From positions 1,736,001-1,800,000 of the forward strand of contig NZ_JAKPBU010000001.1 of NCBI RefSeq assembly GCF_022662495.1: a DNA stretch of 64,000 bases, read 5' to 3'. The DNA comes from Lysobacter sp. M2-1 (lineage in GTDB: Bacteria > Pseudomonadota > Gammaproteobacteria > Xanthomonadales > Xanthomonadaceae). Positions 1-64,000 of this stretch are shown here, one piece after another. A model generated the notes under the pieces. It was not told where the DNA came from and ran no database searches. It saw nothing but the letters and a program-made list of their open reading frames with translations. The position numbers were made by a program, and so were the translations under genes. Each line of letters starts with the position of its first letter. Positions within the stretch are counted from its first letter, which is position 1.

Positions 1-518
1 TCGCGCGCCAGGTCGTGCAGGGTGCGCACGATGCGGTCGGTGACGTCGAGGAAGGCCAGGCGCCCGGCCTTGCGGCTGGTGTCGAGCAGGCGGCGCGAGA
101 GCTGGGTGCCGATCGCATAGAGCAGCTTGGGCGCGTCCGCGGCCAGCGGGCCGTCGAAGAGCTGGTACACGCGCTCGTAGCTGATCTCGGCCAGCTCGCA
201 GGGCACGCGGGTGCGCAGGATCACCTCGCGCGCCTCGGATTCGATGAACAGGCCCATCTCACCCACGAACTGGCCGCCGCCGAAATAGCCCAGGATCAGT
301 TCGCGATCGTTGTCCTCTTCGGTGAGGATCGCGACTGAGCCGCTGATCACGTAATAGAGCGTGCCGGCCGGATCGCCCGGACGGAACACATCGGTACGGC
401 CCGGATAGCGCCGGCGATGGCACTGTGCGAGGAAACGCTCGATCGTGGCTGCATCGGGTGCCAGCGGGCTCGTGGGGCGCCTGCTGCCGATCAGGAGGTT
501 CAGGGGGGATGGATTCAT
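1..518 (-). CDS. clp: CRP-family global regulator Clp, 3' part outside the window
   Basis: This is the first 172 codons of a Crp/Fnr-family transcription factor, read from ATG 516-518 and running off the left edge. The visible protein holds the N-terminal cyclic-nucleotide-binding barrel (segments such as [18 protein letters not shown] and [14 protein letters not shown]) and the start of the long dimerisation helix ([19 protein letters not shown]); the helix-turn-helix lies outside. It reads as the Xanthomonas Clp protein, which is known in that genus to bind c-di-GMP and control virulence, exopolysaccharide and extracellular enzymes. It is divergent from speD, the usual neighbour in xanthomonads. 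The first 20 residues differ from those I recall for Xanthomonas Clp, which suits another genus of the family. Confidence 0.93.
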
Positions 519-612
519 ATCGGCGCGGAACGGAGCAAGTCGCAAGAGTAGGCGGTTGCGCCGGTCACGGCAATCGATACACGCCGGTCCGGTCCTGTCT
601 GCGCGTTCGCCC

Positions 613-618
613 TATAAT
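613..618 (+). promoter_or_regulatory. -10 box of the speD promoter
   Basis: A perfect TATAAT lies 34 bases upstream of the GTG chosen for speD in the divergent clp-speD spacer. No convincing -35 hexamer is present 16-18 bases upstream, so activator help or an extended contact is possible. This is a sequence match only. Confidence 0.5.
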
Positions 619-651
619 CCCGCCCCTCGCCGTACCCCGGGATTTGCCGCT

Positions 652-1443
652 GTGGTCAAACCGCTGCCGCGCCTGAAGCTGCAGGGCTTCAACAACCTCA
701 CCAAGTCGCTGTCGTTCAACATCTACGACGTGTGCTACGCGGCCTCCGAGGACGAGCGCCGGCGCTACATCGAGTACATCGACGAGGAATACAACGCCGA
801 CCGCCTGACCCAGATCCTCACCGACGTTGCGGAGATCATCGGCGCCAACATCCTCAACATCGCCCGCCAGGACTACGACCCGCAGGGCGCCTCGGTGACG
901 ATCCTGATCTCCGAACAACCGGTCATCGACAAGGCCGATGCCAAGGGGGTGATTTCCGACGCCGTGGTGGCGCACCTGGACAAGTCGCACATCACCGTGC
1001 ACACCTACCCGGAAACCCATCCGGACAACGGCATCGCCACCTTCCGCGCCGATATCGACGTGTCCACCTGCGGCGTGATCTCGCCGCTGAAGGCCCTGAA
1101 CTACCTGATCGAGAGCCTCGAGTCGGACATCGTGGTGATGGACTACCGCGTGCGCGGCTTCACCCGGGACATCAAGGGCCGCAAGCACTACATCGACCAC
1201 AAGATCAATTCGATCCAGGACTACCTGGCCAAGAACATCAAGTCGCGCTACGAAATGCTCGACGTCAACGTCTACCAGGAAAACCTGTTCCACACCAAGA
1301 TGCACCTGAAGGACTTCGACCTGGACAACTACCTGTTCGAAGAGAAGGCCAAGAACCTGTCCTTCAAGGAGCGGATGAAGATCGAGGCGCGGCTGCGGCG
1401 CGAGATCGAAGAGCTGTACCAGGGGCGCAACCTGGTCGAATAG
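652..1443 (+). CDS. speD: S-adenosylmethionine decarboxylase proenzyme
   Basis: The 263-residue product decarboxylates S-adenosylmethionine to give the aminopropyl donor for spermidine. It is the long bacterial class (E. coli type), made as a proenzyme that cleaves itself to form a pyruvoyl group. The cleavage site is visible as LDKSHITVH, with Lys111/Ser112 at the same positions as in E. coli. The frame is open further upstream, but family proteins begin close to VKPLPRL, and a GTG at 652 gives exactly that start downstream of a TATAAT box, so GTG 652 is preferred. It is divergent from clp and followed by a hairpin at 1461-1483. Confidence 0.95.
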
Positions 1444-1460
1444 GCCTGCTCGAATAGGCA

Positions 1461-1483
1461 TTTCCCGGGCTCGCGCCCGGAAA
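1461..1483 (+). terminator. hairpin after speD
   Basis: TTTCC(C)GGGC pairs with GCCCGGAAA, giving a nine-base-pair stem with one bulged C, 18 bases after the speD stop. No clear T tract follows, so termination is likely but may be weak. Confidence 0.45.
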
Positions 1484-1487
1484 ACCC

Positions 1488-1576
1488 CAAAGTTTGCTGC
1501 GCAAACTTCGGGCCCCGCCGCGCGCTGCCACACCCCCATTCGCGCCAGCGGCGCGAATCGCCCCCTGACTCAGGGG
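1488..1576. repeat. intergenic dispersed repeat, copy A
   Basis: This block between speD and coq7 starts with a small palindrome (AGTTTGC-TGC-GCAAACT, 1491-1507). CGGGCCCC, a second palindrome (ATTCGCGCC-AGC-GGCGCGAAT), and CGCCCCCTGACTCAGGGG follow. The same order of elements occurs at about 8956-9036 (copy B). It is therefore a small structured repeat of the REP/MITE-like kind rather than random spacer. Whether it moves, ends transcripts or binds a protein cannot be told from two copies. Confidence 0.6.
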
Positions 1577-1616
1577 ACTGGTGTCGGGACGACGGATGGG
1601 ATGCGCGGGTACCACA

Positions 1617-2267
1617 TCAGATCCGGTACGCGACCGTCTTCATTAGCTTCGAGGCCGCCGCCATCAGCGAGGGCACCGGTTGCGGCAGGACCCGGGCGCC
1701 GGCTTGCTCGGCGTTGTCGGCGTGGCGGGCCTCGTCGGCCTTCATCTGTTGCAGGATCGCGCGGCTGCGCAGGTCGGCTTCGGGCAGGGTCTGCAGGTGC
1801 TCGGCCAGGTGTGCCTCGACCTGGCGCTCGGTCTCGACCACGAAACCCAGGTTCCAGCCGTCGCCGCGCAGGCCGGCGAGCACGCCGATGGCGTAGCTGC
1901 CTGCATACCAGACCGGATTGAGCAGGCTGGGCCGGCTGCCGAGCTCGTCCAGACGCTCTGCGCACCAGGCCAGGTGGTCGGTTTCCTCGGCGGCGGCGGC
2001 GAGCAGATCGGCCTGGGTGGCCTCGTCGCGGGCCACGGCCGCCTGGCCGCTGTACAGGGCCTGGGCGCAGATCTCGCCGACATGGTTGATGCGCATCAGG
2101 CCGGCGGCGTGGCGACGTTCGTCCGCGTCCAGGATGATCTCGGCATCGTCCCCGGCCGGGTTGGGGCGTTGGGCGGCGGGGCGTCCGAGTACGCTGTCCA
2201 GGCCCCGTTGGGCCTCGATCAGGACACGGTCGGCCAGGGTCAGGTGGCGTGCGGTCATGGCGGTCAT
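1617..2267 (-). CDS. coq7: 2-polyprenyl-3-methyl-6-methoxy-1,4-benzoquinone monooxygenase (Coq7)
   Basis: The 216-residue protein is a membrane-associated ferritin-like di-iron hydroxylase that carries out the last ring hydroxylation in ubiquinone synthesis. All iron ligands expected in the family are visible: E65 (NHVGEI), E95 and H98 (EETDH), E147 (ETERQ), E179 and H182 (DEARH). Two in-frame ATG codons lie three codons apart (2265-2267 and 2256-2258); the first gives the usual family length. The gene is convergent with speD and divergent from rplM. The frame stays open far upstream through rplM and rpsI, but that part is antisense to ribosomal genes and is not coding. Confidence 0.95.
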
Positions 2268-2310
2268 TGTGCGGCAAGCGCCGCCCGGCGCGCCCGCGGC
2301 GCCCGCTGGC

Positions 2311-2339
2311 TTGCGGCGAAACGCCCATGGAGCTATGAT
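2311..2339 (+). promoter_or_regulatory. sigma-70 promoter of rplM-rpsI
   Basis: TTGCGG (2311-2316) and TATGAT (2334-2339) are separated by exactly 17 bases in the coq7-rplM spacer. Transcription would start near 2346, leaving a leader of about 108 bases before rplM. In E. coli the rplM leader is a site of autoregulation by L13; whether this leader does the same is not visible. Confidence 0.65.
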
Positions 2340-2453
2340 TCCGCTTCTTTGTCGCCCGGTCCCAGGCCGGACGCCAGACAACGCGAGGCGAAGTTCCCAC
2401 GGGCAATCCGGCGGAACCAACCCGACCACGTAACCCGCCATCAGAGTCCAGTG

Positions 2454-2882
2454 ATGAAGACCTTTTCTGCAAGGAACGAGACCGTCCAGCGCGACTGGTA
2501 TCTCGTCGATGCTTCCGGCAAGACCCTCGGCCGCCTCGCCGTCGAACTCGCCCGCCGCCTGCGCGGCAAGCACAAGCCCGTCTACACCCCGCACGTCGAT
2601 ACCGGCGACTACCTGGTGGTGGTCAATGCCGAGAAGATCGTCGTCACCGGCAACAAGCTGGCCGACAAGCAGTACCACCGCTTCACCGGCTACGTCGGCA
2701 ACCTCAAGACCGAGACCCTGGCCCAGGCGCTGGAGCGCCATCCCGAGCGCGTCATCGAGATCGCGGTCAAGGGCATGCTGCCGAAGAATCCGCTCGGCCG
2801 CGCCATGTACCGCAAGCTCAAGGTCTACAAGGGTGCCGAGCACCCGCACGCCGCCCAGCAGCCGCAAATCCTGGAACTCTAA
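2454..2882 (+). CDS. rplM: 50S ribosomal protein L13
   Basis: The 142-residue product has the standard L13 length and sequence (starts [20 protein letters not shown], with [21 protein letters not shown] near the C terminus). L13 binds early during 50S assembly. The gene sits downstream of a well-formed promoter and three bases before rpsI, the universal rplM-rpsI operon. Confidence 0.98.
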
Positions 2883-2885
2883 GTC

Positions 2886-3278
2886 ATGGCAATCAACCAG
2901 AATTACGGCACCGGCCGTCGCAAGTCCTCCACCGCCCGCGTGTTCCTGCGCAAGGGCGAGGGCAAGATCACCATCAACGATCGTCCGATCGAGGAGTTCT
3001 TCGGCCGCGAGACCGCACGCATGATCGTGCGCCAGCCGCTCGAACTGACCAAGAACACCGACAAGTTCGACGTGGTCGTCACCGCATCGGGCGGCGGCAC
3101 CACCGGCCAGGCCGGCGCGATCCGCCTGGGCATCGCCCGCGCGCTGGTCGAGTACGACGAAACGCTGAAGTCGGAACTGCGCAAGGCCGGCTTCATGACC
3201 CGCGACGCGCGCGAAGTGGAGCGCAAGAAGGTCGGCCTGCACAAGGCACGCCGCGCCACCCAGTTCTCGAAGCGTTAA
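2886..3278 (+). CDS. rpsI: 30S ribosomal protein S9
   Basis: The 130-residue protein is full length and ends in the conserved basic tail QFSKR, which in the ribosome reaches the P-site tRNA. The segment [20 protein letters not shown] is typical of S9. It is the second gene of the rplM operon. Confidence 0.98.
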
Positions 3279-3287
3279 GTGGGATCG

Positions 3288-3311
3288 ACGCCGCCGCGCC
3301 TGCGGCGGCGT
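3288..3311 (+). terminator. GC-rich hairpin after rpsI
   Basis: ACGCCGCCGC and GCGGCGGCGT form a perfect ten-base-pair stem around a four-base loop, nine bases after the rpsI stop. Only two T residues follow, then TACAAT at 3312-3317, which is well placed as a -10 box for the tRNA that starts at 3327. The hairpin may end the rplM operon while the same bases lead into the tRNA promoter. Confidence 0.5.
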
Positions 3312-3326
3312 TACAATCGCCTTCAT

Positions 3327-3401
3327 AGCCCCGTCGCCAAGCGGTAAGGCACCTGACTCTGACTCAGGCATTCGGTGGTTCGAATCCATCCGGGGCTGCC
3401 A
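3327..3401 (+). tRNA. tRNA-Gln (anticodon CTG)
   Basis: A complete 75-base cloverleaf is visible. The acceptor strands AGCCCCG and CGGGGCT pair over seven bases, the anticodon stem is CCTGA/TCAGG with loop CTCTGAC (anticodon CTG, reading CAG), and the T arm has TTCGAAT. Discriminator G and an encoded CCA end follow. The D arm GCCAAGCGGTAAGGC is the same as in E. coli tRNA-Gln as I recall it. Confidence 0.97.
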
Positions 3402-3427
3402 GATTCCTCGCAAGTCCACGCACCACG

Positions 3428-3454
3428 AAAGCCCGCCATCGGCGGGCTTTTCGT
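3428..3454 (+). terminator. intrinsic terminator after tRNA-Gln
   Basis: AAAGCCCGCC-ATC-GGCGGGCTTT forms a strong stem with a three-base loop and is followed by a broken T run (TTTTCGTTTT), the classic shape of an intrinsic terminator. Confidence 0.9.
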
Positions 3455-3489
3455 TTTCCATTGCCGAAACGTCCGGCCGCGATGCGAAA

Positions 3490-4254
3490 ATGCCGCATTC
3501 CCCTGCCGCCGCCGCCATGGTCGCCAGTTTCCAAGCCCCCTATACCGCGTCTGGTGCGCTCGACGCCGACCTGGAAAGCCGCGGCTATGCCGTCGTGGCG
3601 CCGGCGGACGTCATGGCCCTATCCGGCGATGCGCAGTCTGCGCTCGATGCATTGAAGCCGAGCTGGGACGATCTGCGGCCGGACACCTATCTCAAGGATG
3701 GCGGCCGCTACCGCAAGCGGCGGCATTCCTGCTTCGTCCTCCAGGACGGGGCGCTGGCCCAGGCGCCGCACCGCGCGCACTGGCAGTCGCTGGACTACAA
3801 CGCGCTGCACGGTGGCATGCGTCGCTGGTTCGAGCCGGTCGACCCGGCGGTCGTCGCGCAGTCTGCATGGACGCACCTGCTGGCGTCCATCGGTACGATC
3901 TGTTCGCGCCGCATGCCGGTCGCGCGCTGGTACATCGAGGCCCACCAGTTCCGCATCGACACCAGTGATGGCATCGGCCGGCCGACGCCGGAAGGCGCGC
4001 ATCGCGACGGGGTCGACTTCGTCGCGGTCGTGCTGGTGGACCGTCAGGGGATCAAGGGTGGCGAAACCCGCGTGTTCGAGGCACAGGGCCCCGCCGGCCA
4101 GCGCTTCACCCTTTTCGAACCGTGGTCGATGTTGCTGCTCGACGATGTGCGCATGATCCATGAGACCACCCCGATCCAGCCGCTGTCCGGCTATGGCCAT
4201 CGCGACACGCTGGTGCTGACCTATCGCGCCGCAGGCTTCCAGGGCGACGACTGA
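3490..4254 (+). CDS. 2OG-Fe(II) dioxygenase family protein
   Basis: The 254-residue protein looks like the 2OG-Fe dioxygenase family that includes bacterial free amino-acid hydroxylases (L-isoleucine dioxygenase type). The iron triad can be seen as H171 and D173 (HRDGVDF) and H224 (RMIHETTP), with a likely 2-oxoglutarate-binding arginine in [10 protein letters not shown]. Its substrate cannot be inferred. An alternative in-frame ATG lies ten codons in (MVASFQAP). It stands alone between the tRNA terminator and the hydrolase gene at 4311. Confidence 0.75.
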
Positions 4255-4310
4255 CACGCCCCTTTACCGGCGCCAGCTACAATCCGGATCCATTTTTCGC
4301 GAGTGGCCGC

Positions 4311-5300
4311 ATGAAACTTGGCTCACTGAAGGAAGGCGGCCGCGACGGCACGCTGATCGTGGTCTCCCGCGACCTGCAGCGTGCGGTGCGGGCAACCGGC
4401 ATTGCGCAGACCCTGCAGCGGGCGCTCGAGGACTGGTCGAACGCGGCGCTGCGCCTCAACGCGCTGTCCGACGCACTGAACCAGGGCAGCGCCGACGGCG
4501 TATTCGATGTCGATTTCGCCCAGCTGGCCGCGCCGCTGCCGCGTGCATACGAATTCGTCGATGGCAGCGCCTACCTGCCGCACGTCGAGCGCGTGCGCCG
4601 GGCCCGTGGCGCCGAGGTGCCGGAAAGCTTCTACACCGATCCGCTGATGTACCAGGCGACCAGCGCCGGCTTCTACGGGCCGCGCGATCCGGTCAGGGTC
4701 GTGAGCGAAGAGTACGGGATCGACCTGGAAGCCGAGCTGGTGGTGGTCACCGACGACGTGCCGATGGCGGTGACGCCGCAACAGGCGGCCGCGCACATCC
4801 AGCTCATCGGCCTGGTCAACGATGTCTCGTTGCGCAACCTGATCCCCGGCGAACTGGCGAAGGGGTTCGGCTTTCTGCAGTCCAAGCCGCGCTCGGCGCT
4901 GAGCCCGGTGTTCGTCACGCCGGACGAACTCGGCGAAGCCTGGCGCGGCAACAAGGTGCACCTGCCGCTGCTCACTCACATCAACGGCGAATGGTTCGGT
5001 GCGCCCGAGGCGGGCGAGGACATGCAGTTCGATTTCGCCCAGCTGGTCGCGCATGCGGCGAAGACGCGGCCGCTGTCGGCCGGCACCATCGTCGGGTCGG
5101 GCACGATCGCCAATCAGGACACCACCCGGGGCGCTTCCTGCTTCGCAGAGAAGCGCACGGTCGAAACCCTGGAAACCGGCAAGCCGGTGACCCCCTTCAT
5201 GCGTTTCGGCGACACCGTGCGTATCGAGATGCTCGACCGGGCGGGCGCCAGCCTGTTCGGCGCGATCGAACAGCGCATCGAGCGCCAGCCTGCGCCATGA
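4311..5300 (+). CDS. fumarylacetoacetate hydrolase family protein
   Basis: The 329-residue enzyme belongs to the fumarylacetoacetase superfamily. Visible family signatures are the acidic metal-binding segment (GIDLEAELVVVTDD), the segment GLVNDVSLRNLIPGELAKGF, and the C-terminal GTIANQDTTRGASCFAEKR and PFMRFGDTVRIEML. True fumarylacetoacetase splits fumarylacetoacetate to fumarate and acetoacetate in tyrosine breakdown. The maleylacetoacetate isomerase gene directly downstream supports that role, but related hydrolases act on other 3-keto acids, so the exact substrate is inferred. Confidence 0.88.
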   Translation: MKLGSLKEGGRDGTLIVVSRDLQRAVRATGIAQTLQRALEDWSNAALRLNALSDALNQGSADGVFDVDFAQLAAPLPRAYEFVDGSAYLPHVERVRRARGAEVPESFYTDPLMYQATSAGFYGPRDPVRVVSEEYGIDLEAELVVVTDDVPMAVTPQQAAAHIQLIGLVNDVSLRNLIPGELAKGFGFLQSKPRSALSPVFVTPDELGEAWRGNKVHLPLLTHINGEWFGAPEAGEDMQFDFAQLVAHAAKTRPLSAGTIVGSGTIANQDTTRGASCFAEKRTVETLETGKPVTPFMRFGDTVRIEMLDRAGASLFGAIEQRIERQPAP

Positions 5301-5393
5301 CCGGCGCGCGTCGCGGTGCGACCGGCGGCGCCCACGGGCCCGGGAAGGCAGGCTAACGTGTGGGACAACTCGGAACCGCAGGGGAACGGTGCC

Positions 5394-6062
5394 GTGGTCG
5401 ACAAGCTGGTCCTGTATTCGTACTGGCGTTCGAGCGCCGCCTACCGCGTGCGCATCGGGCTAAACCTCAAGCGCCTGCGCTACGAGACGGTGCCGGTGCA
5501 CCTGCTGCGCGATGGCGGCGAGCAGCATTCAGAGGCCTACCGTGAGGCCAACCCGCAGCAGCTGGTGCCGGTGCTGCAGCACGGGCATCGCATGCTGCGG
5601 CAGTCGCTCGCGATCCTGGACTACCTGGACGAGGTTTGGCCCGAGCCGGTGTTGCTCCCCGCAACCGCACGAGGCCGCCAGCGGGTGCGGGCGCTGGCGC
5701 AACTGGTGGCCTGCGACATCCATCCGCTCAACAACCTGCGGGTGTTGCAGTACTTCGAACGCGAATGGAATGTCCCCCAGACCGAGCGCGACGCCTGGGT
5801 GCGGCATTGGATGGAGCAAGGCTTCCACGCGTTCGAGCAGCTGCTCGCCGACAACCCGGCGACCAGCGCGTTCTGCGAGGGACACGCGCCTACCGTCGCC
5901 GATTGCTGCCTGATCCCGCAGCTGTACAACGCGCGCCGCTACGGCATGGACCTGGCGGCGTTTCCGACATTGCTTCGGATCGAAGCCGCCTGTCTCGCGC
6001 TGCCCGCCTTCGACGACGCCCGGCCGGAGCGGCAGCCGGATGCCCCCGAACATCAGGGCTGA
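5394..6062 (+). CDS. maiA: maleylacetoacetate isomerase
   Basis: The 222-residue protein is a zeta-class glutathione S-transferase. The N-terminal LYSYWRSSAAYRVRIGLNLK holds the active-site SSxxxRVRI motif, followed by the thioredoxin-fold NPQQLVPVL and the helical C-terminal domain. It isomerises maleylacetoacetate to fumarylacetoacetate, the substrate of the enzyme encoded just upstream. GTG 5394 places the family start (usually MKLYSYW) close to the initiator and has AGGGGAACG upstream; another in-frame GTG at 5358 would add 12 residues. The gene is convergent with pilU. Confidence 0.9.
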   Translation: MVDKLVLYSYWRSSAAYRVRIGLNLKRLRYETVPVHLLRDGGEQHSEAYREANPQQLVPVLQHGHRMLRQSLAILDYLDEVWPEPVLLPATARGRQRVRALAQLVACDIHPLNNLRVLQYFEREWNVPQTERDAWVRHWMEQGFHAFEQLLADNPATSAFCEGHAPTVADCCLIPQLYNARRYGMDLAAFPTLLRIEAACLALPAFDDARPERQPDAPEHQG

Positions 6063-6104
6063 GCGGCGAAATACCGGCGTGCGGGCGGTGCACGCACCGC
6101 GGCC

Positions 6105-7220
6105 TCAACCCTTGGAACTGGTGTCGAACACCTCGGCGTAGGGGTCGTGTTCGCCGCTGGCGCCCTCGGAAAAGCGGAACTTCAGCGCCAGGCCGTCGCG
6201 CGAGTCGGCTGCCTGCAGGGCTTCCTCGCGCCCGATCCGGCCCTCCTTGTATAAGCGGAACAGGCACTGGTCGAAGCTCTCCATGCCTTCCTCGAGCGAC
6301 TGTTCCATCGCCTGTTTCATCTCGTGCACCTGGCCGCGGCGCAGCAGGTCGCGAATCACCGGCGTGTTGATCAGCACCTCGGTCGCCGGCATGCGGCGGC
6401 CGTCGACCCCGACCACCAGGCGCTGCGAGACGACCGCCTTCAGGTTCAGCGCCAGATTCATGAGCACGTTCTTGTGCGCGCTCTCGGGGAAGAAGTTGAG
6501 GATGCGCTCGATGGTCTGGTCGGCGTTGTTGGAGTGCAGCGTCGCCAGGCAGATGTGACCGGTCTCGGCGAAGGCGATCGCCGCTTCCATGGTGGTCGCG
6601 TCCAGGATTTCGCCGATCAGGATCACATCCGGCGCTTCGCGCATCGCGTTCTTGAGTGCGTTGTGGAAGGCGTGCGTGTCCAGGCCGACTTCGCGCTGGT
6701 TCACGATCGATTTCTTGTGCTTGTGCAGGTACTCGATCGGATCCTCGATGGTGAGGATATGGCCCGACGTGAGGTTGTTGCGGAAGTCGATCATCGAGGC
6801 CAGCGTGGTGGACTTGCCCGAACCGGTCGAGCCCACGATCAGCACCAGCCCGCGCGGGGACATGATGATTTCCTTGAGCACCTGCGGCAGCTGCAGCTCC
6901 TCGATGCTCGGGATCACGCTGCGGATCGCGCGGATCACGACGCCGATTTCACCGCGCTGCTTGAACACGTTGACGCGGAAGCGGCCGGATTCCTGGGTTG
7001 AGTGGGCAAGATTCATCTCCAGGTCGCGTTCGAACTGCGCAGCCTGGGTTTCGTTCATCAGCGAATAGGCGATCTTCTTCGTCATCCCTGCCGGCAGGGG
7101 GGTCTCACCCATCGGGTAGAGCTTGCCCTCGACCTTGATGTAGACCGGCGCGCCGGTGGTCAGGAACATGTCCGACGCGTTCTTCTCGTTCATCAGCTTG
7201 AGGAAGTAGCCGATTTCCAT
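6105..7220 (-). CDS. pilU: type IV pilus retraction ATPase PilU
   Basis: The 371-residue protein is a hexameric PilT/PilU-family secretion ATPase that works with PilT in pilus retraction at the inner membrane. Walker A is GSTGSGKST (130-138), the Asp box is ILTIEDPIEY, Walker B is DVILIGEI, and the His box is AETGHICLATLHSNNA. The length and the C-terminal extension after the ATPase core favour PilU over PilT. In many xanthomonads pilT lies beside pilU; no pilT is seen here, and the next gene is divergent. Confidence 0.93.
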   Translation of the reverse strand: MEIGYFLKLMNEKNASDMFLTTGAPVYIKVEGKLYPMGETPLPAGMTKKIAYSLMNETQAAQFERDLEMNLAHSTQESGRFRVNVFKQRGEIGVVIRAIRSVIPSIEELQLPQVLKEIIMSPRGLVLIVGSTGSGKSTTLASMIDFRNNLTSGHILTIEDPIEYLHKHKKSIVNQREVGLDTHAFHNALKNAMREAPDVILIGEILDATTMEAAIAFAETGHICLATLHSNNADQTIERILNFFPESAHKNVLMNLALNLKAVVSQRLVVGVDGRRMPATEVLINTPVIRDLLRRGQVHEMKQAMEQSLEEGMESFDQCLFRLYKEGRIGREEALQAADSRDGLALKFRFSEGASGEHDPYAEVFDTSSKG

Positions 7221-7311
7221 GCATCGATTCCCGTATGTCTGCCGTTATCGTTGCGTATAACGTGCCGGCTGATGAAAATGGCCGCGTCCCCTGGATACGC
7301 CGCCGCCCCTT

Positions 7312-8256
7312 ATGAATCGAAGCTTCGCACAAATCCGCTGGCTGCTGAGCACGGGCGTCTTGGTTCTGGGGCTGGCCGGGTGTGCCAGCCTGCCGCCGCC
7401 GACGGGTGAACTGTCGGCCGCGCAGCAGGCGCTCAACCGCGCCGAGGGGGCGGATGCGAGCCAGCACGCGCCCGATACCCTGAACCAGGCGAGCTCGGCC
7501 CTGGCCCGCGCGCAGGCCGCCATGTCGGCCGGCAACGAAGAAGACGCGCGCACGCTGGCGCTCGCCGCGGCGGCCGACGGCGACCTTGCCTATGCCGAAA
7601 GTCGCGCGCTGGCGACCGAGCAGGAATACCGCCAGCGCCGCCAGGAAGTCGCCGGGCTGCGCCAGCGGCTCCAGGTCGACGATGGGCAACTGCCACCGGC
7701 GCTGCCCGACATCGGCCCGGGTAATACCGCGGTCGGCGGCGAGGCACTGCGCCTGCAGCAACTCGACGCCGACGCCAGCCTCAATGGTTACGCCGCCTAC
7801 GAGCGCCTGCAGGCGCGACAGGCGATGGCTGCGCTGCTGGAGGCGAGCCGGCGCGAGCGCCCGGACGCGCAGTACCTGGCCAGTCGCCGGGTGGCGATCG
7901 CGGAATTGGCCGCGCGCACCGAGGCGATGCGGCGTGAGCTCGACCGCCTGGAGCGCGACCGCAGCGATCTGCTGGTCGAAGCCAGTCGCCAGGAGGCCGA
8001 GCGCGCCCGCCAGGAGGCCGAGCGCCTGCGGGTGGAGGCCCAGATCCAGGCCGAGGAGGCCCAGCGCCTGCGTGCCGAGGCCGCGGCTGCCGCGCTCGCC
8101 CGCCAGGAGGCCGAGGACCTGGTCATCGACGTGGGCGGTGCGGAGGCCGAGCGGCTCAAGGCGGCGCGCGCAAGGGAAGCCGAGCTGGCTCGCCAGGAGG
8201 CCGAATTGCTGTCCGAAGGGCAGGACGACGAGGCTGCCGACGACCCTCGCCGGTAA
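7312..8256 (+). CDS. DUF4398-type coiled-coil lipoprotein
   Basis: The 314-residue protein starts with a lipoprotein signal ending in the lipobox LAGC (Cys near residue 24). A DUF4398-like helical domain follows (PTGELSAAQQALNRAEGA and DTLNQASSALARAQAAM). A long, strongly charged coiled coil then covers roughly residues 200-300, rich in the repeat RQEAERLR. Related lipoproteins often carry or sit next to an OmpA-type peptidoglycan-binding domain; none is present here. It is probably outer-membrane anchored with the coiled coil in the periplasm; the function is unknown. Confidence 0.75.
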   Translation: MNRSFAQIRWLLSTGVLVLGLAGCASLPPPTGELSAAQQALNRAEGADASQHAPDTLNQASSALARAQAAMSAGNEEDARTLALAAAADGDLAYAESRALATEQEYRQRRQEVAGLRQRLQVDDGQLPPALPDIGPGNTAVGGEALRLQQLDADASLNGYAAYERLQARQAMAALLEASRRERPDAQYLASRRVAIAELAARTEAMRRELDRLERDRSDLLVEASRQEAERARQEAERLRVEAQIQAEEAQRLRAEAAAAALARQEAEDLVIDVGGAEAERLKAARAREAELARQEAELLSEGQDDEAADDPRR

Positions 8257-8385
8257 ACTGAATGCGGCTCCGGTCGCGTGACGAGTTTTCACCGCTAAAT
8301 CAATAACTTGCGAAACAGTCTGCGCAGTCCGTGCGCCGCGTCGTGGCCCGAATGCGACGCAAATCATGGACTTGCACGGCGTGCC

Positions 8386-8414
8386 TTGCGACGTCCACGG
8401 AGCAGGAGTAGGGT
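8386..8414 (+). promoter_or_regulatory. possible promoter of a structured RNA
   Basis: TTGCGA (8386-8391) and TAGGGT (8409-8414) are 17 bases apart, predicting a start near 8421, exactly where the first stable hairpin begins. The -10 hexamer is weak, so this is a suggestion. Confidence 0.35.
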
Positions 8415-8420
8415 CGAATA

Positions 8421-8627
8421 CCCAAGCGGCTGCGGTTTCCATCCGCCGCTTGGCCAGCGAGCCAGGCCCCAGATGACCCGATCCCCAGATCCACAGGAAC
8501 TCGCCGCCGCAAGCACGTCTTGCGGAGGCGGCCTCCGGGGTCGCATCCGCACCGCTCGCAGCATCTCCCCCGCTCCAGTGCTCACCCGCAACGCCCCGTG
8601 CCCTCGCAGGCCGGGGCGTTTGCATTT
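8421..8627 (+). ncRNA. candidate structured small RNA or leader upstream of the DUF465 gene
   Basis: The 390-base gap between the lipoprotein and the DUF465 gene has no plausible gene but contains ordered RNA-like structure. CCAAGCGGC (8422-8430) pairs perfectly with GCCGCTTGG (8445-8453). A single-stranded-looking stretch with several C runs (8464-8490) follows. Then comes a long hairpin, GCCGCCGCAAG-CACGT-CTTGC(GGA)GGCGGC (8503-8532). Last is a terminator-like hairpin, AACGCCCC/GGGGCGTT (8590-8597 and 8613-8620), with TGCATTT behind it. This is the layout of a trans-acting sRNA of about 205 bases. A 5' leader of the downstream gene is the alternative. It does not match 6S, SRP, RNase P or tmRNA by eye. 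Confidence 0.4.
8590..8627 (+). terminator. terminator-like hairpin before the DUF465 gene
   Basis: AACGCCCC and GGGGCGTT form a perfect eight-base-pair stem around a 15-base loop, followed by TGCATTT. It ends only 20 bases before the DUF465 start codon and could end a small RNA or attenuate read-through into that gene. Confidence 0.5.
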
Positions 8628-8646
8628 GACCTAGAAGGAGGCACCC

Positions 8647-8865
8647 ATGTTTGAAGGGCAACCGCAGGCGGAACTCGACGAGATCATGAAGGCCAACAGC
8701 GAGTTCCGGCAGCTGTATTACCGCCACAAGGAACTGGACAAGCAGGTGCTCGACGCCGAGCTCGGAGTGCTGCCGATCGACGACAGCACCCTGTCCCAGA
8801 TGAAGCGCGAGAAGCTGGCCGCCAAGGACCGCCTGACGCGAATGTACGAATCCATCCAGCACTGA
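8647..8865 (+). CDS. DUF465 (YdcH-family) small protein
   Basis: This 72-residue, highly charged, all-helical protein fits the DUF465 family: a helical hairpin with YYRHKELDKQVLDAE followed by KREKLAAKDRL. A strong ribosome-binding site (AAGGAGGC) precedes the ATG. The role of the family is not established. It follows the terminator-like hairpin at 8590-8627 closely, so its expression may depend on read-through. Confidence 0.85.
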   Translation: MFEGQPQAELDEIMKANSEFRQLYYRHKELDKQVLDAELGVLPIDDSTLSQMKREKLAAKDRLTRMYESIQH

Positions 8866-8955
8866 TCCTTCGTTCCACGGCGCGGGCGGAGGCGGCCATC
8901 CTCGTCGGCCGTCGCCGCCCGTGCGCATTGTTTGAGTGCGGGGCACGCAAGCAAC

Positions 8956-9036
8956 CCAAGGTTTGCGGAGCAAACCTCGGGCCCCATGCCCTTGCTTCCA
9001 AACCCCGCCCCTTCGGGGCGCCCCCTTGCTAAGGGG
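8956..9036. repeat. intergenic dispersed repeat, copy B
   Basis: This copy has the same element order as 1488-1576: palindrome AGGTTTGC-GGA-GCAAACCT (8959-8977), CGGGCCCC (8978-8985), a second palindrome (CGCCCC-TTC-GGGGCG) and CGCCCCCTTGCTAAGGGG. The palindrome arms differ in sequence between copies but keep pairing, which suggests selection for structure. It lies between the DUF465 gene and cbs. Confidence 0.6.
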
Positions 9037-9159
9037 CTTTCCTCCAGAAAGTATCTCGCGCGCGGCGCCTGGCGCCCGGTATGCGCAGGCGCCCGGCGCG
9101 GTTGCTGCCACATGGCCGATAATCTGCGGCTCCATCCGCAGCCGGGCGGCCAGCATTCC

Positions 9160-10530
9160 ATGCCTATCCATCAGTCCGTCCTCGAACTCGTCGGCAACAC
9201 GCCCATCGTGCAGGCCCAGCGTCTCGACACCGGCCCGTGCACGCTGTACCTCAAGCTGGAAAGCCAGAACCCCGGCGGTTCGATCAAGGACCGGATCGGG
9301 CTGTCGATGATCGAAGCGGCCGAGCAGCGCGGCGACATCCGGCCGGGTGACACGCTGGTCGAGGGCACCGCCGGCAACACCGGCATCGGCCTGGCCCTGG
9401 TCGCGCAGCAGAAGGGCTACAAGCTGGTGCTAGTGGTTCCCGACAAGATGAGCCGCGAGAAGATCTTCAACCTCAAGGCGATGGGCGCCCAGGTCGTGCT
9501 GACCCGGTCGGACGTGGCCAAGGGTCATCCGGACTATTACCAGGACCTGGCCGAACGGATCGCGCGCGAGACTCCGGGCGCGTACTTCATCAACCAGTTC
9601 GGCAACCCCGACAACCCGGCCGCGCACGAATTCGTGACCGGGCCGGAGATCCTGCGGCAGATGGACGGGGACCTGGACGCGATCGTCTTCGGCTGCGGCA
9701 GCTCGGGCACGATGACCGGCCTGTCGCGCTGCTTCGCGCAGCATTCGCCCGAAACCGAACTGATCCTGGCCGATCCGGTGGGCTCGATCCTGGCCGAGTA
9801 CATCAACGAGGGCACGCTCAGCGAAAAATCCGCCAGCTGGATGGTCGAGGGCATCGGCGAGGATTTCCTGCCCACCATCTCCGACTTCAGCCGGGTCAAG
9901 CGGGCCTATGCCATTACCGACAAGGAGAGCTTCCTCACCGCGCGCGAGCTGCTGGAGAAGGAGGGCATCCTCGGCGGCTCGTCCACAGGTACCCTGCTGG
10001 CCGCCGCGCTGAAGTACTGCCGCGCGCAGACCGAACCCAAACGGGTGCTGGTGTTCGTCTGCGACACCGGCAACAAGTACCTGTCGAAGATGTACAACGA
10101 CTACTGGATGCTGGACAACGGCTTTCTCGAGCGCGAGCCGAGCGGTGACCTGCGCGACCTCATCCTGCGTCCGTACTCGCAGCGCGACACTGTGGTGGTG
10201 GGTCCCGGCGACCTGTTGGTCACTGCCTACCAGCGGATGAAACTGTACGAGATCTCGCAGCTGCCGGTGATGGACGGCGAGCACCTGGTCGGGATCGTCG
10301 ACGAATCCGACGTGCTGCTGCATGTCTACGGCGACGAGGCCAGGTTCAAGGATCCGGTCTCGACCGCCATGGTCAGCAAGATCGACTCGCTGGACGTCAA
10401 ATCCCCGATCGAGTCTCTGCTGCCCCTGTTCGACCGCGGCCACGTGGCCATCGTCAAGGACGGCGAGAAGTTCCTGGGCCTGATCACCCGGATCGACCTG
10501 CTCAACTACCTGCGCAGGCGGGTGCAGTAG
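9160..10530 (+). CDS. cbs: cystathionine beta-synthase (PLP domain plus CBS pair)
   Basis: The 456-residue protein has an N-terminal fold-type II PLP domain. The substrate loop and PLP lysine are in NPGGSIKDRIG, the Ser/Thr loop in EGTAGNTGIG, and the PLP-phosphate loop in GCGSSGT. A C-terminal pair of CBS domains starts near residue 340 (SQRDTVVVGPGDLL to LITRIDLLNYL). It condenses serine and homocysteine to cystathionine, the first step of reverse transsulfuration; cysteine synthase activity is the main alternative. ATG 9160 begins MPIHQSVLELVGNTPIV, the family start; an upstream in-frame ATG at 9112 is less likely. The next gene encodes the partner enzyme, 55 bases downstream. Confidence 0.92.
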   Translation: MPIHQSVLELVGNTPIVQAQRLDTGPCTLYLKLESQNPGGSIKDRIGLSMIEAAEQRGDIRPGDTLVEGTAGNTGIGLALVAQQKGYKLVLVVPDKMSREKIFNLKAMGAQVVLTRSDVAKGHPDYYQDLAERIARETPGAYFINQFGNPDNPAAHEFVTGPEILRQMDGDLDAIVFGCGSSGTMTGLSRCFAQHSPETELILADPVGSILAEYINEGTLSEKSASWMVEGIGEDFLPTISDFSRVKRAYAITDKESFLTARELLEKEGILGGSSTGTLLAAALKYCRAQTEPKRVLVFVCDTGNKYLSKMYNDYWMLDNGFLEREPSGDLRDLILRPYSQRDTVVVGPGDLLVTAYQRMKLYEISQLPVMDGEHLVGIVDESDVLLHVYGDEARFKDPVSTAMVSKIDSLDVKSPIESLLPLFDRGHVAIVKDGEKFLGLITRIDLLNYLRRRVQ

Positions 10531-10554
10531 GGCGGGCGAGGGCGAGGCGAATGC

Positions 10555-10560
10555 TAGAAT
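10555..10560 (+). promoter_or_regulatory. -10 box before the cystathionine gamma-lyase gene
   Basis: TAGAAT lies 25 bases before ATG 10586 in the 55-base gap after cbs. A start near 10567 would give a short leader with CAGGG as ribosome-binding site. No good -35 is visible. Confidence 0.35.
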
Positions 10561-10585
10561 TCGCCGATTGTTTCAGGGCAAAAAC

Positions 10586-11770
10586 ATGAACGAAACCGAC
10601 GGCGACGCAGCCCCCGGCGCGTCCCGCTGGGGCTTGGGTACCCTGGCGATCCACGGCGGCCAGGCGCCGGACCCGAGCACCGGCGCGGTGATGCCGCCGA
10701 TCTACGCGACCTCCACCTACGCCCAGTCCAGCCCGGGCGTACACCAGGGGTTCGAGTACTCGCGCACTCACAACCCCACGCGCTTCGCCTACGAGCGCTG
10801 CGTGGCAGCGCTGGAAGGCGGCAGCCGCGGGTTCGCCTTTGCCTCGGGCATGGCAGCGACCTCGACCCTGCTGGAGCTGCTCGACAGCGGTAGCCATGTC
10901 GTCGCTATGGACGACCTCTACGGCGGCAGCTACCGCCTGTTCGAGCGCGTGCGCCGCCGCTCGGCCGGGCTGGACTTCAGCTTTGTCGACCTCACCGATC
11001 CGGCCGCGTTCGAAGCCGCGATCCGGGCCGACACGCGCATGGTCTGGATCGAAACCCCGACCAACCCGATGCTCAAGATCGTCGACCTGCAGGCGATCTG
11101 CGCGATCGCGCGCAAGCGCGGGCTGGTCTCGGTGGTCGACAACACGTTCGCTTCTCCGATTCTGCAGCGCCCGCTGGAACACGGCGCAGACATCGTCATG
11201 CATTCGGCCACCAAGTACCTCAACGGGCATTCGGACATGGTCGGCGGCATGGTGGTGGTCGGCGACAACGCCGAACTCGCCGAGCAGCTGGCCTTCCTGC
11301 AGAACTCGATCGGCGCAGTACAGGGGCCGTTCGACAGTTTCCTGGCATTACGCGGGTTGAAGACGCTGCACCTGCGGATGAAGGCGCATTGCGAAAGCGC
11401 GCAGCAGGTCGCGGAATGGCTGCAAGGCCATCGTGCGATCGAGCATGTGATCTACCCGGGCCTGGAGTCGCATCCGCAGCACGCACTCGCCGCCCGCCAG
11501 ATGGACGGGCCCGGCGGCATCGTCTCGATCCGCCTGAAGGGCGGTTTCGAGGCGGCCAGGCGCTTCTGCGAACGAACCGAACTGTTCACCCTGGCCGAAT
11601 CGCTGGGTGGCGTGGAGAGTCTGGTAAACCATCCGGCGGTGATGACGCATGCGTCGGTGCCGGTGGAAAGGCGCAAGGTGCTCGGCATTGCGGATGATTT
11701 GGTGCGGTTGAGTGTCGGTGTGGAGGCCCTTACAGACCTGCTCGCCGACCTGGATCGGGCATTGTTGTGA
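10586..11770 (+). CDS. cystathionine gamma-lyase / gamma-synthase (metB-like)
   Basis: The 394-residue PLP enzyme belongs to the Cys/Met metabolism family. The PLP lysine is in HSATKYLNGHSDMVGG, preceded by ETPTNPMLKIVD and VDNTFASP, and the substrate-binding SLGGVESLVNHPA is near the C terminus. Sequence alone does not separate lyase from synthase; the cbs partner upstream favours gamma-lyase, giving cysteine from cystathionine. The homologous gene in Xanthomonas, often called metB, marks one border of the LPS locus, and here too polysaccharide genes begin 31 bases after its stop. ATG 10586 has AGGG upstream; a TTG at 10568 is unlikely because the -10 box puts it at the transcript start. Confidence 0.9.
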   Translation: MNETDGDAAPGASRWGLGTLAIHGGQAPDPSTGAVMPPIYATSTYAQSSPGVHQGFEYSRTHNPTRFAYERCVAALEGGSRGFAFASGMAATSTLLELLDSGSHVVAMDDLYGGSYRLFERVRRRSAGLDFSFVDLTDPAAFEAAIRADTRMVWIETPTNPMLKIVDLQAICAIARKRGLVSVVDNTFASPILQRPLEHGADIVMHSATKYLNGHSDMVGGMVVVGDNAELAEQLAFLQNSIGAVQGPFDSFLALRGLKTLHLRMKAHCESAQQVAEWLQGHRAIEHVIYPGLESHPQHALAARQMDGPGGIVSIRLKGGFEAARRFCERTELFTLAESLGGVESLVNHPAVMTHASVPVERRKVLGIADDLVRLSVGVEALTDLLADLDRALL

Positions 11771-11801
11771 AGTCGGGATCGCTTTTTGGCCGAGGCGCAG
11801 C

Positions 11802-12590
11802 ATGAGGTCGCTGAGCCACGACCTTGCGGAGAGCATGAGAGCTCCAGAGTTCTGGGCGCTTTCGAGTTGGCTCGATATCGTGGTGCGATACCGTCAATCC
11901 CGCCTCGGGATTTTCTGGCTCGTTGCTCCGGCGATCGTCTATATCTGGGGTTTGGGAGCGTTTTTTGCCGCCATGATGGGCGTCAGCGTGACCAGATTCG
12001 CGGCCCATGTGGCAATCGGTTACGTGGTCTATCGATTGGTCAGCAGCGCTATCGTCGAATCGACCACGGCTTTCTCATCCGCAGGTGCGTTCATCCAGGA
12101 TGGCCACATGCGGTTGACCGACTTCGTGCTCAGGGTATTGGCCAAGGCACTGTTTTACTTCGTGATGTCGCTGCCGGTGGTCGCGGTGGCTCTGGCGATC
12201 TATCCCGACATCCACTGGAGCGGATTCGCCTATGCGCTAGCTTCATTTCCGCTGGTAATCCTCAACGCGCTGTGGGTTGGGATCTTGTTTGCCTTGGTCG
12301 GTGCCCGCTTTCCGGACCTCAGCCAGTTCATTGGCAACGTCTTCATGTTCGCGTTTCTCCTCACGCCAATTATCTGGCAGGCGGACTCGATGCCTGCCGA
12401 TAGCTTGCGTGGATTGCTGATGCGTTTTAATCCCCTGTTCCATATGGTCGAAGTGGTTCGAGCGCCGATCCTTGGTGAGCAGCTGGAGGGTCTTACTTTG
12501 TATTACCTTGGCGCAATGACCTTGCTGGGTTGGGCCGCGGCGATCTTCGCCTATCGGCGTTACGCGCGCTTCGTGCCAATCTGGATCTGA
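11802..12590 (+). CDS. wzm: ABC-2 type polysaccharide export permease (Wzm-like)
   Basis: The 262-residue protein has about six membrane helices and the ABC-2 permease pattern (WLDIVVRYRQSRLGIFWLVAPA at the N terminus, GNVFMFAFLLTPIIWQADSMP and FNPLFHMVEVVRAPI towards the end). With the ATPase encoded five bases downstream it would move a lipid-linked polysaccharide across the inner membrane, as in O9a-type O-antigen export. The start at ATG 11802 gives the usual family length; the frame is open further upstream only through overlap with the metB-like gene. Base composition drops in GC from this gene on. Confidence 0.88.
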   Translation: MRSLSHDLAESMRAPEFWALSSWLDIVVRYRQSRLGIFWLVAPAIVYIWGLGAFFAAMMGVSVTRFAAHVAIGYVVYRLVSSAIVESTTAFSSAGAFIQDGHMRLTDFVLRVLAKALFYFVMSLPVVAVALAIYPDIHWSGFAYALASFPLVILNALWVGILFALVGARFPDLSQFIGNVFMFAFLLTPIIWQADSMPADSLRGLLMRFNPLFHMVEVVRAPILGEQLEGLTLYYLGAMTLLGWAAAIFAYRRYARFVPIWI

Positions 12591-12595
12591 CGGCG

Positions 12596-13756
12596 ATGAG
12601 CGCCTCCATCACGGTTGAACGGCTCACTCTGTCGGTGCCGATCTACTTGCAGCGCGAGCGCCGTGCCAGCGGCTGGGCGAGGATGTTCCTGGGCGCTGCG
12701 TTTGATCCGCCACGACGCGAGCTCATCCGGCTGCTCGACGACATCAGCTTCGAGGCGCACGAAGGGGATCGCATAGCCATTCTGGGCCGCAACGGCGCTG
12801 GCAAGTCGACCCTGCTACGCGTGCTGAATGGCGTGTATGCTCCTACTTCGGGTCATGTGCGAGTGGATGGCAGCTGCCAGGCGCTGCTCAATATGTCGCT
12901 GGGATTCAATGGCGAGGCGACCGTGCGCGAGAACATTTTCCTGCGCGGTACCGCGATGGGGCTGAAGGCGGCCAGCCTGCGCGAGCAAATTGAGCCGATT
13001 CTGGATTTTTCCGGACTTCACGACAAGTCGAATCACCGCTTGCGCACATTGTCGGCCGGGCAGAGGATGCGGCTGGGCTTCGCGATCTCGACCACGTTCC
13101 AGCACGATGTGATCCTGATGGACGAATGGGTTGGGGCGGGCGATTCAGAATTCATGGCCCGGGCGACCGAACGGATGAAGGGGCGCGTCGGTGGTAGCAA
13201 GGTAGTGATGTTGGCCAGTCACAGCGTCGGCTTGCTACGCGATATTTGCAACAAAGGGCTCGTACTGGAACAGGGACGGGCCGTGCACTTCGGGGACATT
13301 CTGTCGTCGCTGCGGGCCTACCACGACTTGCTTGCGTCGCTGCGCGAACAGGACGTCGTCCCCGAGTTGCAGTCGACTTCCGCCGAGGTGATCTACGGCT
13401 GCGTAGAGAACCTGATCGTGGCGCATGGCGCGATCCATCTGCAAGGCTGGTGTGTCAGCAATACCGGAAAGGTTCCGCGGACGTTGGCTTTGGCGATCGG
13501 CGGCACGCGCCATGCGGCCACTGTATTCGAGTCCTGCCCACGTCCCGATGTGATGCGTCACTTTGGGTTGAGCAACGACCAGTGTGGTTTTCGTGCGACT
13601 TTCGCGGTCCCGGGTCTCGAATCCGCGAACGATATCGACTTTGACCTCAGGGTGCTGGGCGGGCACTCGATCGAGGATGCACACGCCCCGCTGCGCATCG
13701 CGGGCGCGGTGTCGGCGATGCTTCGCCCCTCAACCCGTTCAACGACAGTCCAGTAG
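12596..13756 (+). CDS. wzt: polysaccharide ABC transporter ATPase with extra C-terminal domain (Wzt-like)
   Basis: The 386-residue protein has an ATPase core in residues 1-240: Walker A GRNGAGKST (64-72), signature LSAGQRMRLGF, Walker B VILMDEW (172-178), and the Wzt-type DEWVGAGD. A separate domain covers about residues 260-375. In O9a and O8 systems this C-terminal domain binds the modified end of the finished glycan. Here it contains GW (284-285), RPDV (316-319) and CGFR (330-333), and the same pattern recurs at the end of the next gene product. Start ATG 12596 follows the permease stop by five bases. Confidence 0.88.
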   Translation: MSASITVERLTLSVPIYLQRERRASGWARMFLGAAFDPPRRELIRLLDDISFEAHEGDRIAILGRNGAGKSTLLRVLNGVYAPTSGHVRVDGSCQALLNMSLGFNGEATVRENIFLRGTAMGLKAASLREQIEPILDFSGLHDKSNHRLRTLSAGQRMRLGFAISTTFQHDVILMDEWVGAGDSEFMARATERMKGRVGGSKVVMLASHSVGLLRDICNKGLVLEQGRAVHFGDILSSLRAYHDLLASLREQDVVPELQSTSAEVIYGCVENLIVAHGAIHLQGWCVSNTGKVPRTLALAIGGTRHAATVFESCPRPDVMRHFGLSNDQCGFRATFAVPGLESANDIDFDLRVLGGHSIEDAHAPLRIAGAVSAMLRPSTRSTTVQ

Positions 13757-13768
13757 ATCGCAACGAGA

Positions 13769-15169
13769 ATGGCTCAGTATCAGTCCTTTCCCGACGCCAC
13801 CGGCGACTCCCGTACGCTCGAGAAGCTGAAAGCGCTACGGCTGCCTCCGCTCGCGGGTAAGCGGTTCCTGGACGTGGGATGTAATGAAGGTTTTTTTTGT
13901 GGTTACGCGCTGTTCGATGGCGCGCTTCGTGCAGTCGGCATCGACAGTTCTGCACTATTCATATCGCGAGCGCGCCGCCGGTTTCCTGCCGGTGAGTTCC
14001 TGCACCAGGGATGGGAAGAGCTCCCGGACGGGCCATTTGACGTCATCCTCCTCGCCTCGGCATTGCATTATGCAGAGGATCAACCCGGGCTCATCAGGTC
14101 GCTTGTTGCTCGGTTGGCGCACGATGGTGTGCTGGTGCTTGAACTCGGCATCGCGTCGTCGCCGAAGGAGGAATGGGTCAACGTCGAGCGCGGAATCGAC
14201 GAGCGTCTGTTCCCAACCATGCCGTTGCTGCGTAGATTGCTGAACGACTACGCCTGGAAGTGGATGGGACCGAGCGTCGCCCAGTCCGGCGATCCCGTTG
14301 CAAGACATGTAATCCACGTGTACCGGCGTCGTCCAATTGCGTACCTGCTGATGGAGCCGCCGGCGTACGGGAAGACGAGCATTGCAACGGGCTTGTTCGC
14401 CGAAGCCCGGATTCCCGTGGTTTCCGGGGATTCCGTGATCGCAGATCTGGCCGCAGGCAAGCGCTCGGCAAGCGATGCGCTACGGAACCTGCTCGCTGAC
14501 CGGTACTCCCCATTCCGGATCGACGAACTAGTGCGGGAAGCTTTCGACCATGGCGGGGGTGGCGAGCTTGTGGACGCATGGGTTTCCGCTGCTGAAGGGG
14601 AAACCTTCGCTCTCGACGGGTACGTTCCTGCGGAATGGCAGGATTATGTGAAGCGCGCCTTGATAGAGGCGGGATATATGCCCGTAGCAATGCACTGGGA
14701 GCGGGTTGGCGCTGCTCTGCCAGCGGCCGCCGACCGGGACGCGAGTGCCGAAAACTATTTCCTCCACCTGAGCGAGGAACTGACCGAGGCGCCCTCAAGC
14801 GAGGGGCCTGATTCCCGGCTGCCTATGCAAGGCTTCATCGACGAAGTAAGCGTCGAGGAAGGCTTCCTCGTGATACGGGGTTGGGTAGTAGGGCAGGATG
14901 GCAAAATGCCCCGATGCCTCCAGATCCGGTCGGTGGCGGGCAGCCATCTGCTGGAAGAGTTTGAGCGTCAGCTTCGACCGGATGTGCAGAAGTATCTGGG
15001 CTTGCCGCATGCAGTCTGCGGTTACCGCGTCCGGGTGCCGTTGGCGGGCAAGGCGGTCAACCTCGCCAAGCTTGTTCGGACACTGGAAGTGCGCGCAGGC
15101 AACGGCGCGAACAGCCTGGGACCAGCGCTGACGCTGGCCGGTCACCTCGCACTCCGCTCTCGAGGATAG
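13769..15169 (+). CDS. methyltransferase / P-loop fusion, candidate O-chain terminator
   Basis: Three segments are visible in 466 residues. Residues 1-130 form a class I SAM methyltransferase (motif I FLDVGCNEGFF at 33-43, acidic GIDSSALF, DVILLASALHYAED). Residues 190-320 look like a small P-loop kinase fold: IAYLLMEPPAYGKTSIATGL carries a degenerate Walker A (196-204, Glu in place of the first Gly). Residues 354-460 repeat the GW / RPDV / CGY domain found at the end of the Wzt-like ATPase. Methyltransferase plus kinase next to Wzm/Wzt recalls WbdD, which ends O9a chains with a methyl phosphate, but WbdD uses a protein-kinase-like fold. The capping role is inference. Confidence 0.7.
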   Translation: MAQYQSFPDATGDSRTLEKLKALRLPPLAGKRFLDVGCNEGFFCGYALFDGALRAVGIDSSALFISRARRRFPAGEFLHQGWEELPDGPFDVILLASALHYAEDQPGLIRSLVARLAHDGVLVLELGIASSPKEEWVNVERGIDERLFPTMPLLRRLLNDYAWKWMGPSVAQSGDPVARHVIHVYRRRPIAYLLMEPPAYGKTSIATGLFAEARIPVVSGDSVIADLAAGKRSASDALRNLLADRYSPFRIDELVREAFDHGGGGELVDAWVSAAEGETFALDGYVPAEWQDYVKRALIEAGYMPVAMHWERVGAALPAAADRDASAENYFLHLSEELTEAPSSEGPDSRLPMQGFIDEVSVEEGFLVIRGWVVGQDGKMPRCLQIRSVAGSHLLEEFERQLRPDVQKYLGLPHAVCGYRVRVPLAGKAVNLAKLVRTLEVRAGNGANSLGPALTLAGHLALRSRG

Positions 15170-15265
15170 GCAGGGCTTGGCTGATGGCTTCATGGAACCC
15201 TCGGGCACAATGGCACTCGGCGGCGGGCTTCGGTTCGGCGCGCGGATACGCGGGGAAATGACGAC

Positions 15266-17026
15266 ATGCAAATGATCGTGCTTGGCATGCATCGATCGGG
15301 CACGTCCGTGCTCGCACGGGTACTGAACCTGATGGGTGGATATTTTGGCCCGGAAGGGGTCAGCACGGGCTCGAACCAGGAAAATCCAAAGGGCTTCTGG
15401 GAGCGACGCGATGTGCGCGCCCTGAACGACTGGGTCCTGCATTCCGTTGGCGCAGACTGGAATCGGCTGGCCCGATTCGACGTGGATAACCTGCCGGAAT
15501 CCATCGTCAGCGAGTTCTCCCAGCGGGCGGCGCGATTGGTGCTGGAGCTCGATGCCCATCGTCCTTGGTTCCTCAAGGAGCCGCGCTTGTGCATCCTGCT
15601 TCCGCTGTGGCTGCGCGTGCTTGAAGTGCCCATAGCCATCCACATCATCCGACACCCGGTGGAGGTCGCTGCTAGCCTGCGTACGCGCAACGGTATTCCA
15701 ATTGCCGCGGGACTGGCGTTGTGGGAGAAACACGTCAGATCCGCAGTTGCGATGTCAAGGCATTTGCCGGGCGTCCTTGTCACGCACAGACAGCTGGTAC
15801 TGGAGCCCGCACAGGAAATTGCACGCCTTCACAAGGAGCTTGCTGACCTCGGCGTTGCCGGTTTGAGGTTGCCAGGCAAGCAAGAAATAGATGCGTTCGT
15901 AAGCACGGATCTCTATCGGGAACGCGAATCGAGCATCGACGTGAACGAAAACGACGGCGCGGAACAGGTCCGGCTCTTCGGGCGATTTAAGGACGGCCTC
16001 CCGCATTTGGAGCTCAAGCTTCCGGCGGGTAGCGTCAAGCAACTGGTGCACTACGAGTCGACGTTGCCGCCTATGGACCCCACTCCGAAGAGCCAAGCCA
16101 TGCCGCAATCGGTCGACGTCGCCCTGCGAGAAAAAGTAGCGGCACGCGAACAGGAGGCGAAATCGCTGCGCGAGTCCGTTGCGAAGCTCGAGGCGAGCCT
16201 GCTACGTAAGGAGGAGCGACTCACTGCAGAGCTGATGAGCATCGGCCAGTTGCAAGCCCAGGCAATGTTCGTCGAGCAGCAGTCCGCCGCTGCCAGAATG
16301 GAGATCGGCAAGCTCCAGGCAGAGCTAGAGCGCAGCCTCGTTAAAGCAGCCGGGCAAGAGCGGGAACTCCAGTCCCTGCAGTCCAGAGTCGCGACGCTAT
16401 CGGCAGCCAACGCGTCCGCGGAGTCGCGTTTAGAGCAAGCCATTGCCAAAGCAAAAGCAGAACAAGCCGATCACTCGCGCCTGTTGGAGAAAAGCGAGGC
16501 CGCCCGCTCAGAGGCGGAGCAGAACTCCGAGACGAGATTCCAAGAATTGGCCATGCTCACACAAGTGCTGCTCGAGCGTGAAACGGCACTTGAATCTGCA
16601 CGGAAGGATCTAGAGGCAGCGAACGCTGATTTGTCCGAATGCAGGACGGAGCGCGATACAGCGCACGAGTCACTGGCGCGCATGCGAAACAGTCGGTCCT
16701 GGCGGATCACGGCGCCCATTCGCGCCCTTTTTGGCGGACGACCAAATCGTCCGCATGGTGCACCGGCTAAAGAAATCGACATCGTCTCCCGTTCCGGATT
16801 GTTTGACCGCCAGTGGTACCTGGAGACCTATCCCGATGTCGCAGCCAGCGGGATGGACCCCATCGAGCACTTTCTGCGGTTCGGTGCCGTTGAGCGCCGC
16901 AATCCCGCGCCGGGCTTCGATGTGGAAAGCTATCTGGCAAAGAATCCCCATGTCGCACAGTCGGGCATGAATCCATTGGTCCATTTCATCGTCAACAGGT
17001 CGTCGGAGGGGCAGAGTCGCACATGA
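15266..17026 (+). CDS. sulfotransferase-like protein with long coiled coil and C-terminal PDV repeats
   Basis: Residues 1-230 of 586 match sulfotransferases: a PAPS-binding loop GMHRSGTS (7-14) and a 3'-phosphate site IHIIRHPVEVAASLR. About residues 285-480 form a continuous coiled coil rich in Glu, Ala, Lys and Ser. NSRSWRITAPIRAL follows, a motif common after coiled coils in glycan enzymes. The end holds two copies of a motif of the form WYLxxYPDVAxSGMxPxxHFxxxG (about 510-575), also found at the start of the next protein. The gene overlaps the next by four bases and lies 96 bases after the methyltransferase fusion. A role in sulfating the exported glycan is inferred from cysD/cysNC in the same island. 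Confidence 0.72.
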   Translation: MQMIVLGMHRSGTSVLARVLNLMGGYFGPEGVSTGSNQENPKGFWERRDVRALNDWVLHSVGADWNRLARFDVDNLPESIVSEFSQRAARLVLELDAHRPWFLKEPRLCILLPLWLRVLEVPIAIHIIRHPVEVAASLRTRNGIPIAAGLALWEKHVRSAVAMSRHLPGVLVTHRQLVLEPAQEIARLHKELADLGVAGLRLPGKQEIDAFVSTDLYRERESSIDVNENDGAEQVRLFGRFKDGLPHLELKLPAGSVKQLVHYESTLPPMDPTPKSQAMPQSVDVALREKVAAREQEAKSLRESVAKLEASLLRKEERLTAELMSIGQLQAQAMFVEQQSAAARMEIGKLQAELERSLVKAAGQERELQSLQSRVATLSAANASAESRLEQAIAKAKAEQADHSRLLEKSEAARSEAEQNSETRFQELAMLTQVLLERETALESARKDLEAANADLSECRTERDTAHESLARMRNSRSWRITAPIRALFGGRPNRPHGAPAKEIDIVSRSGLFDRQWYLETYPDVAASGMDPIEHFLRFGAVERRNPAPGFDVESYLAKNPHVAQSGMNPLVHFIVNRSSEGQSRT

Positions 17027-20000
17027 CCGTGCTTTCGGTTCCATGTACAGCGCTGCTTCGTAAGCAGATCGTCGCCTCCGGTTTTGTGGACGACAGCTGG
17101 TATAGGGCACGTTACCGCGACGTAGCGATGGTGGGAATGGATCCGGTTGAGCACTATCTGCGAATTGGAGCTCTTATCGGCCGTTCTCCAGGCCCCTTGT
17201 TTGATGGCCCCCGGTACCTTCGCGAGTATCCGGACATTGCGGCCTCAGGAAAGAATCCGCTCCTCCACTACCTCCAACATGGGATCCGCGAGGGACGGAT
17301 TCGCCATCCCCTGGAGCGAGTACCGGTCGGGGATCCCGCCGAGCACCTGGAATCGCTAGCCAATGCCACGCTCGACGGCGCGCCAAAACGGATGTTCGCA
17401 GGCTTCGACTTCGATGCTCAGGAGGAATTCCTCGGATGCATCGCCAAGCTTGTCGGAGACTCCGAGGCATGTAAGGTCAGCGTGATCATGCCAACCTATA
17501 ACCGGGGTGGCATGATCGGAACGGCAATCGAGTCGGTACTGGCGCAGACGCATCCGTCCTGGGAGCTGTTGATCGTCGACGACGGCAGTAGCGACAACAC
17601 TTTCGATGTGGTCGGCTCATTTGCCGCAGACTCACGGATTCGTATTTTCCGCCAGCATCACAGAGGTGTCAGCGCGGCGCGCAACACTGGGCTGGCGAAT
17701 GCAGAGGGTGATTGGATTTTCTATCTGGATTCCGACAATCGTTGGGCACCAGATTTCTTGCGTTCGATGGTGGTCTACCTCAAGCATGTCGGGCGCCGGT
17801 GCGGGTACAGCGCCATCGCCGTTCAAGACGACGACGGTGCCGTCGCAGGCTACCGGGGCGAGCCGTTCGACTGGAACGAATGCATCAAGGGGAACTACGT
17901 CGACCTGAATGCGTTCTGCCACGACCGGACCCTGTACCAGCTCAATGGCCCATTCGACGAAAGCCTTCGGAGGATGGTGGACTGGGACCTCATCCTTCGT
18001 TACACCAAGGCCGAATCGCCTGCTTACGCGCCCTTCGTTGGATGCTATTACCGCAACAGCAACGCCGACACCTCGCGCATCTCGGTATCGCAGCCGCTGG
18101 CATACCGCAGCGTTGTCCAAGCCAAGAACAGGCTCGAAGACCCAACGCCGGAGGCGATCGCGACCGACTTGAGGCTGCGCTTTGCCATTAAGATCCCCGC
18201 CCCGTTCGAGAAGCGCCAGGAGTGGGGCGACTTTCATTTTGCGGAGTCGCTCAAAACCAGCCTTGAACGTCTGGGCCATACGGTAGTCATCGACTTCCTC
18301 GGGAACTGGTACGACCGACCGGTTAGCCACGACCAGGTGGTACTCGTACTTCGTGGCCTCACCGCCTACGAACCCAGGCCGGGGCAAATCAACATCCTGT
18401 GGAACATCAGCCACCCCGACCAGGTTGCCTATGACGAATACGATGCGTACGACATCGCGTACGTTGCTTCCTTGTCGTACCCGAGGCTTCTCAACCAGAT
18501 AGTGTCAAGTCCAGTGCGGCCGCTCCTGCAATGCACCGACACTGATCGCTTCTGTCTTACTAGCGTCGCTGCCGCGAATGAAGACGCTATATTCGTGGGA
18601 AACTCACGCAACGAATATCGGCGCATCGTTCGTTGGGCGGTAGAATCTGGTGCCAGAGTCAAGGTCTACGGCAGTCGCTGGCAGCAGTTCATCGACGAGG
18701 ACCGCATTGCCGGCGAGAACATCGATAACCGTCTGCTCGGCGAGCATTATGCTTCCGCCAAGGCTGTACTCAACGACCATTGGGACTCGATGCGCGATTT
18801 CGGGTTCGTGTCCAACCGCGTGTTCGATGTTCTGGCCGCGGGCGGACGCTTGATCTCGGATCCGGTGCCTGCAATCTCGAAAATATTCACCAATGGCGTG
18901 TACGAGGTGGATTCGGCGGAGTCGCTTTCTCGCGCGCTCTTGGAAATGGACGGTACGGAAGGTCGGCCCGATCGCGGGCTTGCGGCCGATGTAGCCCGGC
19001 AGCATTCGTTCGATTCGCGGGTCATGCAGATCTGCAACGATATTCTTGTCTTTCTTGGTCTGCCAAAAGTGCATGCCGGCAACGACGGTACCGCCGAGCT
19101 CAGGTTTTCGCCCGAGCCCACTCGCGTAGGCGTACTCATGCAGAAAGGCAGGTATGGACCCACCAGTTCGGGCTACATTCGGCTGCTCGCTCCGCTGACC
19201 ACGGATGAGGCGTTGGGGAAAGTCGAAATCGTGGTGCTCGACGGGGTGGACGACCCCGCCGGGGAGGAGTGCGAAGCTTGGGTCGTCCAGCGCACCGCCA
19301 TCGGTGATCCGCATGCGGCCGAAGCACTCGTGGACCGACTACAGCAGCGGGGTGCGGCCCTCTTCGTTGACATTGACGATGCGCTTGCATTGCTCGATCC
19401 GTCGCACCCAGAAGCCGACGATTATCGGGTCAAGGATACGTCGCTGCGTTATCTCATGGGCGAGGCAAGGCAGGTTTGGTTTTCGACCGAGCATCTGCAA
19501 AGCGTCTACCCTGAGGTGGGCGCGCGCGGACGAGTATTCCGCAACAATCTGGACCCGCGTCTCTGGCGAAACTACCGCAAGCGGCGGCGATCCGTGGGAA
19601 GCAGCGACATGATGGAGCTGCTGTACATGGGAACGGCGACCCATGATGCTGATTTTGCGCTACTCCTTCCGGCACTCGATCGCTTGCACGAAGCGCATCC
19701 CGGCCGGTTCCGCCTGACTGTCATCGGTGCGTTGCGTCGGCCGCCGGATCGGGAATGGTTGCAGGTTACGACACCGCGCGGAAACCAGGGCAACTATGCA
19801 AGGTTTGTGCGTTGGCTGGCGCTCCAAGGTCCTTTCGATGTCGGATTGGCTCCACTGGCCGACACTCCATTCAACACTTGCAAGTCGGACATCAAGTTCC
19901 TTGACTACAGCGCGCTGGGGATAGCTACAGTACTCTCGGACAGCCCAGCTTACGGTGGCCTAGCAGGACGGGGTCTGGCGTTTGCATGCGGGAACACTGC

Positions 20001-20160
20001 GGACGCCTGGTTCGAGGTGCTGCAGGGGATCTTGGTTGGCGAACTGGATGTGGACGCAATTGCGAGTCATGCGTGGGACTATCTGTGGAACGAACGCACG
20101 GTTCAGGCCGAGCCCCTGATGCAGGCGATCGCGTCCGCTACATCGTGCGAGACCCGATGA
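17023..20160 (+). CDS. multi-domain glycosyltransferase (GT2 plus two GT-B-like modules)
   Basis: The 1045-residue protein starts with two PDV-type repeats (about 20-95). A GT2 domain follows from residue 152 (SVIMPTYNRGGMIGTAIESV, VDDGSSDNT, and the metal-site region YLDSDNRW). Next is a CgeB-like/Glyco_trans_1_2 module (about 370-680, with GNSRNEYRRI and GFVSNRVFDVLAAGGRLIS). The last part (about 705-1040) resembles a second GT-B fold (ELLYMGTATHDADFALLLPAL, then KFLDYSALGIATVLSDSPAYGG). It may therefore add more than one sugar to the chain. It overlaps the sulfotransferase-like gene by four bases and wbqC-like by four. Donor and acceptor sugars are unknown. Confidence 0.82.
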   Translation: MTVLSVPCTALLRKQIVASGFVDDSWYRARYRDVAMVGMDPVEHYLRIGALIGRSPGPLFDGPRYLREYPDIAASGKNPLLHYLQHGIREGRIRHPLERVPVGDPAEHLESLANATLDGAPKRMFAGFDFDAQEEFLGCIAKLVGDSEACKVSVIMPTYNRGGMIGTAIESVLAQTHPSWELLIVDDGSSDNTFDVVGSFAADSRIRIFRQHHRGVSAARNTGLANAEGDWIFYLDSDNRWAPDFLRSMVVYLKHVGRRCGYSAIAVQDDDGAVAGYRGEPFDWNECIKGNYVDLNAFCHDRTLYQLNGPFDESLRRMVDWDLILRYTKAESPAYAPFVGCYYRNSNADTSRISVSQPLAYRSVVQAKNRLEDPTPEAIATDLRLRFAIKIPAPFEKRQEWGDFHFAESLKTSLERLGHTVVIDFLGNWYDRPVSHDQVVLVLRGLTAYEPRPGQINILWNISHPDQVAYDEYDAYDIAYVASLSYPRLLNQIVSSPVRPLLQCTDTDRFCLTSVAAANEDAIFVGNSRNEYRRIVRWAVESGARVKVYGSRWQQFIDEDRIAGENIDNRLLGEHYASAKAVLNDHWDSMRDFGFVSNRVFDVLAAGGRLISDPVPAISKIFTNGVYEVDSAESLSRALLEMDGTEGRPDRGLAADVARQHSFDSRVMQICNDILVFLGLPKVHAGNDGTAELRFSPEPTRVGVLMQKGRYGPTSSGYIRLLAPLTTDEALGKVEIVVLDGVDDPAGEECEAWVVQRTAIGDPHAAEALVDRLQQRGAALFVDIDDALALLDPSHPEADDYRVKDTSLRYLMGEARQVWFSTEHLQSVYPEVGARGRVFRNNLDPRLWRNYRKRRRSVGSSDMMELLYMGTATHDADFALLLPALDRLHEAHPGRFRLTVIGALRRPPDREWLQVTTPRGNQGNYARFVRWLALQGPFDVGLAPLADTPFNTCKSDIKFLDYSALGIATVLSDSPAYGGLAGRGLAFACGNTADAWFEVLQGILVGELDVDAIASHAWDYLWNERTVQAEPLMQAIASATSCETR

Positions 20161-20861
20161 AGCGAATTGCCATCCTTCAGTCCAACTACATACCTTGGAA
20201 AGGGTATTTCGACATCATCGCGGCGGTCGATGAATTCGTCGTCTATGATTGCGTTCAATACACCAAGAACGACTGGCGAAACCGCAATCAGATCAAGACG
20301 CCACGGGGCAAGGCGTGGCTCACCATCCCGGTTCGCCAGCGGAGCTTGGAACAGACCATCGAGCGGACCGAGATCGCTGACTCAGCCTGCTTCTCAAAGC
20401 ATTGGTCGACGTTTCGGCAGAACTATGCGAAAGCCCCTCACATTGGCTTTTGCGCAGAGGCCCTGCAACCATTGTTTCAGGAACTCGGCGCATATCGCCT
20501 TCTATCACAAGCTAATGTCCGCATGATCAGGGCAATCTGCGAGCTGATCGGAATCAGCACCCGCATCCGGCATTCCGGTGAATTCGAGCTGTTCGGCGAC
20601 CGCAACGAACGGTTGGTGAACATATGCCGCCAAGCCGGAGCTTCGTATTATCTCTCGGGTACGGCGGCGAAGACTTACTTGGACGAGAGTCGGTTCGCGG
20701 AGGCGGGCGTGGTGGTCGAATGGATGAGTTACGACGGCTATGCGGAGTACCCGCAGCTTCATCCGCCGTTCGACCATTACGTCAGTGTGCTCGACCTCAT
20801 TGCTTCCGTCGGCTCGAAGGCGTCCGAGTACATGCTGCATGCCCGAAGGAAGGCGACATGA
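20157..20861 (+). CDS. WbqC-like protein
   Basis: The 234-residue protein fits the WbqC-like family, found in many O-antigen and capsule clusters and of uncertain biochemistry. It begins MKRIAILQSNYIPWKGYFD and has CVQYTKNDWRNRNQIKTPRG and YLSGTAAKTYLDE, all typical. No membrane segment or signal peptide is seen. ATG 20157 overlaps the upstream stop by four bases, and the 3' end overlaps the next gene by four bases, so it is probably translated with its neighbours. Confidence 0.85.
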   Translation: MKRIAILQSNYIPWKGYFDIIAAVDEFVVYDCVQYTKNDWRNRNQIKTPRGKAWLTIPVRQRSLEQTIERTEIADSACFSKHWSTFRQNYAKAPHIGFCAEALQPLFQELGAYRLLSQANVRMIRAICELIGISTRIRHSGEFELFGDRNERLVNICRQAGASYYLSGTAAKTYLDESRFAEAGVVVEWMSYDGYAEYPQLHPPFDHYVSVLDLIASVGSKASEYMLHARRKAT

Positions 20862-21790
20862 ACCGTTCGATCAGCGTCGTCGTGCCGGTATTTCGCAGCG
20901 GGCCCATGTTGTCAGTTCTATATCAGCGCCTGAGCGCCGTTCTGTCTGCGTTGACCGAGCGCTGGGAGATCGTGCTTGTGGACGACGCGAGTAACGACGG
21001 TACGTTTGACCATATGCTTGAGATAAGGCGCATCGACCAACGAGTCAAGCTCATCCGTTTCGCGCGCAATATGGGCCAGCATTACGCGACCCTGCATGGA
21101 TTGCGTCGCTGTTGCGGAGACTATGTCCTGACACTGGATGACGACCTGCAGAATCCGCCCGAGGAGATCCCGCGGTTCATCGCCAAATTGGACGATGGTT
21201 ACGACCTGGTAATCGGCCGGATCGAAGGCGCAAAGCGGCATTCTTTTCTTCGCAACCTCGCCAGTGGCGCCGTGCAGAAGCTGATCGGCCGGATTCTCGG
21301 CAAGCCCCCTTCGTTGTCGCTGTCGAGCTACAGATGCATGAGTGCGCGCGCGGCGAGGGGGATTTCGTCCTATTCAGGAGCGCAAGCATATCTGCCAGCA
21401 CTGATATTCGGCGCGGTGCCGCTGGACCGGATATGCAATCTCGATGTCGCCCACCATTCGCGCCTCGACGGACGCAGCCAGTACACCTTGCGCAAGCTGT
21501 TGAAGCTGTCCTCGTATCTGGTCGTCAACCATTCCTCCATTCCCCTGCGCTTCGTGACTGCCTGGGGTACTTTCTTGAGCATCGCCAGCCTGATCTATGC
21601 GAGCTACGTGGTGCTGGACGTACTGTTGACAGGTTCGAAAGTTACCGGTTGGCCGACGCTGGCGGTACTCGTCTCGTTCATGTCGGGCAACATCCTGATG
21701 TGTATGGGTATCCTCGGCGAGTACATCGGCCGGATCGTCAGCGAAAGAGCACGTATGGGGCAATCTCCCGTGTTCGAGGAATTCCTGTGA
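20858..21790 (+). CDS. membrane-anchored GT2, ArnC/DPM1-like
   Basis: The 310-residue protein has an N-terminal GT2 domain (SVVVPVFRSGPML, VLVDDASNDGT, TLDDDLQNPPEEIPRF) and two C-terminal membrane helices (about 225-300) with MGILGEYIGRI. These are the features of enzymes such as ArnC, GtrB and polyisoprenyl-phosphate mannosyltransferases. They load one sugar onto undecaprenyl phosphate at the cytoplasmic face. It is the natural partner of the SMR-type pair at 22851 and 23785 and of a GT-C enzyme. It overlaps its neighbours by four bases on both sides. Confidence 0.88.
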   Translation: MNRSISVVVPVFRSGPMLSVLYQRLSAVLSALTERWEIVLVDDASNDGTFDHMLEIRRIDQRVKLIRFARNMGQHYATLHGLRRCCGDYVLTLDDDLQNPPEEIPRFIAKLDDGYDLVIGRIEGAKRHSFLRNLASGAVQKLIGRILGKPPSLSLSSYRCMSARAARGISSYSGAQAYLPALIFGAVPLDRICNLDVAHHSRLDGRSQYTLRKLLKLSSYLVVNHSSIPLRFVTAWGTFLSIASLIYASYVVLDVLLTGSKVTGWPTLAVLVSFMSGNILMCMGILGEYIGRIVSERARMGQSPVFEEFL

Positions 21791-22854
21791 CCGGCCAGTT
21801 GTTCGTCACGGGCATGTTGCGGTCTGGCACCACGCTACTGCAGACCTTGCTGACAAACCATCCGCAGTTGTTCGTCGCATATCAACCGTTCCATCAACTC
21901 TATGTGGACGTGAAAAGGATGTTTCTCGAGGAGCAGGGCTGGAATCGCCTGCTGCCGCTCGGCGACGGCATGGATTCGTCCAGCGACGAGCCAGACCGAT
22001 TCGCGGCCTGGCTGAGGTCACGCACCTTCGATGCCGACGAACTCAGGTTGCTTATCAGCCGAGCAGCTACCGGCAAAGGTGGCGGCGCGGCCGATTTCTC
22101 GGCACCGCCTTTGCCCGCGCCTCTCGGGTTCTTCGGGCTCAGTACCCACCTGCATGCCAGCCTGGCTACCCGGTTTTCCAGGGACGACGCGGGCCAGGTT
22201 GGTTCCAAGGAGGTGCTATGCGAAGAGTACCTGCCGGCCATGACCAGTGAGGGCATCCACTGTCTGCTGATCGTTCGCGACCCGCGTGCCGTTATTGCGT
22301 CCGCCAACCACGGCCGCTATCGGGCTCAGGTTGGAGACCGTTATCCGTTGCTGATGCTGGTCCGCCTGTGGCGGAAGAGCGCACGGGCCTGGTTGGCCAT
22401 GGCGGGCACTGACAACGCGACCGTGGTTCGTTATGAAGATCTGGTTGCGAGACCGGACGCCGTACTCGAAGCGGTCGCCTCTGCCTTGTCGATAGCTTCG
22501 TTCCCCGATCAGCTCCTGCATTCGCCGTTGCGGGACCATCGAGGTGCGCCGTGGAAGGGGAATTCCTCGTTCGGCGACAAGATCAACGTCGACGCCGCCA
22601 GCGACGGCGCGTGGATGACCAAGCTTTCCACTGCCGAGGCGCGCTTCATCGAGGCATGCGCGAAGACGGAAATGGAGGCGCTTGGTTACGCGCCTGAGGT
22701 GCCGCCGCGTCGCATCGCGATTTCGGAATTCACCGAAAACGTCGTTGGGGTGCGCCCCGGGTATCTTGAACACTATGCACTTGGCCCAGCGAACCGCGAG
22801 ATCGAGTTGGCGCGATGGGACGCGGGAGCCGGTGATGGACCGGCGTCGCCATGA
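21787..22854 (+). CDS. second sulfotransferase-like protein
   Basis: The 355-residue protein starts at a GTG that overlaps the upstream stop (GTGA). FVTGMLRSGTTLLQTLL gives the PAPS 5'-phosphosulfate loop, and LLIVRDPRAVIASANHGRYR gives the 3'-phosphate site with the serine expected of sulfotransferases; VVRYEDLVARPDAVLE is also typical. The acceptor cannot be read from sequence. Together with the gene at 15266 and cysD/cysNC it suggests that the product of the island is sulfated. Some members of the superfamily use other substrates, so this is not certain. Confidence 0.8.
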   Translation: MTGQLFVTGMLRSGTTLLQTLLTNHPQLFVAYQPFHQLYVDVKRMFLEEQGWNRLLPLGDGMDSSSDEPDRFAAWLRSRTFDADELRLLISRAATGKGGGAADFSAPPLPAPLGFFGLSTHLHASLATRFSRDDAGQVGSKEVLCEEYLPAMTSEGIHCLLIVRDPRAVIASANHGRYRAQVGDRYPLLMLVRLWRKSARAWLAMAGTDNATVVRYEDLVARPDAVLEAVASALSIASFPDQLLHSPLRDHRGAPWKGNSSFGDKINVDAASDGAWMTKLSTAEARFIEACAKTEMEALGYAPEVPPRRIAISEFTENVVGVRPGYLEHYALGPANREIELARWDAGAGDGPASP

Positions 22855-23240
22855 CCGATGACGTGATTGGTAGCGGGAGACCGGAGCCTGGATCAGTGGC
22901 GCTACTGGTGATGCTCACGCTATTCAACGTCGGCTTGCAACTGGGAAGCGCGTTGATGCTTAAGTTGGCTCCCGACCTGGGCTCAGGCAGGTATGCTTGG
23001 ATCGGCATTCTGCTGGGCGGAGTCCTTGTGCTCAATGTCGTGCGGTTCGTGATTTGGGGTGCGGTGCACCGGCGCTACCCCCTGAGTGTCGCCTATCCGG
23101 CGTCGGCCGTGTTTTTCCCGGGGATTCTGGCGATGGCATGGTGGTTCGGCGAGACGGTAGGGCCGTCCCAGGTTGCAGGCGCTGGTCTGGTTATGGTTGG
23201 GGTCGTAGTTCTGCTGTCGGAACGGAGCATGGCATCGTGA
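22851..23240 (+). CDS. SMR/EamA-type small membrane protein, first of a pair
   Basis: The 129-residue protein has four predicted membrane helices and the ending [21 protein letters not shown], typical of EamA/SMR proteins. ArnE and ArnF, which flip undecaprenyl-phosphate-aminoarabinose, have this size and topology and act as a heterodimer. A second SMR-type gene lies just beyond the acyltransferase (23785-24102), so the two could form a heterodimer. The ATG overlaps the upstream stop by four bases. Confidence 0.75.
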
Positions 23241-23788
23241 CGAGCGACATGCGATGGCATGGCAAGCTGCTGGCGAATCATGCGTACCTTTATGCGCTTA
23301 ACGCCTATTATCTTTTGCTTGGCTGCCTTCCCGAGCCTCTGCGGGGGCTAGGGTACCGGTTTGTGCTTGGTCGCTTGGGAAGCGGCGTATATTTCGACGC
23401 GCGGGTTTATATCAAATTTCCATGGCTGGTCGAGATCGGCAGCAAGGTGAGTATCAACCGGGGAGTGGAGATTTACCCGAGCTATAGAACTGGTAACAAG
23501 GTCGTAATCCACGACGACGTGCGAATTGGACCTCATGCAAGGTTTCATGCCGCCGGCCACGACATCGAATCGCCTGATTTCACGGAAACCGGTGCCGACA
23601 TCGTCATCGGTCCACGCAGCTGGATCGGGGCGGGCGCAGTGATCCTGCCTGGTGTCCATGTGGGAGAAGGGGCGGTCGTCGCGGCCGGAAGCATCGTCAC
23701 CCGCAGCGTTCCCGACTACGCCGTCGTCGCCGGCGCACCGGCGCGCGTCATCCGCGACCGTGGCGAGTCGGCGAGGCAAGTACGATGA
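23237..23788 (+). CDS. left-handed beta-helix acyltransferase
   Basis: The 183-residue protein has a short helical start and then hexapeptide repeats ([64 protein letters not shown]), ending in the family signature APARVI. The catalytic histidine is probably within HAAGHD. It would move an acetyl or other acyl group from an acyl-CoA to a sugar. Its place beside the WecE-type aminotransferase makes a sugar amine a possible acceptor. GTG 23237 overlaps the upstream stop by four bases; an in-frame ATG lies four codons later. Confidence 0.83.
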
Positions 23789-24102
23789 TGCTGTCGTTGT
23801 TCTCGCTGCTCGGCGCCTTGGGCGCTACCGCGGCAGCCCAGATCTCCTACAAGAAATACAGCATGGAGCATGGCCGTCGTAGCCTATGCCTCACGATCGT
23901 GTTGTTCGGCATCGCGCCTCCATTGACCTATCTTGCTGTCAAGGGGTTCGGTGTCGGTACGGTCTACATGAGTACTGCCATTACCTACGTCCTAGTCGCA
24001 CTCGCAGGCTGGCGCATGTTTGGCGAAAAGCCAACCCATCGCAGGATCGTCGGGATGGGGTTCGTCCTTGTCGGAATATTGGTCTACGGGATCGGTCTCT
24101 GA
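23785..24102 (+). CDS. SMR/EamA-type small membrane protein, second of a pair
   Basis: The 105-residue protein has four membrane helices and the closing motif [20 protein letters not shown], as in ArnE/ArnF and EmrE. It is shorter than its partner at 22851. It overlaps the acyltransferase gene by four bases and the aminotransferase gene by one (TGATG). A role in flipping a lipid-linked sugar is inferred from context; general drug export by an SMR pair is the alternative. Confidence 0.75.
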
Positions 24103-25238
24103 TGTCTATTCCATTCAACAAACCCTATATGACCGGGCGCGAGCTATGGCTTATCAGTCAGGCGCACGCCAACGGTCATCTCTCCGGAGACGGCCGATTC
24201 ACAAGACAATGCCATACGTGGCTTGAGCGTGCGATCGGTTGCCGCAAGGCATTGCTCACCCACTCATGCACCGCAGCTCTGGAAATGTCGGCTCTGCTGC
24301 TCGATCTCCAGCCGGGCGACGAAGTCATCATGCCTTCATTCACGTTCGTGTCCACGGCGAACGCTTTTGTTCTAAGGGGCGCGATTCCGGTGTTTGTCGA
24401 TGTTCGACCGGATACGTTGAATCTCGATGAATCGCTGGTCGAGGCGGCGATCACGTCCCGGACCAAGGCGATCTGCGTCGTGCACTACGCCGGAGTCGCT
24501 TGTGAAATGGACGCGATCACCGCCGTTGCCGAACGGCATGGGCTGAAGGTAGTGGAGGATGCCGCTCAGGGCATATTCTCTACGTACAAGGGGCGCCCGC
24601 TAGGCAGCCTGGGCGCATTCGGGGCGCTCAGCTTCCACGAGACCAAGAACGTGATCTCGGGGGAGGGCGGGGCGCTTCTGATCAACGATCAGGCATACGT
24701 TGAACGTGCGGAGATCATCCGCGAGAAGGGCACGAACCGTAGCAAGTTCTTCCGTGGTCAGGTCGATAAGTACACGTGGGTGGATGTCGGATCTTCGTAT
24801 CTGCCGGGCGAGATCATTGCGGCATTCCTCGCTGCGCAGCTGGAGCAAGGTGAAGAGATCACCCGTATGCGCCTGTCGGTGTGGGATCGCTACCACGCAT
24901 GGGCGCAGGCCTTCGAAGACCAAGAATTAGTGCGCCGGCCAGTGGTTCCTGAGCACTGTGGACACAATGCCCACATGTATTACCTGCTGTTGCGTGGCCT
25001 GGAGCAGCGCACAGCGTTCATCGAGGCGATGAAGGCGAAGGGAGTAGGCGCGGTATTTCACTACATTCCGCTACATTCGTCGCCGGCGGGCCAGCGATTC
25101 GGTCGTGCCGCCGGGCAGCTGCCTGTGACCGACGACGCGGCCGACCGTCTGGTGCGCTTGCCTCTGTGGACGGGGCTCGCCGAATCCCTCGACGAAGTGT
25201 TGGATGCGGCCGGCGATGTGCTCGCGACGCTGCGCTAG
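24102..25238 (+). CDS. wecE: dTDP-4-amino-4,6-dideoxygalactose transaminase, WecE/RffA type
   Basis: The 378-residue protein matches E. coli WecE along its length: IPFNKP at the start, KLLTHSCTAALEM-type segment (here KALLTHSCTAALEM), PGDEVIMPSFTFVSTANAF, HYAGVACEMD, EDAAQG, the PLP lysine in SFHETKN, and EIIREKGTNRSKFFRGQVDK. WecE converts dTDP-4-keto-6-deoxyglucose to dTDP-Fuc4N using glutamate. The upstream enzymes (RmlA, RmlB) are not in the window. In the common antigen pathway Fuc4N is acetylated by the GNAT protein WecD; here the beta-helix acyltransferase may take that step. Confidence 0.92.
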   Translation: MSIPFNKPYMTGRELWLISQAHANGHLSGDGRFTRQCHTWLERAIGCRKALLTHSCTAALEMSALLLDLQPGDEVIMPSFTFVSTANAFVLRGAIPVFVDVRPDTLNLDESLVEAAITSRTKAICVVHYAGVACEMDAITAVAERHGLKVVEDAAQGIFSTYKGRPLGSLGAFGALSFHETKNVISGEGGALLINDQAYVERAEIIREKGTNRSKFFRGQVDKYTWVDVGSSYLPGEIIAAFLAAQLEQGEEITRMRLSVWDRYHAWAQAFEDQELVRRPVVPEHCGHNAHMYYLLLRGLEQRTAFIEAMKAKGVGAVFHYIPLHSSPAGQRFGRAAGQLPVTDDAADRLVRLPLWTGLAESLDEVLDAAGDVLATLR

Positions 25239-25287
25239 CCGCAAACCCTGTGCCCCCGCATTCGTGCACCAACGCCCCTGACGAGCC

Positions 25288-27321
25288 ATGGCCTTGATCA
25301 GTACCGCGAAAACTCCCCCAGCCAGGTTTTCCGCCGCCGCGTGGGTGTTCGGCCTGCTCGCGTCCACGATCTTTGTCTGCAGCAGTGTGTTCTTTTTCAA
25401 TGGAAGTAAGGTCGATGAGTCCGAGGTCGTCCTGAATGCCCTTGCGATCGCGGCTGGCGGCTGGGCCCCTGAGTGGTCGCCTGGCTACGGACACCTGGCG
25501 ATGTACATACCAGGCATTGCGCTGGCTCTATCCTCCATTTTCCTGCAAGCGATGGGGGCGGCCGCGAGCCACGCGGACGCGGTGTACCTCCTCTTCGAGA
25601 GTGGGGGAGCGTACCGGATCACACGGTTCGTCTATGCGTTAGCCGACGTGGCGACTGCGTTGGTGTTCGCCCGGATCATAACGAGAGTTACCGGGATGCG
25701 GCTGGTCGCAGCGATGTCGGTCCTGTACTACCTGTTGGCGCCAGACACATGGCAATACGCCAACTATGTGCGTACCGACACATTGGTCTCTCTGTTCACG
25801 GCAATCGCCTTTTACCTGCTGGTCGCGCCGCGCACGAAGTACACTCCTTATCTGCTTGGCATTGCATTGGGCGCCGCCATCGCGTGCAAGTATTCGGCGG
25901 CGGCCTACCTCGGGCTGGTCGCACTGTTGCTGTTGCCGGAAGGAGATGGGGCGGCTAATTTTCGTCAGCGAATGGGCGCCGCGCTTGTCGCTGGCGTCAC
26001 GTCGATCGTGGCGATGATTGTATTCCAGCCACATTACGACTATTCCAGCATTTTTTCGGCTGTCAACGTCCACCTTTCCGGGTCCAAGTTCACGCAAGAA
26101 GCGGTTGGGCCGGCCGAACGCCTATCTCGACTTTGGGCTATCGCCAAAACCCTTGAGCCGCTAGCGCTGGTCTTTGCGGCGACGATGTGGCTGGGCTTGT
26201 TGCGGCCGCGGCGTTTCGCGCCCCTGCTTATGGGCGTTGCGATTGGCGTCGCGCCGTTCTTTTTCTCCAACTTTCCGCGCGATTACTGGCTCATTCCGTT
26301 CGCAGACGTCCTTCGTGGCGCGGGTTGGTTTGGCCTGGCCTGCGCAATCGCGGCGCTGGGGTCCCGATCTGCAGTGGCCTCGTCCGTCCTGAAGGCGCTG
26401 GTTGCCGTGGGGCTGCTCTCAGTGGTCGTGACCCGGCTGCCGGATTTGCAAAAGAATCGGATGGCCCCCACTAGAGCGACCAATGCCGAAGATGCCAGGC
26501 GTTGGCTCTACGTAAACGTTGCGAACCGGGAACGCTTGGTCTACGCCTACGAGAAGAACTTTCTATTGCCGCGGGCGTATTCCTTTCACGACTACAAGGC
26601 CGCCGCCGATTTCTCACGGGTATTCATCTTCTATCGCGAGGGCTTCGAATCGCTTCACAAAGCATTCCGCAGGCAGTTGTACACGGTCGAGTATGCCGAT
26701 TTCGCCGGCATGGGGCAGGTGCCCCCTATGTGGCTGCGGGTCGATTCCGATGGCAGCGGACCCGCCCCACGCCTGTGTGCGGGTGAACGCTGCTATCCGG
26801 CCAAGGTTGTCGCCTGCGAAGCGCTTCCCAACGACGCTCGGCCTTGCCGCAAGTACATGTGGAACATGGGCCGCCCGGAATTTCGGATTGATCTGTCACG
26901 CATGTCGCTTGAATTGCCTTCATCAGTCAAGGCTTTTGGGGTGTGTTGGTACAACTGCAGGCCAGGATCACTATCCGTGTCCGTACCCACCCGACAGAGG
27001 GGACAGGTGCCGTTCTTGGACCTGGCGGCAAGTCTTTTCGCCCCCGCGGAGGTCAAATCCCTGACCGCTATACGCGCGATGCCGGCTGACAACAGGCGTC
27101 TGTTCATCGTTACAACGCCGCAGGCCTACCAGCCCTGGTTGGGCGGCGCAGGCTTGTCACCCGCCGAGACACGCAAGCCTGGCGCATTCGAGCGCATGTT
27201 CAAGGCCAGGTTGGTACAGCGTTTCCATGAAGGCCATGGCCCTGTGATCGAGATATACGAGAAGATGCCAGAATCCTCCAAAGCTTCTAGGACTCCGTCG
27301 CACGCCCATGCAGCGAAGTGA
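25288..27321 (+). CDS. GT39-like polytopic glycosyltransferase (GT-C) with cysteine-rich C-terminal domain
   Basis: The 677-residue protein has roughly nine to ten membrane helices up to about residue 395. The first outer loop carries the acidic pair D43-E44 (SKVDESEV) that GT-C enzymes use for catalysis. A soluble domain of about 280 residues follows and contains three close cysteine pairs (LCAGERC, ACEALPNDARPC and VCWYNC), which fits an oxidised periplasmic domain. GT-C enzymes take sugars from lipid phosphates on the periplasmic side, so it is the candidate acceptor of the sugar loaded by the ArnC-like enzyme. It begins 49 bases after wecE. Confidence 0.72.
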   Translation: MALISTAKTPPARFSAAAWVFGLLASTIFVCSSVFFFNGSKVDESEVVLNALAIAAGGWAPEWSPGYGHLAMYIPGIALALSSIFLQAMGAAASHADAVYLLFESGGAYRITRFVYALADVATALVFARIITRVTGMRLVAAMSVLYYLLAPDTWQYANYVRTDTLVSLFTAIAFYLLVAPRTKYTPYLLGIALGAAIACKYSAAAYLGLVALLLLPEGDGAANFRQRMGAALVAGVTSIVAMIVFQPHYDYSSIFSAVNVHLSGSKFTQEAVGPAERLSRLWAIAKTLEPLALVFAATMWLGLLRPRRFAPLLMGVAIGVAPFFFSNFPRDYWLIPFADVLRGAGWFGLACAIAALGSRSAVASSVLKALVAVGLLSVVVTRLPDLQKNRMAPTRATNAEDARRWLYVNVANRERLVYAYEKNFLLPRAYSFHDYKAAADFSRVFIFYREGFESLHKAFRRQLYTVEYADFAGMGQVPPMWLRVDSDGSGPAPRLCAGERCYPAKVVACEALPNDARPCRKYMWNMGRPEFRIDLSRMSLELPSSVKAFGVCWYNCRPGSLSVSVPTRQRGQVPFLDLAASLFAPAEVKSLTAIRAMPADNRRLFIVTTPQAYQPWLGGAGLSPAETRKPGAFERMFKARLVQRFHEGHGPVIEIYEKMPESSKASRTPSHAHAAK

Positions 27322-27408
27322 GCCAGGATTGAAACGCGTCGCCGCGGAGTGTTGGCTGTAGAGTCAAGAGGAGGCCGTTGTGCGCACACAAGCTCAGGAT
27401 GCCCACGT

Positions 27409-28227
27409 ATGAGTGCAGCAATGGAAGTCGACAGACTCGCCTTGGTTAGGGACCAAGGTGATTCCCGCTTGTCTTGGCGCCGTCGCCAAGTGCTCACCGG
27501 CGCAAGCATCGTCAAACCCGATATCGCGCTGGAAATCGGCGCCTTTGACAATCCAACTTTGCGCGTCACCGACGGTTTTCAGGTGCGTTACGCTGATTAC
27601 TTCTCTTCCGACGAACTTCGCCAAAAGTACGCCGACAATCCACGGCGCGATCTCTCCCGCATTGTAGAGGTGGATTACGTCGTCAACGGCCCGCGCTTGT
27701 CACGTTTCATTCTGGAACGCATCGGTTTGGTGGTCGCAAACCACGTAATCGAGCATGTAGGCGACCCTATCGGCTGGCTCGTCGACATGGCATCGTTCTG
27801 TTCTGACGACGCTTCGATCTTTATGGCAGTTCCAGACCAGCGCTTTACGTTTGATTACTTCAAGCAGCCTACCGATGTCGGGTGCCTCGTCAGGGCGCAC
27901 GAAGAAGGTAAGGTTCAACCAGATTCTTATGACGTTGCGCGTATGCGTTATCTGCATACACGAGTTGATCCTCTAGCGCTTTGGGACGGAGCCGTCCCGG
28001 CGCGGCCAGGCGATGAGCGGCCCACTTACCGGCAAATTCTGGAAAACGCGCGTGCAGAAGTTGAATCGGGTTACACCGATGTGCACTGCACCTACTACAC
28101 AGCCGACTCGTTCATGCAAATATTCGGTGAGCTCCATCGCTCGCGATACGTTCCATGGAGGGTCGAACTCCTGCAGGGGGTAGAGCGGGGCGGCAACGAG
28201 TTCTACGTATTGATGGAGCGCGATTGA
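27409..28227 (+). CDS. class I SAM-dependent methyltransferase-like protein
   Basis: The 272-residue protein carries a weak methyltransferase core: DIALEIGAFDNPTL as motif I, a central VVANHVIEHVGDPIGWLVDM (a form common in polysaccharide methyltransferases) and ASIFMAVPDQRFTFDYF. The region after it (residues 150-270) is less typical. ATG 27409 is taken as start; the frame is open to a TTG at 27349. It is the last gene of the plus-strand operon and faces a minus-strand operon, with a hairpin between them. It probably methylates a sugar of the glycan. Confidence 0.72.
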   Translation: MSAAMEVDRLALVRDQGDSRLSWRRRQVLTGASIVKPDIALEIGAFDNPTLRVTDGFQVRYADYFSSDELRQKYADNPRRDLSRIVEVDYVVNGPRLSRFILERIGLVVANHVIEHVGDPIGWLVDMASFCSDDASIFMAVPDQRFTFDYFKQPTDVGCLVRAHEEGKVQPDSYDVARMRYLHTRVDPLALWDGAVPARPGDERPTYRQILENARAEVESGYTDVHCTYYTADSFMQIFGELHRSRYVPWRVELLQGVERGGNEFYVLMERD

Positions 28228-28229
28228 AA

Positions 28230-28252
28230 GAGCGCCCCAAGGGAGGGCGCTC
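28230..28252 (-). terminator. terminator between convergent operons
   Basis: GAGCGCCC pairs with GGGCGCTC around a seven-base loop. Read on the minus strand it is followed by TTTCAAT, so it should end the cysD-cysNC-lipoprotein transcript; on the plus strand there is no T run. Confidence 0.6.
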
Positions 28253-28256
28253 AAGG

Positions 28257-28760
28257 TCACTGACCCGGAGTGGTGGGTACAGTTCGAGCGCCCGAAGTCG
28301 GAAGAGCGCGCAGCGGCCATCCCATCGTTACGGATCCCTTTGCAGAGGGGTTCTGCATTTTCTCGTCACCGCCAGATCGGATTTGCGCGCGTAGCTGTCC
28401 GAACCCTGGCTTGTCCGCAACGAAATGGATGCTCCCGTCCTTCTGCACGCCCCACATGCCTTTGGAGAAGCCCACGGCGATGGCGCTTTGCGTCAAGCTG
28501 CCCGCGATCGACGCGGCGTCGCCTTCCAGAAATTCGACCGTGATCCTCTGTCGCTGCTTGCGCCCACGCACCACCTCCTTCTTGGTGTAGTGGTAGGGAA
28601 AGGCGAGCTGGAACCCCTGAGGCAACGCTTCAGGTAAAGCAGTTCCGGAAGCGGTTGCGGGGGAAGACGGAGATGCGTCGGGCGCACTCGGGTTACTCGC
28701 AGGCTGACATGCAGCCAGTGCGAGCAAAGACGACAGTGCAACGGTGGCGTATTTCTTCAT
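28257..28760 (-). CDS. hypothetical lipoprotein
   Basis: The 167-residue protein starts with a signal peptide ending in the lipobox LAAC (Cys18), then a Ser/Pro/Ala-rich linker (about 20-45) and a globular part with HYTKKEVVRGRKQRQRITVEFLEGDA. No family is recognised. It lies 50 bases after cysNC on the same strand and ends at a terminator, so it is probably the last gene of that transcript. The link with sulfate activation may be only positional. Confidence 0.7.
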   Translation of the reverse strand: MKKYATVALSSLLALAACQPASNPSAPDASPSSPATASGTALPEALPQGFQLAFPYHYTKKEVVRGRKQRQRITVEFLEGDAASIAGSLTQSAIAVGFSKGMWGVQKDGSIHFVADKPGFGQLRAQIRSGGDEKMQNPSAKGSVTMGWPLRALPTSGARTVPTTPGQ

Positions 28761-28810
28761 GGGTCCCTTCGAGGTGAGGTTGGATCTTCTGCGGACTGCA
28801 TGGATGCGTG

Positions 28811-30691
28811 TCAGGTGAGACGGTCGACGATGCTCTGGGCTAATTCGTCGGGTGAGCTCGTTGTTGTCGCAAGTACGAATTCGGCATGCTCGGGACGTTC
28901 GTAAGGGGAGTCGATCCCGGTGAAGTTCTTGATGTGGCCAGCGCGGGCTTTCGCATACAGGCCCTTGATGTCGCGCTGCTCGGCCACTTCCAGGGGGGTA
29001 TCGACGAACACCTCGAGAAACTCACCCTCTTCGAACATTTCCCGCGCCATCCTTCGTTCTGCCCGGAATGGCGAAATGAAGCTGACCAACACAATGAGGC
29101 CGGCGTCGACCATCAGTTTCGCGACTTCGGCGACACGACGAATATTCTCCACCCTGTCCTCATTGGTGAAGCCAAGATCCTTGTTCAGTCCGTGGCGGAC
29201 GTTATCACCGTCGAGGATGTAGGTATGCTGCCCCATCGCCAGCAGTCGCTTCTCGACTAGGTTGGCTATGGTCGATTTTCCGGAACCCGAAAGCCCAGTG
29301 AACCAAAGGCAACGGGGCGTCTGGTGTTTGACCCGGGCGCGAGCTGACTTGTCGACTTCGAGATGCTGCCAGTGGATGTTGCCAGCACGACGCAGCGCAA
29401 AGTCCAGGGTGCCTGCCGCGACGGTGGCGTTAGTCTGGCGATCAATCAGGACGAACGCGCCGAGTTCGTGGTTGTCGGCATACGCTTCAAACGCAATCGG
29501 CTGGTCGAGGTAGAGGTTGCAGTACGCCACCTCGTTCAGATCCAGGTGCTTGGCAGCCAGTTGATCCTGGGTATTGACGTCGATCTTGTGCTTGATCTCC
29601 GTGACTTGGGCGCCGACGGTCCGGGCGCCAAGCTTCAGCCAGTATGGGCGCCCTGGGAGCAGAGGCTGTTCGTCCAGCCATAGCAGATGTACCGCGAACT
29701 GATCGGCTACCTCCGGAGGGCTGGAGGCGAGTGCAATCACGTCGCCACGGCTGGCGTCGACTTCATCGGCCAAGGTGAGGGTGACCGCGTGGCCCGCGCC
29801 GGCGCGCTCGAGGTCGCCGCTTGAGGTGACGATCCGCGCCACGGTTGAACGCCGCCCGGAAGGCAGGACCATAATTTCCGTGCCCGGCGAAATTTCGCCG
29901 GAAACAACCTGGCCCGCAAAACCGCGGAAATTCTGATCGGGGCGGCAAACCCACTGTACCGGCATCCGGAAGCCCAAGTCATTGCCGGCAGGTTCCACCT
30001 GAACGGTCTCCAGGTACTCGAGCAGGGCGTCGCCCGTATACCAGGGCATGGCTGGCGAAGGGGCCAGCATGTTGTCGCCGTTGAGCGCCGATATGGGGAT
30101 GCAGGCGACGTTCGGTATACCGAGCTGGTCGGCCAATCTCCCGTAGCCGGCGACGATCGCGTCGAATACGCCTTGGTCGTAGTCGACCAGATCCATTTTA
30201 TTTACCGCCAGCAGTACATGGCGAATGCCGAACAGCGAGACGATGTAGCTGTGGCGGCGGGTCTGGGTGAGCAGCCCTTTGCGTGCATCGACCAGGACAA
30301 TGGCGACGTCAGCAGTGGAAGCGCCGGTCGCCATGTTGCGCGTGTACTGCTCGTGGCCGGGACAATCAGCGACAATGAACTTTCGCCTGTCGGTACCGAA
30401 AAAACGGTAGGCGACGTCGATGGTAATCCCTTGCTCGCGTTCGGCGGCGAGGCCGTCCACCAGCAGCGCGAAGTCAATCTCGCCGTTCTGGGTACCGTGC
30501 CGGCGGCTATCGGACTCAAGCGCCGCAACCTGGTCGTCCAGAAGCAACTTCGTATCGTGCAGCAGACGTCCTATCAAGGTGCTCTTGCCGTCGTCGACGC
30601 TGCCGCAGGTAATGAAGCGCAGGAGGCTCTTGGTCTCGTGCTGCTGCAGGTAACCCGCGACCTGTGCCTGGGGGTTCTGCGGGACATCCAT
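28811..30691 (-). CDS. cysNC: bifunctional ATP sulfurylase GTPase subunit / APS kinase
   Basis: The 626-residue protein fuses CysN and CysC. The CysN part is an EF-Tu-like GTPase with GSVDDGKST (about 30-38), [17 protein letters not shown] and NKMDL. The APS kinase domain starts near residue 460 with Walker [20 protein letters not shown], and the phosphate-accepting serine region [10 protein letters not shown]. With CysD it turns sulfate and ATP into APS and then PAPS. Fused CysNC in glycan or Nod-factor loci (NodQ of rhizobia) serves sulfotransferases. No cysH, cysI or cysJ is nearby, which favours that reading, though this copy could also serve cysteine synthesis. Confidence 0.95.
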
Positions 30692-31602
30692 CAGAAGTAC
30701 CCCTCCTGCTTTTTTTTCTCCATCGACGCGGAGGGATCGTGGTCGATTACGCGTCCCTGCCGTTCTGATGTAGTGGCTACCAGCATCTCAGCAATGATTT
30801 TTTCCAACGTATCGGCATCCGACTCGATCGCTCCCGTGAGCGGATAGCAACCCAGAGTGCGAAAGCGCACTTTCTTCACCGCCGGCGTCTCGCCCGGGCG
30901 GAGCGGCAGGCGTTCGTCATCGACCATGATCAGTGAGCCGTCGCGCTCCACCACCGGGCGCTCAGCGGCGAAGTAAAGCGACGGCACCGGAATCTTTTCA
31001 CGGTAGATGTAAAGCCAGACATCCAGTTCGGTCCAGTTGGAAATCGGGAACACGCGTACTGACTCGCCCTTGTGGATGCGGGTGTTGTACAGGTTCCACA
31101 GCTCAGGGCGCTGGTTCTTTGGGTCCCAACGGTGCTGGGTGCTCCGGAACGAAAAAATGCGTTCCTTGGCGCGCGATTTTTCCTCGTCGCGGCGTGCACC
31201 GCCGATCGCTGCGTCGTAGGCCTGCAGTTCGAGAGCCTGCTTGAGCGCCTGGGTCTTCATGACGTCGGTGTGCACCGTTGCGCCGTGACTGATCGGGCCA
31301 ATCCCCTGCGCCACACCTTCCGGATTGGTGTGGGTGCGCAGTTCGATCCCCGTTTCCACGGCGCGACGGTCGCGGAAGCTGATCATTTCCCGGAATTTCC
31401 ACCCGGTGTCCACGTGCAGGAGGGGGATCGGCGGGCGGGCTGGGAAAAAGGCCTTGACCAGCAGATGCAGCAGAACCGAGCTGTCCTTGCCGATCGAATA
31501 CAGCATGACCGGGTTGCGGAACTCGGCTGCGACTTCTCGCAGGATATGGATGCTTTCGGCTTCGAGGCGGTCCAGGTGGGAGAGCGGTAGCGAACCGGAC
31601 AT
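30691..31602 (-). CDS. cysD: sulfate adenylyltransferase subunit 2
   Basis: The 303-residue protein is the catalytic subunit of ATP sulfurylase, with the PP-loop motif [12 protein letters not shown] near residue 36 and the family segments [12 protein letters not shown] and [18 protein letters not shown]. It binds CysN, whose GTP hydrolysis drives APS formation. Its stop shares one base with the cysNC start, so the two are coupled. A TAGAAT box at 31632-31637 on the same strand could serve as promoter. Confidence 0.96.
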
Positions 31603-31631
31603 TCAGGATAGCGATCAGGTCGGGACCGCTG

Positions 31632-31637
31632 ATTCTA
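31632..31637 (-). promoter_or_regulatory. possible -10 box of cysD
   Basis: TAGAAT on the minus strand, 29 bases before the cysD start, in the divergent spacer with the glycosyltransferase at 31863. No clear -35 is seen. The rest of the 260-base spacer shows no gene. Confidence 0.35.
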
Positions 31638-31862
31638 GCCGGAAGTGCCGCCCAATTTGGCTTTTCCTACGAGCGCCGCCGCCGCTTCGTTCAGTGCCAT
31701 CCGGTATTCTTTGCATGGCTCGGCGGCTTCATCTTTGTGCCCCCGGATCCGCATGGCGGGGCCGCGGTTCGTACCCGGTTCGTCCCGGTCCTGGTTGCCT
31801 GCCATGCCGCTGGGTTTCCATTCCCCGCGCCCCGACATTTTCAATTCGCACAGGAGGAGGCG

Positions 31863-34166
31863 TTGTCCGAGAAGCCAAGCACGATCGACACTGTCATGCC
31901 TGATTGGTACATAACCGGTGGCGCGGCTGGACCGCGCTGGTTACGGCCCATCCCCGATGCCAGTCTACGGCCGGCTGCGGCCGACGGTGCGCCGGGATGG
32001 CATTCCTCCGGCGAACGCCCTTGTTTCCGGCTTCCTGTCGGCAGGCTTCCGGGAGGGTGGTACTGGCTGGATGGCCGACTGCAGGTCCTCGACGGGGCCA
32101 TGGCGCGACCCTGCCTGTATCCGGCTTACGAAGCGGCACCCGAGGGCGGAATCACGCTGCCTGACCCAGACGACGAAGGTCGGTTGCGTTCGCTGGTGCT
32201 GCTCAAGTACGAAACTACCAGCTTGCAGTTCGGACCTGGCCCTGGACCGGCCCGGTTCCGCATGCAGGACTTCACGCTACGCCGGGTGTCTCGGCTGCGT
32301 GCGCTGATGTCGATGCTTGCAGCGCAGCCGGGTGAGAATCTAGCCGTGGCATTGGCGCGTGGCATCCACTTTGTCCGGGACGTGATTGGCCATGGTCTGT
32401 CGCGGGCAACTGACCGCTCGTTCGGGGACTACAAGCAACGAGTGTTGCCAGGAGTCTCGAGCGAATACGAGTCGTGGGTCGCGCGCCACGACACGCTCAC
32501 CACCGAACGTTTGGAACACCTGAGGGAACAGGCTGCGGAGCTGGGTGCGTCGGCACCCCTCATTTCGATCCTGTTGCCGGTCTACCAGACGCCGGAACCA
32601 TGGTTGCGACGCTGTATCGAGAGCGTCCTCAGCCAAGCCTATCCGCATTGGCAGCTATGTATCGCCGACGACGCCTCTCCCGACCCTAGGGTCATGGCAG
32701 TCGCGCGCGAATACTCGGACGCGGACCCGCGTATCCAGGTCGAGCGACGGTCGGTCAACGGACATATTTCAGAAGCGTCCAACACCGCTTTGGCGATGGC
32801 GCGCGGCAGCTATGTCGCGCTACTCGACCATGACGATGAGCTCCGGCCGCACGCGTTGCTGGAAGTGGCCCAAGTGCTCACGGCCGACCCCGACGTTGCG
32901 TTGGTCTATTCGGACGAAGACAAAATTGACGCCGAAGGACGGCGCTTTGATCCTTATTTCAAGCCGGACTGGGATCCGGATCTACTCCGTAGCCAGAACT
33001 ATCTGTGTCACCTCACTGTGCTGCGCACCGACCTGGTGCGCGTGGTCGGCGGGTTCCGGCGCGGATATGAGGGCAGTCAGGACCATGACCTCGTCCTACG
33101 ATGCAGCGAGCGGCTGCGACCACTGCAAATCCGGCACATTCCCCGAGTTCTTTACCACTGGCGGGCTATTCCCGGTTCGACCGCGCATAGCCGGGACGCC
33201 AAGGATTATGCGGCCGAGGCTGGCCTAAGAGCGGTTGCCGCGCAACTTGATCGACTGGGCACTGGGGCCCGTGTCGAGGCGCTGTCTCACGGCCACTATC
33301 GCGTCATCTGGCCACTTCCCGATCCGATACCGAAGGTCAGTTTGATCATCCCCACCCGCAATCGCGTGGAGTTGCTGCGAAACTGCGTTGAAAGCGTATT
33401 GGAAACGACACGATATCCGAAGTTCGAACTTGTCATCGTGGACAACCAGTCCGACGACCCCGAGGCCATAGCTTACCTGCAGACATTGTCGCACCATGAA
33501 AAGGTACGAGTTCTGCGGTATGACAAACCGTTCAACTACTCGGAGATCAACAACTGGGCAGTGCGCGAATGCGACGGCGAGATAATCGGCTTGCTCAACA
33601 ACGACGTCGAGGTGATCTCGCCAGGATGGCTGGAGGAGATGGTGGCCCATGCCGTGCGCGATGAGGTGGGCGCTGTCGGGGCGATGTTGTACTACCCCAA
33701 CGACACCATCCAGCATGCCGGGGTGATCCTCGGCATACACGGTGTGGCCGCTCACGTGTACGCGGGTTGTCCGCGCGATTATCCCGGCCATGGAGGACGG
33801 GTTCGCGTTGCGCAACGGCTGTCCGCAGTCACCGGCGCATGCCTTGTGGTAAGGCGGGCGGTGTTTGAGCAGGTAGGTGGACTCGACGAATCTCTGGCGG
33901 TGGCGTTCAACGATATTGACTTCTGCCTAAGGATTCGGAGGCGCGGTTACGCGAACATATGGACGCCGTTTGCGGAGCTTTATCATCACGAATCTGCGTC
34001 AAGGGGGGCGGAGGATACCGATGAAAAGAAGCGCAGGTTCAGCCGTGAGATCCAAACGATGCAGCAGCGTTGGGGAGATGATCTGCTCAGGGATCCCGCT
34101 TACAACCCAAATCTCTCGCTGGAGAGCCGTTACTGCGATTTCGCTCAATCACCTCGTCACTGCTGA
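31863..34166 (+). CDS. tandem GT2 glycosyltransferase (rhamnosyltransferase type)
   Basis: The 767-residue protein has an N-terminal region of about 215 residues of uncertain function and then two GT2 domains. The first spans about 223-430 (LISILLPVYQTPEPWLRRCI, ADDASPD, LLDHDDEL). The second spans about 485-710 (VSLIIPTRNRVELLRNCVES, VDNQSDD, LLNNDVEVI), ending with the GLDESLAVAFNDIDFCLR segment typical of rhamnosyltransferase-like chain enzymes. Start TTG 31863 is chosen because AGGAGGAGG lies two bases upstream; ATG 31896 (MPDWY) is the alternative. It is a single plus-strand gene between two minus-strand operons. Confidence 0.87.
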   Translation: MSEKPSTIDTVMPDWYITGGAAGPRWLRPIPDASLRPAAADGAPGWHSSGERPCFRLPVGRLPGGWYWLDGRLQVLDGAMARPCLYPAYEAAPEGGITLPDPDDEGRLRSLVLLKYETTSLQFGPGPGPARFRMQDFTLRRVSRLRALMSMLAAQPGENLAVALARGIHFVRDVIGHGLSRATDRSFGDYKQRVLPGVSSEYESWVARHDTLTTERLEHLREQAAELGASAPLISILLPVYQTPEPWLRRCIESVLSQAYPHWQLCIADDASPDPRVMAVAREYSDADPRIQVERRSVNGHISEASNTALAMARGSYVALLDHDDELRPHALLEVAQVLTADPDVALVYSDEDKIDAEGRRFDPYFKPDWDPDLLRSQNYLCHLTVLRTDLVRVVGGFRRGYEGSQDHDLVLRCSERLRPLQIRHIPRVLYHWRAIPGSTAHSRDAKDYAAEAGLRAVAAQLDRLGTGARVEALSHGHYRVIWPLPDPIPKVSLIIPTRNRVELLRNCVESVLETTRYPKFELVIVDNQSDDPEAIAYLQTLSHHEKVRVLRYDKPFNYSEINNWAVRECDGEIIGLLNNDVEVISPGWLEEMVAHAVRDEVGAVGAMLYYPNDTIQHAGVILGIHGVAAHVYAGCPRDYPGHGGRVRVAQRLSAVTGACLVVRRAVFEQVGGLDESLAVAFNDIDFCLRIRRRGYANIWTPFAELYHHESASRGAEDTDEKKRRFSREIQTMQQRWGDDLLRDPAYNPNLSLESRYCDFAQSPRHC

Positions 34167-34179
34167 GAACGCATTCGGA

Positions 34180-34815
34180 TCATCGCCCTCGCGGAATTGC
34201 CGTCAGCAGGGCAAGGATGCCTGCGGCTAGTGTGCAGACCCAGCCCAGCAGAAAGGCGCCATGGCCAACTCGAAGTGCCGATGCGGTATCGACACGTGTG
34301 AGCGAGGCGACGCTCAGCGCAAGCCCTTTGGTCTTCAATGAAGCATCAGGAAGCTGCGCAGTCCCGAGCCGCGTATCGCCAACCAGCCACACCGTTGGCG
34401 AGTTCCCCGGTTTTCCGTCTATGCCAGCAATGGAAATCACGTACGGTTCGTATATCCGAAAATCAACATTCGGGCAAAAATGCCGATAAGTGTTATCAGC
34501 AAGGTCGGAAGCTTTGATCGTCCAAGTCAGTTGATGCCCGGCTTGCGTCCATCCGACTTGCAACTTCCCGGCATTTGAGCGCGCATATGTGGCGAACTGA
34601 ATGGCAAAGCAGTAAGGTGCAGGCGCCGGCGGTTGCGCGATCCTGATAGCCGCGGGTTCGACTATCTGCAGCAAATGGAACCCCGCCGCGATCTCTCCAG
34701 CAGGAACGGCGCCGTGGCGCTTGGTGCCATATACGTCCGTATACGCATCAAACGGTAACCAGATGACGCATGCCATCAGGACAAAGACCAGAATGGCGGC
34801 ATGACGTGTATTCAT
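34180..34815 (-). CDS. hypothetical protein with two membrane helices
   Basis: The 211-residue protein has a membrane helix at the start (HAAILVFVLMACVIWLPF) and another near the end (GHGAFLLGWVCTLAAGILALL). Between them lies a soluble, beta-rich domain of about 150 residues, probably in the periplasm. I do not recognise the family. It is the last gene of the minus-strand operon and overlaps the GT-C-like gene by four bases, so it may act with that enzyme. Confidence 0.65.
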   Translation of the reverse strand: MNTRHAAILVFVLMACVIWLPFDAYTDVYGTKRHGAVPAGEIAAGFHLLQIVEPAAIRIAQPPAPAPYCFAIQFATYARSNAGKLQVGWTQAGHQLTWTIKASDLADNTYRHFCPNVDFRIYEPYVISIAGIDGKPGNSPTVWLVGDTRLGTAQLPDASLKTKGLALSVASLTRVDTASALRVGHGAFLLGWVCTLAAGILALLTAIPRGR

Positions 34816-36293
34816 GACAGCAGTCCGTACATCGGTATCACTTGGTGCAGGAAGAAGATGTCGGAGACAATCAGCCCGCCCATCGCTGCATAAAGAAGCG
34901 CATGACTCGCCATCCTGCCACGGAATGGGTAGGCCAGCACGAGAAGTAGAAACGGAACGACCGGGTAGAAGTAGCGACCATGAGTGGCTCTCATGCCGCC
35001 GGTGAAGGCGGTCCACAGATGCTGGTAATAGATCAGGGCGAATACCAGAACGCATAGGCCAGCCGTTGCGATAAGCCATTCGTGGCGGTCGGCGCGCACG
35101 AACCCCCGGACGTGGACCAGGAATGTGCAAATCAGCGCGATCACCAGAATCAGGCAAGTCCACACAGGCAGATTCTTGAGCGCCACAAGGCTGTAGACAA
35201 GCGCGATTACGACCATTCCAGCGGCGGTCAGGCCGCGGCGCCACTCCGCATCATGTAAGCGCAAGAGGAATGGCCTTGCGATTACGGCTAGGCTGGAGGA
35301 ACCAAATAGAGCGAGAAAGTAACGCGCCATCCAGCCGTTCGCTTGGATCCAAGCCAACTTTCCACTGCCGCTGCCGTTCCAGCCAACCAAAGCGATGAAG
35401 TTGAGGATGGTGTGCTCCCAAACAGGGAAGTTGAGCATGAATGAGAGATAGCCAATGCCAACCCTAGCGTCATCGGTCAGTATCGAGGCGTCCGGAAAAG
35501 GTTGTCCAAACAGGTATAAGCTGCGCGCGATCCACAGGCAGATCGGAACGAACATGAGCAACCAGGTCAATGTTGCGCGTGAAAACCAGGCTAGAAACCC
35601 ACCTTGCGGCGCGTAAAAGCGCCATAGTCGCCAGGCAATGGCGAAGAACAACGGCACCGCCATCGCGAGTGCCGTAATCTTTGTGACGGTGCAAGCTCCC
35701 ACCAGAAAGCTTGCGTACAACAAGTGGCTTAAACGGCTCGACTCCAACCAGCGTACACACCAGTAGGCTGCCCAGGCCGCGGTGCAGGCTACCAACGTGT
35801 CATGGCTGACTCCGGTGCTCAGATGCGTAAACATCGGGGTCGCGGCAAGCAAGACGCCTCCAGCCAGGCCCAGCGTCGCGTGACCGGTTGCGCGTGCCAG
35901 GAAGAGAATCAGCCCTAGTATGGTCAGCGCACCGAAGAGCGCGGATGGAATGCGGGCTGCACGTACTCGCCCCTCGAAATCGACACCGGCGGCTTTTGCG
36001 GCGAGGATCGCGGGGGCATCCAATACATAGAAGAGCGGCGGATGCTGCGCAATCCAGTTGCGCCCGGGTTGGGCCCCGGGGCTGATCCAGGAGTGGGCAA
36101 CCTCCTCATCAACGCGCGTCTCACCGAGGATCGGAAGCTCTCCTCTGGAAACGTCATTCGCGTAGGAATAATGGCCGGATTCGTCCGGAATATCCCACAG
36201 CGGCGTTATAAACCACGCGTATGCGGTGAACTTGGCGAAGAAAAGGAATGCCACGAGCGCGGCAACCGCCGTGAATCGGGGTGACAGCATCAC
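34812..36293 (-). CDS. polytopic membrane protein, GT39/DUF2142-like
   Basis: The 493-residue protein has about eleven membrane helices. The first periplasmic loop contains DIPDESGHY with an acidic pair (D37-E38), the position used by GT-C glycosyltransferases; the pattern also resembles DUF2142 proteins. It probably transfers a sugar from a lipid carrier in the periplasm. GTG 36293 overlaps the upstream stop by one base (TAGTG); ATG is the next codon. The gene encoded just upstream is a DPM1-like enzyme that could make its lipid-linked donor. Confidence 0.72.
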   Translation of the reverse strand: MMLSPRFTAVAALVAFLFFAKFTAYAWFITPLWDIPDESGHYSYANDVSRGELPILGETRVDEEVAHSWISPGAQPGRNWIAQHPPLFYVLDAPAILAAKAAGVDFEGRVRAARIPSALFGALTILGLILFLARATGHATLGLAGGVLLAATPMFTHLSTGVSHDTLVACTAAWAAYWCVRWLESSRLSHLLYASFLVGACTVTKITALAMAVPLFFAIAWRLWRFYAPQGGFLAWFSRATLTWLLMFVPICLWIARSLYLFGQPFPDASILTDDARVGIGYLSFMLNFPVWEHTILNFIALVGWNGSGSGKLAWIQANGWMARYFLALFGSSSLAVIARPFLLRLHDAEWRRGLTAAGMVVIALVYSLVALKNLPVWTCLILVIALICTFLVHVRGFVRADRHEWLIATAGLCVLVFALIYYQHLWTAFTGGMRATHGRYFYPVVPFLLLVLAYPFRGRMASHALLYAAMGGLIVSDIFFLHQVIPMYGLLS

Positions 36294-37237
36294 TATCGCT
36301 CCGGCGGGTTGAGTTTTCTGAGGTGCACGATGATCCGTTCCAGGAGCTTCCGGTTCGTCGCGATCAGATCGCCGATGAGACCCATCATGTAGAGCAACCC
36401 GCCGATCATGATGAACAGAGAGGAGAAGACCACGGATTGCACATGCCCCCCGCCGTCGCCGTGGAGGTAGAAATAGAGAAAGCGCAAACCCAGCACTATG
36501 CCCGTGAGGGTAATTATGGTTCCGGCATAGAAAAACAGAGCCAACGGGCGATAGGTGATGAACACGCGGACAATCGTCAGCAGGGAGCGCTTGACATAGC
36601 TGGGGATGCTTTTGACAAGCCGGGAAGGACGCAGGTCAGCGTTGGTGCGGACAGGGACCGACACCACGCGCAGATTGCTCTGTCCGGCCTGGATGATGGT
36701 TTCCAAAGTGTACGTGTAAACGTTGAACACATTGATGCGCAGAGCAGCATCCCGTGAGATCGCGCGAAAACCACTGGGAGCGTCGGCGACGTCGGTCTTG
36801 CTGGCAATGCGTACAGCCCAACTGCCGAGCCGCTGCAGCTTCTTCTTCAGCCATGAGAAATGCTCGGTATCGTCGATTGGACGCGCGCCGATCACCATGT
36901 CGGCCTTGCCCTCGATGATCGGCGCCACAAGACGGGGGATATCGGCTGACTCGTACTGGTTATCTGCGTCGGTATTGACAATGACATCGGCCCCCAGGCT
37001 CAGACAGGCGTCGAGGCCGGACATGAAGGCGGTGGCCAAACCACGGTTGACGGGATGCCGGATTACGTGGTCGACACCGAGTTCCTTAGCGAGTTGTGCG
37101 GTATTGTCAGTCGAACCGTCGTCGATCACCAGCCACTCGACTGCGTTGAAACCGTCGACTTCTCGCGGAAGGGTGTCTAGCGTGATCGCCAGGGTTTCCG
37201 ACTCATTGAGGCAGGGAATCTGGATGATCAACTTCAT
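36293..37237 (-). CDS. DPM1/GtrB-like glycosyltransferase with membrane helices
   Basis: The 314-residue protein has a GT2 domain (KLIIQIPCLNESETLAITL, VIDDGSTDNTAQLA, VNTDADNQYESADI) and two to three C-terminal membrane helices (about 225-300), followed by KLLERIIVHLRKL. Such proteins make polyprenyl-phosphate sugars. It is the second enzyme of this kind in the island, besides 20858-21790. ATG 37237 matches the family start; an in-frame ATG five codons earlier is possible. It lies between a flippase-like and a GT-C-like gene. Confidence 0.85.
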   Translation of the reverse strand: MKLIIQIPCLNESETLAITLDTLPREVDGFNAVEWLVIDDGSTDNTAQLAKELGVDHVIRHPVNRGLATAFMSGLDACLSLGADVIVNTDADNQYESADIPRLVAPIIEGKADMVIGARPIDDTEHFSWLKKKLQRLGSWAVRIASKTDVADAPSGFRAISRDAALRINVFNVYTYTLETIIQAGQSNLRVVSVPVRTNADLRPSRLVKSIPSYVKRSLLTIVRVFITYRPLALFFYAGTIITLTGIVLGLRFLYFYLHGDGGGHVQSVVFSSLFIMIGGLLYMMGLIGDLIATNRKLLERIIVHLRKLNPPER

Positions 37238-37314
37238 GCTGCGATGATCCATCGTTTGGCAGGCGCAGCTGGCATTAGAGCATGCGCTAAGCGAGCGAGA
37301 AAAGGAGATGCTTG

Positions 37315-38271
37315 TCAGGCTTCCCTTGCCTGCGGTGGAGTGGCTGCGGTGCCGCGCAGCAGCCATGTTCCCAGCACGAAATGCAGAAGATCCCCCAGTG
37401 TCGTTACCACGCGCAGCAGTGCGATCACAGTGACGCCCGCGGCGCCGGTGACGATGCCGCTCAACAGCACGACAAGAATTCCTTCGCGCACGCCGAGCCC
37501 GGCGGGCGCACCCGGAACGAGCAAGCCGACCACCCAGGCGGCGGCGAATGCGCCGCATAACGGAAGGAACGAAAAACCATTAGCCGGTGCGACAGCGTGC
37601 ACCAGTAGTGTGAACGCAAGGCCGAGCGAGAGGAAGCTGGCGATAAACACGCCATACGCTAGCAGCAGCCTCCCGAGTGAAAGATTGAATTCATTGCCAT
37701 CGCCTGCGTCGGGCATGCGCTTGCGCTGTAAATATTCCGCCAGACGGGGCAGCAGCAAAAAGGCCAGCACCGCAGCGGCACTGGCAGCAATCACCACCAG
37801 CGAAATCGATCTCATCGGCAGCCATCGCTCCAGACCGGACGAGGACCGCGATGCAAGAAACACCATGGTGATATGGATTGCGGCCAACAGCGCGATCACG
37901 TTCTCGTAGATCAGCGACAGCGTCAGTGTCGGTACGCCGCCGCCGAAGCTGCGCGCGACCGCGACCCGGCCGATGTGCTGTGCGACGTTGCCGGGCAGAT
38001 ACTTCGCGAACTGCGTGGAGGCGATCACCGCGTACGCCGACCGCGGGGACATCCGGACATCCATGTCCGCCAGGATCCAGCGCCAGATCATGGCCGTGAT
38101 CGGAATCTGCGCCAGATATAGCACCAGCGCCGCAAAGGTCAGCGCGATGGATTTGGCGGAGAGCAGGACCTCCAGATCCACGCCGTTCCATGTGGTGGCG
38201 GCCTGCCGAATGTAATAATAACCGGCGGCGATGGCGACGAGCAGGCCCAATAGCCGCGCTGTCTTTTTCAT
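37315..38271 (-). CDS. UPF0104/AglD-like membrane protein (LPG synthase TM family)
   Basis: The 318-residue protein has about eight membrane helices and the family motif PGAPAGLGVREGILVVLL, with FAKYLPGNVAQHIGR near residue 95. The family includes the membrane part of lysylphosphatidylglycerol synthase and proteins that accompany polyprenyl-phosphate sugar enzymes; flippase activity has been proposed for relatives. It follows the methyltransferase gene by a four-base overlap and precedes the DPM1-like gene by 77 bases. Confidence 0.8.
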   Translation of the reverse strand: MKKTARLLGLLVAIAAGYYYIRQAATTWNGVDLEVLLSAKSIALTFAALVLYLAQIPITAMIWRWILADMDVRMSPRSAYAVIASTQFAKYLPGNVAQHIGRVAVARSFGGGVPTLTLSLIYENVIALLAAIHITMVFLASRSSSGLERWLPMRSISLVVIAASAAAVLAFLLLPRLAEYLQRKRMPDAGDGNEFNLSLGRLLLAYGVFIASFLSLGLAFTLLVHAVAPANGFSFLPLCGAFAAAWVVGLLVPGAPAGLGVREGILVVLLSGIVTGAAGVTVIALLRVVTTLGDLLHFVLGTWLLRGTAATPPQAREA

Positions 38272-39065
38272 ACGGCTTTGGCGACCACGAGGTATCCATT
38301 GCCGATATCGGCCGACAGGAAAGGCCGCTGCGCGAACTCTGCGCCACGAATGGCCAGCTTCCCGAGGGGGCTTTTGAACAGCGGAAACCATTTCATCATA
38401 TGGCGGCGATCGATGCCGCTCCGGCTCGAGTTGGCGTGCTTTCCCTCAGGGGTCTCATCGATGCCTGGATCGACCTCGGGCGCGTACTGCGCCGCGCGCA
38501 CCTTCTCGGCGATGTTGGCGAGTGGAAAGCCGTAGCACTCAACGGTCAGGGTCTCGAATCCGGCGCTGCTCAGAAGTTCGATCAACGGTGCTCGCTCGTA
38601 TCTACGAAAGTGTCCCGCCCACACGTCGGATGGATTCCATTTCGCCATGTGCGCAGGCACGGAAAGCAACAAGATGCCGCCGTTTGGCATCCATTTGCGC
38701 CAGGTCTGCAACGCTTCCAGGTCGTGCTCGATATGCTCCAGTACTTCAAACGCCATCAGCAGGGGAAAATGTTCGTCCCAATCGGCACTGGGCGTTTCCA
38801 GGATCTGGATGTCACGGCCTGCGCCATGTGCCAATGCGTTGGCCAGTTCGCGCGCTTCCGGAGACATTTCCAGTGCGGTGCAACGGAACCCGAGCGCATC
38901 GAGTTCATGCAGTAGCGCGCCGGCACCACAACCTATCTCCAGGGCATCCGTGGGCGGAAGGCGACGAATGTGCTTGAGCACGCGTGCGCGGCGCAACAGA
39001 TAGCGCGGTGCAGGCACCCAGCCGGCGTCGGGCGCTGCGGGGCCTATGCTTCCATAGTTCTTCAT
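38268..39065 (-). CDS. class I SAM-dependent methyltransferase
   Basis: The 265-residue protein has a clear class I core: LEIGCGAGALLHELDALG (motif I), ALEMSPEARELA, the central MAFEVLEHIEHDLEALQ and GGILLLSVPAH. The latter part (170-265) probably recognises the acceptor. It overlaps the next gene by four bases. Like the other island methyltransferases it probably modifies a sugar or the lipid-linked intermediate; the target is unknown. Confidence 0.85.
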   Translation of the reverse strand: MKNYGSIGPAAPDAGWVPAPRYLLRRARVLKHIRRLPPTDALEIGCGAGALLHELDALGFRCTALEMSPEARELANALAHGAGRDIQILETPSADWDEHFPLLMAFEVLEHIEHDLEALQTWRKWMPNGGILLLSVPAHMAKWNPSDVWAGHFRRYERAPLIELLSSAGFETLTVECYGFPLANIAEKVRAAQYAPEVDPGIDETPEGKHANSSRSGIDRRHMMKWFPLFKSPLGKLAIRGAEFAQRPFLSADIGNGYLVVAKAV

Positions 39066-39108
39066 GCCTGCGGGCTCCAGGATCTTGGGACGGATGCTGC
39101 GATCCGGG

Positions 39109-40245
39109 CTAGGTAGCGACGGAAGCAGGGTACAGAATAGCGAGCAACTGGCGGCCGATCGCAGCTTGGTCGAAACGCGGAAGCGCGTCTTTGGCCAGTC
39201 GTACTTGCGGGTGCGCGCGATGATGCCGACAAAAGTGCATCACCGCTTCGGCCAGCGCAGCTGCGTCCCCGGCCGGCACCAACTGGATGAGGTCTGAAGG
39301 TGCCGCGATCAGCTCACGGATCGCTGCAGAATCCCGCGTTACCAGCGGTTTCGACATCGCCAAGGTCTGGAAGACCTTGTTGGGGATCACGCTGGCGGCT
39401 TTGTCAGAGGTGCCGAAAATACCCAGGCACAGGTCGGCTTTGGCGATATGCCGGAGCAGTTCCGGATAGTCGGCCCATTCGATCCAGCGCAAATGCGGTA
39501 GCGGTTCACGATCGATCAGCGCGCGGACCCGGGGGGCCTCCTGACCGGTGCCAATCAAAAGCCAGTCAATCGGCTCGTCGCGCAGGAGCCGGGCGGCCTC
39601 GATGATGACGGGAATGCCATGCAGCGGGATGAACTGACCGTAGAACAGCACGATGGGCGCGGTTCCTGCGGGCTGCGCTGCGGCAAGGTCGGGATCGGTG
39701 CGGAATACGTCATCCTCGACACCAACCCACACCCAGCCGCAGGTCCCCGGCCGTAGCGAGAACAACTGTTCCATCCTCGCAGCGTTTGCCCGGGTGTCCA
39801 TGAAAGCCCGGTCGGCAGTGCGCACCGCCAGCCACTCGATCGTGCGCAACGAGCGGGCCAGCAGGTGGCCAGGACCGACCATGCGCCGGTCGAGTACGAC
39901 GGTATCGTAGGCGGAAAGGAACCAGTCCATGGCCACCCGCGCTCCGCGAAGCCACGCGAACATGCGGATCGCGAAGACGTCGCTTACGGCCGGATAACCC
40001 AGCAACACCCAATCATGCGCCGGGAGCAGTAGATAGCGCCACAGCAGACGCGGATAGGCGAACAGAATTCGTGCCAGCAGTCGTAGCCAAGGCCGTGCGC
40101 CCGTGATTTGGCTCTTATCGCGCACTCCGCTCCAAAGATCGACGTGGCATTCGATGAGTTCGACCCCGTTTGCGCGCAATCCGTCACACAGAATGCGCAC
40201 ACGCGGTTTGCTCAGGTCACATGTCCCCCACAGGACGACGCGCAT
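39109..40245 (-). CDS. GT4 (GT-B) glycosyltransferase
   Basis: The 378-residue protein has a GT-B fold with the nucleotide-binding half visible as LFYGQFIPLHGIPVIIEAARLL, LLIGTGQE and NKVFQTLAMSKPLVTRDSAAIREL. ATG 40245 (MRVVLWGTCDLSKPR) is the likely start. A TTG at 40275 overlapping the etfA stop is an alternative that would couple it to etfA. It is the first gene of the minus-strand part of the island and the last before the conserved etfA border. Confidence 0.85.
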   Translation of the reverse strand: MRVVLWGTCDLSKPRVRILCDGLRANGVELIECHVDLWSGVRDKSQITGARPWLRLLARILFAYPRLLWRYLLLPAHDWVLLGYPAVSDVFAIRMFAWLRGARVAMDWFLSAYDTVVLDRRMVGPGHLLARSLRTIEWLAVRTADRAFMDTRANAARMEQLFSLRPGTCGWVWVGVEDDVFRTDPDLAAAQPAGTAPIVLFYGQFIPLHGIPVIIEAARLLRDEPIDWLLIGTGQEAPRVRALIDREPLPHLRWIEWADYPELLRHIAKADLCLGIFGTSDKAASVIPNKVFQTLAMSKPLVTRDSAAIRELIAAPSDLIQLVPAGDAAALAEAVMHFCRHHRAHPQVRLAKDALPRFDQAAIGRQLLAILYPASVAT

Positions 40246-40271
40246 TGCTGGAGCACCAGGATTGAATCCGG

Positions 40272-41210
40272 TCAAAGCGCCGCTTCGAGGTCGGGCAAGA
40301 GCTTGAACAGGTCACCGACAAGGCCGATGTCGGCGATCTCAAAGATCGGAGCCTCGGCGTCCTTATTGATCGCGACGATGGTGCCGGCGTCCTTGATGCC
40401 GGTCAGATGCTGGATTGCGCCGCTGATGCCGATGGCGACGTAGAGTTCCGGAGCGATGATCTTGCCGGTCTGGCCCACCTGCAATTCGTTTGGCACGTAA
40501 CCGGCATCGACCGCGGCGCGCGAGGCGCCAACCGCAGCGCCAAGCTTGTCGGCGAAGTCGTAGATGATCTTGAAATTCTCCGCCGAGCCGACGCCGCGGC
40601 CGCCGGACACCACGCGTCTGGCGCTTTGCAGGTCGGGGCGGTCGGACTTGCCTGCGGCGAGACCCACGAAGCGGGTGTGAGTCGGCAAGGCAGGTTCGAC
40701 CGACGCGGCTTCGACAGTGGCGTTGCCGCCCTTGGAGGCTTCCGGCCACGAAGCCGTGCGCACGGTGGCGACGACCGTGTGATCGGCGGGCGCCTCGACC
40801 GTCACGATGGCATTGCCGGCGTAGATCGGTCGTTTGAAGGCATGGCTGCCCTCCACGGTCATGACGTCCGATACCTGGGCCACGCCGAGCAAGGCGGCGA
40901 CGCAAGGCATGAGGTCTTTGCCAAAGGTGGTGGACGGGCCGAAGACGTGGCTGTAGCCGTTCGCCAGTGCCGCCACCTGGGGCGCCAGCACCTGGGCGAT
41001 CGGATTTGCATTGGCGGCATTGGCCACGGTCAGCACCCTGGCGACGCCACCGATCTGAGCGGCTTCGCCGGCGACCGCGTCCGGATCTGCGGCCAGCACG
41101 AGGATGTCGATCGACTCGGGCTGCAACGCCTGGGCGGCGGAGACGCACTTGGCGGTGGAAGGATTGAGCTTGCCGGCCAGGTGTTCGGCGACGATGAGAA
41201 CCTTGGCCAT
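40272..41210 (-). CDS. etfA: electron transfer flavoprotein alpha subunit
   Basis: The 312-residue protein carries the C-terminal FAD domain typical of EtfA (VVSGGRGVGSAENF, QVGQTGKIIAPELYVAIGIS, INKDAEAPIFEIADIG). With EtfB it passes electrons from acyl-CoA and other dehydrogenases to ETF:ubiquinone oxidoreductase, encoded nearby at 50287. In Xanthomonas etfA is the border gene of the LPS locus opposite metB, and it has the same place here. Confidence 0.97.
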   Translation of the reverse strand: MAKVLIVAEHLAGKLNPSTAKCVSAAQALQPESIDILVLAADPDAVAGEAAQIGGVARVLTVANAANANPIAQVLAPQVAALANGYSHVFGPSTTFGKDLMPCVAALLGVAQVSDVMTVEGSHAFKRPIYAGNAIVTVEAPADHTVVATVRTASWPEASKGGNATVEAASVEPALPTHTRFVGLAAGKSDRPDLQSARRVVSGGRGVGSAENFKIIYDFADKLGAAVGASRAAVDAGYVPNELQVGQTGKIIAPELYVAIGISGAIQHLTGIKDAGTIVAINKDAEAPIFEIADIGLVGDLFKLLPDLEAAL

Positions 41211-41956
41211 CACAGCAACCCCTTCGACTTCAGTGCGGCGACCAGCTCGGCCGCGTCCTTGACCATGACGCCCTTGCTGCGCCTGGGCGGCGGGGCGTAA
41301 TGGGTGGTCTTGAGCGTGTCGCCGGTATCGACGCCGAGATCGGCGAAGGCAAGGGTTTCGAGCGGCTTGCTCTTGGCCTTCATGATGTCCGGCAGCTTGA
41401 TGAAGCGCGGCTCGTTCAGCCGCAGGTCGGTGGTGATCACCGCCGGCAGGTCGACCTCCAGCGTCTCCAGCCCGGCGTCCACCTCGCGGGTCACGGTCGC
41501 CTTGCCGTCTGCTACCTCCAGCTTGCTGGCGAACGTCGCCTGGGGGCGGCCCCACAACGTGGCCAGCATTTGCCCGGTCTGGTTGGCGTCGTCGTCGATG
41601 GCCTGTTTGCCCAGGATGACCAGGTCCGGCTGCTCCTTCTCGACCAGCTTGAGCAGGGTACGGGCCGCGGTCAGCGGCTGGATCGGCTGGTCGGACACCA
41701 CGTGGATGGCGCGGTTGGCACCCATGGCCAGGCCGTTGCGCAGGTGGGCCTGGGCGTCGGCCGGGGCGATGGTGACGACCACGACCTCGGTGGCGATGCC
41801 CCTGTCACGCAGGCGCAGGGCCTCCTCGAGGGCGATTTCGTCGAAGGGGTTGGCTGACAGCTTGACGCCGTCGGTGACCACGCCGGAGCCGTCCGGCTTG
41901 ACCTGGATGCGGACGTTGTAGTCCACCACGCGCTTGTAGCCGACGAGGATCTTCAT
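41210..41956 (-). CDS. etfB: electron transfer flavoprotein beta subunit
   Basis: The 248-residue protein starts MKILVGYKRVVDYNVRI and has the EtfB signature region PFDEIALEEALRLRD and the AMP-binding segment with KQAIDDDANQTGQMLA. Its stop shares one base with the etfA start, so the pair is coupled. It is divergent from scoA over a 182-base spacer with no clear promoter boxes. Confidence 0.97.
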   Translation of the reverse strand: MKILVGYKRVVDYNVRIQVKPDGSGVVTDGVKLSANPFDEIALEEALRLRDRGIATEVVVVTIAPADAQAHLRNGLAMGANRAIHVVSDQPIQPLTAARTLLKLVEKEQPDLVILGKQAIDDDANQTGQMLATLWGRPQATFASKLEVADGKATVTREVDAGLETLEVDLPAVITTDLRLNEPRFIKLPDIMKAKSKPLETLAFADLGVDTGDTLKTTHYAPPPRRSKGVMVKDAAELVAALKSKGLL

Positions 41957-42138
41957 CGTGCGGGAGTTCCTATGGGACTGGGCAGCAGCGGGGGAGGGCA
42001 GGCGCCGCGGAAGACCGCCGATTCTACCGGCCTGGCCTGCAGGACGCGACCGCATGCCTTGGCGCCGTGGTACCAATGGACGAGGGTCGCGCACGCATGC
42101 CGCGATAAACTGCCGCAATCCACCAGGGAGACGAATCC

Positions 42139-42864
42139 ATGGCCGACGGTGATGGCCACAAGAGCAAACAGGTCGATAGCGCCGCACAGGCGCTGCAGGG
42201 GTTGGTGGCCGATGGACAGACGCTGGCGGTTGGGGGATTCGGCCTGTGCGGTATACCCGAAGCTCTGATTGGGGCCCTTCGCGATTCCGGGGCCAGGGAA
42301 CTGACCGTGATCTCCAATAATGCCGGAGTCGACGGATTTGGCCTGGGCCAGTTACTGGAAACACGTCAGATCAGGAAGATGATTTCCTCCTACGTTGGCG
42401 AGAACAAGGAGTTCGAGCGCCAATACCTGGGTGGCGAGCTGGAATTGGAGTTCAATCCGCAAGGGACGCTGGCCGAGCGCCTGCGCGCCGGCGGCGCCGG
42501 TATCCCGGCCTTTTTCACCGCCACCGGCTATGGCACGGTGGTGGCGGAGGGCAAGGAGACCCGCGAATTCGATGGCAAGCACTATGTCCTGGAGACTGCG
42601 CTCAAAGCCGACGTGTCGTTGATCAAGGCCTGGAAGGCCGACAAGGCCGGGAACCTCGTGTTCCGCAAAACCGCACGCAACTTCAATCCGGCCTGCGCCA
42701 TGGCCGGCAAGGTCTGCATCGCGGAAGTGGAACAACTGGTGGAGGTGGGCGAGCTCGATCCCGACCAGATCCACCTGCCGGGCATCTATGTGGATCGCAT
42801 CGTCGTGAATCCCACCCCCGAGAAACGGATCGAGCAGCGCACCCTACGACAGGGAGACAAGTGA
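42139..42864 (+). CDS. scoA: succinyl-CoA:3-ketoacid CoA transferase subunit A
   Basis: The 241-residue protein is the alpha subunit of a family I CoA transferase, with the CoA-binding region [14 protein letters not shown] near residue 30 and [11 protein letters not shown]. With the B subunit it moves CoA between succinyl-CoA and acetoacetate. Acetoacetate also arises from the tyrosine pathway enzymes encoded at 4311-6062. AGGGAGA lies just before ATG 42139. Confidence 0.93.
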
Positions 42865-43511
42865 TGGCCTGGACCCGCGACCAGATGGCCCGGCGCGCCG
42901 CGCAGGAACTGACCGACGGCGCCTACGTCAACCTCGGTATCGGCCTGCCGACCCTGGTGGCGAATTTCATCCCGGAGGGGGTGGATGTGTGGCTGCAGTC
43001 CGAGAACGGCCTGCTGGGCATCGGCCCGTTCCCGACCGAGGGCGAGGTCGACGCCGACCTGATCAACGCCGGCAAGCAGACCGTGACTGCGCGTCCAGGC
43101 GCGAGCTACTTCGGCAGCCATGACTCCTTCGCCATGATCCGCGGGGGACACATCGACCTGGCCATTCTGGGTGCCATGCAGGTCACCGACAAGGGGGATC
43201 TGGCCAACTGGATGGTCCCGGGGAAGATGGTCAAGGGCATGGGCGGGGCGATGGATCTGGTCGCCGGGGTAAAGCGCGTGGTCGTGCTGATGGAGCACGT
43301 GGCCAAGGACGGGAGCCACAAGATCCTGCGCGAATGCACGTTGCCGCTCACGGGTCTGGGGGTCGTTGACCGGATCATCACCGACCTCGCGGTGCTGGAC
43401 GTCGCGGAGGACGGACTCAGGCTGGTGGAACTGGCGCCCGGAGTCGATCGCAGCGATCTGGAGGCGCAAACCGGGTGTCCCATTCAGGATGGTCCTTCGG
43501 CTGTGATCTGA
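42864..43511 (+). CDS. scoB: succinyl-CoA:3-ketoacid CoA transferase subunit B
   Basis: The 215-residue beta subunit has the catalytic glutamate in [10 protein letters not shown] (Glu47) and the N-terminal [16 protein letters not shown] 42864 shares one base with the scoA stop and has AGGGAG at good spacing; a GTG one codon earlier is possible. The pair forms one transcript. Confidence 0.94.
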
Positions 43512-43588
43512 CTGCGTTCAACCGGGCAATTGAATTGCGCGTGCGGGCAGCGCAGGATAGCCGCGACACTGATTGGACAGCGAAGACG

Positions 43589-45958
43589 ATGAGACATCTC
43601 CTATTTCTGGCCTTGGTGGCACTGGCTGCTTGCTCGGGAGCAAGCCCCGAGGGCCCGGCGACCAAGAACACAGCCGTGGCAGCCGCAACGGGAACTGACC
43701 TGCATGTTGCCGGGTTCGACCCTCGCGGAACACGAGCTGGCCAATACGGAGAACTAGCGCGCCTGCCGGATCGCGGGCAATTGATTTCCTACCCAGCCGG
43801 CACAATCGCGCGGCAGGATGGCGCCTATACCTGGCATCGGGCGGGGGTGAGCGAGGAACATGCCTTGCGCGCGATTTCCAGTCGCAGCTTGCGGATGGTT
43901 ACACCTTCGGGTGACGTGCTGGATATCAAGTACGACCACCACGTGGAGCATTCCTCCGGCGACTGGAGTTGGGTTGGTCACCTGGCAGGCGACAAGGCCG
44001 CACAAACGATCCTCACGTTTGGTTCCAAGGCGGTATTTGGAACTATCGGTCAAGCGGGGAAGCGGTCGCTCCGCCTGACCTCGCGCGACGGTGCGGCGTG
44101 GATAGTCGAAACCGACCCTGACAAGCTGGTTGGTCTCGCCAGCGAAGGCGCCAATCCAAGCAAACCCGATCACCTGTCTATTCCTAGACAGCTGCTTTCC
44201 AGCGCACGGGTCAAAGCCGCTAGTGCACAGCTATCTGTCGCTTCGGCCGCGGCCGCGGCTGCCCCAACTACCATCGATGTGCTGGTAGGTTATACGGGTG
44301 GTATTGCATCGAGGACCGGGGGTGCGTCAGCGGCGCAGACCCTAATCAATAGCCTGGTGGCAGTCACCAATGAGGCCTACGCCAACAGCCAGGTCAATGC
44401 TCGGGTCAGGTTGGTGCATGCGATGCAGGTCAATTACACCGACTCAAGCACGAACGACAGCACGCTTGAGCAGCTGACCGGGTACGACGTCAGCAGCCAG
44501 CAATACACGGCGCCGAATGCCGCATTCAACTCCTTGCGTGCGGCGCGCGAGCAGTATGGCGCCGACCTGGTCGTCTTGCTGCGTCAGTTCCGGGACCCGG
44601 ACCAGGACGGTTGCGGAATCGCATGGTTGATCGGGGGTGGAAAATCAGGCATTGCACTTGGGGAAGGACTGGACTATTTCGGCTATTCGGTCGTGAGCGA
44701 TGGGCAGGATCGCAACGAGCAGGATGGACAGACTTATTACTGCCGACCGGAATCGTTCGCGCACGAGCTAGCCCACAACATGGGTTCAGCTCACGATCGA
44801 GCGTCTGCGATGGGCGACGACGGCGTCCTCGACGACCCAGACGATTACGGCGCATTCCCCTATTCGTTCGGCTACAAGTCCGGAACAGGAAACTTTTTCA
44901 CCGTGATGGCGTACGGGGACGAGGGCCAACAAGATTACCGCGTGTTTTCCAACCCGCGCATCACGGTGCCGTGCGGAAATCGTGCTTGTGGGACAGCGAA
45001 CGACGACAATGCGCGCAGCTTGGCCCAGACGATGCCAGTTGTGTCCGGTTTCCGCGGTGCCGTGGTTCCCATCACGATGAGCCCGTTCAACTATCTCAGC
45101 GGCGACTTCAATGGTGACGGAAGCGCCGATCTGCTCTGGCGAAACCAGGCAACAGGCGCCGACAGTATCTGGAGGTCGGCGAACAGCGCCACCCTGCAGT
45201 GGATCGCTGCCGTCACCAATCTGCAATGGCGCGTCGCCGCCGCCGCCGACTTCGATGGCAACGGACGCGACGACATCCTGTGGCGCAACACCACGACCGG
45301 CACCAACACAATATGGAAGGCCGCAAACAATACCACCCAGCAATCCGTCACCAGCGTGACGAATACCCAATGGCAGGTCGCTATGGCCGCCGATTTCAAC
45401 GCCGATGGCAGGGCTGACATCCTGTGGAACAATCCGGCGACCGGAGCGAGCGTCATATGGCGGTCCGCGCAGTCAACGAGTCCGCAGTCCGTTACCACCG
45501 TCACCAATCTCAGTTGGCGAATAGTTGGCGTTGGAGATTTCAATGGTGACGGACGTGCTGACATTCTGTGGCGCAACGGCACGACCGGAGCGAATACGAT
45601 CTGGAAGTCGGGGAACAGCAGCAATCTGCAGAGCGTGGCCAGTGTCACGAATCTGAGTTGGCAGGTGGCTGGAGTAGGCGATTTCAACGGTGATGGCCGT
45701 GCCGACATCCTCTGGCGCAATGAGACGACAGGGGCGAACACAATCTGGAAATCCGGTAACAACGCCACTCTCCAGTCGGTACAGAGCGTGACAGCCGCTG
45801 GCTGGCTGGTTGCGGCCGTGGGGGATTTCAACGGCGACGCGAAAGCGGACATCGTCTGGCGAAATGAGCAGTCCGGTGCGAATGCGATCTGGTATTCCGC
45901 GAGCAACCCTTCGGTCCTACCCTCGGTTCCAGATTTGAACTGGACAATCGTGCCTTGA
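43589..45958 (+). CDS. secreted reprolysin-type metalloprotease with FG-GAP/VCBS repeats, copy 1
   Basis: The 789-residue protein has a lipoprotein-like signal (lipobox LAAC near residue 15), a propeptide-like region (about 30-210), a zinc metalloprotease domain and six C-terminal repeats. The zinc site is HELAHNMGSAHD (from about residue 392), of the HExxHxxGxxHD type of the M12B/adamalysin group, and the Met-turn is in VMAYG near residue 438. The C-terminal 290 residues are tandem FG-GAP-like repeats with a calcium-binding DFNGDGRADI core. A related gene with the same order of parts lies at 47831-50242. Probable role: extracellular or surface protein degradation. Confidence 0.85.
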   Translation: MRHLLFLALVALAACSGASPEGPATKNTAVAAATGTDLHVAGFDPRGTRAGQYGELARLPDRGQLISYPAGTIARQDGAYTWHRAGVSEEHALRAISSRSLRMVTPSGDVLDIKYDHHVEHSSGDWSWVGHLAGDKAAQTILTFGSKAVFGTIGQAGKRSLRLTSRDGAAWIVETDPDKLVGLASEGANPSKPDHLSIPRQLLSSARVKAASAQLSVASAAAAAAPTTIDVLVGYTGGIASRTGGASAAQTLINSLVAVTNEAYANSQVNARVRLVHAMQVNYTDSSTNDSTLEQLTGYDVSSQQYTAPNAAFNSLRAAREQYGADLVVLLRQFRDPDQDGCGIAWLIGGGKSGIALGEGLDYFGYSVVSDGQDRNEQDGQTYYCRPESFAHELAHNMGSAHDRASAMGDDGVLDDPDDYGAFPYSFGYKSGTGNFFTVMAYGDEGQQDYRVFSNPRITVPCGNRACGTANDDNARSLAQTMPVVSGFRGAVVPITMSPFNYLSGDFNGDGSADLLWRNQATGADSIWRSANSATLQWIAAVTNLQWRVAAAADFDGNGRDDILWRNTTTGTNTIWKAANNTTQQSVTSVTNTQWQVAMAADFNADGRADILWNNPATGASVIWRSAQSTSPQSVTTVTNLSWRIVGVGDFNGDGRADILWRNGTTGANTIWKSGNSSNLQSVASVTNLSWQVAGVGDFNGDGRADILWRNETTGANTIWKSGNNATLQSVQSVTAAGWLVAAVGDFNGDAKADIVWRNEQSGANAIWYSASNPSVLPSVPDLNWTIVP
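45085..45955 (+). repeat. six FG-GAP/VCBS-type coding repeats of protease copy 1
   Basis: The unit is about 46 residues (138 bases) with the core GDFNGDGRADILWRNxxTGANTIWKS. The repeats would fold as blades of a beta propeller with calcium-binding DxDGDG loops. Units 4 and 5 are the closest to each other, pointing to recent internal duplication. Confidence 0.85.
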
Positions 45959-46136
45959 TCGTGGCACGGCAACGCGTTCTGCGTGGCCGTCCCGATGAGG
46001 GCCGGTGCGCAATGAGCGCTATGTTGAGCTGCTTGCCGATGTCTTTAAACCACAGGCGATATCGCTTTCAAGGCGGTGCGCCGATGGATTCGAATGCGGG
46101 CTCGGCCTTCAAGAGGCGCTATTTCCAACTCTTGGA

Positions 46137-46751
46137 TTACAGGTCCGCAGCGGATGCGTATATGTACACTTCGAAGCGCTTGCCATCGGCTGAGGGCACT
46201 TCGAGCATTTGTGTGACGGGTAGAGTCTTGGCGAATTTTGTGAGCAGCGGCATTACGAATTTGTCCGATTCGGCACCGTCGGCGAGATTGAGCTGGATGC
46301 GGCATGTCTTGCTTCTGCAATCCACTCGCGCACCTTCCGGCGTAGGAGCCCCTTCGGCCGCCACCTCGACGATGGCCTCCTCCACGGTGTGAATCGTCTT
46401 GCCCGCCCAGGCTGCGTTGATGGGCTCGGAAGCGAAGCTGGTGTCCAGCGTGGTCTTCGATGTAGCGATCTCCCGCGCCCGCGCGGCGGGGCTCTCGTTT
46501 CTGCGCTCCTCGCCCGGAATGTTCGCGGAGAACGACGCTCCTGGACCAGGCGCGCGAGAGGTGGCGGGTGACGCGCCGAAGCCCGCATCTGCCCTAGAAC
46601 GCATTTCGGGGCGACGGTGTTGGGTCTCGAGTTTTTCCAGCCGGGCGGAAAGCAGGTTCAAAGCCGTCTGCTGCCGGTACTGGCCGTAGACAAGCACCGC
46701 TGCGGCAACGATCAGCGCGGCCGAGCCGATCGCGATGGGCGTGGGTTTCAT
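46137..46751 (-). CDS. hypothetical membrane-anchored protein
   Basis: The 204-residue protein has one N-terminal membrane helix (IAIGSAALIVAAAVLVYG), a short coiled coil (QTALNLLSARLEKLETQ), a low-complexity linker, and a C-terminal domain with a cysteine pair in VDCRSKTCRIQL. This CRSxxCR motif recurs in periplasmic proteins of this bacterial family as I recall, but no function is assigned. ATG 46751 is preferred; an in-frame ATG eight codons earlier exists. It is convergent with protease copy 1. The 178 bases between them show no gene. Confidence 0.65.
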   Translation of the reverse strand: MKPTPIAIGSAALIVAAAVLVYGQYRQQTALNLLSARLEKLETQHRRPEMRSRADAGFGASPATSRAPGPGASFSANIPGEERRNESPAARAREIATSKTTLDTSFASEPINAAWAGKTIHTVEEAIVEVAAEGAPTPEGARVDCRSKTCRIQLNLADGAESDKFVMPLLTKFAKTLPVTQMLEVPSADGKRFEVYIYASAADL

Positions 46752-46792
46752 CGTTTCAAGCAACCTCGATGGCAATGGCGGGAATCACATAC

Positions 46793-46818
46793 GGGAACGG
46801 CGGATGACCGCCGTTCCC
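46793..46818. terminator. perfect hairpin between two minus-strand genes
   Basis: GGGAACGGCGG and CCGCCGTTCCC form an eleven-base-pair stem with the loop ATGA. It lies after the stop of the gene at 46851-47456 on the minus strand. There is no T run on either side, so it may end transcripts with help or protect the 3' end. Confidence 0.5.
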
Positions 46819-46850
46819 ACACCTGCGTCAGGCGGCGTAAGCCGACGGCA

Positions 46851-47456
46851 TCACAGAGGCGGCGTGTAGTAGTAGTGCCCCGTCTCGCCGTATTCGTAGA
46901 TCTTGTAACCGATCAGGGCGACGTTGTACGGCTGCAGACAGCTTACCTGCAGGCTGTAGTTGCTGCCGATCGACAACCCGGTCCAGGTCGCTCCCTCGAA
47001 AACCAGCGTTTGCGGGGTGGAAGTGCGTCCTGAGGAAATTGCGAGGGTCTCGGTTTTCGTTGCGCTGCCGCCGTCGAGATCCCGGCCCGCGAGCGTGCAT
47101 GAGGTTTCGTAGGTCGTCCCCACGATATCGGGCACTGCGGAGTAATCCAGATACACTCGGATTTCGATTGCGCCGGCCCTGGTTGTATTGTTGAAGTCCG
47201 CCTGGTTGACCGCGTCCTCGGTGTCGAACGTGATAGCGCAGGAGGTATAGCGCGGTGCTGCGTTATCGTTGCGCAGCCGGCCCTGCACGATGGTGAAGTC
47301 CTTCGAATGAATGCCGTAGGCAGGCTGGCACTGCGCGCCGGTGTAGGTCTTCCGATCGTAGGAGGCCCAGTTGTCTCCTGCGAACGCGGTTCCGATCGCT
47401 CCCAGGCCAATTACGACCAGAGCAGTATGGAGGCAGGTTCTTGAAATCGATTTCAT
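46851..47456 (-). CDS. hypothetical secreted protein
   Basis: The 201-residue protein has a classical signal peptide (cleavage after GTAFA, mature start GDNWASYD), and the mature part contains five or six cysteines and is rich in Tyr, Thr and Ser with predicted beta structure. No family is recognised. A good ribosome-binding site (TGAGGAAA) precedes the ATG. It lies between the two FG-GAP proteases and may be exported with them. Confidence 0.7.
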   Translation of the reverse strand: MKSISRTCLHTALVVIGLGAIGTAFAGDNWASYDRKTYTGAQCQPAYGIHSKDFTIVQGRLRNDNAAPRYTSCAITFDTEDAVNQADFNNTTRAGAIEIRVYLDYSAVPDIVGTTYETSCTLAGRDLDGGSATKTETLAISSGRTSTPQTLVFEGATWTGLSIGSNYSLQVSCLQPYNVALIGYKIYEYGETGHYYYTPPL

Positions 47457-47830
47457 GGATATATTTCCTCAGCATGATGAATAGGTTGGCAGCCGCATAT
47501 CGCACGCCGTCGTCCACGAGCGTGCTGCCAACACCAACAAACGCGCCCGGGGCTTTGAAACGGACAAAATGCGTCATGCTGAACGACGCACGAGATCACA
47601 GTTTGTGAGCATGCGCGTACCGTAGCGAGGACACGCTAAACCAGCGAGGCGGTTGCGTACGGGCGGATAGTAGCTGTGATCGTGGATCCCCCCACGTCCC
47701 GGCTTCACTCGTCAAAGGTCTCGCAGTGCACGCATTTGGCGGTGTTGATCTACAGGCGCCCAGCTTCACCACCGCCAGGGGCTGGTCGGTTACGATCCCG
47801 AAAACGCCCGCGGATGACAGGAGGGGTCGG
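47457..47830. other. 374-base spacer with inverted repeat and ETF-QO relic
   Basis: This spacer between a divergent gene pair holds no credible gene. It contains an inverted repeat, GTTGGCAGC (47485-47493) and GCTGCCAAC (47524-47532), upstream of the secreted-protein gene. It also holds the ETF-QO relic at 47716-47760, and a strong ribosome-binding site (AGGAGGGG, 47819-47826) for the protease at 47831. No convincing promoter pair was found for either gene. Confidence 0.6.
47716..47760 (-). pseudogene. relic of the ETF:ubiquinone oxidoreductase 3' end
   Basis: These 45 bases match 50367-50411, inside the ETF-QO gene, at 40 positions without a gap and in the same orientation. Read in the ETF-QO frame they give RL-stop-INTAKCVHCET against RLQINAANCVHCKT, the iron-sulfur cluster motif; a glutamine codon has become TAG. 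The flanks no longer align. The fragment suggests that the 3' end of ETF-QO was copied or cut off here long ago, perhaps together with the neighbouring protease gene. Confidence 0.7.
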
Positions 47831-50242
47831 ATGCGTGCTCGTATGGTGGTTATCGCCTTGCTTTGCGGTCTGATGGCCGGCTGCGCGGAAGATCGGGGCC
47901 AGACATCTTCAAGTCGCTTACACGCGGCCGTGCCGGACAAGGCCCGGCAGCCCTTGCCCATGCGCCAGGTGCTGGCGCAACGCGGGCTCTCGGATGTCGC
48001 CTCGCTTCCGGACCGCGGAGAGTTCATGGTGAGCGATCTGAGTCGCGCTTCAGTGCGGCGAGGCGCGCAGACCTTCCATCCGGTGCAATTGAGTGAAGAA
48101 CACGCGTTGATGGCCATCTCCAAGGGGGAGATGGTCATTCCTGCTCCCAATGGTCAGCCGATACGGCTGCGCTATGAGCGGCACGTCGAACATGCAGACG
48201 GAAACTGGACGTGGATCGGCAGGTCCGAGCGCAGCAAAGGGGCGGACGCCATCGTCACATTCGGCGAGAAAGCCGTTTTTGGCAGCATTCCCTACGGCGA
48301 CGAGGCGCCCCTGCAGCTGATGGTCACCGCCGCAGGCAGCTGGCTGATCGAAACCGACCGGCGGCTGCTCGGCAAAGCGGGCGCGATCGAGCCGTCGTCG
48401 GAAGCCGACTTCCTTGCCCCCTTGATGCGGGCCGGCCTGCGGGCTTCCTCCTCACGCAAGACTGCCTTGCGCGCGACGGCGAGCAAGACCGCCACGTCGG
48501 AAGCCGCCGCACAGGCGAGCGCAGGCAACACGGTGGATCTGGTGCTGGGATACACGAGACATTTCTGGAGTCGCTACGGGGGCCGGCGGGCGGGAACAAC
48601 TCGCCTGAACTATCTCGTCGATCTGACCAACCTGGCCTATGCCAACAGCCAGCTGGACGCCAGGGTACGGCTGGTGCGGACGGTCATGGTGGACTACCCG
48701 GAGAACACCTCGAATACAACCGCGTTGTTCGAGCTGACCGGCGTCGCCTGCTCGACGTCCAATGCCAGTGACCTGAGACTTCCCGATCGCGGTGTCAACT
48801 GCACGCCGGCCGCCGTGCCGGCCGCCTTGCGGCCGCTGGTGGACGCTCGCGACCATGCTGGCGCCGATCTGGTTGGACTGGTTCGAAATTTCACCGCTCC
48901 CGAGAATGGCAGTTGCGGGGTAGCCTGGCTGCTCGGGGGTGGTCAGCGGCCCATCGAAAGCGTCAGCGCGGACTTCGCTTTCTCCGTAGTGAGCGACTCC
49001 GGCGGAGACGCGTTTCCGGATGGGGGGATGACCTGTCGTGAAGAATTCCTCGCCCATGAGTTGGGGCACAACATGGGCTTGCAGCACGACCGCGCCACTG
49101 CCCAAGGGTCGGACGATACCGACGGCAACGGTGTGCTGCTGGACCCCGAGGAATACGGCCGGTATCCCTACGCCTTTGGATATACCAGTGGCAGCTTCTA
49201 TACGATCATGTCGCCGCGCTACGTGGGCCAGACGGGGTTCCGTTACTTCTCCAATCCGCGGATCAGCATCTGCGCCGGTTCCCCATGCGGTGTCGAGAAT
49301 GAGGCTGACAGCGTACGCGCGCTCGAACAGACCATCCCGGTGGTGGCAGCGTTCCGTGCGATGGTCATCCCGCTGACGGGAATGCTGCGGCGCGATTATG
49401 ACAATGACGGGCGGTCGGATTTCGTGTGGCGCAATTCTGACACCGGCGACACTCTCCTGTGGTGGCACCCCAGCGGTGCCCCGCTCTCTCCATTGGCGCC
49501 AGTGTCGATTGCATGGACCGTCGCGGGCATCGGCGATTTCGACGGAGACAACCATGCGGACCTCCTCTGGCGTAATGCCGGTACGGGCGCTAACGTCATT
49601 TGGCGGTCCGCCAACCATGCGCAGTACCAGACGATCAGATCGGTCGGTGCCGGCTGGATCGTCGCCGCGGTAGGCGACTTTGACGGCGATGGAAGCGCCG
49701 ATCTTCTGTGGCGCAACGCGAGCACTGGCGTCAACGTCATCTGGCGGTCCGCCAGTGCTTCCACCGCCCAGACGATCAGATCGGTCGGCGCGGGATGGAC
49801 CGTGGCTGGGGCCACGGACTTCAATGGCGATGGAAGCGCCGATCTTCTGTGGCGAAATCCAAGCACCGGCGTGAACGTGATCTGGCGATCCGCAAATGCG
49901 AACACTGCGCAGGTGCTCACGTCGATGACGGGGGCGGGCTGGGGCGTGGCCGGCGTCGGTGACTTCAACGGCGATGGCAGGTCCGACATCTTCTGGCGCA
50001 ATTCGAGCACCGGCGCAAACGTGATCTGGAGATCGGCCAACTCGGCCACGATCCAGACGGTGAAATCGGTTGCCGTCGCATGGATCATCCCCGTGGTCGA
50101 CGACTACGATGGAGATGGCTCGATGGATATCTTCTGGCGCAATACCAGTACCGGTCACAACGTCATCTGGAAATCCGCCAATCCTGATACTCCGCAAGCA
50201 GCGGGCAGCGTGGGCAGCATGAGCTGGGTAGTCATGAAGTAA
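47831..50242 (+). CDS. secreted reprolysin-type metalloprotease with FG-GAP/VCBS repeats, copy 2
   Basis: The 803-residue protein has a lipoprotein signal (lipobox LMAGC), a propeptide region, a protease domain with HELGHNMGLQHD (from about residue 409) and the Met-turn TIMSPR, and six C-terminal FG-GAP-like repeats. The propeptide shares EEHALxAIS, RHVEHADGNWTWIG and FGEKAVFGSI with copy 1, so the two are paralogues along their full length. ATG 47831 is chosen because AGGAGGGG lies just upstream and the signal peptide then starts correctly. It is convergent with the ETF-QO gene. Confidence 0.86.
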   Translation: MRARMVVIALLCGLMAGCAEDRGQTSSSRLHAAVPDKARQPLPMRQVLAQRGLSDVASLPDRGEFMVSDLSRASVRRGAQTFHPVQLSEEHALMAISKGEMVIPAPNGQPIRLRYERHVEHADGNWTWIGRSERSKGADAIVTFGEKAVFGSIPYGDEAPLQLMVTAAGSWLIETDRRLLGKAGAIEPSSEADFLAPLMRAGLRASSSRKTALRATASKTATSEAAAQASAGNTVDLVLGYTRHFWSRYGGRRAGTTRLNYLVDLTNLAYANSQLDARVRLVRTVMVDYPENTSNTTALFELTGVACSTSNASDLRLPDRGVNCTPAAVPAALRPLVDARDHAGADLVGLVRNFTAPENGSCGVAWLLGGGQRPIESVSADFAFSVVSDSGGDAFPDGGMTCREEFLAHELGHNMGLQHDRATAQGSDDTDGNGVLLDPEEYGRYPYAFGYTSGSFYTIMSPRYVGQTGFRYFSNPRISICAGSPCGVENEADSVRALEQTIPVVAAFRAMVIPLTGMLRRDYDNDGRSDFVWRNSDTGDTLLWWHPSGAPLSPLAPVSIAWTVAGIGDFDGDNHADLLWRNAGTGANVIWRSANHAQYQTIRSVGAGWIVAAVGDFDGDGSADLLWRNASTGVNVIWRSASASTAQTIRSVGAGWTVAGATDFNGDGSADLLWRNPSTGVNVIWRSANANTAQVLTSMTGAGWGVAGVGDFNGDGRSDIFWRNSSTGANVIWRSANSATIQTVKSVAVAWIIPVVDDYDGDGSMDIFWRNTSTGHNVIWKSANPDTPQAAGSVGSMSWVVMK
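49390..50239 (+). repeat. six FG-GAP/VCBS-type coding repeats of protease copy 2
   Basis: The unit is about 46 residues with the core GDFDGDGSADLLWRNxSTGVNVIWRSA. Units 2 to 4 are nearly identical over long stretches, including at the DNA level, which suggests recent duplication or gene conversion within the array. Confidence 0.85.
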
Positions 50243-50286
50243 CCCAGGGTCGAGGCGGAATCCGGCGTCGGGCCACCGCGGTCGAG

Positions 50287-51927
50287 CTAGAGGTTCTGGT
50301 AGTTCGGCCCTGCTCCGCCTTCCGGTGTCACCCACGTAATGATCTCGTACGGGTCCTTGATGTCGCAGGTCTTGCAGTGCACGCAGTTGGCGGCGTTGAT
50401 CTGCAGGCGCTTGCCGTGTTCGGCGGATGCGTCGTCGACGATCTCGTAGACGGCGGCGGGACAGAAGCGGGTGCAGGGGTTGCCGTATTCCTCGGCGCAA
50501 CGGGTCACGCAGATGCTGGTGTCGGCGACCTTGAGGTGGACGGGCTGGTCTTCGTCGTGCTCGGTGGCGGCGAAATAGACGCCTGCCAGGCGGTCGCGCG
50601 GCGGCAGCGGGCGTTGCACATAGTCGCGCCTGGGTGATTCCTGTTCGCCGAGCTTGTGCAGGGACGACCAGTCGGCCTTGTTGCGCAGGGTCCAGGGCGA
50701 CAACCCGCCGGTGGCCGTTTCCCAGGCGGCATTGAGCATGCCGAACCACAGCCCGCGCTTGAACCCGGGCTTGATGTTGCGCACCTTCTTCAGTTCGGCC
50801 ATCGCGTCGGATGCGCGCAGCTTGGCGTCGTAGCCTTCCGGCGCGAGCCGGGAGGACACCAGATGCTCGGCGGCGAGCATGCCGCTGCGGATCGCCTGGT
50901 GGGTGCCTTTCACCTTGGGCACGTTGAGCAGGCCGGCGGTGTCGCCGATCAGCAGAGCGCCGGGCATCTCGGTCCTGGGCAGGGATTGGTATCCACCGGT
51001 GACGATGGCGCGCGCGCCGGCGCTGAGGATGGTGCCGCCTTCCAGCAGCGGCGCGATCGTCGGATGGTTCTTCCACTGCTGGAAGGCTTCCCACGGCCGG
51101 TATTCGGGATCGTTGTAGTCCAGACCGCTGACATAGCCGAGCGCGATGCGATCCCCGTCGAGGTGGTAGAGGAAGCTGCCGCCGTAGGTCTTGTTGTCGG
51201 CGGGCCAGCCGAAGCTGTGCACGATCCTGCCCGGCGATACGCGTCCGGCAGGCACCTGCCAGAGTTCCTTGATGCCGATCGAATAACCCTGCGGATCGCT
51301 GTCGGCATCCAGGCCGAAGCGCTTGACCAGACGCTTGGTCAGATGCCCGCGCGCGCCTTCGGCCAGCACCGTGACCTTGGCGTGGATGTCGATGCCCGCG
51401 GTGTAGCCAGGCTTGTGCGAGCCGTCCTTGGCCACGCCCATGTCGCCGATGCGTACCCCGATGACGCGTCCATCGGCATCGTGCAGGGTCTCCGCGGCGG
51501 CGAAGCCGGGATAGATCTCCACGCCCAGCGCCTCGGCCTGCGGCGCGAGCCAGGCGCACATCGCGCCCAGGCTGACGATGAAATTGCCGTGGTTGTTCAT
51601 GCCCGGCGGCACCGGCAGCTTGCGGCCGCCGGTCTTGGTGAGCAGCCAGAATTCGTCGTCGGTGGCGGGGACGCAGATCGGCGGCGGGGTGTCGCGCCAG
51701 CCCGGGAGCAGGGCATCGAGCGGTCCGGGCTCGATCACCGCACCGGACAGGATATGGGCGCCGATGGTCGAGGCCTTCTCGATCACGCACACCGAGATGT
51801 CCGGATCGAGCTGCTTGAGCCGGATCGCAAACGACAGCCCGGCCGGACCGGCGCCGACGGTGACGACGTCGTATTCCATGACGTCGCGTTCGACCTGTTC
51901 GGCGGCGTTGGCGTCGTGTTCGCTCAT
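50287..51927 (-). CDS. electron transfer flavoprotein-ubiquinone oxidoreductase
   Basis: The 546-residue enzyme passes electrons from ETF to ubiquinone at the inner membrane. The FAD-binding motif is VGAGPAGLSFAIRL near residue 25. The C-terminal 4Fe-4S domain has CTRFCP and CVHCKTCDIKDPYE, and the protein ends PNYQNL as in known ETF-QO proteins. It works with EtfA/EtfB encoded at 40272-41956; the two loci are separated by scoAB and the protease region. A degraded copy of part of its 3' end lies at 47716-47760. Confidence 0.96.
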   Translation of the reverse strand: MSEHDANAAEQVERDVMEYDVVTVGAGPAGLSFAIRLKQLDPDISVCVIEKASTIGAHILSGAVIEPGPLDALLPGWRDTPPPICVPATDDEFWLLTKTGGRKLPVPPGMNNHGNFIVSLGAMCAWLAPQAEALGVEIYPGFAAAETLHDADGRVIGVRIGDMGVAKDGSHKPGYTAGIDIHAKVTVLAEGARGHLTKRLVKRFGLDADSDPQGYSIGIKELWQVPAGRVSPGRIVHSFGWPADNKTYGGSFLYHLDGDRIALGYVSGLDYNDPEYRPWEAFQQWKNHPTIAPLLEGGTILSAGARAIVTGGYQSLPRTEMPGALLIGDTAGLLNVPKVKGTHQAIRSGMLAAEHLVSSRLAPEGYDAKLRASDAMAELKKVRNIKPGFKRGLWFGMLNAAWETATGGLSPWTLRNKADWSSLHKLGEQESPRRDYVQRPLPPRDRLAGVYFAATEHDEDQPVHLKVADTSICVTRCAEEYGNPCTRFCPAAVYEIVDDASAEHGKRLQINAANCVHCKTCDIKDPYEIITWVTPEGGAGPNYQNL

Positions 51928-52066
51928 GCTGGCGGCCCGGCTGGCAATGCGCGCGATTGTCGCGTTTTTGAGGTCGAGCCGGCAAACCGAGGGTGCCTTG
52001 AATGGCGCGGCGGGAATCGCATCCAGCGGATAGGCCCGTCGAGGCCTCGTCTGCTAGCGTCCGCGC

Positions 52067-52690
52067 ATGGCGATGACGCAACTGCAGCTGCCGGGAGCCG
52101 AACTCGAATTCGATCCGCACTGGCTTTCCCGGCACGAAGCGGACGAGCTCATGGACGCGTTGTTCGACGCCGTGCCGTGGGAAATCCACCGGATCCGATT
52201 GTTCGGGCGCGACGTGGATTCGCCCCGGCTGAGTTGCTGGATCGGCGATCCGGAGGCGCGCTATCGCTACTCCGGCACACTGTTCGCGCCGCGACCATGG
52301 CATGCATGCCTGCTCCCGGTGCGCGCGCGCCTGTTGCGGCAGCTGGATGTCGCGTTCAACAGCGTGCTCGCCAACCGGTATCGCAGCGGCCGCGACGCCA
52401 TGGGCTGGCACAGCGACAACGAACCCGAGCTCGGTGCGCGGCCGGTGATCGCGTCGTTGAGCCTGGGCGCTACCCGACGGTTCAAGCTCAAGAGCCGCAC
52501 GCCGGACGGGCCAGGCATGGACCTGGACCTGACGCACGGGAGCCTGCTGGTCATGCGCGGCGATACCCAGGCGCATTACCGGCATGCCCTGCCCAGGACC
52601 GCGAAAGCGGTGGGCGAACGCATCAATCTGACGTTCCGGCGGATATTGGACGTGGCCGGTCCGCACAGGATCGAACCTTCGCAACGTTGA
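52067..52690 (+). CDS. alkB: AlkB-family alpha-ketoglutarate-dependent dioxygenase
   Basis: The 207-residue protein has the AlkB core NRYRSGRDAMGWHSDNEPEL, iron ligands H115, D117 and H173 (HALPRT), and the 2-oxoglutarate-binding R185 in GERINLTFR. AlkB enzymes remove methyl groups from damaged DNA or RNA bases. It resembles the short bacterial and ALKBH2/3-like type, in which the conserved IASLSLGATRRF segment follows the HxD. It is a single gene divergent from ETF-QO. Confidence 0.93.
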   Translation: MAMTQLQLPGAELEFDPHWLSRHEADELMDALFDAVPWEIHRIRLFGRDVDSPRLSCWIGDPEARYRYSGTLFAPRPWHACLLPVRARLLRQLDVAFNSVLANRYRSGRDAMGWHSDNEPELGARPVIASLSLGATRRFKLKSRTPDGPGMDLDLTHGSLLVMRGDTQAHYRHALPRTAKAVGERINLTFRRILDVAGPHRIEPSQR

Positions 52691-52741
52691 ACTGAATCCC
52701 GGCGAGCGGCTTCGTCCGCGGAATGAAGGGGCAGGGCTTGG

Positions 52742-53419
52742 CTATTTCGCCGGGTGGCTGCCGCTTTGCTCGTGGGCGTCGCCGGCCGATAGCGCCCACC
52801 CGGCGATTTCGCCGCCGACACGACCGAGCGCCTGGGAGAAGGCATCGGCGACCGAGCCGACATCGGTGGCTCCCGCGGGCACGGCCTGCAGGAAGGTGCG
52901 CGATCCGACGATGTCGTTGCCCGGAGCGTGCAGGAGCTTGGCGTTGACCTCGATCGTCGCCGCAGGCACCGCATCACCGGCGTAATCGGCCTCGTAGCGA
53001 CGCAGGTCCAGGATCAGTTTGTAGTTGGCGGCGACGCCACTGCCCTGGCGGCCGACCGCGGGTATTTTTCCCGAGTCCTCCAGCGCGCGCAGCAGGGTGT
53101 CCTGCAGCTGTTCGGACGGGGTCTTGGCCCAGTTCGCGCCTTTGTAGACCTGCAGTTCGCCCGGCGTGGGACGCACCGCGATGCGCAGGCTGTCCACCAT
53201 GCGTGCGGCCGCGGGATGACCGATCGACAGCTGCCAGCCGACCTGCGGCCAGGATGGGTCCGCCTGGATGCGCGGATCGGGCGCGTAGATGGTCGCGGCC
53301 TCCTTGGGCCCACCTCCGAGCAGGCTGCAACCACCCAGGACAAGGGCCAGCGCCAGCGGCAGCGCGCCGCCCGCGAGCCGGGCGCCCACCGATCCACGAT
53401 TGCCGTTACGCATGTTCAT
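52742..53419 (-). CDS. ABC-type transport auxiliary lipoprotein (MCE system)
   Basis: The 225-residue lipoprotein (lipobox LGGC) belongs to the PqiC/YmbA-like auxiliary family: YAPDPRIQ near the start of the mature part, RIAVRPTPGELQVYKGANWAKTPSEQLQDTLL in the middle. Such proteins reach the outer membrane and pair with MCE proteins. It is the last gene of the MCE operon and overlaps the MCE gene by four bases. No MlaC-type periplasmic carrier is encoded here. Confidence 0.87.
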   Translation of the reverse strand: MNMRNGNRGSVGARLAGGALPLALALVLGGCSLLGGGPKEAATIYAPDPRIQADPSWPQVGWQLSIGHPAAARMVDSLRIAVRPTPGELQVYKGANWAKTPSEQLQDTLLRALEDSGKIPAVGRQGSGVAANYKLILDLRRYEADYAGDAVPAATIEVNAKLLHAPGNDIVGSRTFLQAVPAGATDVGSVADAFSQALGRVGGEIAGWALSAGDAHEQSGSHPAK

Positions 53420-54336
53420 TCGGGTTCGAACTCCTTGGGTGCGTCGCGGCCCAGCAGATAGCGCGCGGGGCTGCCGTCGAGCCGGTCGGTGACGCGGCGC
53501 AGATCGCGGACCAGGGCCCGCAGTTCTCCGAGGGTCGGACCGAGCTGTGCCAGGCCATCGTTGGCGAAGCTCTGGATCGCGGCGCGGTTCTCGTTGAGGA
53601 TCGCGTCGGCGCCGCCGGCGGCCGAATCCAGCCGGGTGAGGGTGGCATCGAGCTTGCGCAGCAGGGCCGGCAGTTCCCGGTCGATGTTGGCGACCGCGCC
53701 ATTCGCGCTTTCAAGCGTGGCGTTGAGCTGTTCGCTGGCCAGGCGCGCATTGCGCACGAGCGCGCGCAGGTCTTCCTTCTGGGTCGCATCGCCCAGCGCG
53801 GCGGTAATGTTGTCCAGGTTGGTCAGCGTGTTGTCGATGTGCTCGATGTTCTCTTCGCTCATCAGCTTGTCCAGGCGCGCGACCAGCTTGCTCGCGGTAT
53901 CGGCGATGTTCTGCAAGGCGGACGGCTCGGTCGTGATCACCGGGATCGTGTCGGCATCGTTCGATACCAGGCGCGGCGCGTTGGGGCTGCCACCGGTCAG
54001 CTGGATGAAGGGACTGCCGGTGATGCCGGCCTGGGACAGCTTGGCCTTGGTGTCCACCTTGACCGGCGCGCTGGCTTCCAGTTTCAGGCGTGCGCGCACC
54101 TGGCGCGGATCGCGTGGATTGAGCGAAAGTTCTTCGATGGTGCCTACCGAGATGCCGTTGTACTGGACCGAGCCGCCTTCGGTCAGGCCGGTGACCGGCT
54201 CGTTGAAGATGACGTAGTACTCCTGGAAGCTCTTGTCGGCCGAGTACTTGGCGGCCCAGAGCGCGAACAGCAGGCCGAACACCGCCACCAGGATGGTGAA
54301 GGCGCCGATCAGCACGTAGTTGGCCTTGGTTTCCAT
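53416..54336 (-). CDS. MCE-domain protein (MlaD-like)
   Basis: The 306-residue protein has one N-terminal membrane helix (VLIGAFTILVAVFGLLFAL) and an MCE domain (about 38-115, with VTGLTEGGSVQYNGISVGTI and GITGSPFIQLTGG). A long helical C-terminal region (about 150-280) could form a tube-like or needle extension. It binds lipids and forms hexamers in known relatives. It is encoded between the ATPase and the auxiliary lipoprotein. Confidence 0.92.
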   Translation of the reverse strand: METKANYVLIGAFTILVAVFGLLFALWAAKYSADKSFQEYYVIFNEPVTGLTEGGSVQYNGISVGTIEELSLNPRDPRQVRARLKLEASAPVKVDTKAKLSQAGITGSPFIQLTGGSPNAPRLVSNDADTIPVITTEPSALQNIADTASKLVARLDKLMSEENIEHIDNTLTNLDNITAALGDATQKEDLRALVRNARLASEQLNATLESANGAVANIDRELPALLRKLDATLTRLDSAAGGADAILNENRAAIQSFANDGLAQLGPTLGELRALVRDLRRVTDRLDGSPARYLLGRDAPKEFEPE

Positions 54337-54341
54337 GCGGA

Positions 54342-55193
54342 TCAGGTCGCCTGTGGTTCGGGTGTGCCAGCGGCGCGGGCGTTGGTATCGCGTGCCTGCT
54401 GCGCCGCGCGTGCGCGCGGACCGTGGAAGTATTCCTGCACCCACGGATGCTCGAAACGTTCCACTTCGGCGATCGGCGCGTTGATCACGACCTTGCGGTC
54501 GGCGAGTACGGCGATACGGTCGCAGATCGCGTACAGGGTGTCGAGGTCGTGGGTGATCAGGAACACGGTCAGGCCCAACGCCCGCTGCAGGGTGAGGATC
54601 AGCTGGTCGAACGCAGCCGCGCCGATTGGGTCCAGGCCGGCCGTGGGCTCGTCCAGGAACAGCAGCGGCGGGTCCAGGGCCAGCGCGCGCGCGATGCCGG
54701 CGCGCTTGCGCATGCCGCCCGACAGCTGCGAGGGCAGTTTCTCCACCGTGTCCGCCGGCAGGCCGGCCAGTTTCACCTTCAGCAGCGCCAGCTCGTAACG
54801 CAGCGAATCGACCATGTCCGGGTAGTATTCCTTCAGCGGCAATTGCACGTTCTCGCCCACGGTCAGCGACGAGAACAGCGCACCGTCCTGGAACAGCACC
54901 CCGGTATTGCGTTCGATGTGGTGGCGATCGGCCGGATCGTCCGAGCGCGCATCCACGCCCATGACCTCGATCTGTCCCGCATCGGGCCTGCGCAGCGCCA
55001 GGATCGAGCGCATCAGCACCGACTTGCCGCTGCCCGAGCCGCCGACCACGCCCAGGATTTCGCCCCGGCGCACGTCCAGGTCCAGGTCTTCGTGTACGAC
55101 CTGGTGGCCGAATTGATTGCGCAGCCCACGGACCCGGATGATCGGCTGTGTGCCGGGATCATTGCTCTTCGATGGGCGGTCCGGATCGCTCAT
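54342..55193 (-). CDS. phospholipid ABC transporter ATPase (MlaF-like)
   Basis: The 283-residue ATPase has Walker A GGSGSGKSV, signature LSGGMRKRAGIARAL, Walker B LLFLDEPTAGLDP, and the His switch FLITHDLD. The LSGGM form is typical of MlaF. It energises lipid transport with the permease encoded just upstream, from which it is separated by one base. Confidence 0.94.
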   Translation of the reverse strand: MSDPDRPSKSNDPGTQPIIRVRGLRNQFGHQVVHEDLDLDVRRGEILGVVGGSGSGKSVLMRSILALRRPDAGQIEVMGVDARSDDPADRHHIERNTGVLFQDGALFSSLTVGENVQLPLKEYYPDMVDSLRYELALLKVKLAGLPADTVEKLPSQLSGGMRKRAGIARALALDPPLLFLDEPTAGLDPIGAAAFDQLILTLQRALGLTVFLITHDLDTLYAICDRIAVLADRKVVINAPIAEVERFEHPWVQEYFHGPRARAAQQARDTNARAAGTPEPQAT

Positions 55194-55194
55194 C

Positions 55195-56313
55195 TCACCA
55201 GCCCATGTACATGAACCAGATCGCCGCGATCGCGTCGATCACGATTACCAGCGAAATGCTCTGCACCACGCTCGAGGTGGTGCGCTCGCCCACCGACTGT
55301 GCGGTGCCCTTGACCTGTAGTCCCTCCAGGCAGCCGATCAGCGCGATCAGCAGGGCGAATACTGGCGCCTTCGACAGGCCCACCAGCATGTGCCGCATCT
55401 TGAAGGTGTCCTGCATCCTGGCCAGGTAGGCCGGTGGCGCGATGTCCAGGGTGAAGGCGCCGACGGTCAGGCCGCCTGCGAGGCCGGCCATCATCGCGAT
55501 GAAGGTCAGCAGCGGCAACATGACCATCAGTGCGATCACCCGCGGCAGCACCAGCAGGTCGATCGGGTCCAGGCCCAGGGTGCGGATCGCATCGACTTCC
55601 TCGCGGCTGACCATGGCGCCGATCTGCGCGGTGAACGCGCTCGCGGTACGGCCGGCCAGGATGATCGCGGTCAGCAGCACGCCGAACTCGCGCAGGAAGG
55701 CGATGCTGACCAGCTCGACGACGAAGATCACCGCGCCGAAGTCTTCCAGGATGTTGGCGCCCAGGAACGCGATCACCGCACCGACCAGGAACGACAGCAG
55801 GATCACCAGCGGCACCGCGTCCAGCCCGACCTGCTCCATGTGGAAGACGGTGGCGGTGGGACGAAAGCGCCGCGGTTCCTTCACCAACCGCATCAGCTTG
55901 GACAGGTTCTCGCCCAGGAAGCTGACCAGGGCGATGGTCTCGCTCCAGTTGTCGGCGACCGCGAAGCCCAGGCGGCCGAGCGCAGCCCTGAAGCCCAGGT
56001 CGCGCTTGCGCTTCGGGCGGTCGTCCACCACGTCCTCGATCGCCGCCACCAGTTGGCGATGCTGCGGGTCGAAGGTGAAGCGATCGAAAGGCAGGTCATT
56101 GCGGCGCGCATAGCGCAGCAGCTGCAGCACGCCGAGGGTGTCCAGGCGCTCGACGCCGGTGGCGTCGATCGTGGCGATGCCCGGCGGCGCGGCCCGGAGC
56201 GCATCGCCGACGTCGCCGGCATGGCGCAGGGTCCAGCGCCCGGTCAGGCGCAGGCGCGAGCCGTCGCCTGGATCGGTTTCGGCCCTCGGCGGCTGGGTGG
56301 AGGCTTGGCTCAA
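55195..56313 (-). CDS. MlaE-family permease with N-terminal STAS domain
   Basis: The 372-residue protein starts with a STAS-like domain (about 15-100, LRLTGRWTLRHAGDVGDAL) and continues as an MlaE permease (from about 110, with FLVGAVIAFLGANILEDFGA, GRTASAFTAQIGAMVSREEVDAIRTLGLDP and TFIAMMAGLAGG). In E. coli the STAS protein MlaB is separate; here it is fused. TTG 56313 is the best start in the only region with family similarity; no ATG fits, and the frame stays open upstream with a basic, unlikely sequence. Confidence 0.85.
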   Translation of the reverse strand: MSQASTQPPRAETDPGDGSRLRLTGRWTLRHAGDVGDALRAAPPGIATIDATGVERLDTLGVLQLLRYARRNDLPFDRFTFDPQHRQLVAAIEDVVDDRPKRKRDLGFRAALGRLGFAVADNWSETIALVSFLGENLSKLMRLVKEPRRFRPTATVFHMEQVGLDAVPLVILLSFLVGAVIAFLGANILEDFGAVIFVVELVSIAFLREFGVLLTAIILAGRTASAFTAQIGAMVSREEVDAIRTLGLDPIDLLVLPRVIALMVMLPLLTFIAMMAGLAGGLTVGAFTLDIAPPAYLARMQDTFKMRHMLVGLSKAPVFALLIALIGCLEGLQVKGTAQSVGERTTSSVVQSISLVIVIDAIAAIWFMYMGW

Positions 56314-56419
56314 GCGCGACTCGCGGTTCCGCCGTTGACGGCGGCTAAAGCTTACGCACCTGCGTCTGCGACGTGTGAACGCATTGGGCGGGGCCGTGCG
56401 CCCATGCGATCCTGTCGGC

Positions 56420-57673
56420 ATGCGCGCCGCACCCTATTCCCCGACCGCCGCGAGCTACGCGGCGCGGATCGCCTTCGTGACCGAACTGGCTGAACGCCTG
56501 CACGGATACGGCACCACGGCCCAGCGCCTCGAGGGCGCGGTGGTCGCGGTCTCGCAGAAGCTCGGGCTGGACTGCGAGCCGTGGTCGAATCCAACCGGCA
56601 TGATCCTGGCCTTCAACGATCCAAGCCGCGCGCTGGGCGAGAGCGACACCACCCGGGTCATCCGGCTCGGTCCCGGGGATACCGATCTGTACAAGCTGTG
56701 CGAGGCCGACCGCATCGCCGAGGAGGTGATGGCCGGCCGGCTCGACCTGGCCGAGGGGCACCAGGCCCTGCGCGCGCTCGACCGTCCGCGCAGCGCGCGC
56801 TGGCATGCGATGCAGGTGTTCGGCTTCGGCTTGGCCTCGGCAGGGGTCGCTGGATTGCTGCGACTGCCCTGGCTCGAGATCGGCACAGCCGCCACCACCG
56901 GGCTGCTACTGGGCTTGCTGGAACTGGCGACCCGCGACCGTCCCCGGCTCAGGGAGGCCGGTGATGCGATCGCGGGCATCCTCGCCGGCACGATCGCGAT
57001 CCTGGTTGCCGCGTTCGTGGCGCCGATCAACCTCAATACGGTCATCATCGCCTCGCTGATCGTGCTGTTGCCCGGCATGGGCCTGACCAATGCGGTCAAC
57101 GAACTGACCAGCCAGCATCTGGTCTCGGGCACCGCACGCTTCGCCGGGGCGGTCACCACGCTGCTCAAGCTCACCGTCGGCACGATGATCGCGGTGACGT
57201 TGCTGGCGCTGCTGGGAATCGATGCGCAGGTGCGCGCATGGCGGCCGCAGCCGGACTGGGTGGAAGGCGCCGCGCTGCTGCTGGCGGCCTATGCCTTCGC
57301 GGTCCTCTTTCGCACCGCGCGCCGTGATTACGGCATCGTGATGCTGGCGGCGATCACCGGCTACCTGATTTCGCGGCTGGCGGGCGATGCATGGGGCAGC
57401 CCGGTCGGCGTGTTCCTCTCGGCGCTGGTGATGACGGCCGCGGGCAACGGCTATGCACGCTGGTGGAACCGGCCGGGCGCGGTAGTGCGGATGCCCGGCA
57501 TCATCATGCTGGTGCCCGGCAGCGCCAGCCTGCGCGGCGTGATCAGCCTGTTCCAGCAGCAGGAGCTCGCGGCGGGGCAGGATGCGATCGTCGGCGTGCT
57601 CAATATCCTGCTGGCGCTGATCGCCGGGTTGCTGTTCGGCAACCTGCTGCTGCCGACGCGCCGCAACCTGTAA
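56420..57673 (+). CDS. threonine/serine exporter family protein (ThrE-like)
   Basis: The 417-residue membrane protein has an N-terminal soluble region (20-125) and about ten helices, with the DUF1212/ThrE pattern (VSQKLGLDCEPWSNPTGMILAF, GITYLISRLAG-like segment, PGIIMLVPGSASLRG). ThrE proteins of actinobacteria export threonine and serine; the role in this group is presumed similar. It is divergent from the Mla operon and ends at a strong shared terminator. Confidence 0.87.
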   Translation: MRAAPYSPTAASYAARIAFVTELAERLHGYGTTAQRLEGAVVAVSQKLGLDCEPWSNPTGMILAFNDPSRALGESDTTRVIRLGPGDTDLYKLCEADRIAEEVMAGRLDLAEGHQALRALDRPRSARWHAMQVFGFGLASAGVAGLLRLPWLEIGTAATTGLLLGLLELATRDRPRLREAGDAIAGILAGTIAILVAAFVAPINLNTVIIASLIVLLPGMGLTNAVNELTSQHLVSGTARFAGAVTTLLKLTVGTMIAVTLLALLGIDAQVRAWRPQPDWVEGAALLLAAYAFAVLFRTARRDYGIVMLAAITGYLISRLAGDAWGSPVGVFLSALVMTAAGNGYARWWNRPGAVVRMPGIIMLVPGSASLRGVISLFQQQELAAGQDAIVGVLNILLALIAGLLFGNLLLPTRRNL

Positions 57674-57696
57674 CCCGGCGGATCACCGCAAAACAA

Positions 57697-57720
57697 AACG
57701 CCGGCATCGGGCCGGCGTTT
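57697..57720. terminator. bidirectional terminator between ThrE-like and H-NS genes
   Basis: AACGCCGGC-ATCGG-GCCGGCGTT forms a nine-base-pair stem with A residues before and T residues after it. It lies in the gap between two convergent genes and can serve both. Confidence 0.85.
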
Positions 57721-57742
57721 CGCGCAGGAGAAGTGTCCGGCT

Positions 57743-58117
57743 TTATTTCCTGATCAGGAAATCCTCGCGTTTCTTGCCTTTCTTGATCAGATCCGCCATC
57801 CAGCGCGGCGGCAGGCCACGGCCGGTCCAGGTGTCCTTGGCATCGGCCGGATTGCGGTACTTCGGCGCGACCTTGCCGGTCTTGCGCGCCTTGGCGCTCT
57901 TGCGGCCCGCGGTTTTCGATGCTTTCGCGGCTTTGGCTGCACCTGCACCGCCGAACAGTTCGGCGATGGAATAGCCCTCGGCCTTGGCCATGGCGGTGAG
58001 TTTCTTGCGTACCTGCGCGGCCGGTGTGCGCCGGGTCAGCGCGGTCTTGCGCTGGTTGGCCTGCTTGATCAGCGAATCCAGGTCCTTCGCCGAGAAATTG
58101 TCCAGATCGAAAGCCAT
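57743..58117 (-). CDS. H-NS histone-like family protein
   Basis: The 124-residue protein has an N-terminal helical oligomerisation part (DLDNFSAKDLDSLIKQANQ), an Ala/Lys-rich linker (about 65-85) and the C-terminal DNA-binding H-NS core KYRNPADAKDTWTGRGLPPRW. H-NS proteins silence AT-rich and acquired DNA; XrvA-type proteins of Xanthomonas are close in design and affect virulence genes. ATG 58117 follows GGAG at good spacing and gives the usual family start. Confidence 0.92.
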   Translation of the reverse strand: MAFDLDNFSAKDLDSLIKQANQRKTALTRRTPAAQVRKKLTAMAKAEGYSIAELFGGAGAAKAAKASKTAGRKSAKARKTGKVAPKYRNPADAKDTWTGRGLPPRWMADLIKKGKKREDFLIRK

Positions 58118-58168
58118 GCGTACTCCAGATGGGGGAACGGAACTCGCCATGTGTCTGGCGTGCTACCG

Positions 58169-58196
58169 ATAGTAACCTGCGAAAATACGTCCGCAA
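58169..58196 (-). promoter_or_regulatory. promoter of the H-NS gene
   Basis: On the minus strand TTGCGG (58191-58196) and TACTAT (58169-58174) are 16 bases apart and point to the H-NS gene, about 52 bases upstream of its ATG. Confidence 0.5.
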
Positions 58197-58295
58197 ACCT
58201 GTTGCGCCGCTTTGCAGCGATGTCGATCGCGAATGCAATCGGCGATTCCATACCTCCATCCGCTTCGTTGCGAATGGAATCACGGAGCCATCACC

Positions 58296-60011
58296 TCAAC
58301 GTGAAATGCCGAGCTTCGCGTGCAGCGCGGCCAGGTCGAGCTGTTCTGATTCCGCGGCGCTGCGGGCGCGGTATTCGAACGTACCTGCGGCGAGCCCGCG
58401 TTCGGACACCACCACCCGGTGCGGAATTCCGATCAGTTCGATGTCGGCGAACATCGCGCCCGGACGCAGGCCACGATCGTCGAGCACGGTTTCGATGCCG
58501 GCGTCATTCAGTTCCCGGTACAGCGCTGCTGCGGCGTCGGCCACCGCGGCATCGTTCTTGGGGTTGATCAGGCACACCGCCACCCGCCACGGCGCCATCG
58601 CTTCGGGCCAGAGGATGCCCGCGGCGTCGTGGTTCTGTTCGATCGCAGCCGCGACGATGCGCGACACGCCGATGCCGTAGCAGCCCATGGCCGGATGCAC
58701 GTTTCTGCCGTTGGCATCGAGCACGGTGCAGGCCATGGCCTCGGAATACTTGCGTCCGAGCGCGAACACGTGCCCGACCTCGATGCCGCGGGCGATGCCC
58801 AGTGTGCCCTTGCCGTCGGGCGAAGGATCGCCGGCAACGGCGTTGCGGATATCGGCCACTTCCGGTTCGGGCAGGTCGCGTTCCCAGTTCACCCCGGCGA
58901 AGTGGAAACCGGCCTCGTTCGCACCGACCACGAAGTCGTGCATGGCGGCGACGCTGCGGTCGGCGACGACCCCGATCGATTTGCGCGGGTTCACCGGGCC
59001 CAGGAAGCCGGGCTCGCTGCCGAGGTGTTCGGCGATCTCTGCTTCGGTGGCCAGGCGGTAGTCGCCCAGTCCCGGGAGCTTCGCCAGCTTGACCTCGTTG
59101 ACCACGTGGTCGCCGCGCACCAACGCGAGCACGAACTGGTCGGCGCCGTCCGCGTCCTTGCCGACCACCGCGATGGACTTGACCGTGCGCTGCAGCGGGA
59201 TGCCCATCAGCGCAGCGACGTCCTCGCAGGTCTTCTGGGTCGGTGTATCGACCTTGCGCATCGCCTCGGTCGCGGGCGCACGTGCGCCCGGGGACACGGC
59301 CTCGGCCAGCTCCACGTTAGCGGCGTAGTCCGAGCCGTCCGAATACAGGATCGTGTCCTCGCCCGACTCGGCGATCACCTGGAACTCGTGCGAGGCGCTG
59401 CCGCCTATGGCGCCGGTATCGGCCGCCACCGCGCGGTGCTCGAGCCCGAGCCGGGTGAAGATGCGCGCATAGGTGTCGTACATATTGCGGTATTCGGCGG
59501 CGAGCGAGTCGTCGTCGACATGGAAGGAGTACGCGTCCTTCATCAGGAACTCGCGCGCGCGCATCACCCCGAAGCGCGGGCGGATCTCGTCGCGGAACTT
59601 CCACTGGATGTTGTAGAAGTTCACCGGCAGCTGCTTGTAGCTGGCCAGCTCGTTGCGCGCGAAGTCGGTGATCACTTCCTCGGCGGTGGGGCCGTAGCAG
59701 TAGTCGGCCTCCTTGCGGTCGCGGATCTTCAGCAGCTGGCCGCCGAACTTCTGCCAGCGCCCGGTTTCCTGCCACAGCTCCGCGGGCTGGACGGTGGGCA
59801 TCAATAGCTCGATCGCACCGGCGCGATCCATTTCCTCACGTACGACGGCTTCCACCTTGCGCAGGACGCGCAGGCCCAGCGGCGACCAGGTGTACAGGCC
59901 GGCGGCCAAGCGCCGGATCATCCCGCTGCGCAGCATCAGCTGGTGGCTGACGATCTCGGCGTCGGCCGGGGTTTCCTTGATGGTGTGGAGATGGAATCGC
60001 GACAGGCGCAT
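58296..60011 (-). CDS. proS: prolyl-tRNA synthetase, bacterial type with editing domain
   Basis: The 571-residue enzyme has class II motif 2 with [27 protein letters not shown], an inserted YbaK-like editing domain (about 240-380) between motifs 2 and 3, motif 3 with [10 protein letters not shown], and the anticodon-binding domain at the end. The start [20 protein letters not shown] is that of the family. It charges tRNA-Pro and removes mischarged alanine. Confidence 0.97.
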
Positions 60012-60082
60012 CGGCGGTGTAATGGCAAACGGATCGCCATTGTGCCATGCAGCAACCCCCGGGTCGGGCGGCCGGACAGGCC

Positions 60083-60382
60083 CTACTGGCGGTCGCCGTG
60101 GACCTCGATGCCGTCTTCGGGTTCGCGCTCGATGCGCTGGTACTTGCGGCCTCGCGGAGCCTGGTCGCTGTAGTGGACGGTGCCGCGCTCGTCTTCCCAG
60201 CGATACAGCACCGGACGTGCGTCCTCGGCTTCGGCCGCGGCGGCGCGTGTGGCGCGGACCTGCTTGGCCTGTTGCTGTTCGGGCGATTCGCGCAACGACC
60301 ACCAGCCCGCGACACCGCCCAGCAGCAGGCCGCCGGCAATCGCCCAGGGCCAGGCCACGCGCACGCTCGTGGCTCCGGTCAA
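60083..60382 (-). CDS. DUF4124 membrane-anchored protein
   Basis: The 99-residue protein has one membrane helix ([20 protein letters not shown]) and a DUF4124 segment at the end, [17 protein letters not shown]. The domain is common in xanthomonads and of unknown role. It overlaps the next DUF4124 gene by four bases, so the two are likely made together and may be old duplicates. Confidence 0.83.
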
Positions 60383-60798
60383 CCCGCCGCAGCGGTTTCG
60401 GTGCAGTTGTAGGCCTTGAGGGTGGAACGGGCCAGCTCCATCTGGTTGCTGCGTTCGGTGTCGGTCAGGGGCTGGTCTGGCTTGCCATCACCATCGCTGT
60501 CCATCTGCACCGGCTGGCCGCTCTGCAGGTTGGCCAGGTTGCGGCGTGCCGTCGTGCAGCGTGAGTCCACGGCCGATGGTGCGTTGTCCGTGGCGCTGGC
60601 GGATGCTGGCGCAGCCGTCGCCGGATCGCGCACGGCGTCCTGCGTGGTGTACTGCCCGGAGGCCGGCGGCTTCTCCGAATAATGGGTGACGCCGCGCGCG
60701 TCCTTCCACTTGTACACCTGTTGGGCCGCAGCCGGAGACGCCGTGAAGACGAGGGCCACGGCGAAAGCCGCGAGGGCGGGAGCGGCGAGCTGGCGCAT
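60379..60798 (-). CDS. exported DUF4124 protein
   Basis: The 139-residue protein has a signal peptide ([17 protein letters not shown]) followed at once by the DUF4124 segment [19 protein letters not shown]. The C-terminal half is helical with a SDGDGKPD loop and two cysteines. ATG 60798 gives a good signal peptide. Its function is unknown. Confidence 0.85.
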
Positions 60799-60910
60799 GG
60801 GCGTGTCCTGGACGGGTCGTGGAACGATTGCAGCACCCGCGGGCGCGGCGCGCAAGCGCGGTGAACGCCGTGGATCGGCGCGTTCAGGCCGTTGGCGCTG
60901 CGGCTACACT

Positions 60911-60931
60911 TAGGGCCCCCAACGGGCCCTA
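60911..60931. promoter_or_regulatory. perfect inverted repeat directly before pssA
   Basis: TAGGGCCC (60911-60918) and GGGCCCTA (60924-60931) flank the five bases CCAAC and end two bases before the pssA ATG. No Shine-Dalgarno sequence is visible. A TACACT at 60905-60910 could be the -10 box, which would put the transcript start inside the repeat. It may be an operator, or an RNA hairpin that covers the start codon. Confidence 0.5.
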
Positions 60932-60933
60932 GC

Positions 60934-61701
60934 ATGAGCCAAGACGACAGCGTCCAGCGCCCCCGCGGGCGCGGTATCTACCTGCTGCCGAACCTGTTCA
61001 CCACGGGCGGATTGTTCGGCGGGTTCTTCGCCATCATCGCCGCCTCACAGGGTCGGTTCGAAGCCGCGTGCGTGGCGATTTTCGTGGCCGCGATCCTCGA
61101 CGGCGTCGACGGCAGGGTCGCGCGCCTGACCAACACCCAGAGCGAGTTCGGCGTGCAGTACGACTCGCTGGCCGACCTGGTCAGCTTCGGCATGGCGCCG
61201 GCGCTGGTGATGTACCACTGGGCGCTGCTGTCGCTCAAACTCGACGGGCCGACGCCCGGCAAGATCGGCTGGCTGGTGGCATTTCTCTATGCGGCCTGCG
61301 CGGCGCTGCGACTGGCGCGTTTCAACAGCCAGGTCGGACAGGTGGACAAGCGCTGGTTCATCGGCCTGGCCAGCCCGGCGGCGGCGGGACTGATCGCCAG
61401 CTTCGTCTGGACCATGCACGACTTCGGTCTGGCCGGAGCCGACTATCGCTATCTCGCGCTCGGCGTGACCGTGTTCGCGGCGCTGCTGATGGTCAGCCGG
61501 ATCCGCTACAACAGCTTCAAGGGCGGCATCGGGCCGAAGTCCGACCGGGTCCCGTTCGTGGCTCTGCTCGTGGTCGTGGCGATACTGGTGGCGCTGGTGA
61601 TCGATCCGCCGCGGGTGCTGCTGGCCGCTGCTGCCCTGTACGCGCTGTCGGGACCGTTGTTGTGGTTCCGGCGGCGCCGCCATCCGGTGGAGCCGGCATG
61701 A
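60934..61701 (+). CDS. pssA: CDP-diacylglycerol-serine O-phosphatidyltransferase
   Basis: The 255-residue membrane enzyme has about seven to eight helices and the CDP-alcohol phosphatidyltransferase motif DGRVARLTNTQSEFGVQYDS LAD (written here with a gap), followed by SFGMAPALV. It makes phosphatidylserine, the precursor of phosphatidylethanolamine. It is the Bacillus-like integral type, not the phospholipase-D-like type of E. coli. The stop overlaps the next start by four bases. Confidence 0.93.
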   Translation: MSQDDSVQRPRGRGIYLLPNLFTTGGLFGGFFAIIAASQGRFEAACVAIFVAAILDGVDGRVARLTNTQSEFGVQYDSLADLVSFGMAPALVMYHWALLSLKLDGPTPGKIGWLVAFLYAACAALRLARFNSQVGQVDKRWFIGLASPAAAGLIASFVWTMHDFGLAGADYRYLALGVTVFAALLMVSRIRYNSFKGGIGPKSDRVPFVALLVVVAILVALVIDPPRVLLAAAALYALSGPLLWFRRRRHPVEPA

Positions 61702-61955
61702 GCTGGGACGGTTTCATTCTGGATGAGTTCCGGCGCGAAGTGATGGCGGAACTGGGCCTGCACCCCTATGCGCTGGCGCCCGCACGAGGGACAGCTGCTT
61801 CCGTCTCTCCGGCCCTGCTCGAAGCGCTCGCGCGCGCGGCCGGGAGCACTGTCGACGCCGTCGCCGCGTTGCCAGGGCTGGACGCGCTGCCCGCCAGCGC
61901 GGCCAAGCGTGCGCTTTGGCCGCGGCTGCGGCGGATGCGCACGGCAACGCGATGA
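61698..61955 (+). CDS. small unknown protein before rimI
   Basis: The 85-residue protein (starts MSWDGFILDEFRREVMAELG) is coupled to pssA and rimI by four-base and three-base overlaps. In E. coli the gene directly before rimI is holD, the psi subunit of DNA polymerase III. The segment AELGLHPYALAPAR has a faint likeness to the psi segment around LGITQWSLR, but the match is too short to assign. No membrane helix or signal peptide is seen. Confidence 0.6.
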   Translation: MSWDGFILDEFRREVMAELGLHPYALAPARGTAASVSPALLEALARAAGSTVDAVAALPGLDALPASAAKRALWPRLRRMRTATR

Positions 61956-62437
61956 GCGCGGTGGCGGCAAACGAACGCCAGCAGCCCGCGCGGCTGCGGG
62001 TGATGCGCGAGGACGACCTCGACGCGGTCATGGCGATCGAACTGCGTGCCTATCCCTTCCCATGGTCGCGCGGCATCTTCCGCGATTGCCTGCGCGCCGG
62101 GTATCCGTCCTGGGTGCTCGAGGACGACGAGGACATCATCGGCTATGGGGTGTTGAGCGTGGCCGCGGACGAGGCGCACATCCTCAACCTGTGCACCGCA
62201 CCGCACCGGCAGGGCCATGGTCATGGCCGCCGGCTGCTGCGCGCCCTGTTGCAGCAGGCACGGAGCCGCGGCGCGCAGCGATTGTTCCTGGAAGTCCGGC
62301 CTTCGAATCCGCAGGCGGTGGCGCTGTATATGGGCGAGGGCTTCAGCGAGATCGGCCGCCGTCCGCGTTACTACCCCGCGCACCACGGGCGCGAAGACGC
62401 GATCGTGATGGCGATGGAATTGCCGCCGCACCCATAG
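61952..62437 (+). CDS. rimI: ribosomal protein S18 alanine N-acetyltransferase
   Basis: The 161-residue GNAT enzyme has the RimI start RVMREDDLDAVMAIELRAYPFPWS, the acetyl-CoA loop HRQGHGHGRRLLRALL and the end SNPQAVALYMGEGFSEIGRRPRYYP. It acetylates the N terminus of S18. ATG 61952 overlaps the upstream stop. Confidence 0.93.
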   Translation: MSAVAANERQQPARLRVMREDDLDAVMAIELRAYPFPWSRGIFRDCLRAGYPSWVLEDDEDIIGYGVLSVAADEAHILNLCTAPHRQGHGHGRRLLRALLQQARSRGAQRLFLEVRPSNPQAVALYMGEGFSEIGRRPRYYPAHHGREDAIVMAMELPPHP

Positions 62438-62482
62438 GCGCGGCGTCCGCGCGACGGACAGGATGGGTCGTGCGGCGGAACC

Positions 62483-64000
<1,518 letters not shown>

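Follow-up and report, generated by a model that had tools for sequence, protein, structure and literature searches.

The intergenic gap at 8257-8646 of the window (the whole 64,000-nucleotide stretch of Lysobacter sp. M2-1 DNA analysed here) is read, with a probability of about 0.62, as the promoter and 5' leader of a DUF465 mRNA, in which the leader would act as a translation-coupled transcription attenuator. Comparison with relatives demonstrates the conservation of a candidate promoter, a 5' stem, the openness of an upstream reading frame (uORF), a predicted terminator, and their linkage in cis to DUF465; from that arrangement we infer transcription, termination at the hairpin, translation of the uORF, and the sign of the effect that translation would have. 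An earlier note on this gap had favored a small RNA with a C-rich linker and had named an attenuated leader of the DUF465 gene as its second option, and it is the second option that fits better.

The gap lies between a DUF4398 gene (7312-8256) and the DUF465 gene (8647-8865), and the order of the locus is DUF4398, leader, DUF465, and a gene encoding PALP and CBS domains. DUF465 is a small protein of unknown function. The features of the leader and its gene are as follows.

8386..8414, + strand: candidate promoter, TTGCGA (8386-8391), a 17-base spacer, and TAGGGT (8409-8414), recognized by conservation
8422..8453, + strand: stem-loop at the predicted 5' end of the transcript, with a perfect 9-bp stem (8422-8430/8445-8453) and covariation
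8473..8634, + strand: uORF of 53 codons plus TAG, starting in the supposed C-rich linker and crossing the terminator
8588..8627, + strand: putative intrinsic terminator/attenuator, made up of a GC hairpin (8588-8623) and the T-rich tail after it, from a terminator scan and folding
8635..8641, + strand: DUF465 ribosome-binding site AAGGAGG, read in the sequence
8647..8865, + strand: DUF465 gene, 72 aa (Pfam PF04325, E 1.7e-14), which the leader would serve

In the proposed mechanism, transcription would begin at about 8421 and the 5' stem would cap the transcript, probably shielding its 5' end. Ribosomes starting at 8473 would translate the uORF, the sequence of its peptide presumably being immaterial, and continue into the intrinsic terminator at 8588-8627. 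A ribosome close behind RNA polymerase would cover the terminator arm and allow read-through into DUF465; slow initiation or elongation on the uORF would let the hairpin form and release a roughly 205-nt RNA. The layout, with an ORF reaching a predicted intrinsic terminator ahead of a gene, can be read directly, and the ORF is presumably translated. Excerpts from published work describe ribosomes acting on terminators in this way elsewhere: in the pyr leader, coupling of transcription and translation over the leader peptide blocks the terminator hairpin (PMC5021804), and ribosomes silence intrinsic terminators near or inside ORFs (PMC4824070).

Several other self-complementary regions surround these features. 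The upstream part of the gap holds a further GC-rich self-complementary region (8300-8385), absent from the relatives' DNA matches, where the DUF4398 transcript may end. Directly past the DUF465 stop is a strong GC-rich inverted repeat (8880-8924), probably the DUF465 terminator, which would leave DUF465 monocistronic. Two neighboring GC hairpins at 9005-9045, CCCCGCCCCTTCGGGGCG and then CCCCTTGCTAAGGGG with TTTCC, lie upstream of the PALP/CBS-domain gene and could be either a terminator or another leader.

Promoter and leader RNA

A DNA search gave matches in 10 of 60 genomes, the window's own included, with promoter/stem and terminator matched separately. DUF465 then served as the anchor, through 80 named loci (the best 80 of 274) and the 192 of 198 searched genomes of Xanthomonadaceae (Lysobacteraceae) in which it was found; within those best 80 of 274, the closest DUF465 relatives come from Thermomonas, Luteimonas, Lysobacter, and Pseudoxanthomonas. 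The word G[AC]GTAGG[GTC]T occurs in 85 and a CGCC...GGGGC hairpin in 90 of 98 non-redundant upstream regions. Addition of more loci gave 185 units with both the -10 word and the hairpin, and 73 representatives remain at <80% identity. Units were selected by their -10 and terminator patterns, so the selection itself accounts for part of the conservation at these letters; it took no account of the -35, the spacer length, the 5' stem, the uORF start codon, or whether the frame was open. Alignment A1 contains 67 of the 73 representatives, with L063 (short, 135 nt), L067, L137, L152, L153, and L158 omitted by hand.

The promoter TTGCGA-17-TAGGGT proposed in the earlier note is present, and TTG-17-TAGGxT, with TTG exactly 17 bases from the -10, occurs in all 73 family representatives, which were picked by -10 and terminator only. 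Although a strict sigma-70 scan (9/12 matches needed) returned no promoter at 8386-8414, the promoter is supported because this spacing is kept throughout. The window's own genome contains one exact match to the promoter pattern and 21 with one mismatch, versus 46 for a reversed-pattern control; with counts below the control, the motif does not behave, at that stringency, as a promoter word used commonly across the genome. Among 27 loci of other families, 23 also have TTGC-17-TANNNT roughly 200-270 bases upstream of DUF465, in a scan whose scoring favors TTG. A further TTG-16..18-TANNNT before DUF465 was found in none of the 73 representatives (1.4 expected), and a single predicted promoter stands ahead of both the leader and DUF465.

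Transcription would start at about 8420-8422. The distance from the -10 to the terminator is 179-223 nt in 72 of the 73 representatives and 135 nt in the remaining one, and the distance from the terminator to the DUF465 start varies from 18 to 161 across the same set. A short RNA of about 205 nt, running from promoter to terminator, is a well-supported prediction.

The perfect 9-bp hairpin that had been seen at the predicted start is indeed there (8422-8453), and it begins 8 bases past the -10, at the expected start. Comparison with related genomes, suggested earlier as a check, showed both this stem and the terminator to be conserved. Compensatory double changes occur in all six consensus pairs of the 5' stem (67 aligned sequences), with 60 cells changed on both sides, compared with 21.1 after shuffling and 8-20 for slid controls. 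The terminator-like hairpin (8588-8623) was also correctly recognized, and a T-rich tail comes after it; its conserved stem (8591-8598/8612-8619, ACGCCCCG...CGGGGCGT) is kept by sequence and is paired in 99.6% of cells in the 67 sequences, both partly forced by the selection pattern.

Folding of 8418-8625 gave a z of -3.5 versus shuffles, with -2.8 for the 5' stem alone, -4.0 for the terminator hairpin, and only -1.9 for the middle hairpin. RNAalifold on the 67 representatives recovered the 5' stem and the terminator as the sole helices and placed no consensus pairs between them. The long bulged hairpin described earlier exists in the window (about 8496-8540) but is not conserved, and the absence of a conserved middle structure argues against a function for it and against a riboswitch. 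A riboswitch was rejected as a candidate, as the 67 sequences contain no conserved aptamer structure between the two helices. The leader also yielded no antiterminator structure that would compete with the terminator, and neither of the two conserved stems carries a conserved C-rich loop.

Upstream reading frame

The C-rich open stretch is present at about 8464-8500, but as the start of a uORF that the earlier note missed and not as a linker. The uORF begins with ATG at 8473 and stops at 8632-8634, directly before the AAGGAGG of DUF465. An RTG start is found at this position in 73/73 representatives, using a rule that is blind to downstream sequence and includes an SD-like score. An in-frame stop before the terminator arm occurs in one of the 73, versus 22.8 expected from dinucleotide shuffles, while the other two frames have stops in 25 and 24 of 73 versus 23.6 and 23.5 expected. 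With one representative per genus, stops were seen in 0/30 (9.5 expected), and codons 3-22 contain stops in 0/73 (13.9 expected). A plain 'first ATG' start rule weakens the result (2/27 with a stop vs 8.6 expected), and clustering the units at <65% identity leaves only five, a number at which the stop test has no power. The 73 uORFs end before the arm (3), within the terminator (7), after it (35), or run into DUF465 (28); the count of three takes any stop beginning before the arm, whereas the count of one considers complete codons only, beginning at codon 3. The frame specificity does not extend beyond the family, where stops occur in 5, 8, and 6 of 25 in frames 0, 1, and 2 versus 10.2 expected; a separate uORF test on loci of other families gave a Fisher p of 0.09.

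Over the first 60 bases of the frame the third-position excess is mild (579, 759, 873), and the codon-position signal, weak through codon 20, is gone downstream; the codon-substitution test was ambiguous, and the stop tests decided. The peptide has no Pfam or NCBIfam match. The distance from the uORF start to the terminator falls in all three phases (31, 52, and 65 of 148 unique, with some starts misassigned). The open frame, the use of all phases, and the lack of a peptide family together argue for conservation of an open frame as far as the terminator, without conservation of the peptide; the conserved property would be that of reaching the terminator.

The window's uORF has a weak ribosome-binding site, as do those of many relatives, and SD-like 4-mers before the uORF are not enriched (32/73 vs 33.5 expected). 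The first codons are C-rich and G-poor, with 14 C and 5 G in codons 2-11 of the window's uORF. C exceeds G in these codons in 58 of 73 representatives, and the mean C-G across the 73 is 4.41 compared to 1.06 for 33 long ORFs from the window. In the last 30 bases before the terminator the 73 representatives average C 0.43, G 0.23, T 0.18, and A 0.16.

Linkage to DUF465 and spread

The unit is found in 41 of 43 mapped genera, of which pattern matching accounts for 30 and the covariance model for a further 11; the two genera without it are g65 and g69. Loci of g65 (L174-L176) have the same GGAGTAGGGTC promoter 72-75 bases before DUF465 and lack the leader RNA and terminator, perhaps a natural loss of the attenuator. 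The covariance model of the leader was searched over 121 genomes of Xanthomonadales, and all 18 family matches at E <1e-10 adjoin DUF465, which favors a leader acting in cis over an autonomous sX13-like sRNA. Weaker matches adjoining DUF465 comprise one in family f3 (8.7e-9) and two in family f12, and none of nine other weak matches with checked loci adjoins it. The window's genome carries one copy of the leader, its next match (E 0.007) being away from DUF465.

Family f12 (L294, L296, L300, L301, L304) retains the promoter, 5' stem, and ATG with no clear intrinsic terminator, which indicates that attenuation is not universal; the uORF reaches the DUF465 start in four of these five loci, L300 being the exception. 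Some of the f3 loci do show a terminator. At the class level, DUF465 loci matched in 10/56 genomes, with similarity too weak to judge the leader.

The Rfam search that had been recommended found no family for the leader. Rfam 15 at gathering thresholds gave no match in the leader region of the window, a relaxed search of 8200-9200 gave only chance-level values (E 1.6-4.9), and 20 relatives searched at E up to 0.5 yielded three weak matches below gathering with no family in common. The sole gathering-level Rfam match in the window is a tRNA gene at 3327-3398 (RF00005).

Alternative readings and known systems

The alternative that survives best, though we consider it unlikely, is a leader with two roles, attenuating DUF465 and releasing a 205-nt RNA that also acts in trans. 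The conserved promoter-to-terminator length, the conservation of both end structures, and the surplus of C over G in codons 2-11 (58/73) are consistent with it, and UpsM of Rhodobacter sphaeroides offers a precedent, a long 5' UTR (268 nt) whose intrinsic terminator releases an sRNA, as given in the abstract (PMC5089854). UpsM differs in belonging to the dcw cluster and in its proposed trans action, and the abstract mentions no uORF (PMC5089854). Weighing against a second role are the middle of the RNA, which has no conserved structure, the stop-less uORF that the released RNA would carry in 63/73 representatives, a poor form for a stable regulator, and the CCCC runs before the terminator, which are only mildly enriched (46/73 vs 35.8 expected).

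It is improbable that the 53-codon peptide is itself the product, with DUF465 as a second cistron. A frame open to the terminator in 72/73 and the mild third-position excess at the start of the frame (first 60 bases) would suit a small-protein gene, but the codon-position signal is gone after codon 20, the frame enters the terminator in any of the three phases, and neither Pfam nor NCBIfam offers a match for the peptide. Equally doubtful is a Rho-linked leader of the type described for DUF1127 in Sinorhizobium meliloti, in which accessible C-rich first codons promote termination. Excerpts of that report describe a small DUF gene with a long leader (279 nt) and a uORF whose C-rich first codons promote termination, presumably via Rho, and whose RNA matters while its peptide sequence does not (PMC12218461). 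The C-rich, G-poor first codons of the present uORF agree with this, but the DUF465 leader has a conserved intrinsic terminator, while the same excerpts describe a DUF1127 leader lacking one and with termination presumed to be Rho-dependent, in a non-xanthomonad and before an unrelated gene (PMC12218461). By analogy with the DUF1127 leader, an opposite sign of translation's effect, with termination promoted, is possible.

Least likely of all is the autonomous C-rich trans-acting sRNA of sX13 type: it would account for the leader's own promoter, terminator, and C-rich stretches, but every strong family match adjoins DUF465, DUF465 has no other promoter-like site (0/73), g65 keeps the promoter at 72-75 bases from DUF465 without the RNA or terminator, the 'linker' starts a constrained open frame, conserved C-rich loops are absent, and no Rfam sRNA matches in the window and none consistently in the 20 relatives. 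sX13 of Xanthomonas shares with the DUF465 leader the bacterial family and C-rich stretches. As described in excerpts of PMC3771888, sX13 differs in always sitting downstream of polA, in having three stems with C-rich loops, and in acting in trans. Homology to sX13 was rejected, as the DUF465 leader is not downstream of polA and has two conserved stems, not three with C-rich loops (PMC3771888).

The translation-coupled attenuator that we prefer resembles the pyrBI attenuator (pyrL) of E. coli in layout. pyrL has about 44 codons and runs through its terminator, and the pyrBI leader has a U-rich, UTP-sensitive pause tract before the terminator. The DUF465 leader lacks such a U-rich tract, being C-rich there instead, and is thus pyrBI-like in layout without being filed as a pyrBI leader; it also precedes another gene in another lineage and has a covarying 5' stem. 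Common to both would be a leader ORF translated into an intrinsic terminator, where a close ribosome blocks the hairpin, as excerpts of PMC5021804 describe for pyrBI.

Nothing on a DUF465 leader was found in searches of an open-access library, and a Xanthomonas homologue could stand in Schmidtke 2012, the main sRNA list for Xanthomonas. Translation-coupled attenuators are known as a class, and we count the DUF465 leader as a further example of it. A broader, tentative idea is that the leader is an order-wide translation sensor of Xanthomonadales that wires DUF465 to ribosome traffic on a peptide-variable uORF; the C-rich first codons and pre-terminator tracts might then tune polymerase pausing as a read-out of CTP or ribosome availability, and the released non-stop RNA would need ribosome rescue.

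A conserved attenuator would be a first handle on the timing of DUF465 production and predicts its control by translation status. A uORF without a conserved peptide would be recognizable by the frame-specific absence of stops up to the terminator. A short terminated RNA at the DUF465 locus in xanthomonad RNA-seq may be a by-product of this leader and not a trans-acting sRNA.

Follow-up and report, generated by a model that had tools for sequence, protein, structure and literature searches.

A methyltransferase/P-loop kinase protein encoded beside wzm-wzt in a Xanthomonadaceae LPS locus, a candidate capping enzyme of ABC-exported polysaccharides

The gene at positions 13769-15169 (+) of the window, the whole 64,000-nt stretch of DNA that was analysed, encodes a protein of 466 aa that very probably combines a methyltransferase, a P-loop kinase and a C-terminal domain shared with the product of the neighbouring wzt gene. 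This protein (hereafter the enzyme) is likely to carry out glycan phosphorylation/methylation in an ABC-export pathway. The best reading of the data, held with about even confidence, is that of a glycan kinase/methyltransferase of ABC-exported polysaccharides that probably adds a methylphosphate chain cap and uses a third kinase fold. The chances are roughly balanced that the enzyme makes a chain-end cap that is read by Wzt. Chain-end capping sets the length and export of many bacterial surface sugars.

Gene content and order show that the window contains the end of an LPS locus nearest metB; in xanthomonads such loci are flanked by metB and etfA and begin with wzm and wzt (PMC2238763, PMC8042644). 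A gene of the cystathionine-lyase type (10568-11770; identified by sequence and position) is followed by the ABC-2 permease gene wzm (11712-12590, + as listed, with a true start likely near 11802; NF050109, E 2.1e-48, and PF01061) and by wzt (12596-13756, +), which encodes the O-chain exporter ABC ATPase. The initial annotation called the latter product merely a Wzt-like ATPase; it is a real Wzt in which the N-terminal ATPase domain (NBD, residues 1-245) is present and is followed by the shared C-terminal domain. The gene for the enzyme was correctly placed directly after wzm-wzt: it is a real ORF of 466 codons' worth of protein that begins 12 bp past wzt. Next come a sulfotransferase-coiled-coil gene (15266-17026, +), assigned by a Sulfotransfer_3 match, a coil proxy and a domain map, and a gene for a multi-domain glycosyltransferase (17023-20160, +; PF00535 and PF13524) with an N-terminal domain identified by its YPDVA match, which is likely the chain-making enzyme. 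The enzyme itself was compared with 53 related loci, 16 from the same family (Xanthomonadaceae) and 37 from other lineages, giving 54 sequences over which conservation was calculated. Homologues in many genera are 46-57% identical to it over the full length, and its AlphaFold2 model has a pLDDT of 93.6.

Residues 1-182 (13769-14314, +) form the class I SAM methyltransferase domain that had been proposed, with invariant columns, CmoB-type folds and Pfam matches to Methyltransf_23, Methyltransf_11 and Methyltransf_12 that lie above the cut-offs (Methyltransf_23, E 1.9e-11). The motif LDVGCNEGFFC is near-invariant in the homologue alignment, with one position varying. The nearest folds include CmoB and, lower down, DhpI, which methylates a phosphonate and is no more than a lead. 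No chain named WbdD is found among the PDB sequence matches of the enzyme. In one homologue, from genome G038 (L089:2134-3423), the SAM-binding methyltransferase motif I is gone but the P-loop kinase and the shared domain are intact, which suggests that the kinase is retained for a function of its own.

A small P-loop kinase-like domain with a linker helix occupies residues 183-345 (14315-14803, +) and is identified by the AlphaFold2 model, Foldseek and Pfam matches in homologues. The model of this domain (pLDDT 93.8) has a beta-P-loop-alpha core, a parallel sheet and an Asp after strand 2, and the kinase core ends near residue 310, with the linker helix following it. The top PDB matches returned by Foldseek are P-loop kinases (gluconokinase, adenylate kinase and APS kinase), at modest scores (best E 7.5e-4, TM about 0.41). 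Model and fold search thus agree with the P-loop kinase fold predicted earlier for residues 185-330, with a somewhat earlier end to the core. Residues 183-345 of this protein alone have no Pfam match; AAA_33 is matched in 21 of the 54 homologues and AAA_17, Zeta_toxin or ADK in others, and a profile of the domain picks up PDB adenylate kinases and zeta by sequence.

The GKTS motif of the initial annotation is part of the Walker A motif EPPAYGKTS at residues 196-204 (14354-14380, +), in which the first Walker A Gly is replaced by Glu/Gln in this branch. The GK[ST] core is conserved, with K202 invariant and G201 at 98% across the 54 sequences, and many relatives have the canonical GxPGSGK[ST]. 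Asp221, in the S-G-D motif after strand 2 (14429-14431, +), is also invariant; the motif aligns with STGD of adenylate kinases, and the residue is a candidate catalytic or acceptor-site Asp. The invariance of K202 and D221 is the pattern expected from a working kinase. A Walker-B-like strand 3 carries LDGY at residues 282-285 (14612-14623, +), of which D283 is 83% conserved. Other small P-loop kinases (gluconokinase, adenylate kinase, APS kinase and the putative kinase 2rhm) are alike in fold, Walker A Lys and Asp after strand 2, but are only 10-23% identical to the enzyme's domain in the fold matches. Among these kinases we know of none that is joined to a methyltransferase and encoded in a polysaccharide cluster. 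The acceptor of the kinase is not readable from its modelled fold.

The C-terminal beta domain, residues 349-466 (14813-15166, +; modelled as a beta domain at residues 354-453), cross-matches the C-terminal domain of Wzt (13370-13753, +) with 36.6 bits. A profile built from both copies finds exactly two places in the 3.88-Mb genome, Wzt and the enzyme, which bears out the claim of a domain common to the two proteins. Among the 149 family genomes that were sampled, the shared domain is found in 18: both Wzt and the enzyme carry copies in 12, a single copy is located on Wzt in five (G041, G104, G116, G127 and G164), and one copy stands at another place in G170, as does one further copy in G034. 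The two matches in this genome and the near-restriction to Wzt and the enzyme in the 149 genomes rule out a common, widespread domain. The 32 members have no relevant Pfam family and no known Wzt C-terminal family among their matches, and no relevant solved structure was found (the best match, at E 0.02, is an amidase). The two copies show no co-evolution beyond that of the rest of the proteins (partial r 0.04, p 0.40). The location of the shared domain on Wzt suggests that it may bind sugar. At a separate locus (L080:6121-8283, -), a WbsX-type glycosyltransferase encoded behind a domain-bearing Wzt has GW...R-D-type stretches at both ends that resemble the shared domain.

Within the family the enzyme was found only alongside a matching Wzm. 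It is present in 12 of the 149 genomes, 43 have a Wzm that resembles this one, and all 12 are within the 43 (hypergeometric probability about 1e-7, with relatedness ignored). The gene slot behind wzm-wzt was read in a comparison set of 23 genomes that have a close Wzm and lack the enzyme; the ATPase is without the shared domain in 18 of these and has it in 5, versus 12 of 12 enzyme-bearing genomes in which Wzt has the domain (Fisher test 7e-6, with relatedness ignored). According to a published rule, capped O-antigen is exported by systems whose Wzt bears a carbohydrate-binding domain (PMC9445017), and in this light the pattern is the one expected of a cap writer and its reader. Mean identity across the 16 family loci is 69% for the methyltransferase, 71% for the Wzt NBD, 50% for the kinase and 38% and 41% for the shared domain, a sequence gradient that would fit a methyltransferase whose target, the phosphate, stays constant and other parts that meet sugars of varying kind. 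The enzyme was found in 1 of 369 genomes class-wide, and its family is therefore rare and patchy.

Outside the family the context is different in type. At all 37 out-of-family loci this Wzm is absent within 10 kb, which raised the option that these homologues are unrelated to export; that option was rejected, since whole-genome searches locate Kps-type permeases 8-34 kb from the homologues. An ABC2 permease lies within 35 kb of the homologue, mostly upstream and on the same strand, in 13 of the 27 whole genomes searched (G001, G006-G013, G015, G021, G024 and G027), and about 2 of 27 would be expected by chance according to our estimate of 4-5 ABC2 matches per 4 Mb. Three regions (L059, L061 and L062) were typed, each with a KpsM-type permease and a KpsE-type protein, along with a KpsD/Wza-like exporter; the NCBIfam matches behind this typing are clear by E-value and lie below the curated equivalog cut-offs. 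Gene sizes at L060 and L063-L065 resemble those of the typed regions. The neighbours of the homologue in four scanned loci are glycosyltransferases, a UDP-sugar dehydrogenase and Capsule_synth proteins. The hosts of the KpsDMTE-type clusters at L059-L065 are Zobellella, Oceanisphaera, Halomonas, Chromohalobacter, Accumulibacter and a deltaproteobacterium. One further homologue (L058:7591-8592) is found in a Candidatus Micrarchaeota archaeon bin, to which it may not belong; an ABC2 permease lies about 12 kb away.

In the two typed regions that were scanned the ATPases are NBD-only (253 and 223 aa), so these Kps clusters have no Wzt-type reader. The Kps-type context ties the enzyme to ABC polysaccharide export generally, beyond cap reading by Wzt. 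The association of the homologues with ABC exporters stands in part: 15 of the 16 family loci have the order wzm-wzt-enzyme with direct adjacency and nearly half of the other genomes searched have an ABC2 permease in the region, but outside the family none has this Wzm within 10 kb.

In the proposed mechanism, the P-loop domain would use ATP to phosphorylate a hydroxyl of the non-reducing-end sugar, with K202/T203 and D221 as the residues involved. The N-terminal domain would then transfer a methyl group from SAM to this phosphate. Chain growth would stop at the methyl-phosphate (or phosphate) cap so formed, which would be presented to Wzt, and the C-terminal beta domains of the enzyme and Wzt would each bind the same glycan. 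We infer the acceptor, the order of the reactions, the terminal position of the cap, the limit on chain length and sugar binding by the shared domain. Capping is favored by the kinase fold, the conserved G/K/D residues, the co-occurrence with Wzm and Wzt, the near-private domain, the published rule for capped exporters, a module order also seen in Klebsiella O7, the higher conservation of the methyltransferase and the G038 variant. Set against it are the missing coil, the NBD-only Kps ATPases, the five genomes with a domain-bearing Wzt and no enzyme, the lack of co-evolution, the modest Foldseek scores and the absence of Pfam or solved relatives of the shared domain, and on this evidence we consider capping an evenly poised proposal.

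The missing coil directs attention to the next gene. The search for coiled coils used a home-made proxy based on composition, not a dedicated predictor, and found no coiled-coil ruler in the enzyme. The 15266-17026 product has a sulfotransferase head (residues 1-230), a coiled-coil-like stretch of about 182 residues (284-465) and a YPDVA repeat domain (501-586), an end domain that is also present on the glycosyltransferase encoded at 17023-20160. By this predicted domain map it is closer to the layout of WbdD than the enzyme itself is. From its sequence, the protein is possibly a separate ruler or a rival, sulfate-type terminator; it would either provide the ruler to a capping enzyme that acts in trans or be the terminator itself. 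At L041, an ORF that starts 59 bp after the homologue encodes, as read from its sequence, the same coil and YPDVA domain with a methyltransferase-like head, which suggests that catalytic heads may be interchangeable on one coiled-coil scaffold. In genome G127 (L066), wzm and a domain-bearing wzt are followed directly by the sulfotransferase gene, and the methyltransferase-kinase is absent. Of the family loci that have the enzyme, less than half also have the sulfotransferase head.

These observations make the sulfotransferase-coil protein the strongest competitor for the role of true terminator and ruler, with the enzyme adding some other (internal, side-chain or second) modification. Its catalytic head, long coil and glycosyltransferase-type end domain repeat the WbdD layout, a coiled coil is the field's marker of termination systems, with known terminators sitting on a coiled-coil ruler (PMC11231755), and both the L041 slot with its exchanged head and the G127 arrangement would suit such a role. 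The protein lacks the domain common to Wzt, however, and its head is missing from most enzyme-bearing loci while the methyltransferase-kinase tracks the Wzt domain in every one of the 12 genomes, so we regard this explanation as rather unlikely. Slightly less probable still is a role for the enzyme in which it is no terminator and places repeated phosphate or methylphosphate substitutions (or separate phosphate and O-methyl groups) along O-chains and group-2-type capsules. The presence of the enzyme family in KpsDMTE clusters of several lineages and the lack of a ruler in the enzyme are compatible with this role, but the tie between the family enzyme and a domain-bearing Wzt is a better fit to the reading of an end group.

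It is far less plausible that the P-loop domain is a regulatory or degenerate NTPase, which would make the enzyme in effect a sugar O-methyltransferase comparable to the kinase-less WbdD of E. coli O8. The replaced first Gly of the Walker A motif and the lack of a Pfam match for the domain alone would be explained in this way. K202 and D221 are nonetheless invariant in 54 homologues against a mean identity of 50% for the domain within the family, relatives have canonical Walker A motifs, and the natural variant in G038 retains the kinase after losing the methyltransferase motif.

If the capping reading is true, the P-loop kinase is a third kinase type for methylphosphate ends and the capping chemistry has been reinvented repeatedly. 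A domain limited to a capping enzyme and an exporter ATPase would provide a direct handle on how caps are written and read. A further question posed by the Kps-type relatives is whether capping extends to some capsules; for group-2-type (Kps) capsules no terminator of this kind has been established. The full proposal, in which a third, independently evolved (P-loop) kinase fold takes part in capping, a glycan-reading domain is present on both the enzyme and the exporter ATPase, and relatives cap Kps capsules, is put forward tentatively.

Two known enzymes with unlike kinases, WbdD (PMC3482155) and Klebsiella O7 ORF6 (PMC11231755), make methylphosphate ends. Like the enzyme, WbdD of E. coli O9a has a methyltransferase followed by a kinase in one protein and works alongside Wzm and a Wzt with an extra C-terminal domain; of the WbdD-family traits, the N-terminal methyltransferase and the adjoining Wzm with extra-domain Wzt (12 of 12 family genomes) are found here, and a eukaryotic-protein-kinase-like domain and a coiled-coil ruler in the same protein are absent. 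The WbdD kinase is eukaryotic protein-kinase-like and is followed by the ruler (PMC3482155), whereas the enzyme combines a P-loop kinase with a beta domain and lacks a coil. By its anatomy the enzyme would work as these terminators do, but by kinase fold and coil it falls outside the WbdD family. The earlier suggestion that the protein has the same logic as WbdD gains support for the cap-and-reader part, given the near-private shared domain and the occurrence of the enzyme in the family only with a domain-bearing Wzt, and is incomplete for the rest, given the lack of a coil ruler and the rival sulfotransferase-coil terminator. WbdD-kinase homologues have been reported in Xanthomonas (PMC3482155). 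In this related genus, WxcB of Xanthomonas campestris is a methyltransferase/kinase-like protein of a Wzm/Wzt O-antigen cluster, and its insertion mutant lost O-antigen, with polar effects not excluded (PMC4878081). By its published description, on which this comparison is based, WxcB resembles WbdD including the kinase, unlike the enzyme (PMC4878081). ORF6-N of Klebsiella pneumoniae O7, a proven methylphosphate terminator, has a matching module order of methyltransferase, kinase and Ig-like CBM; its kinase is similar to the amicoumacin kinase AmiN, and a coil and two GT2 modules follow (PMC11231755). The enzyme differs from it in having a P-loop kinase and an end domain common to Wzt.
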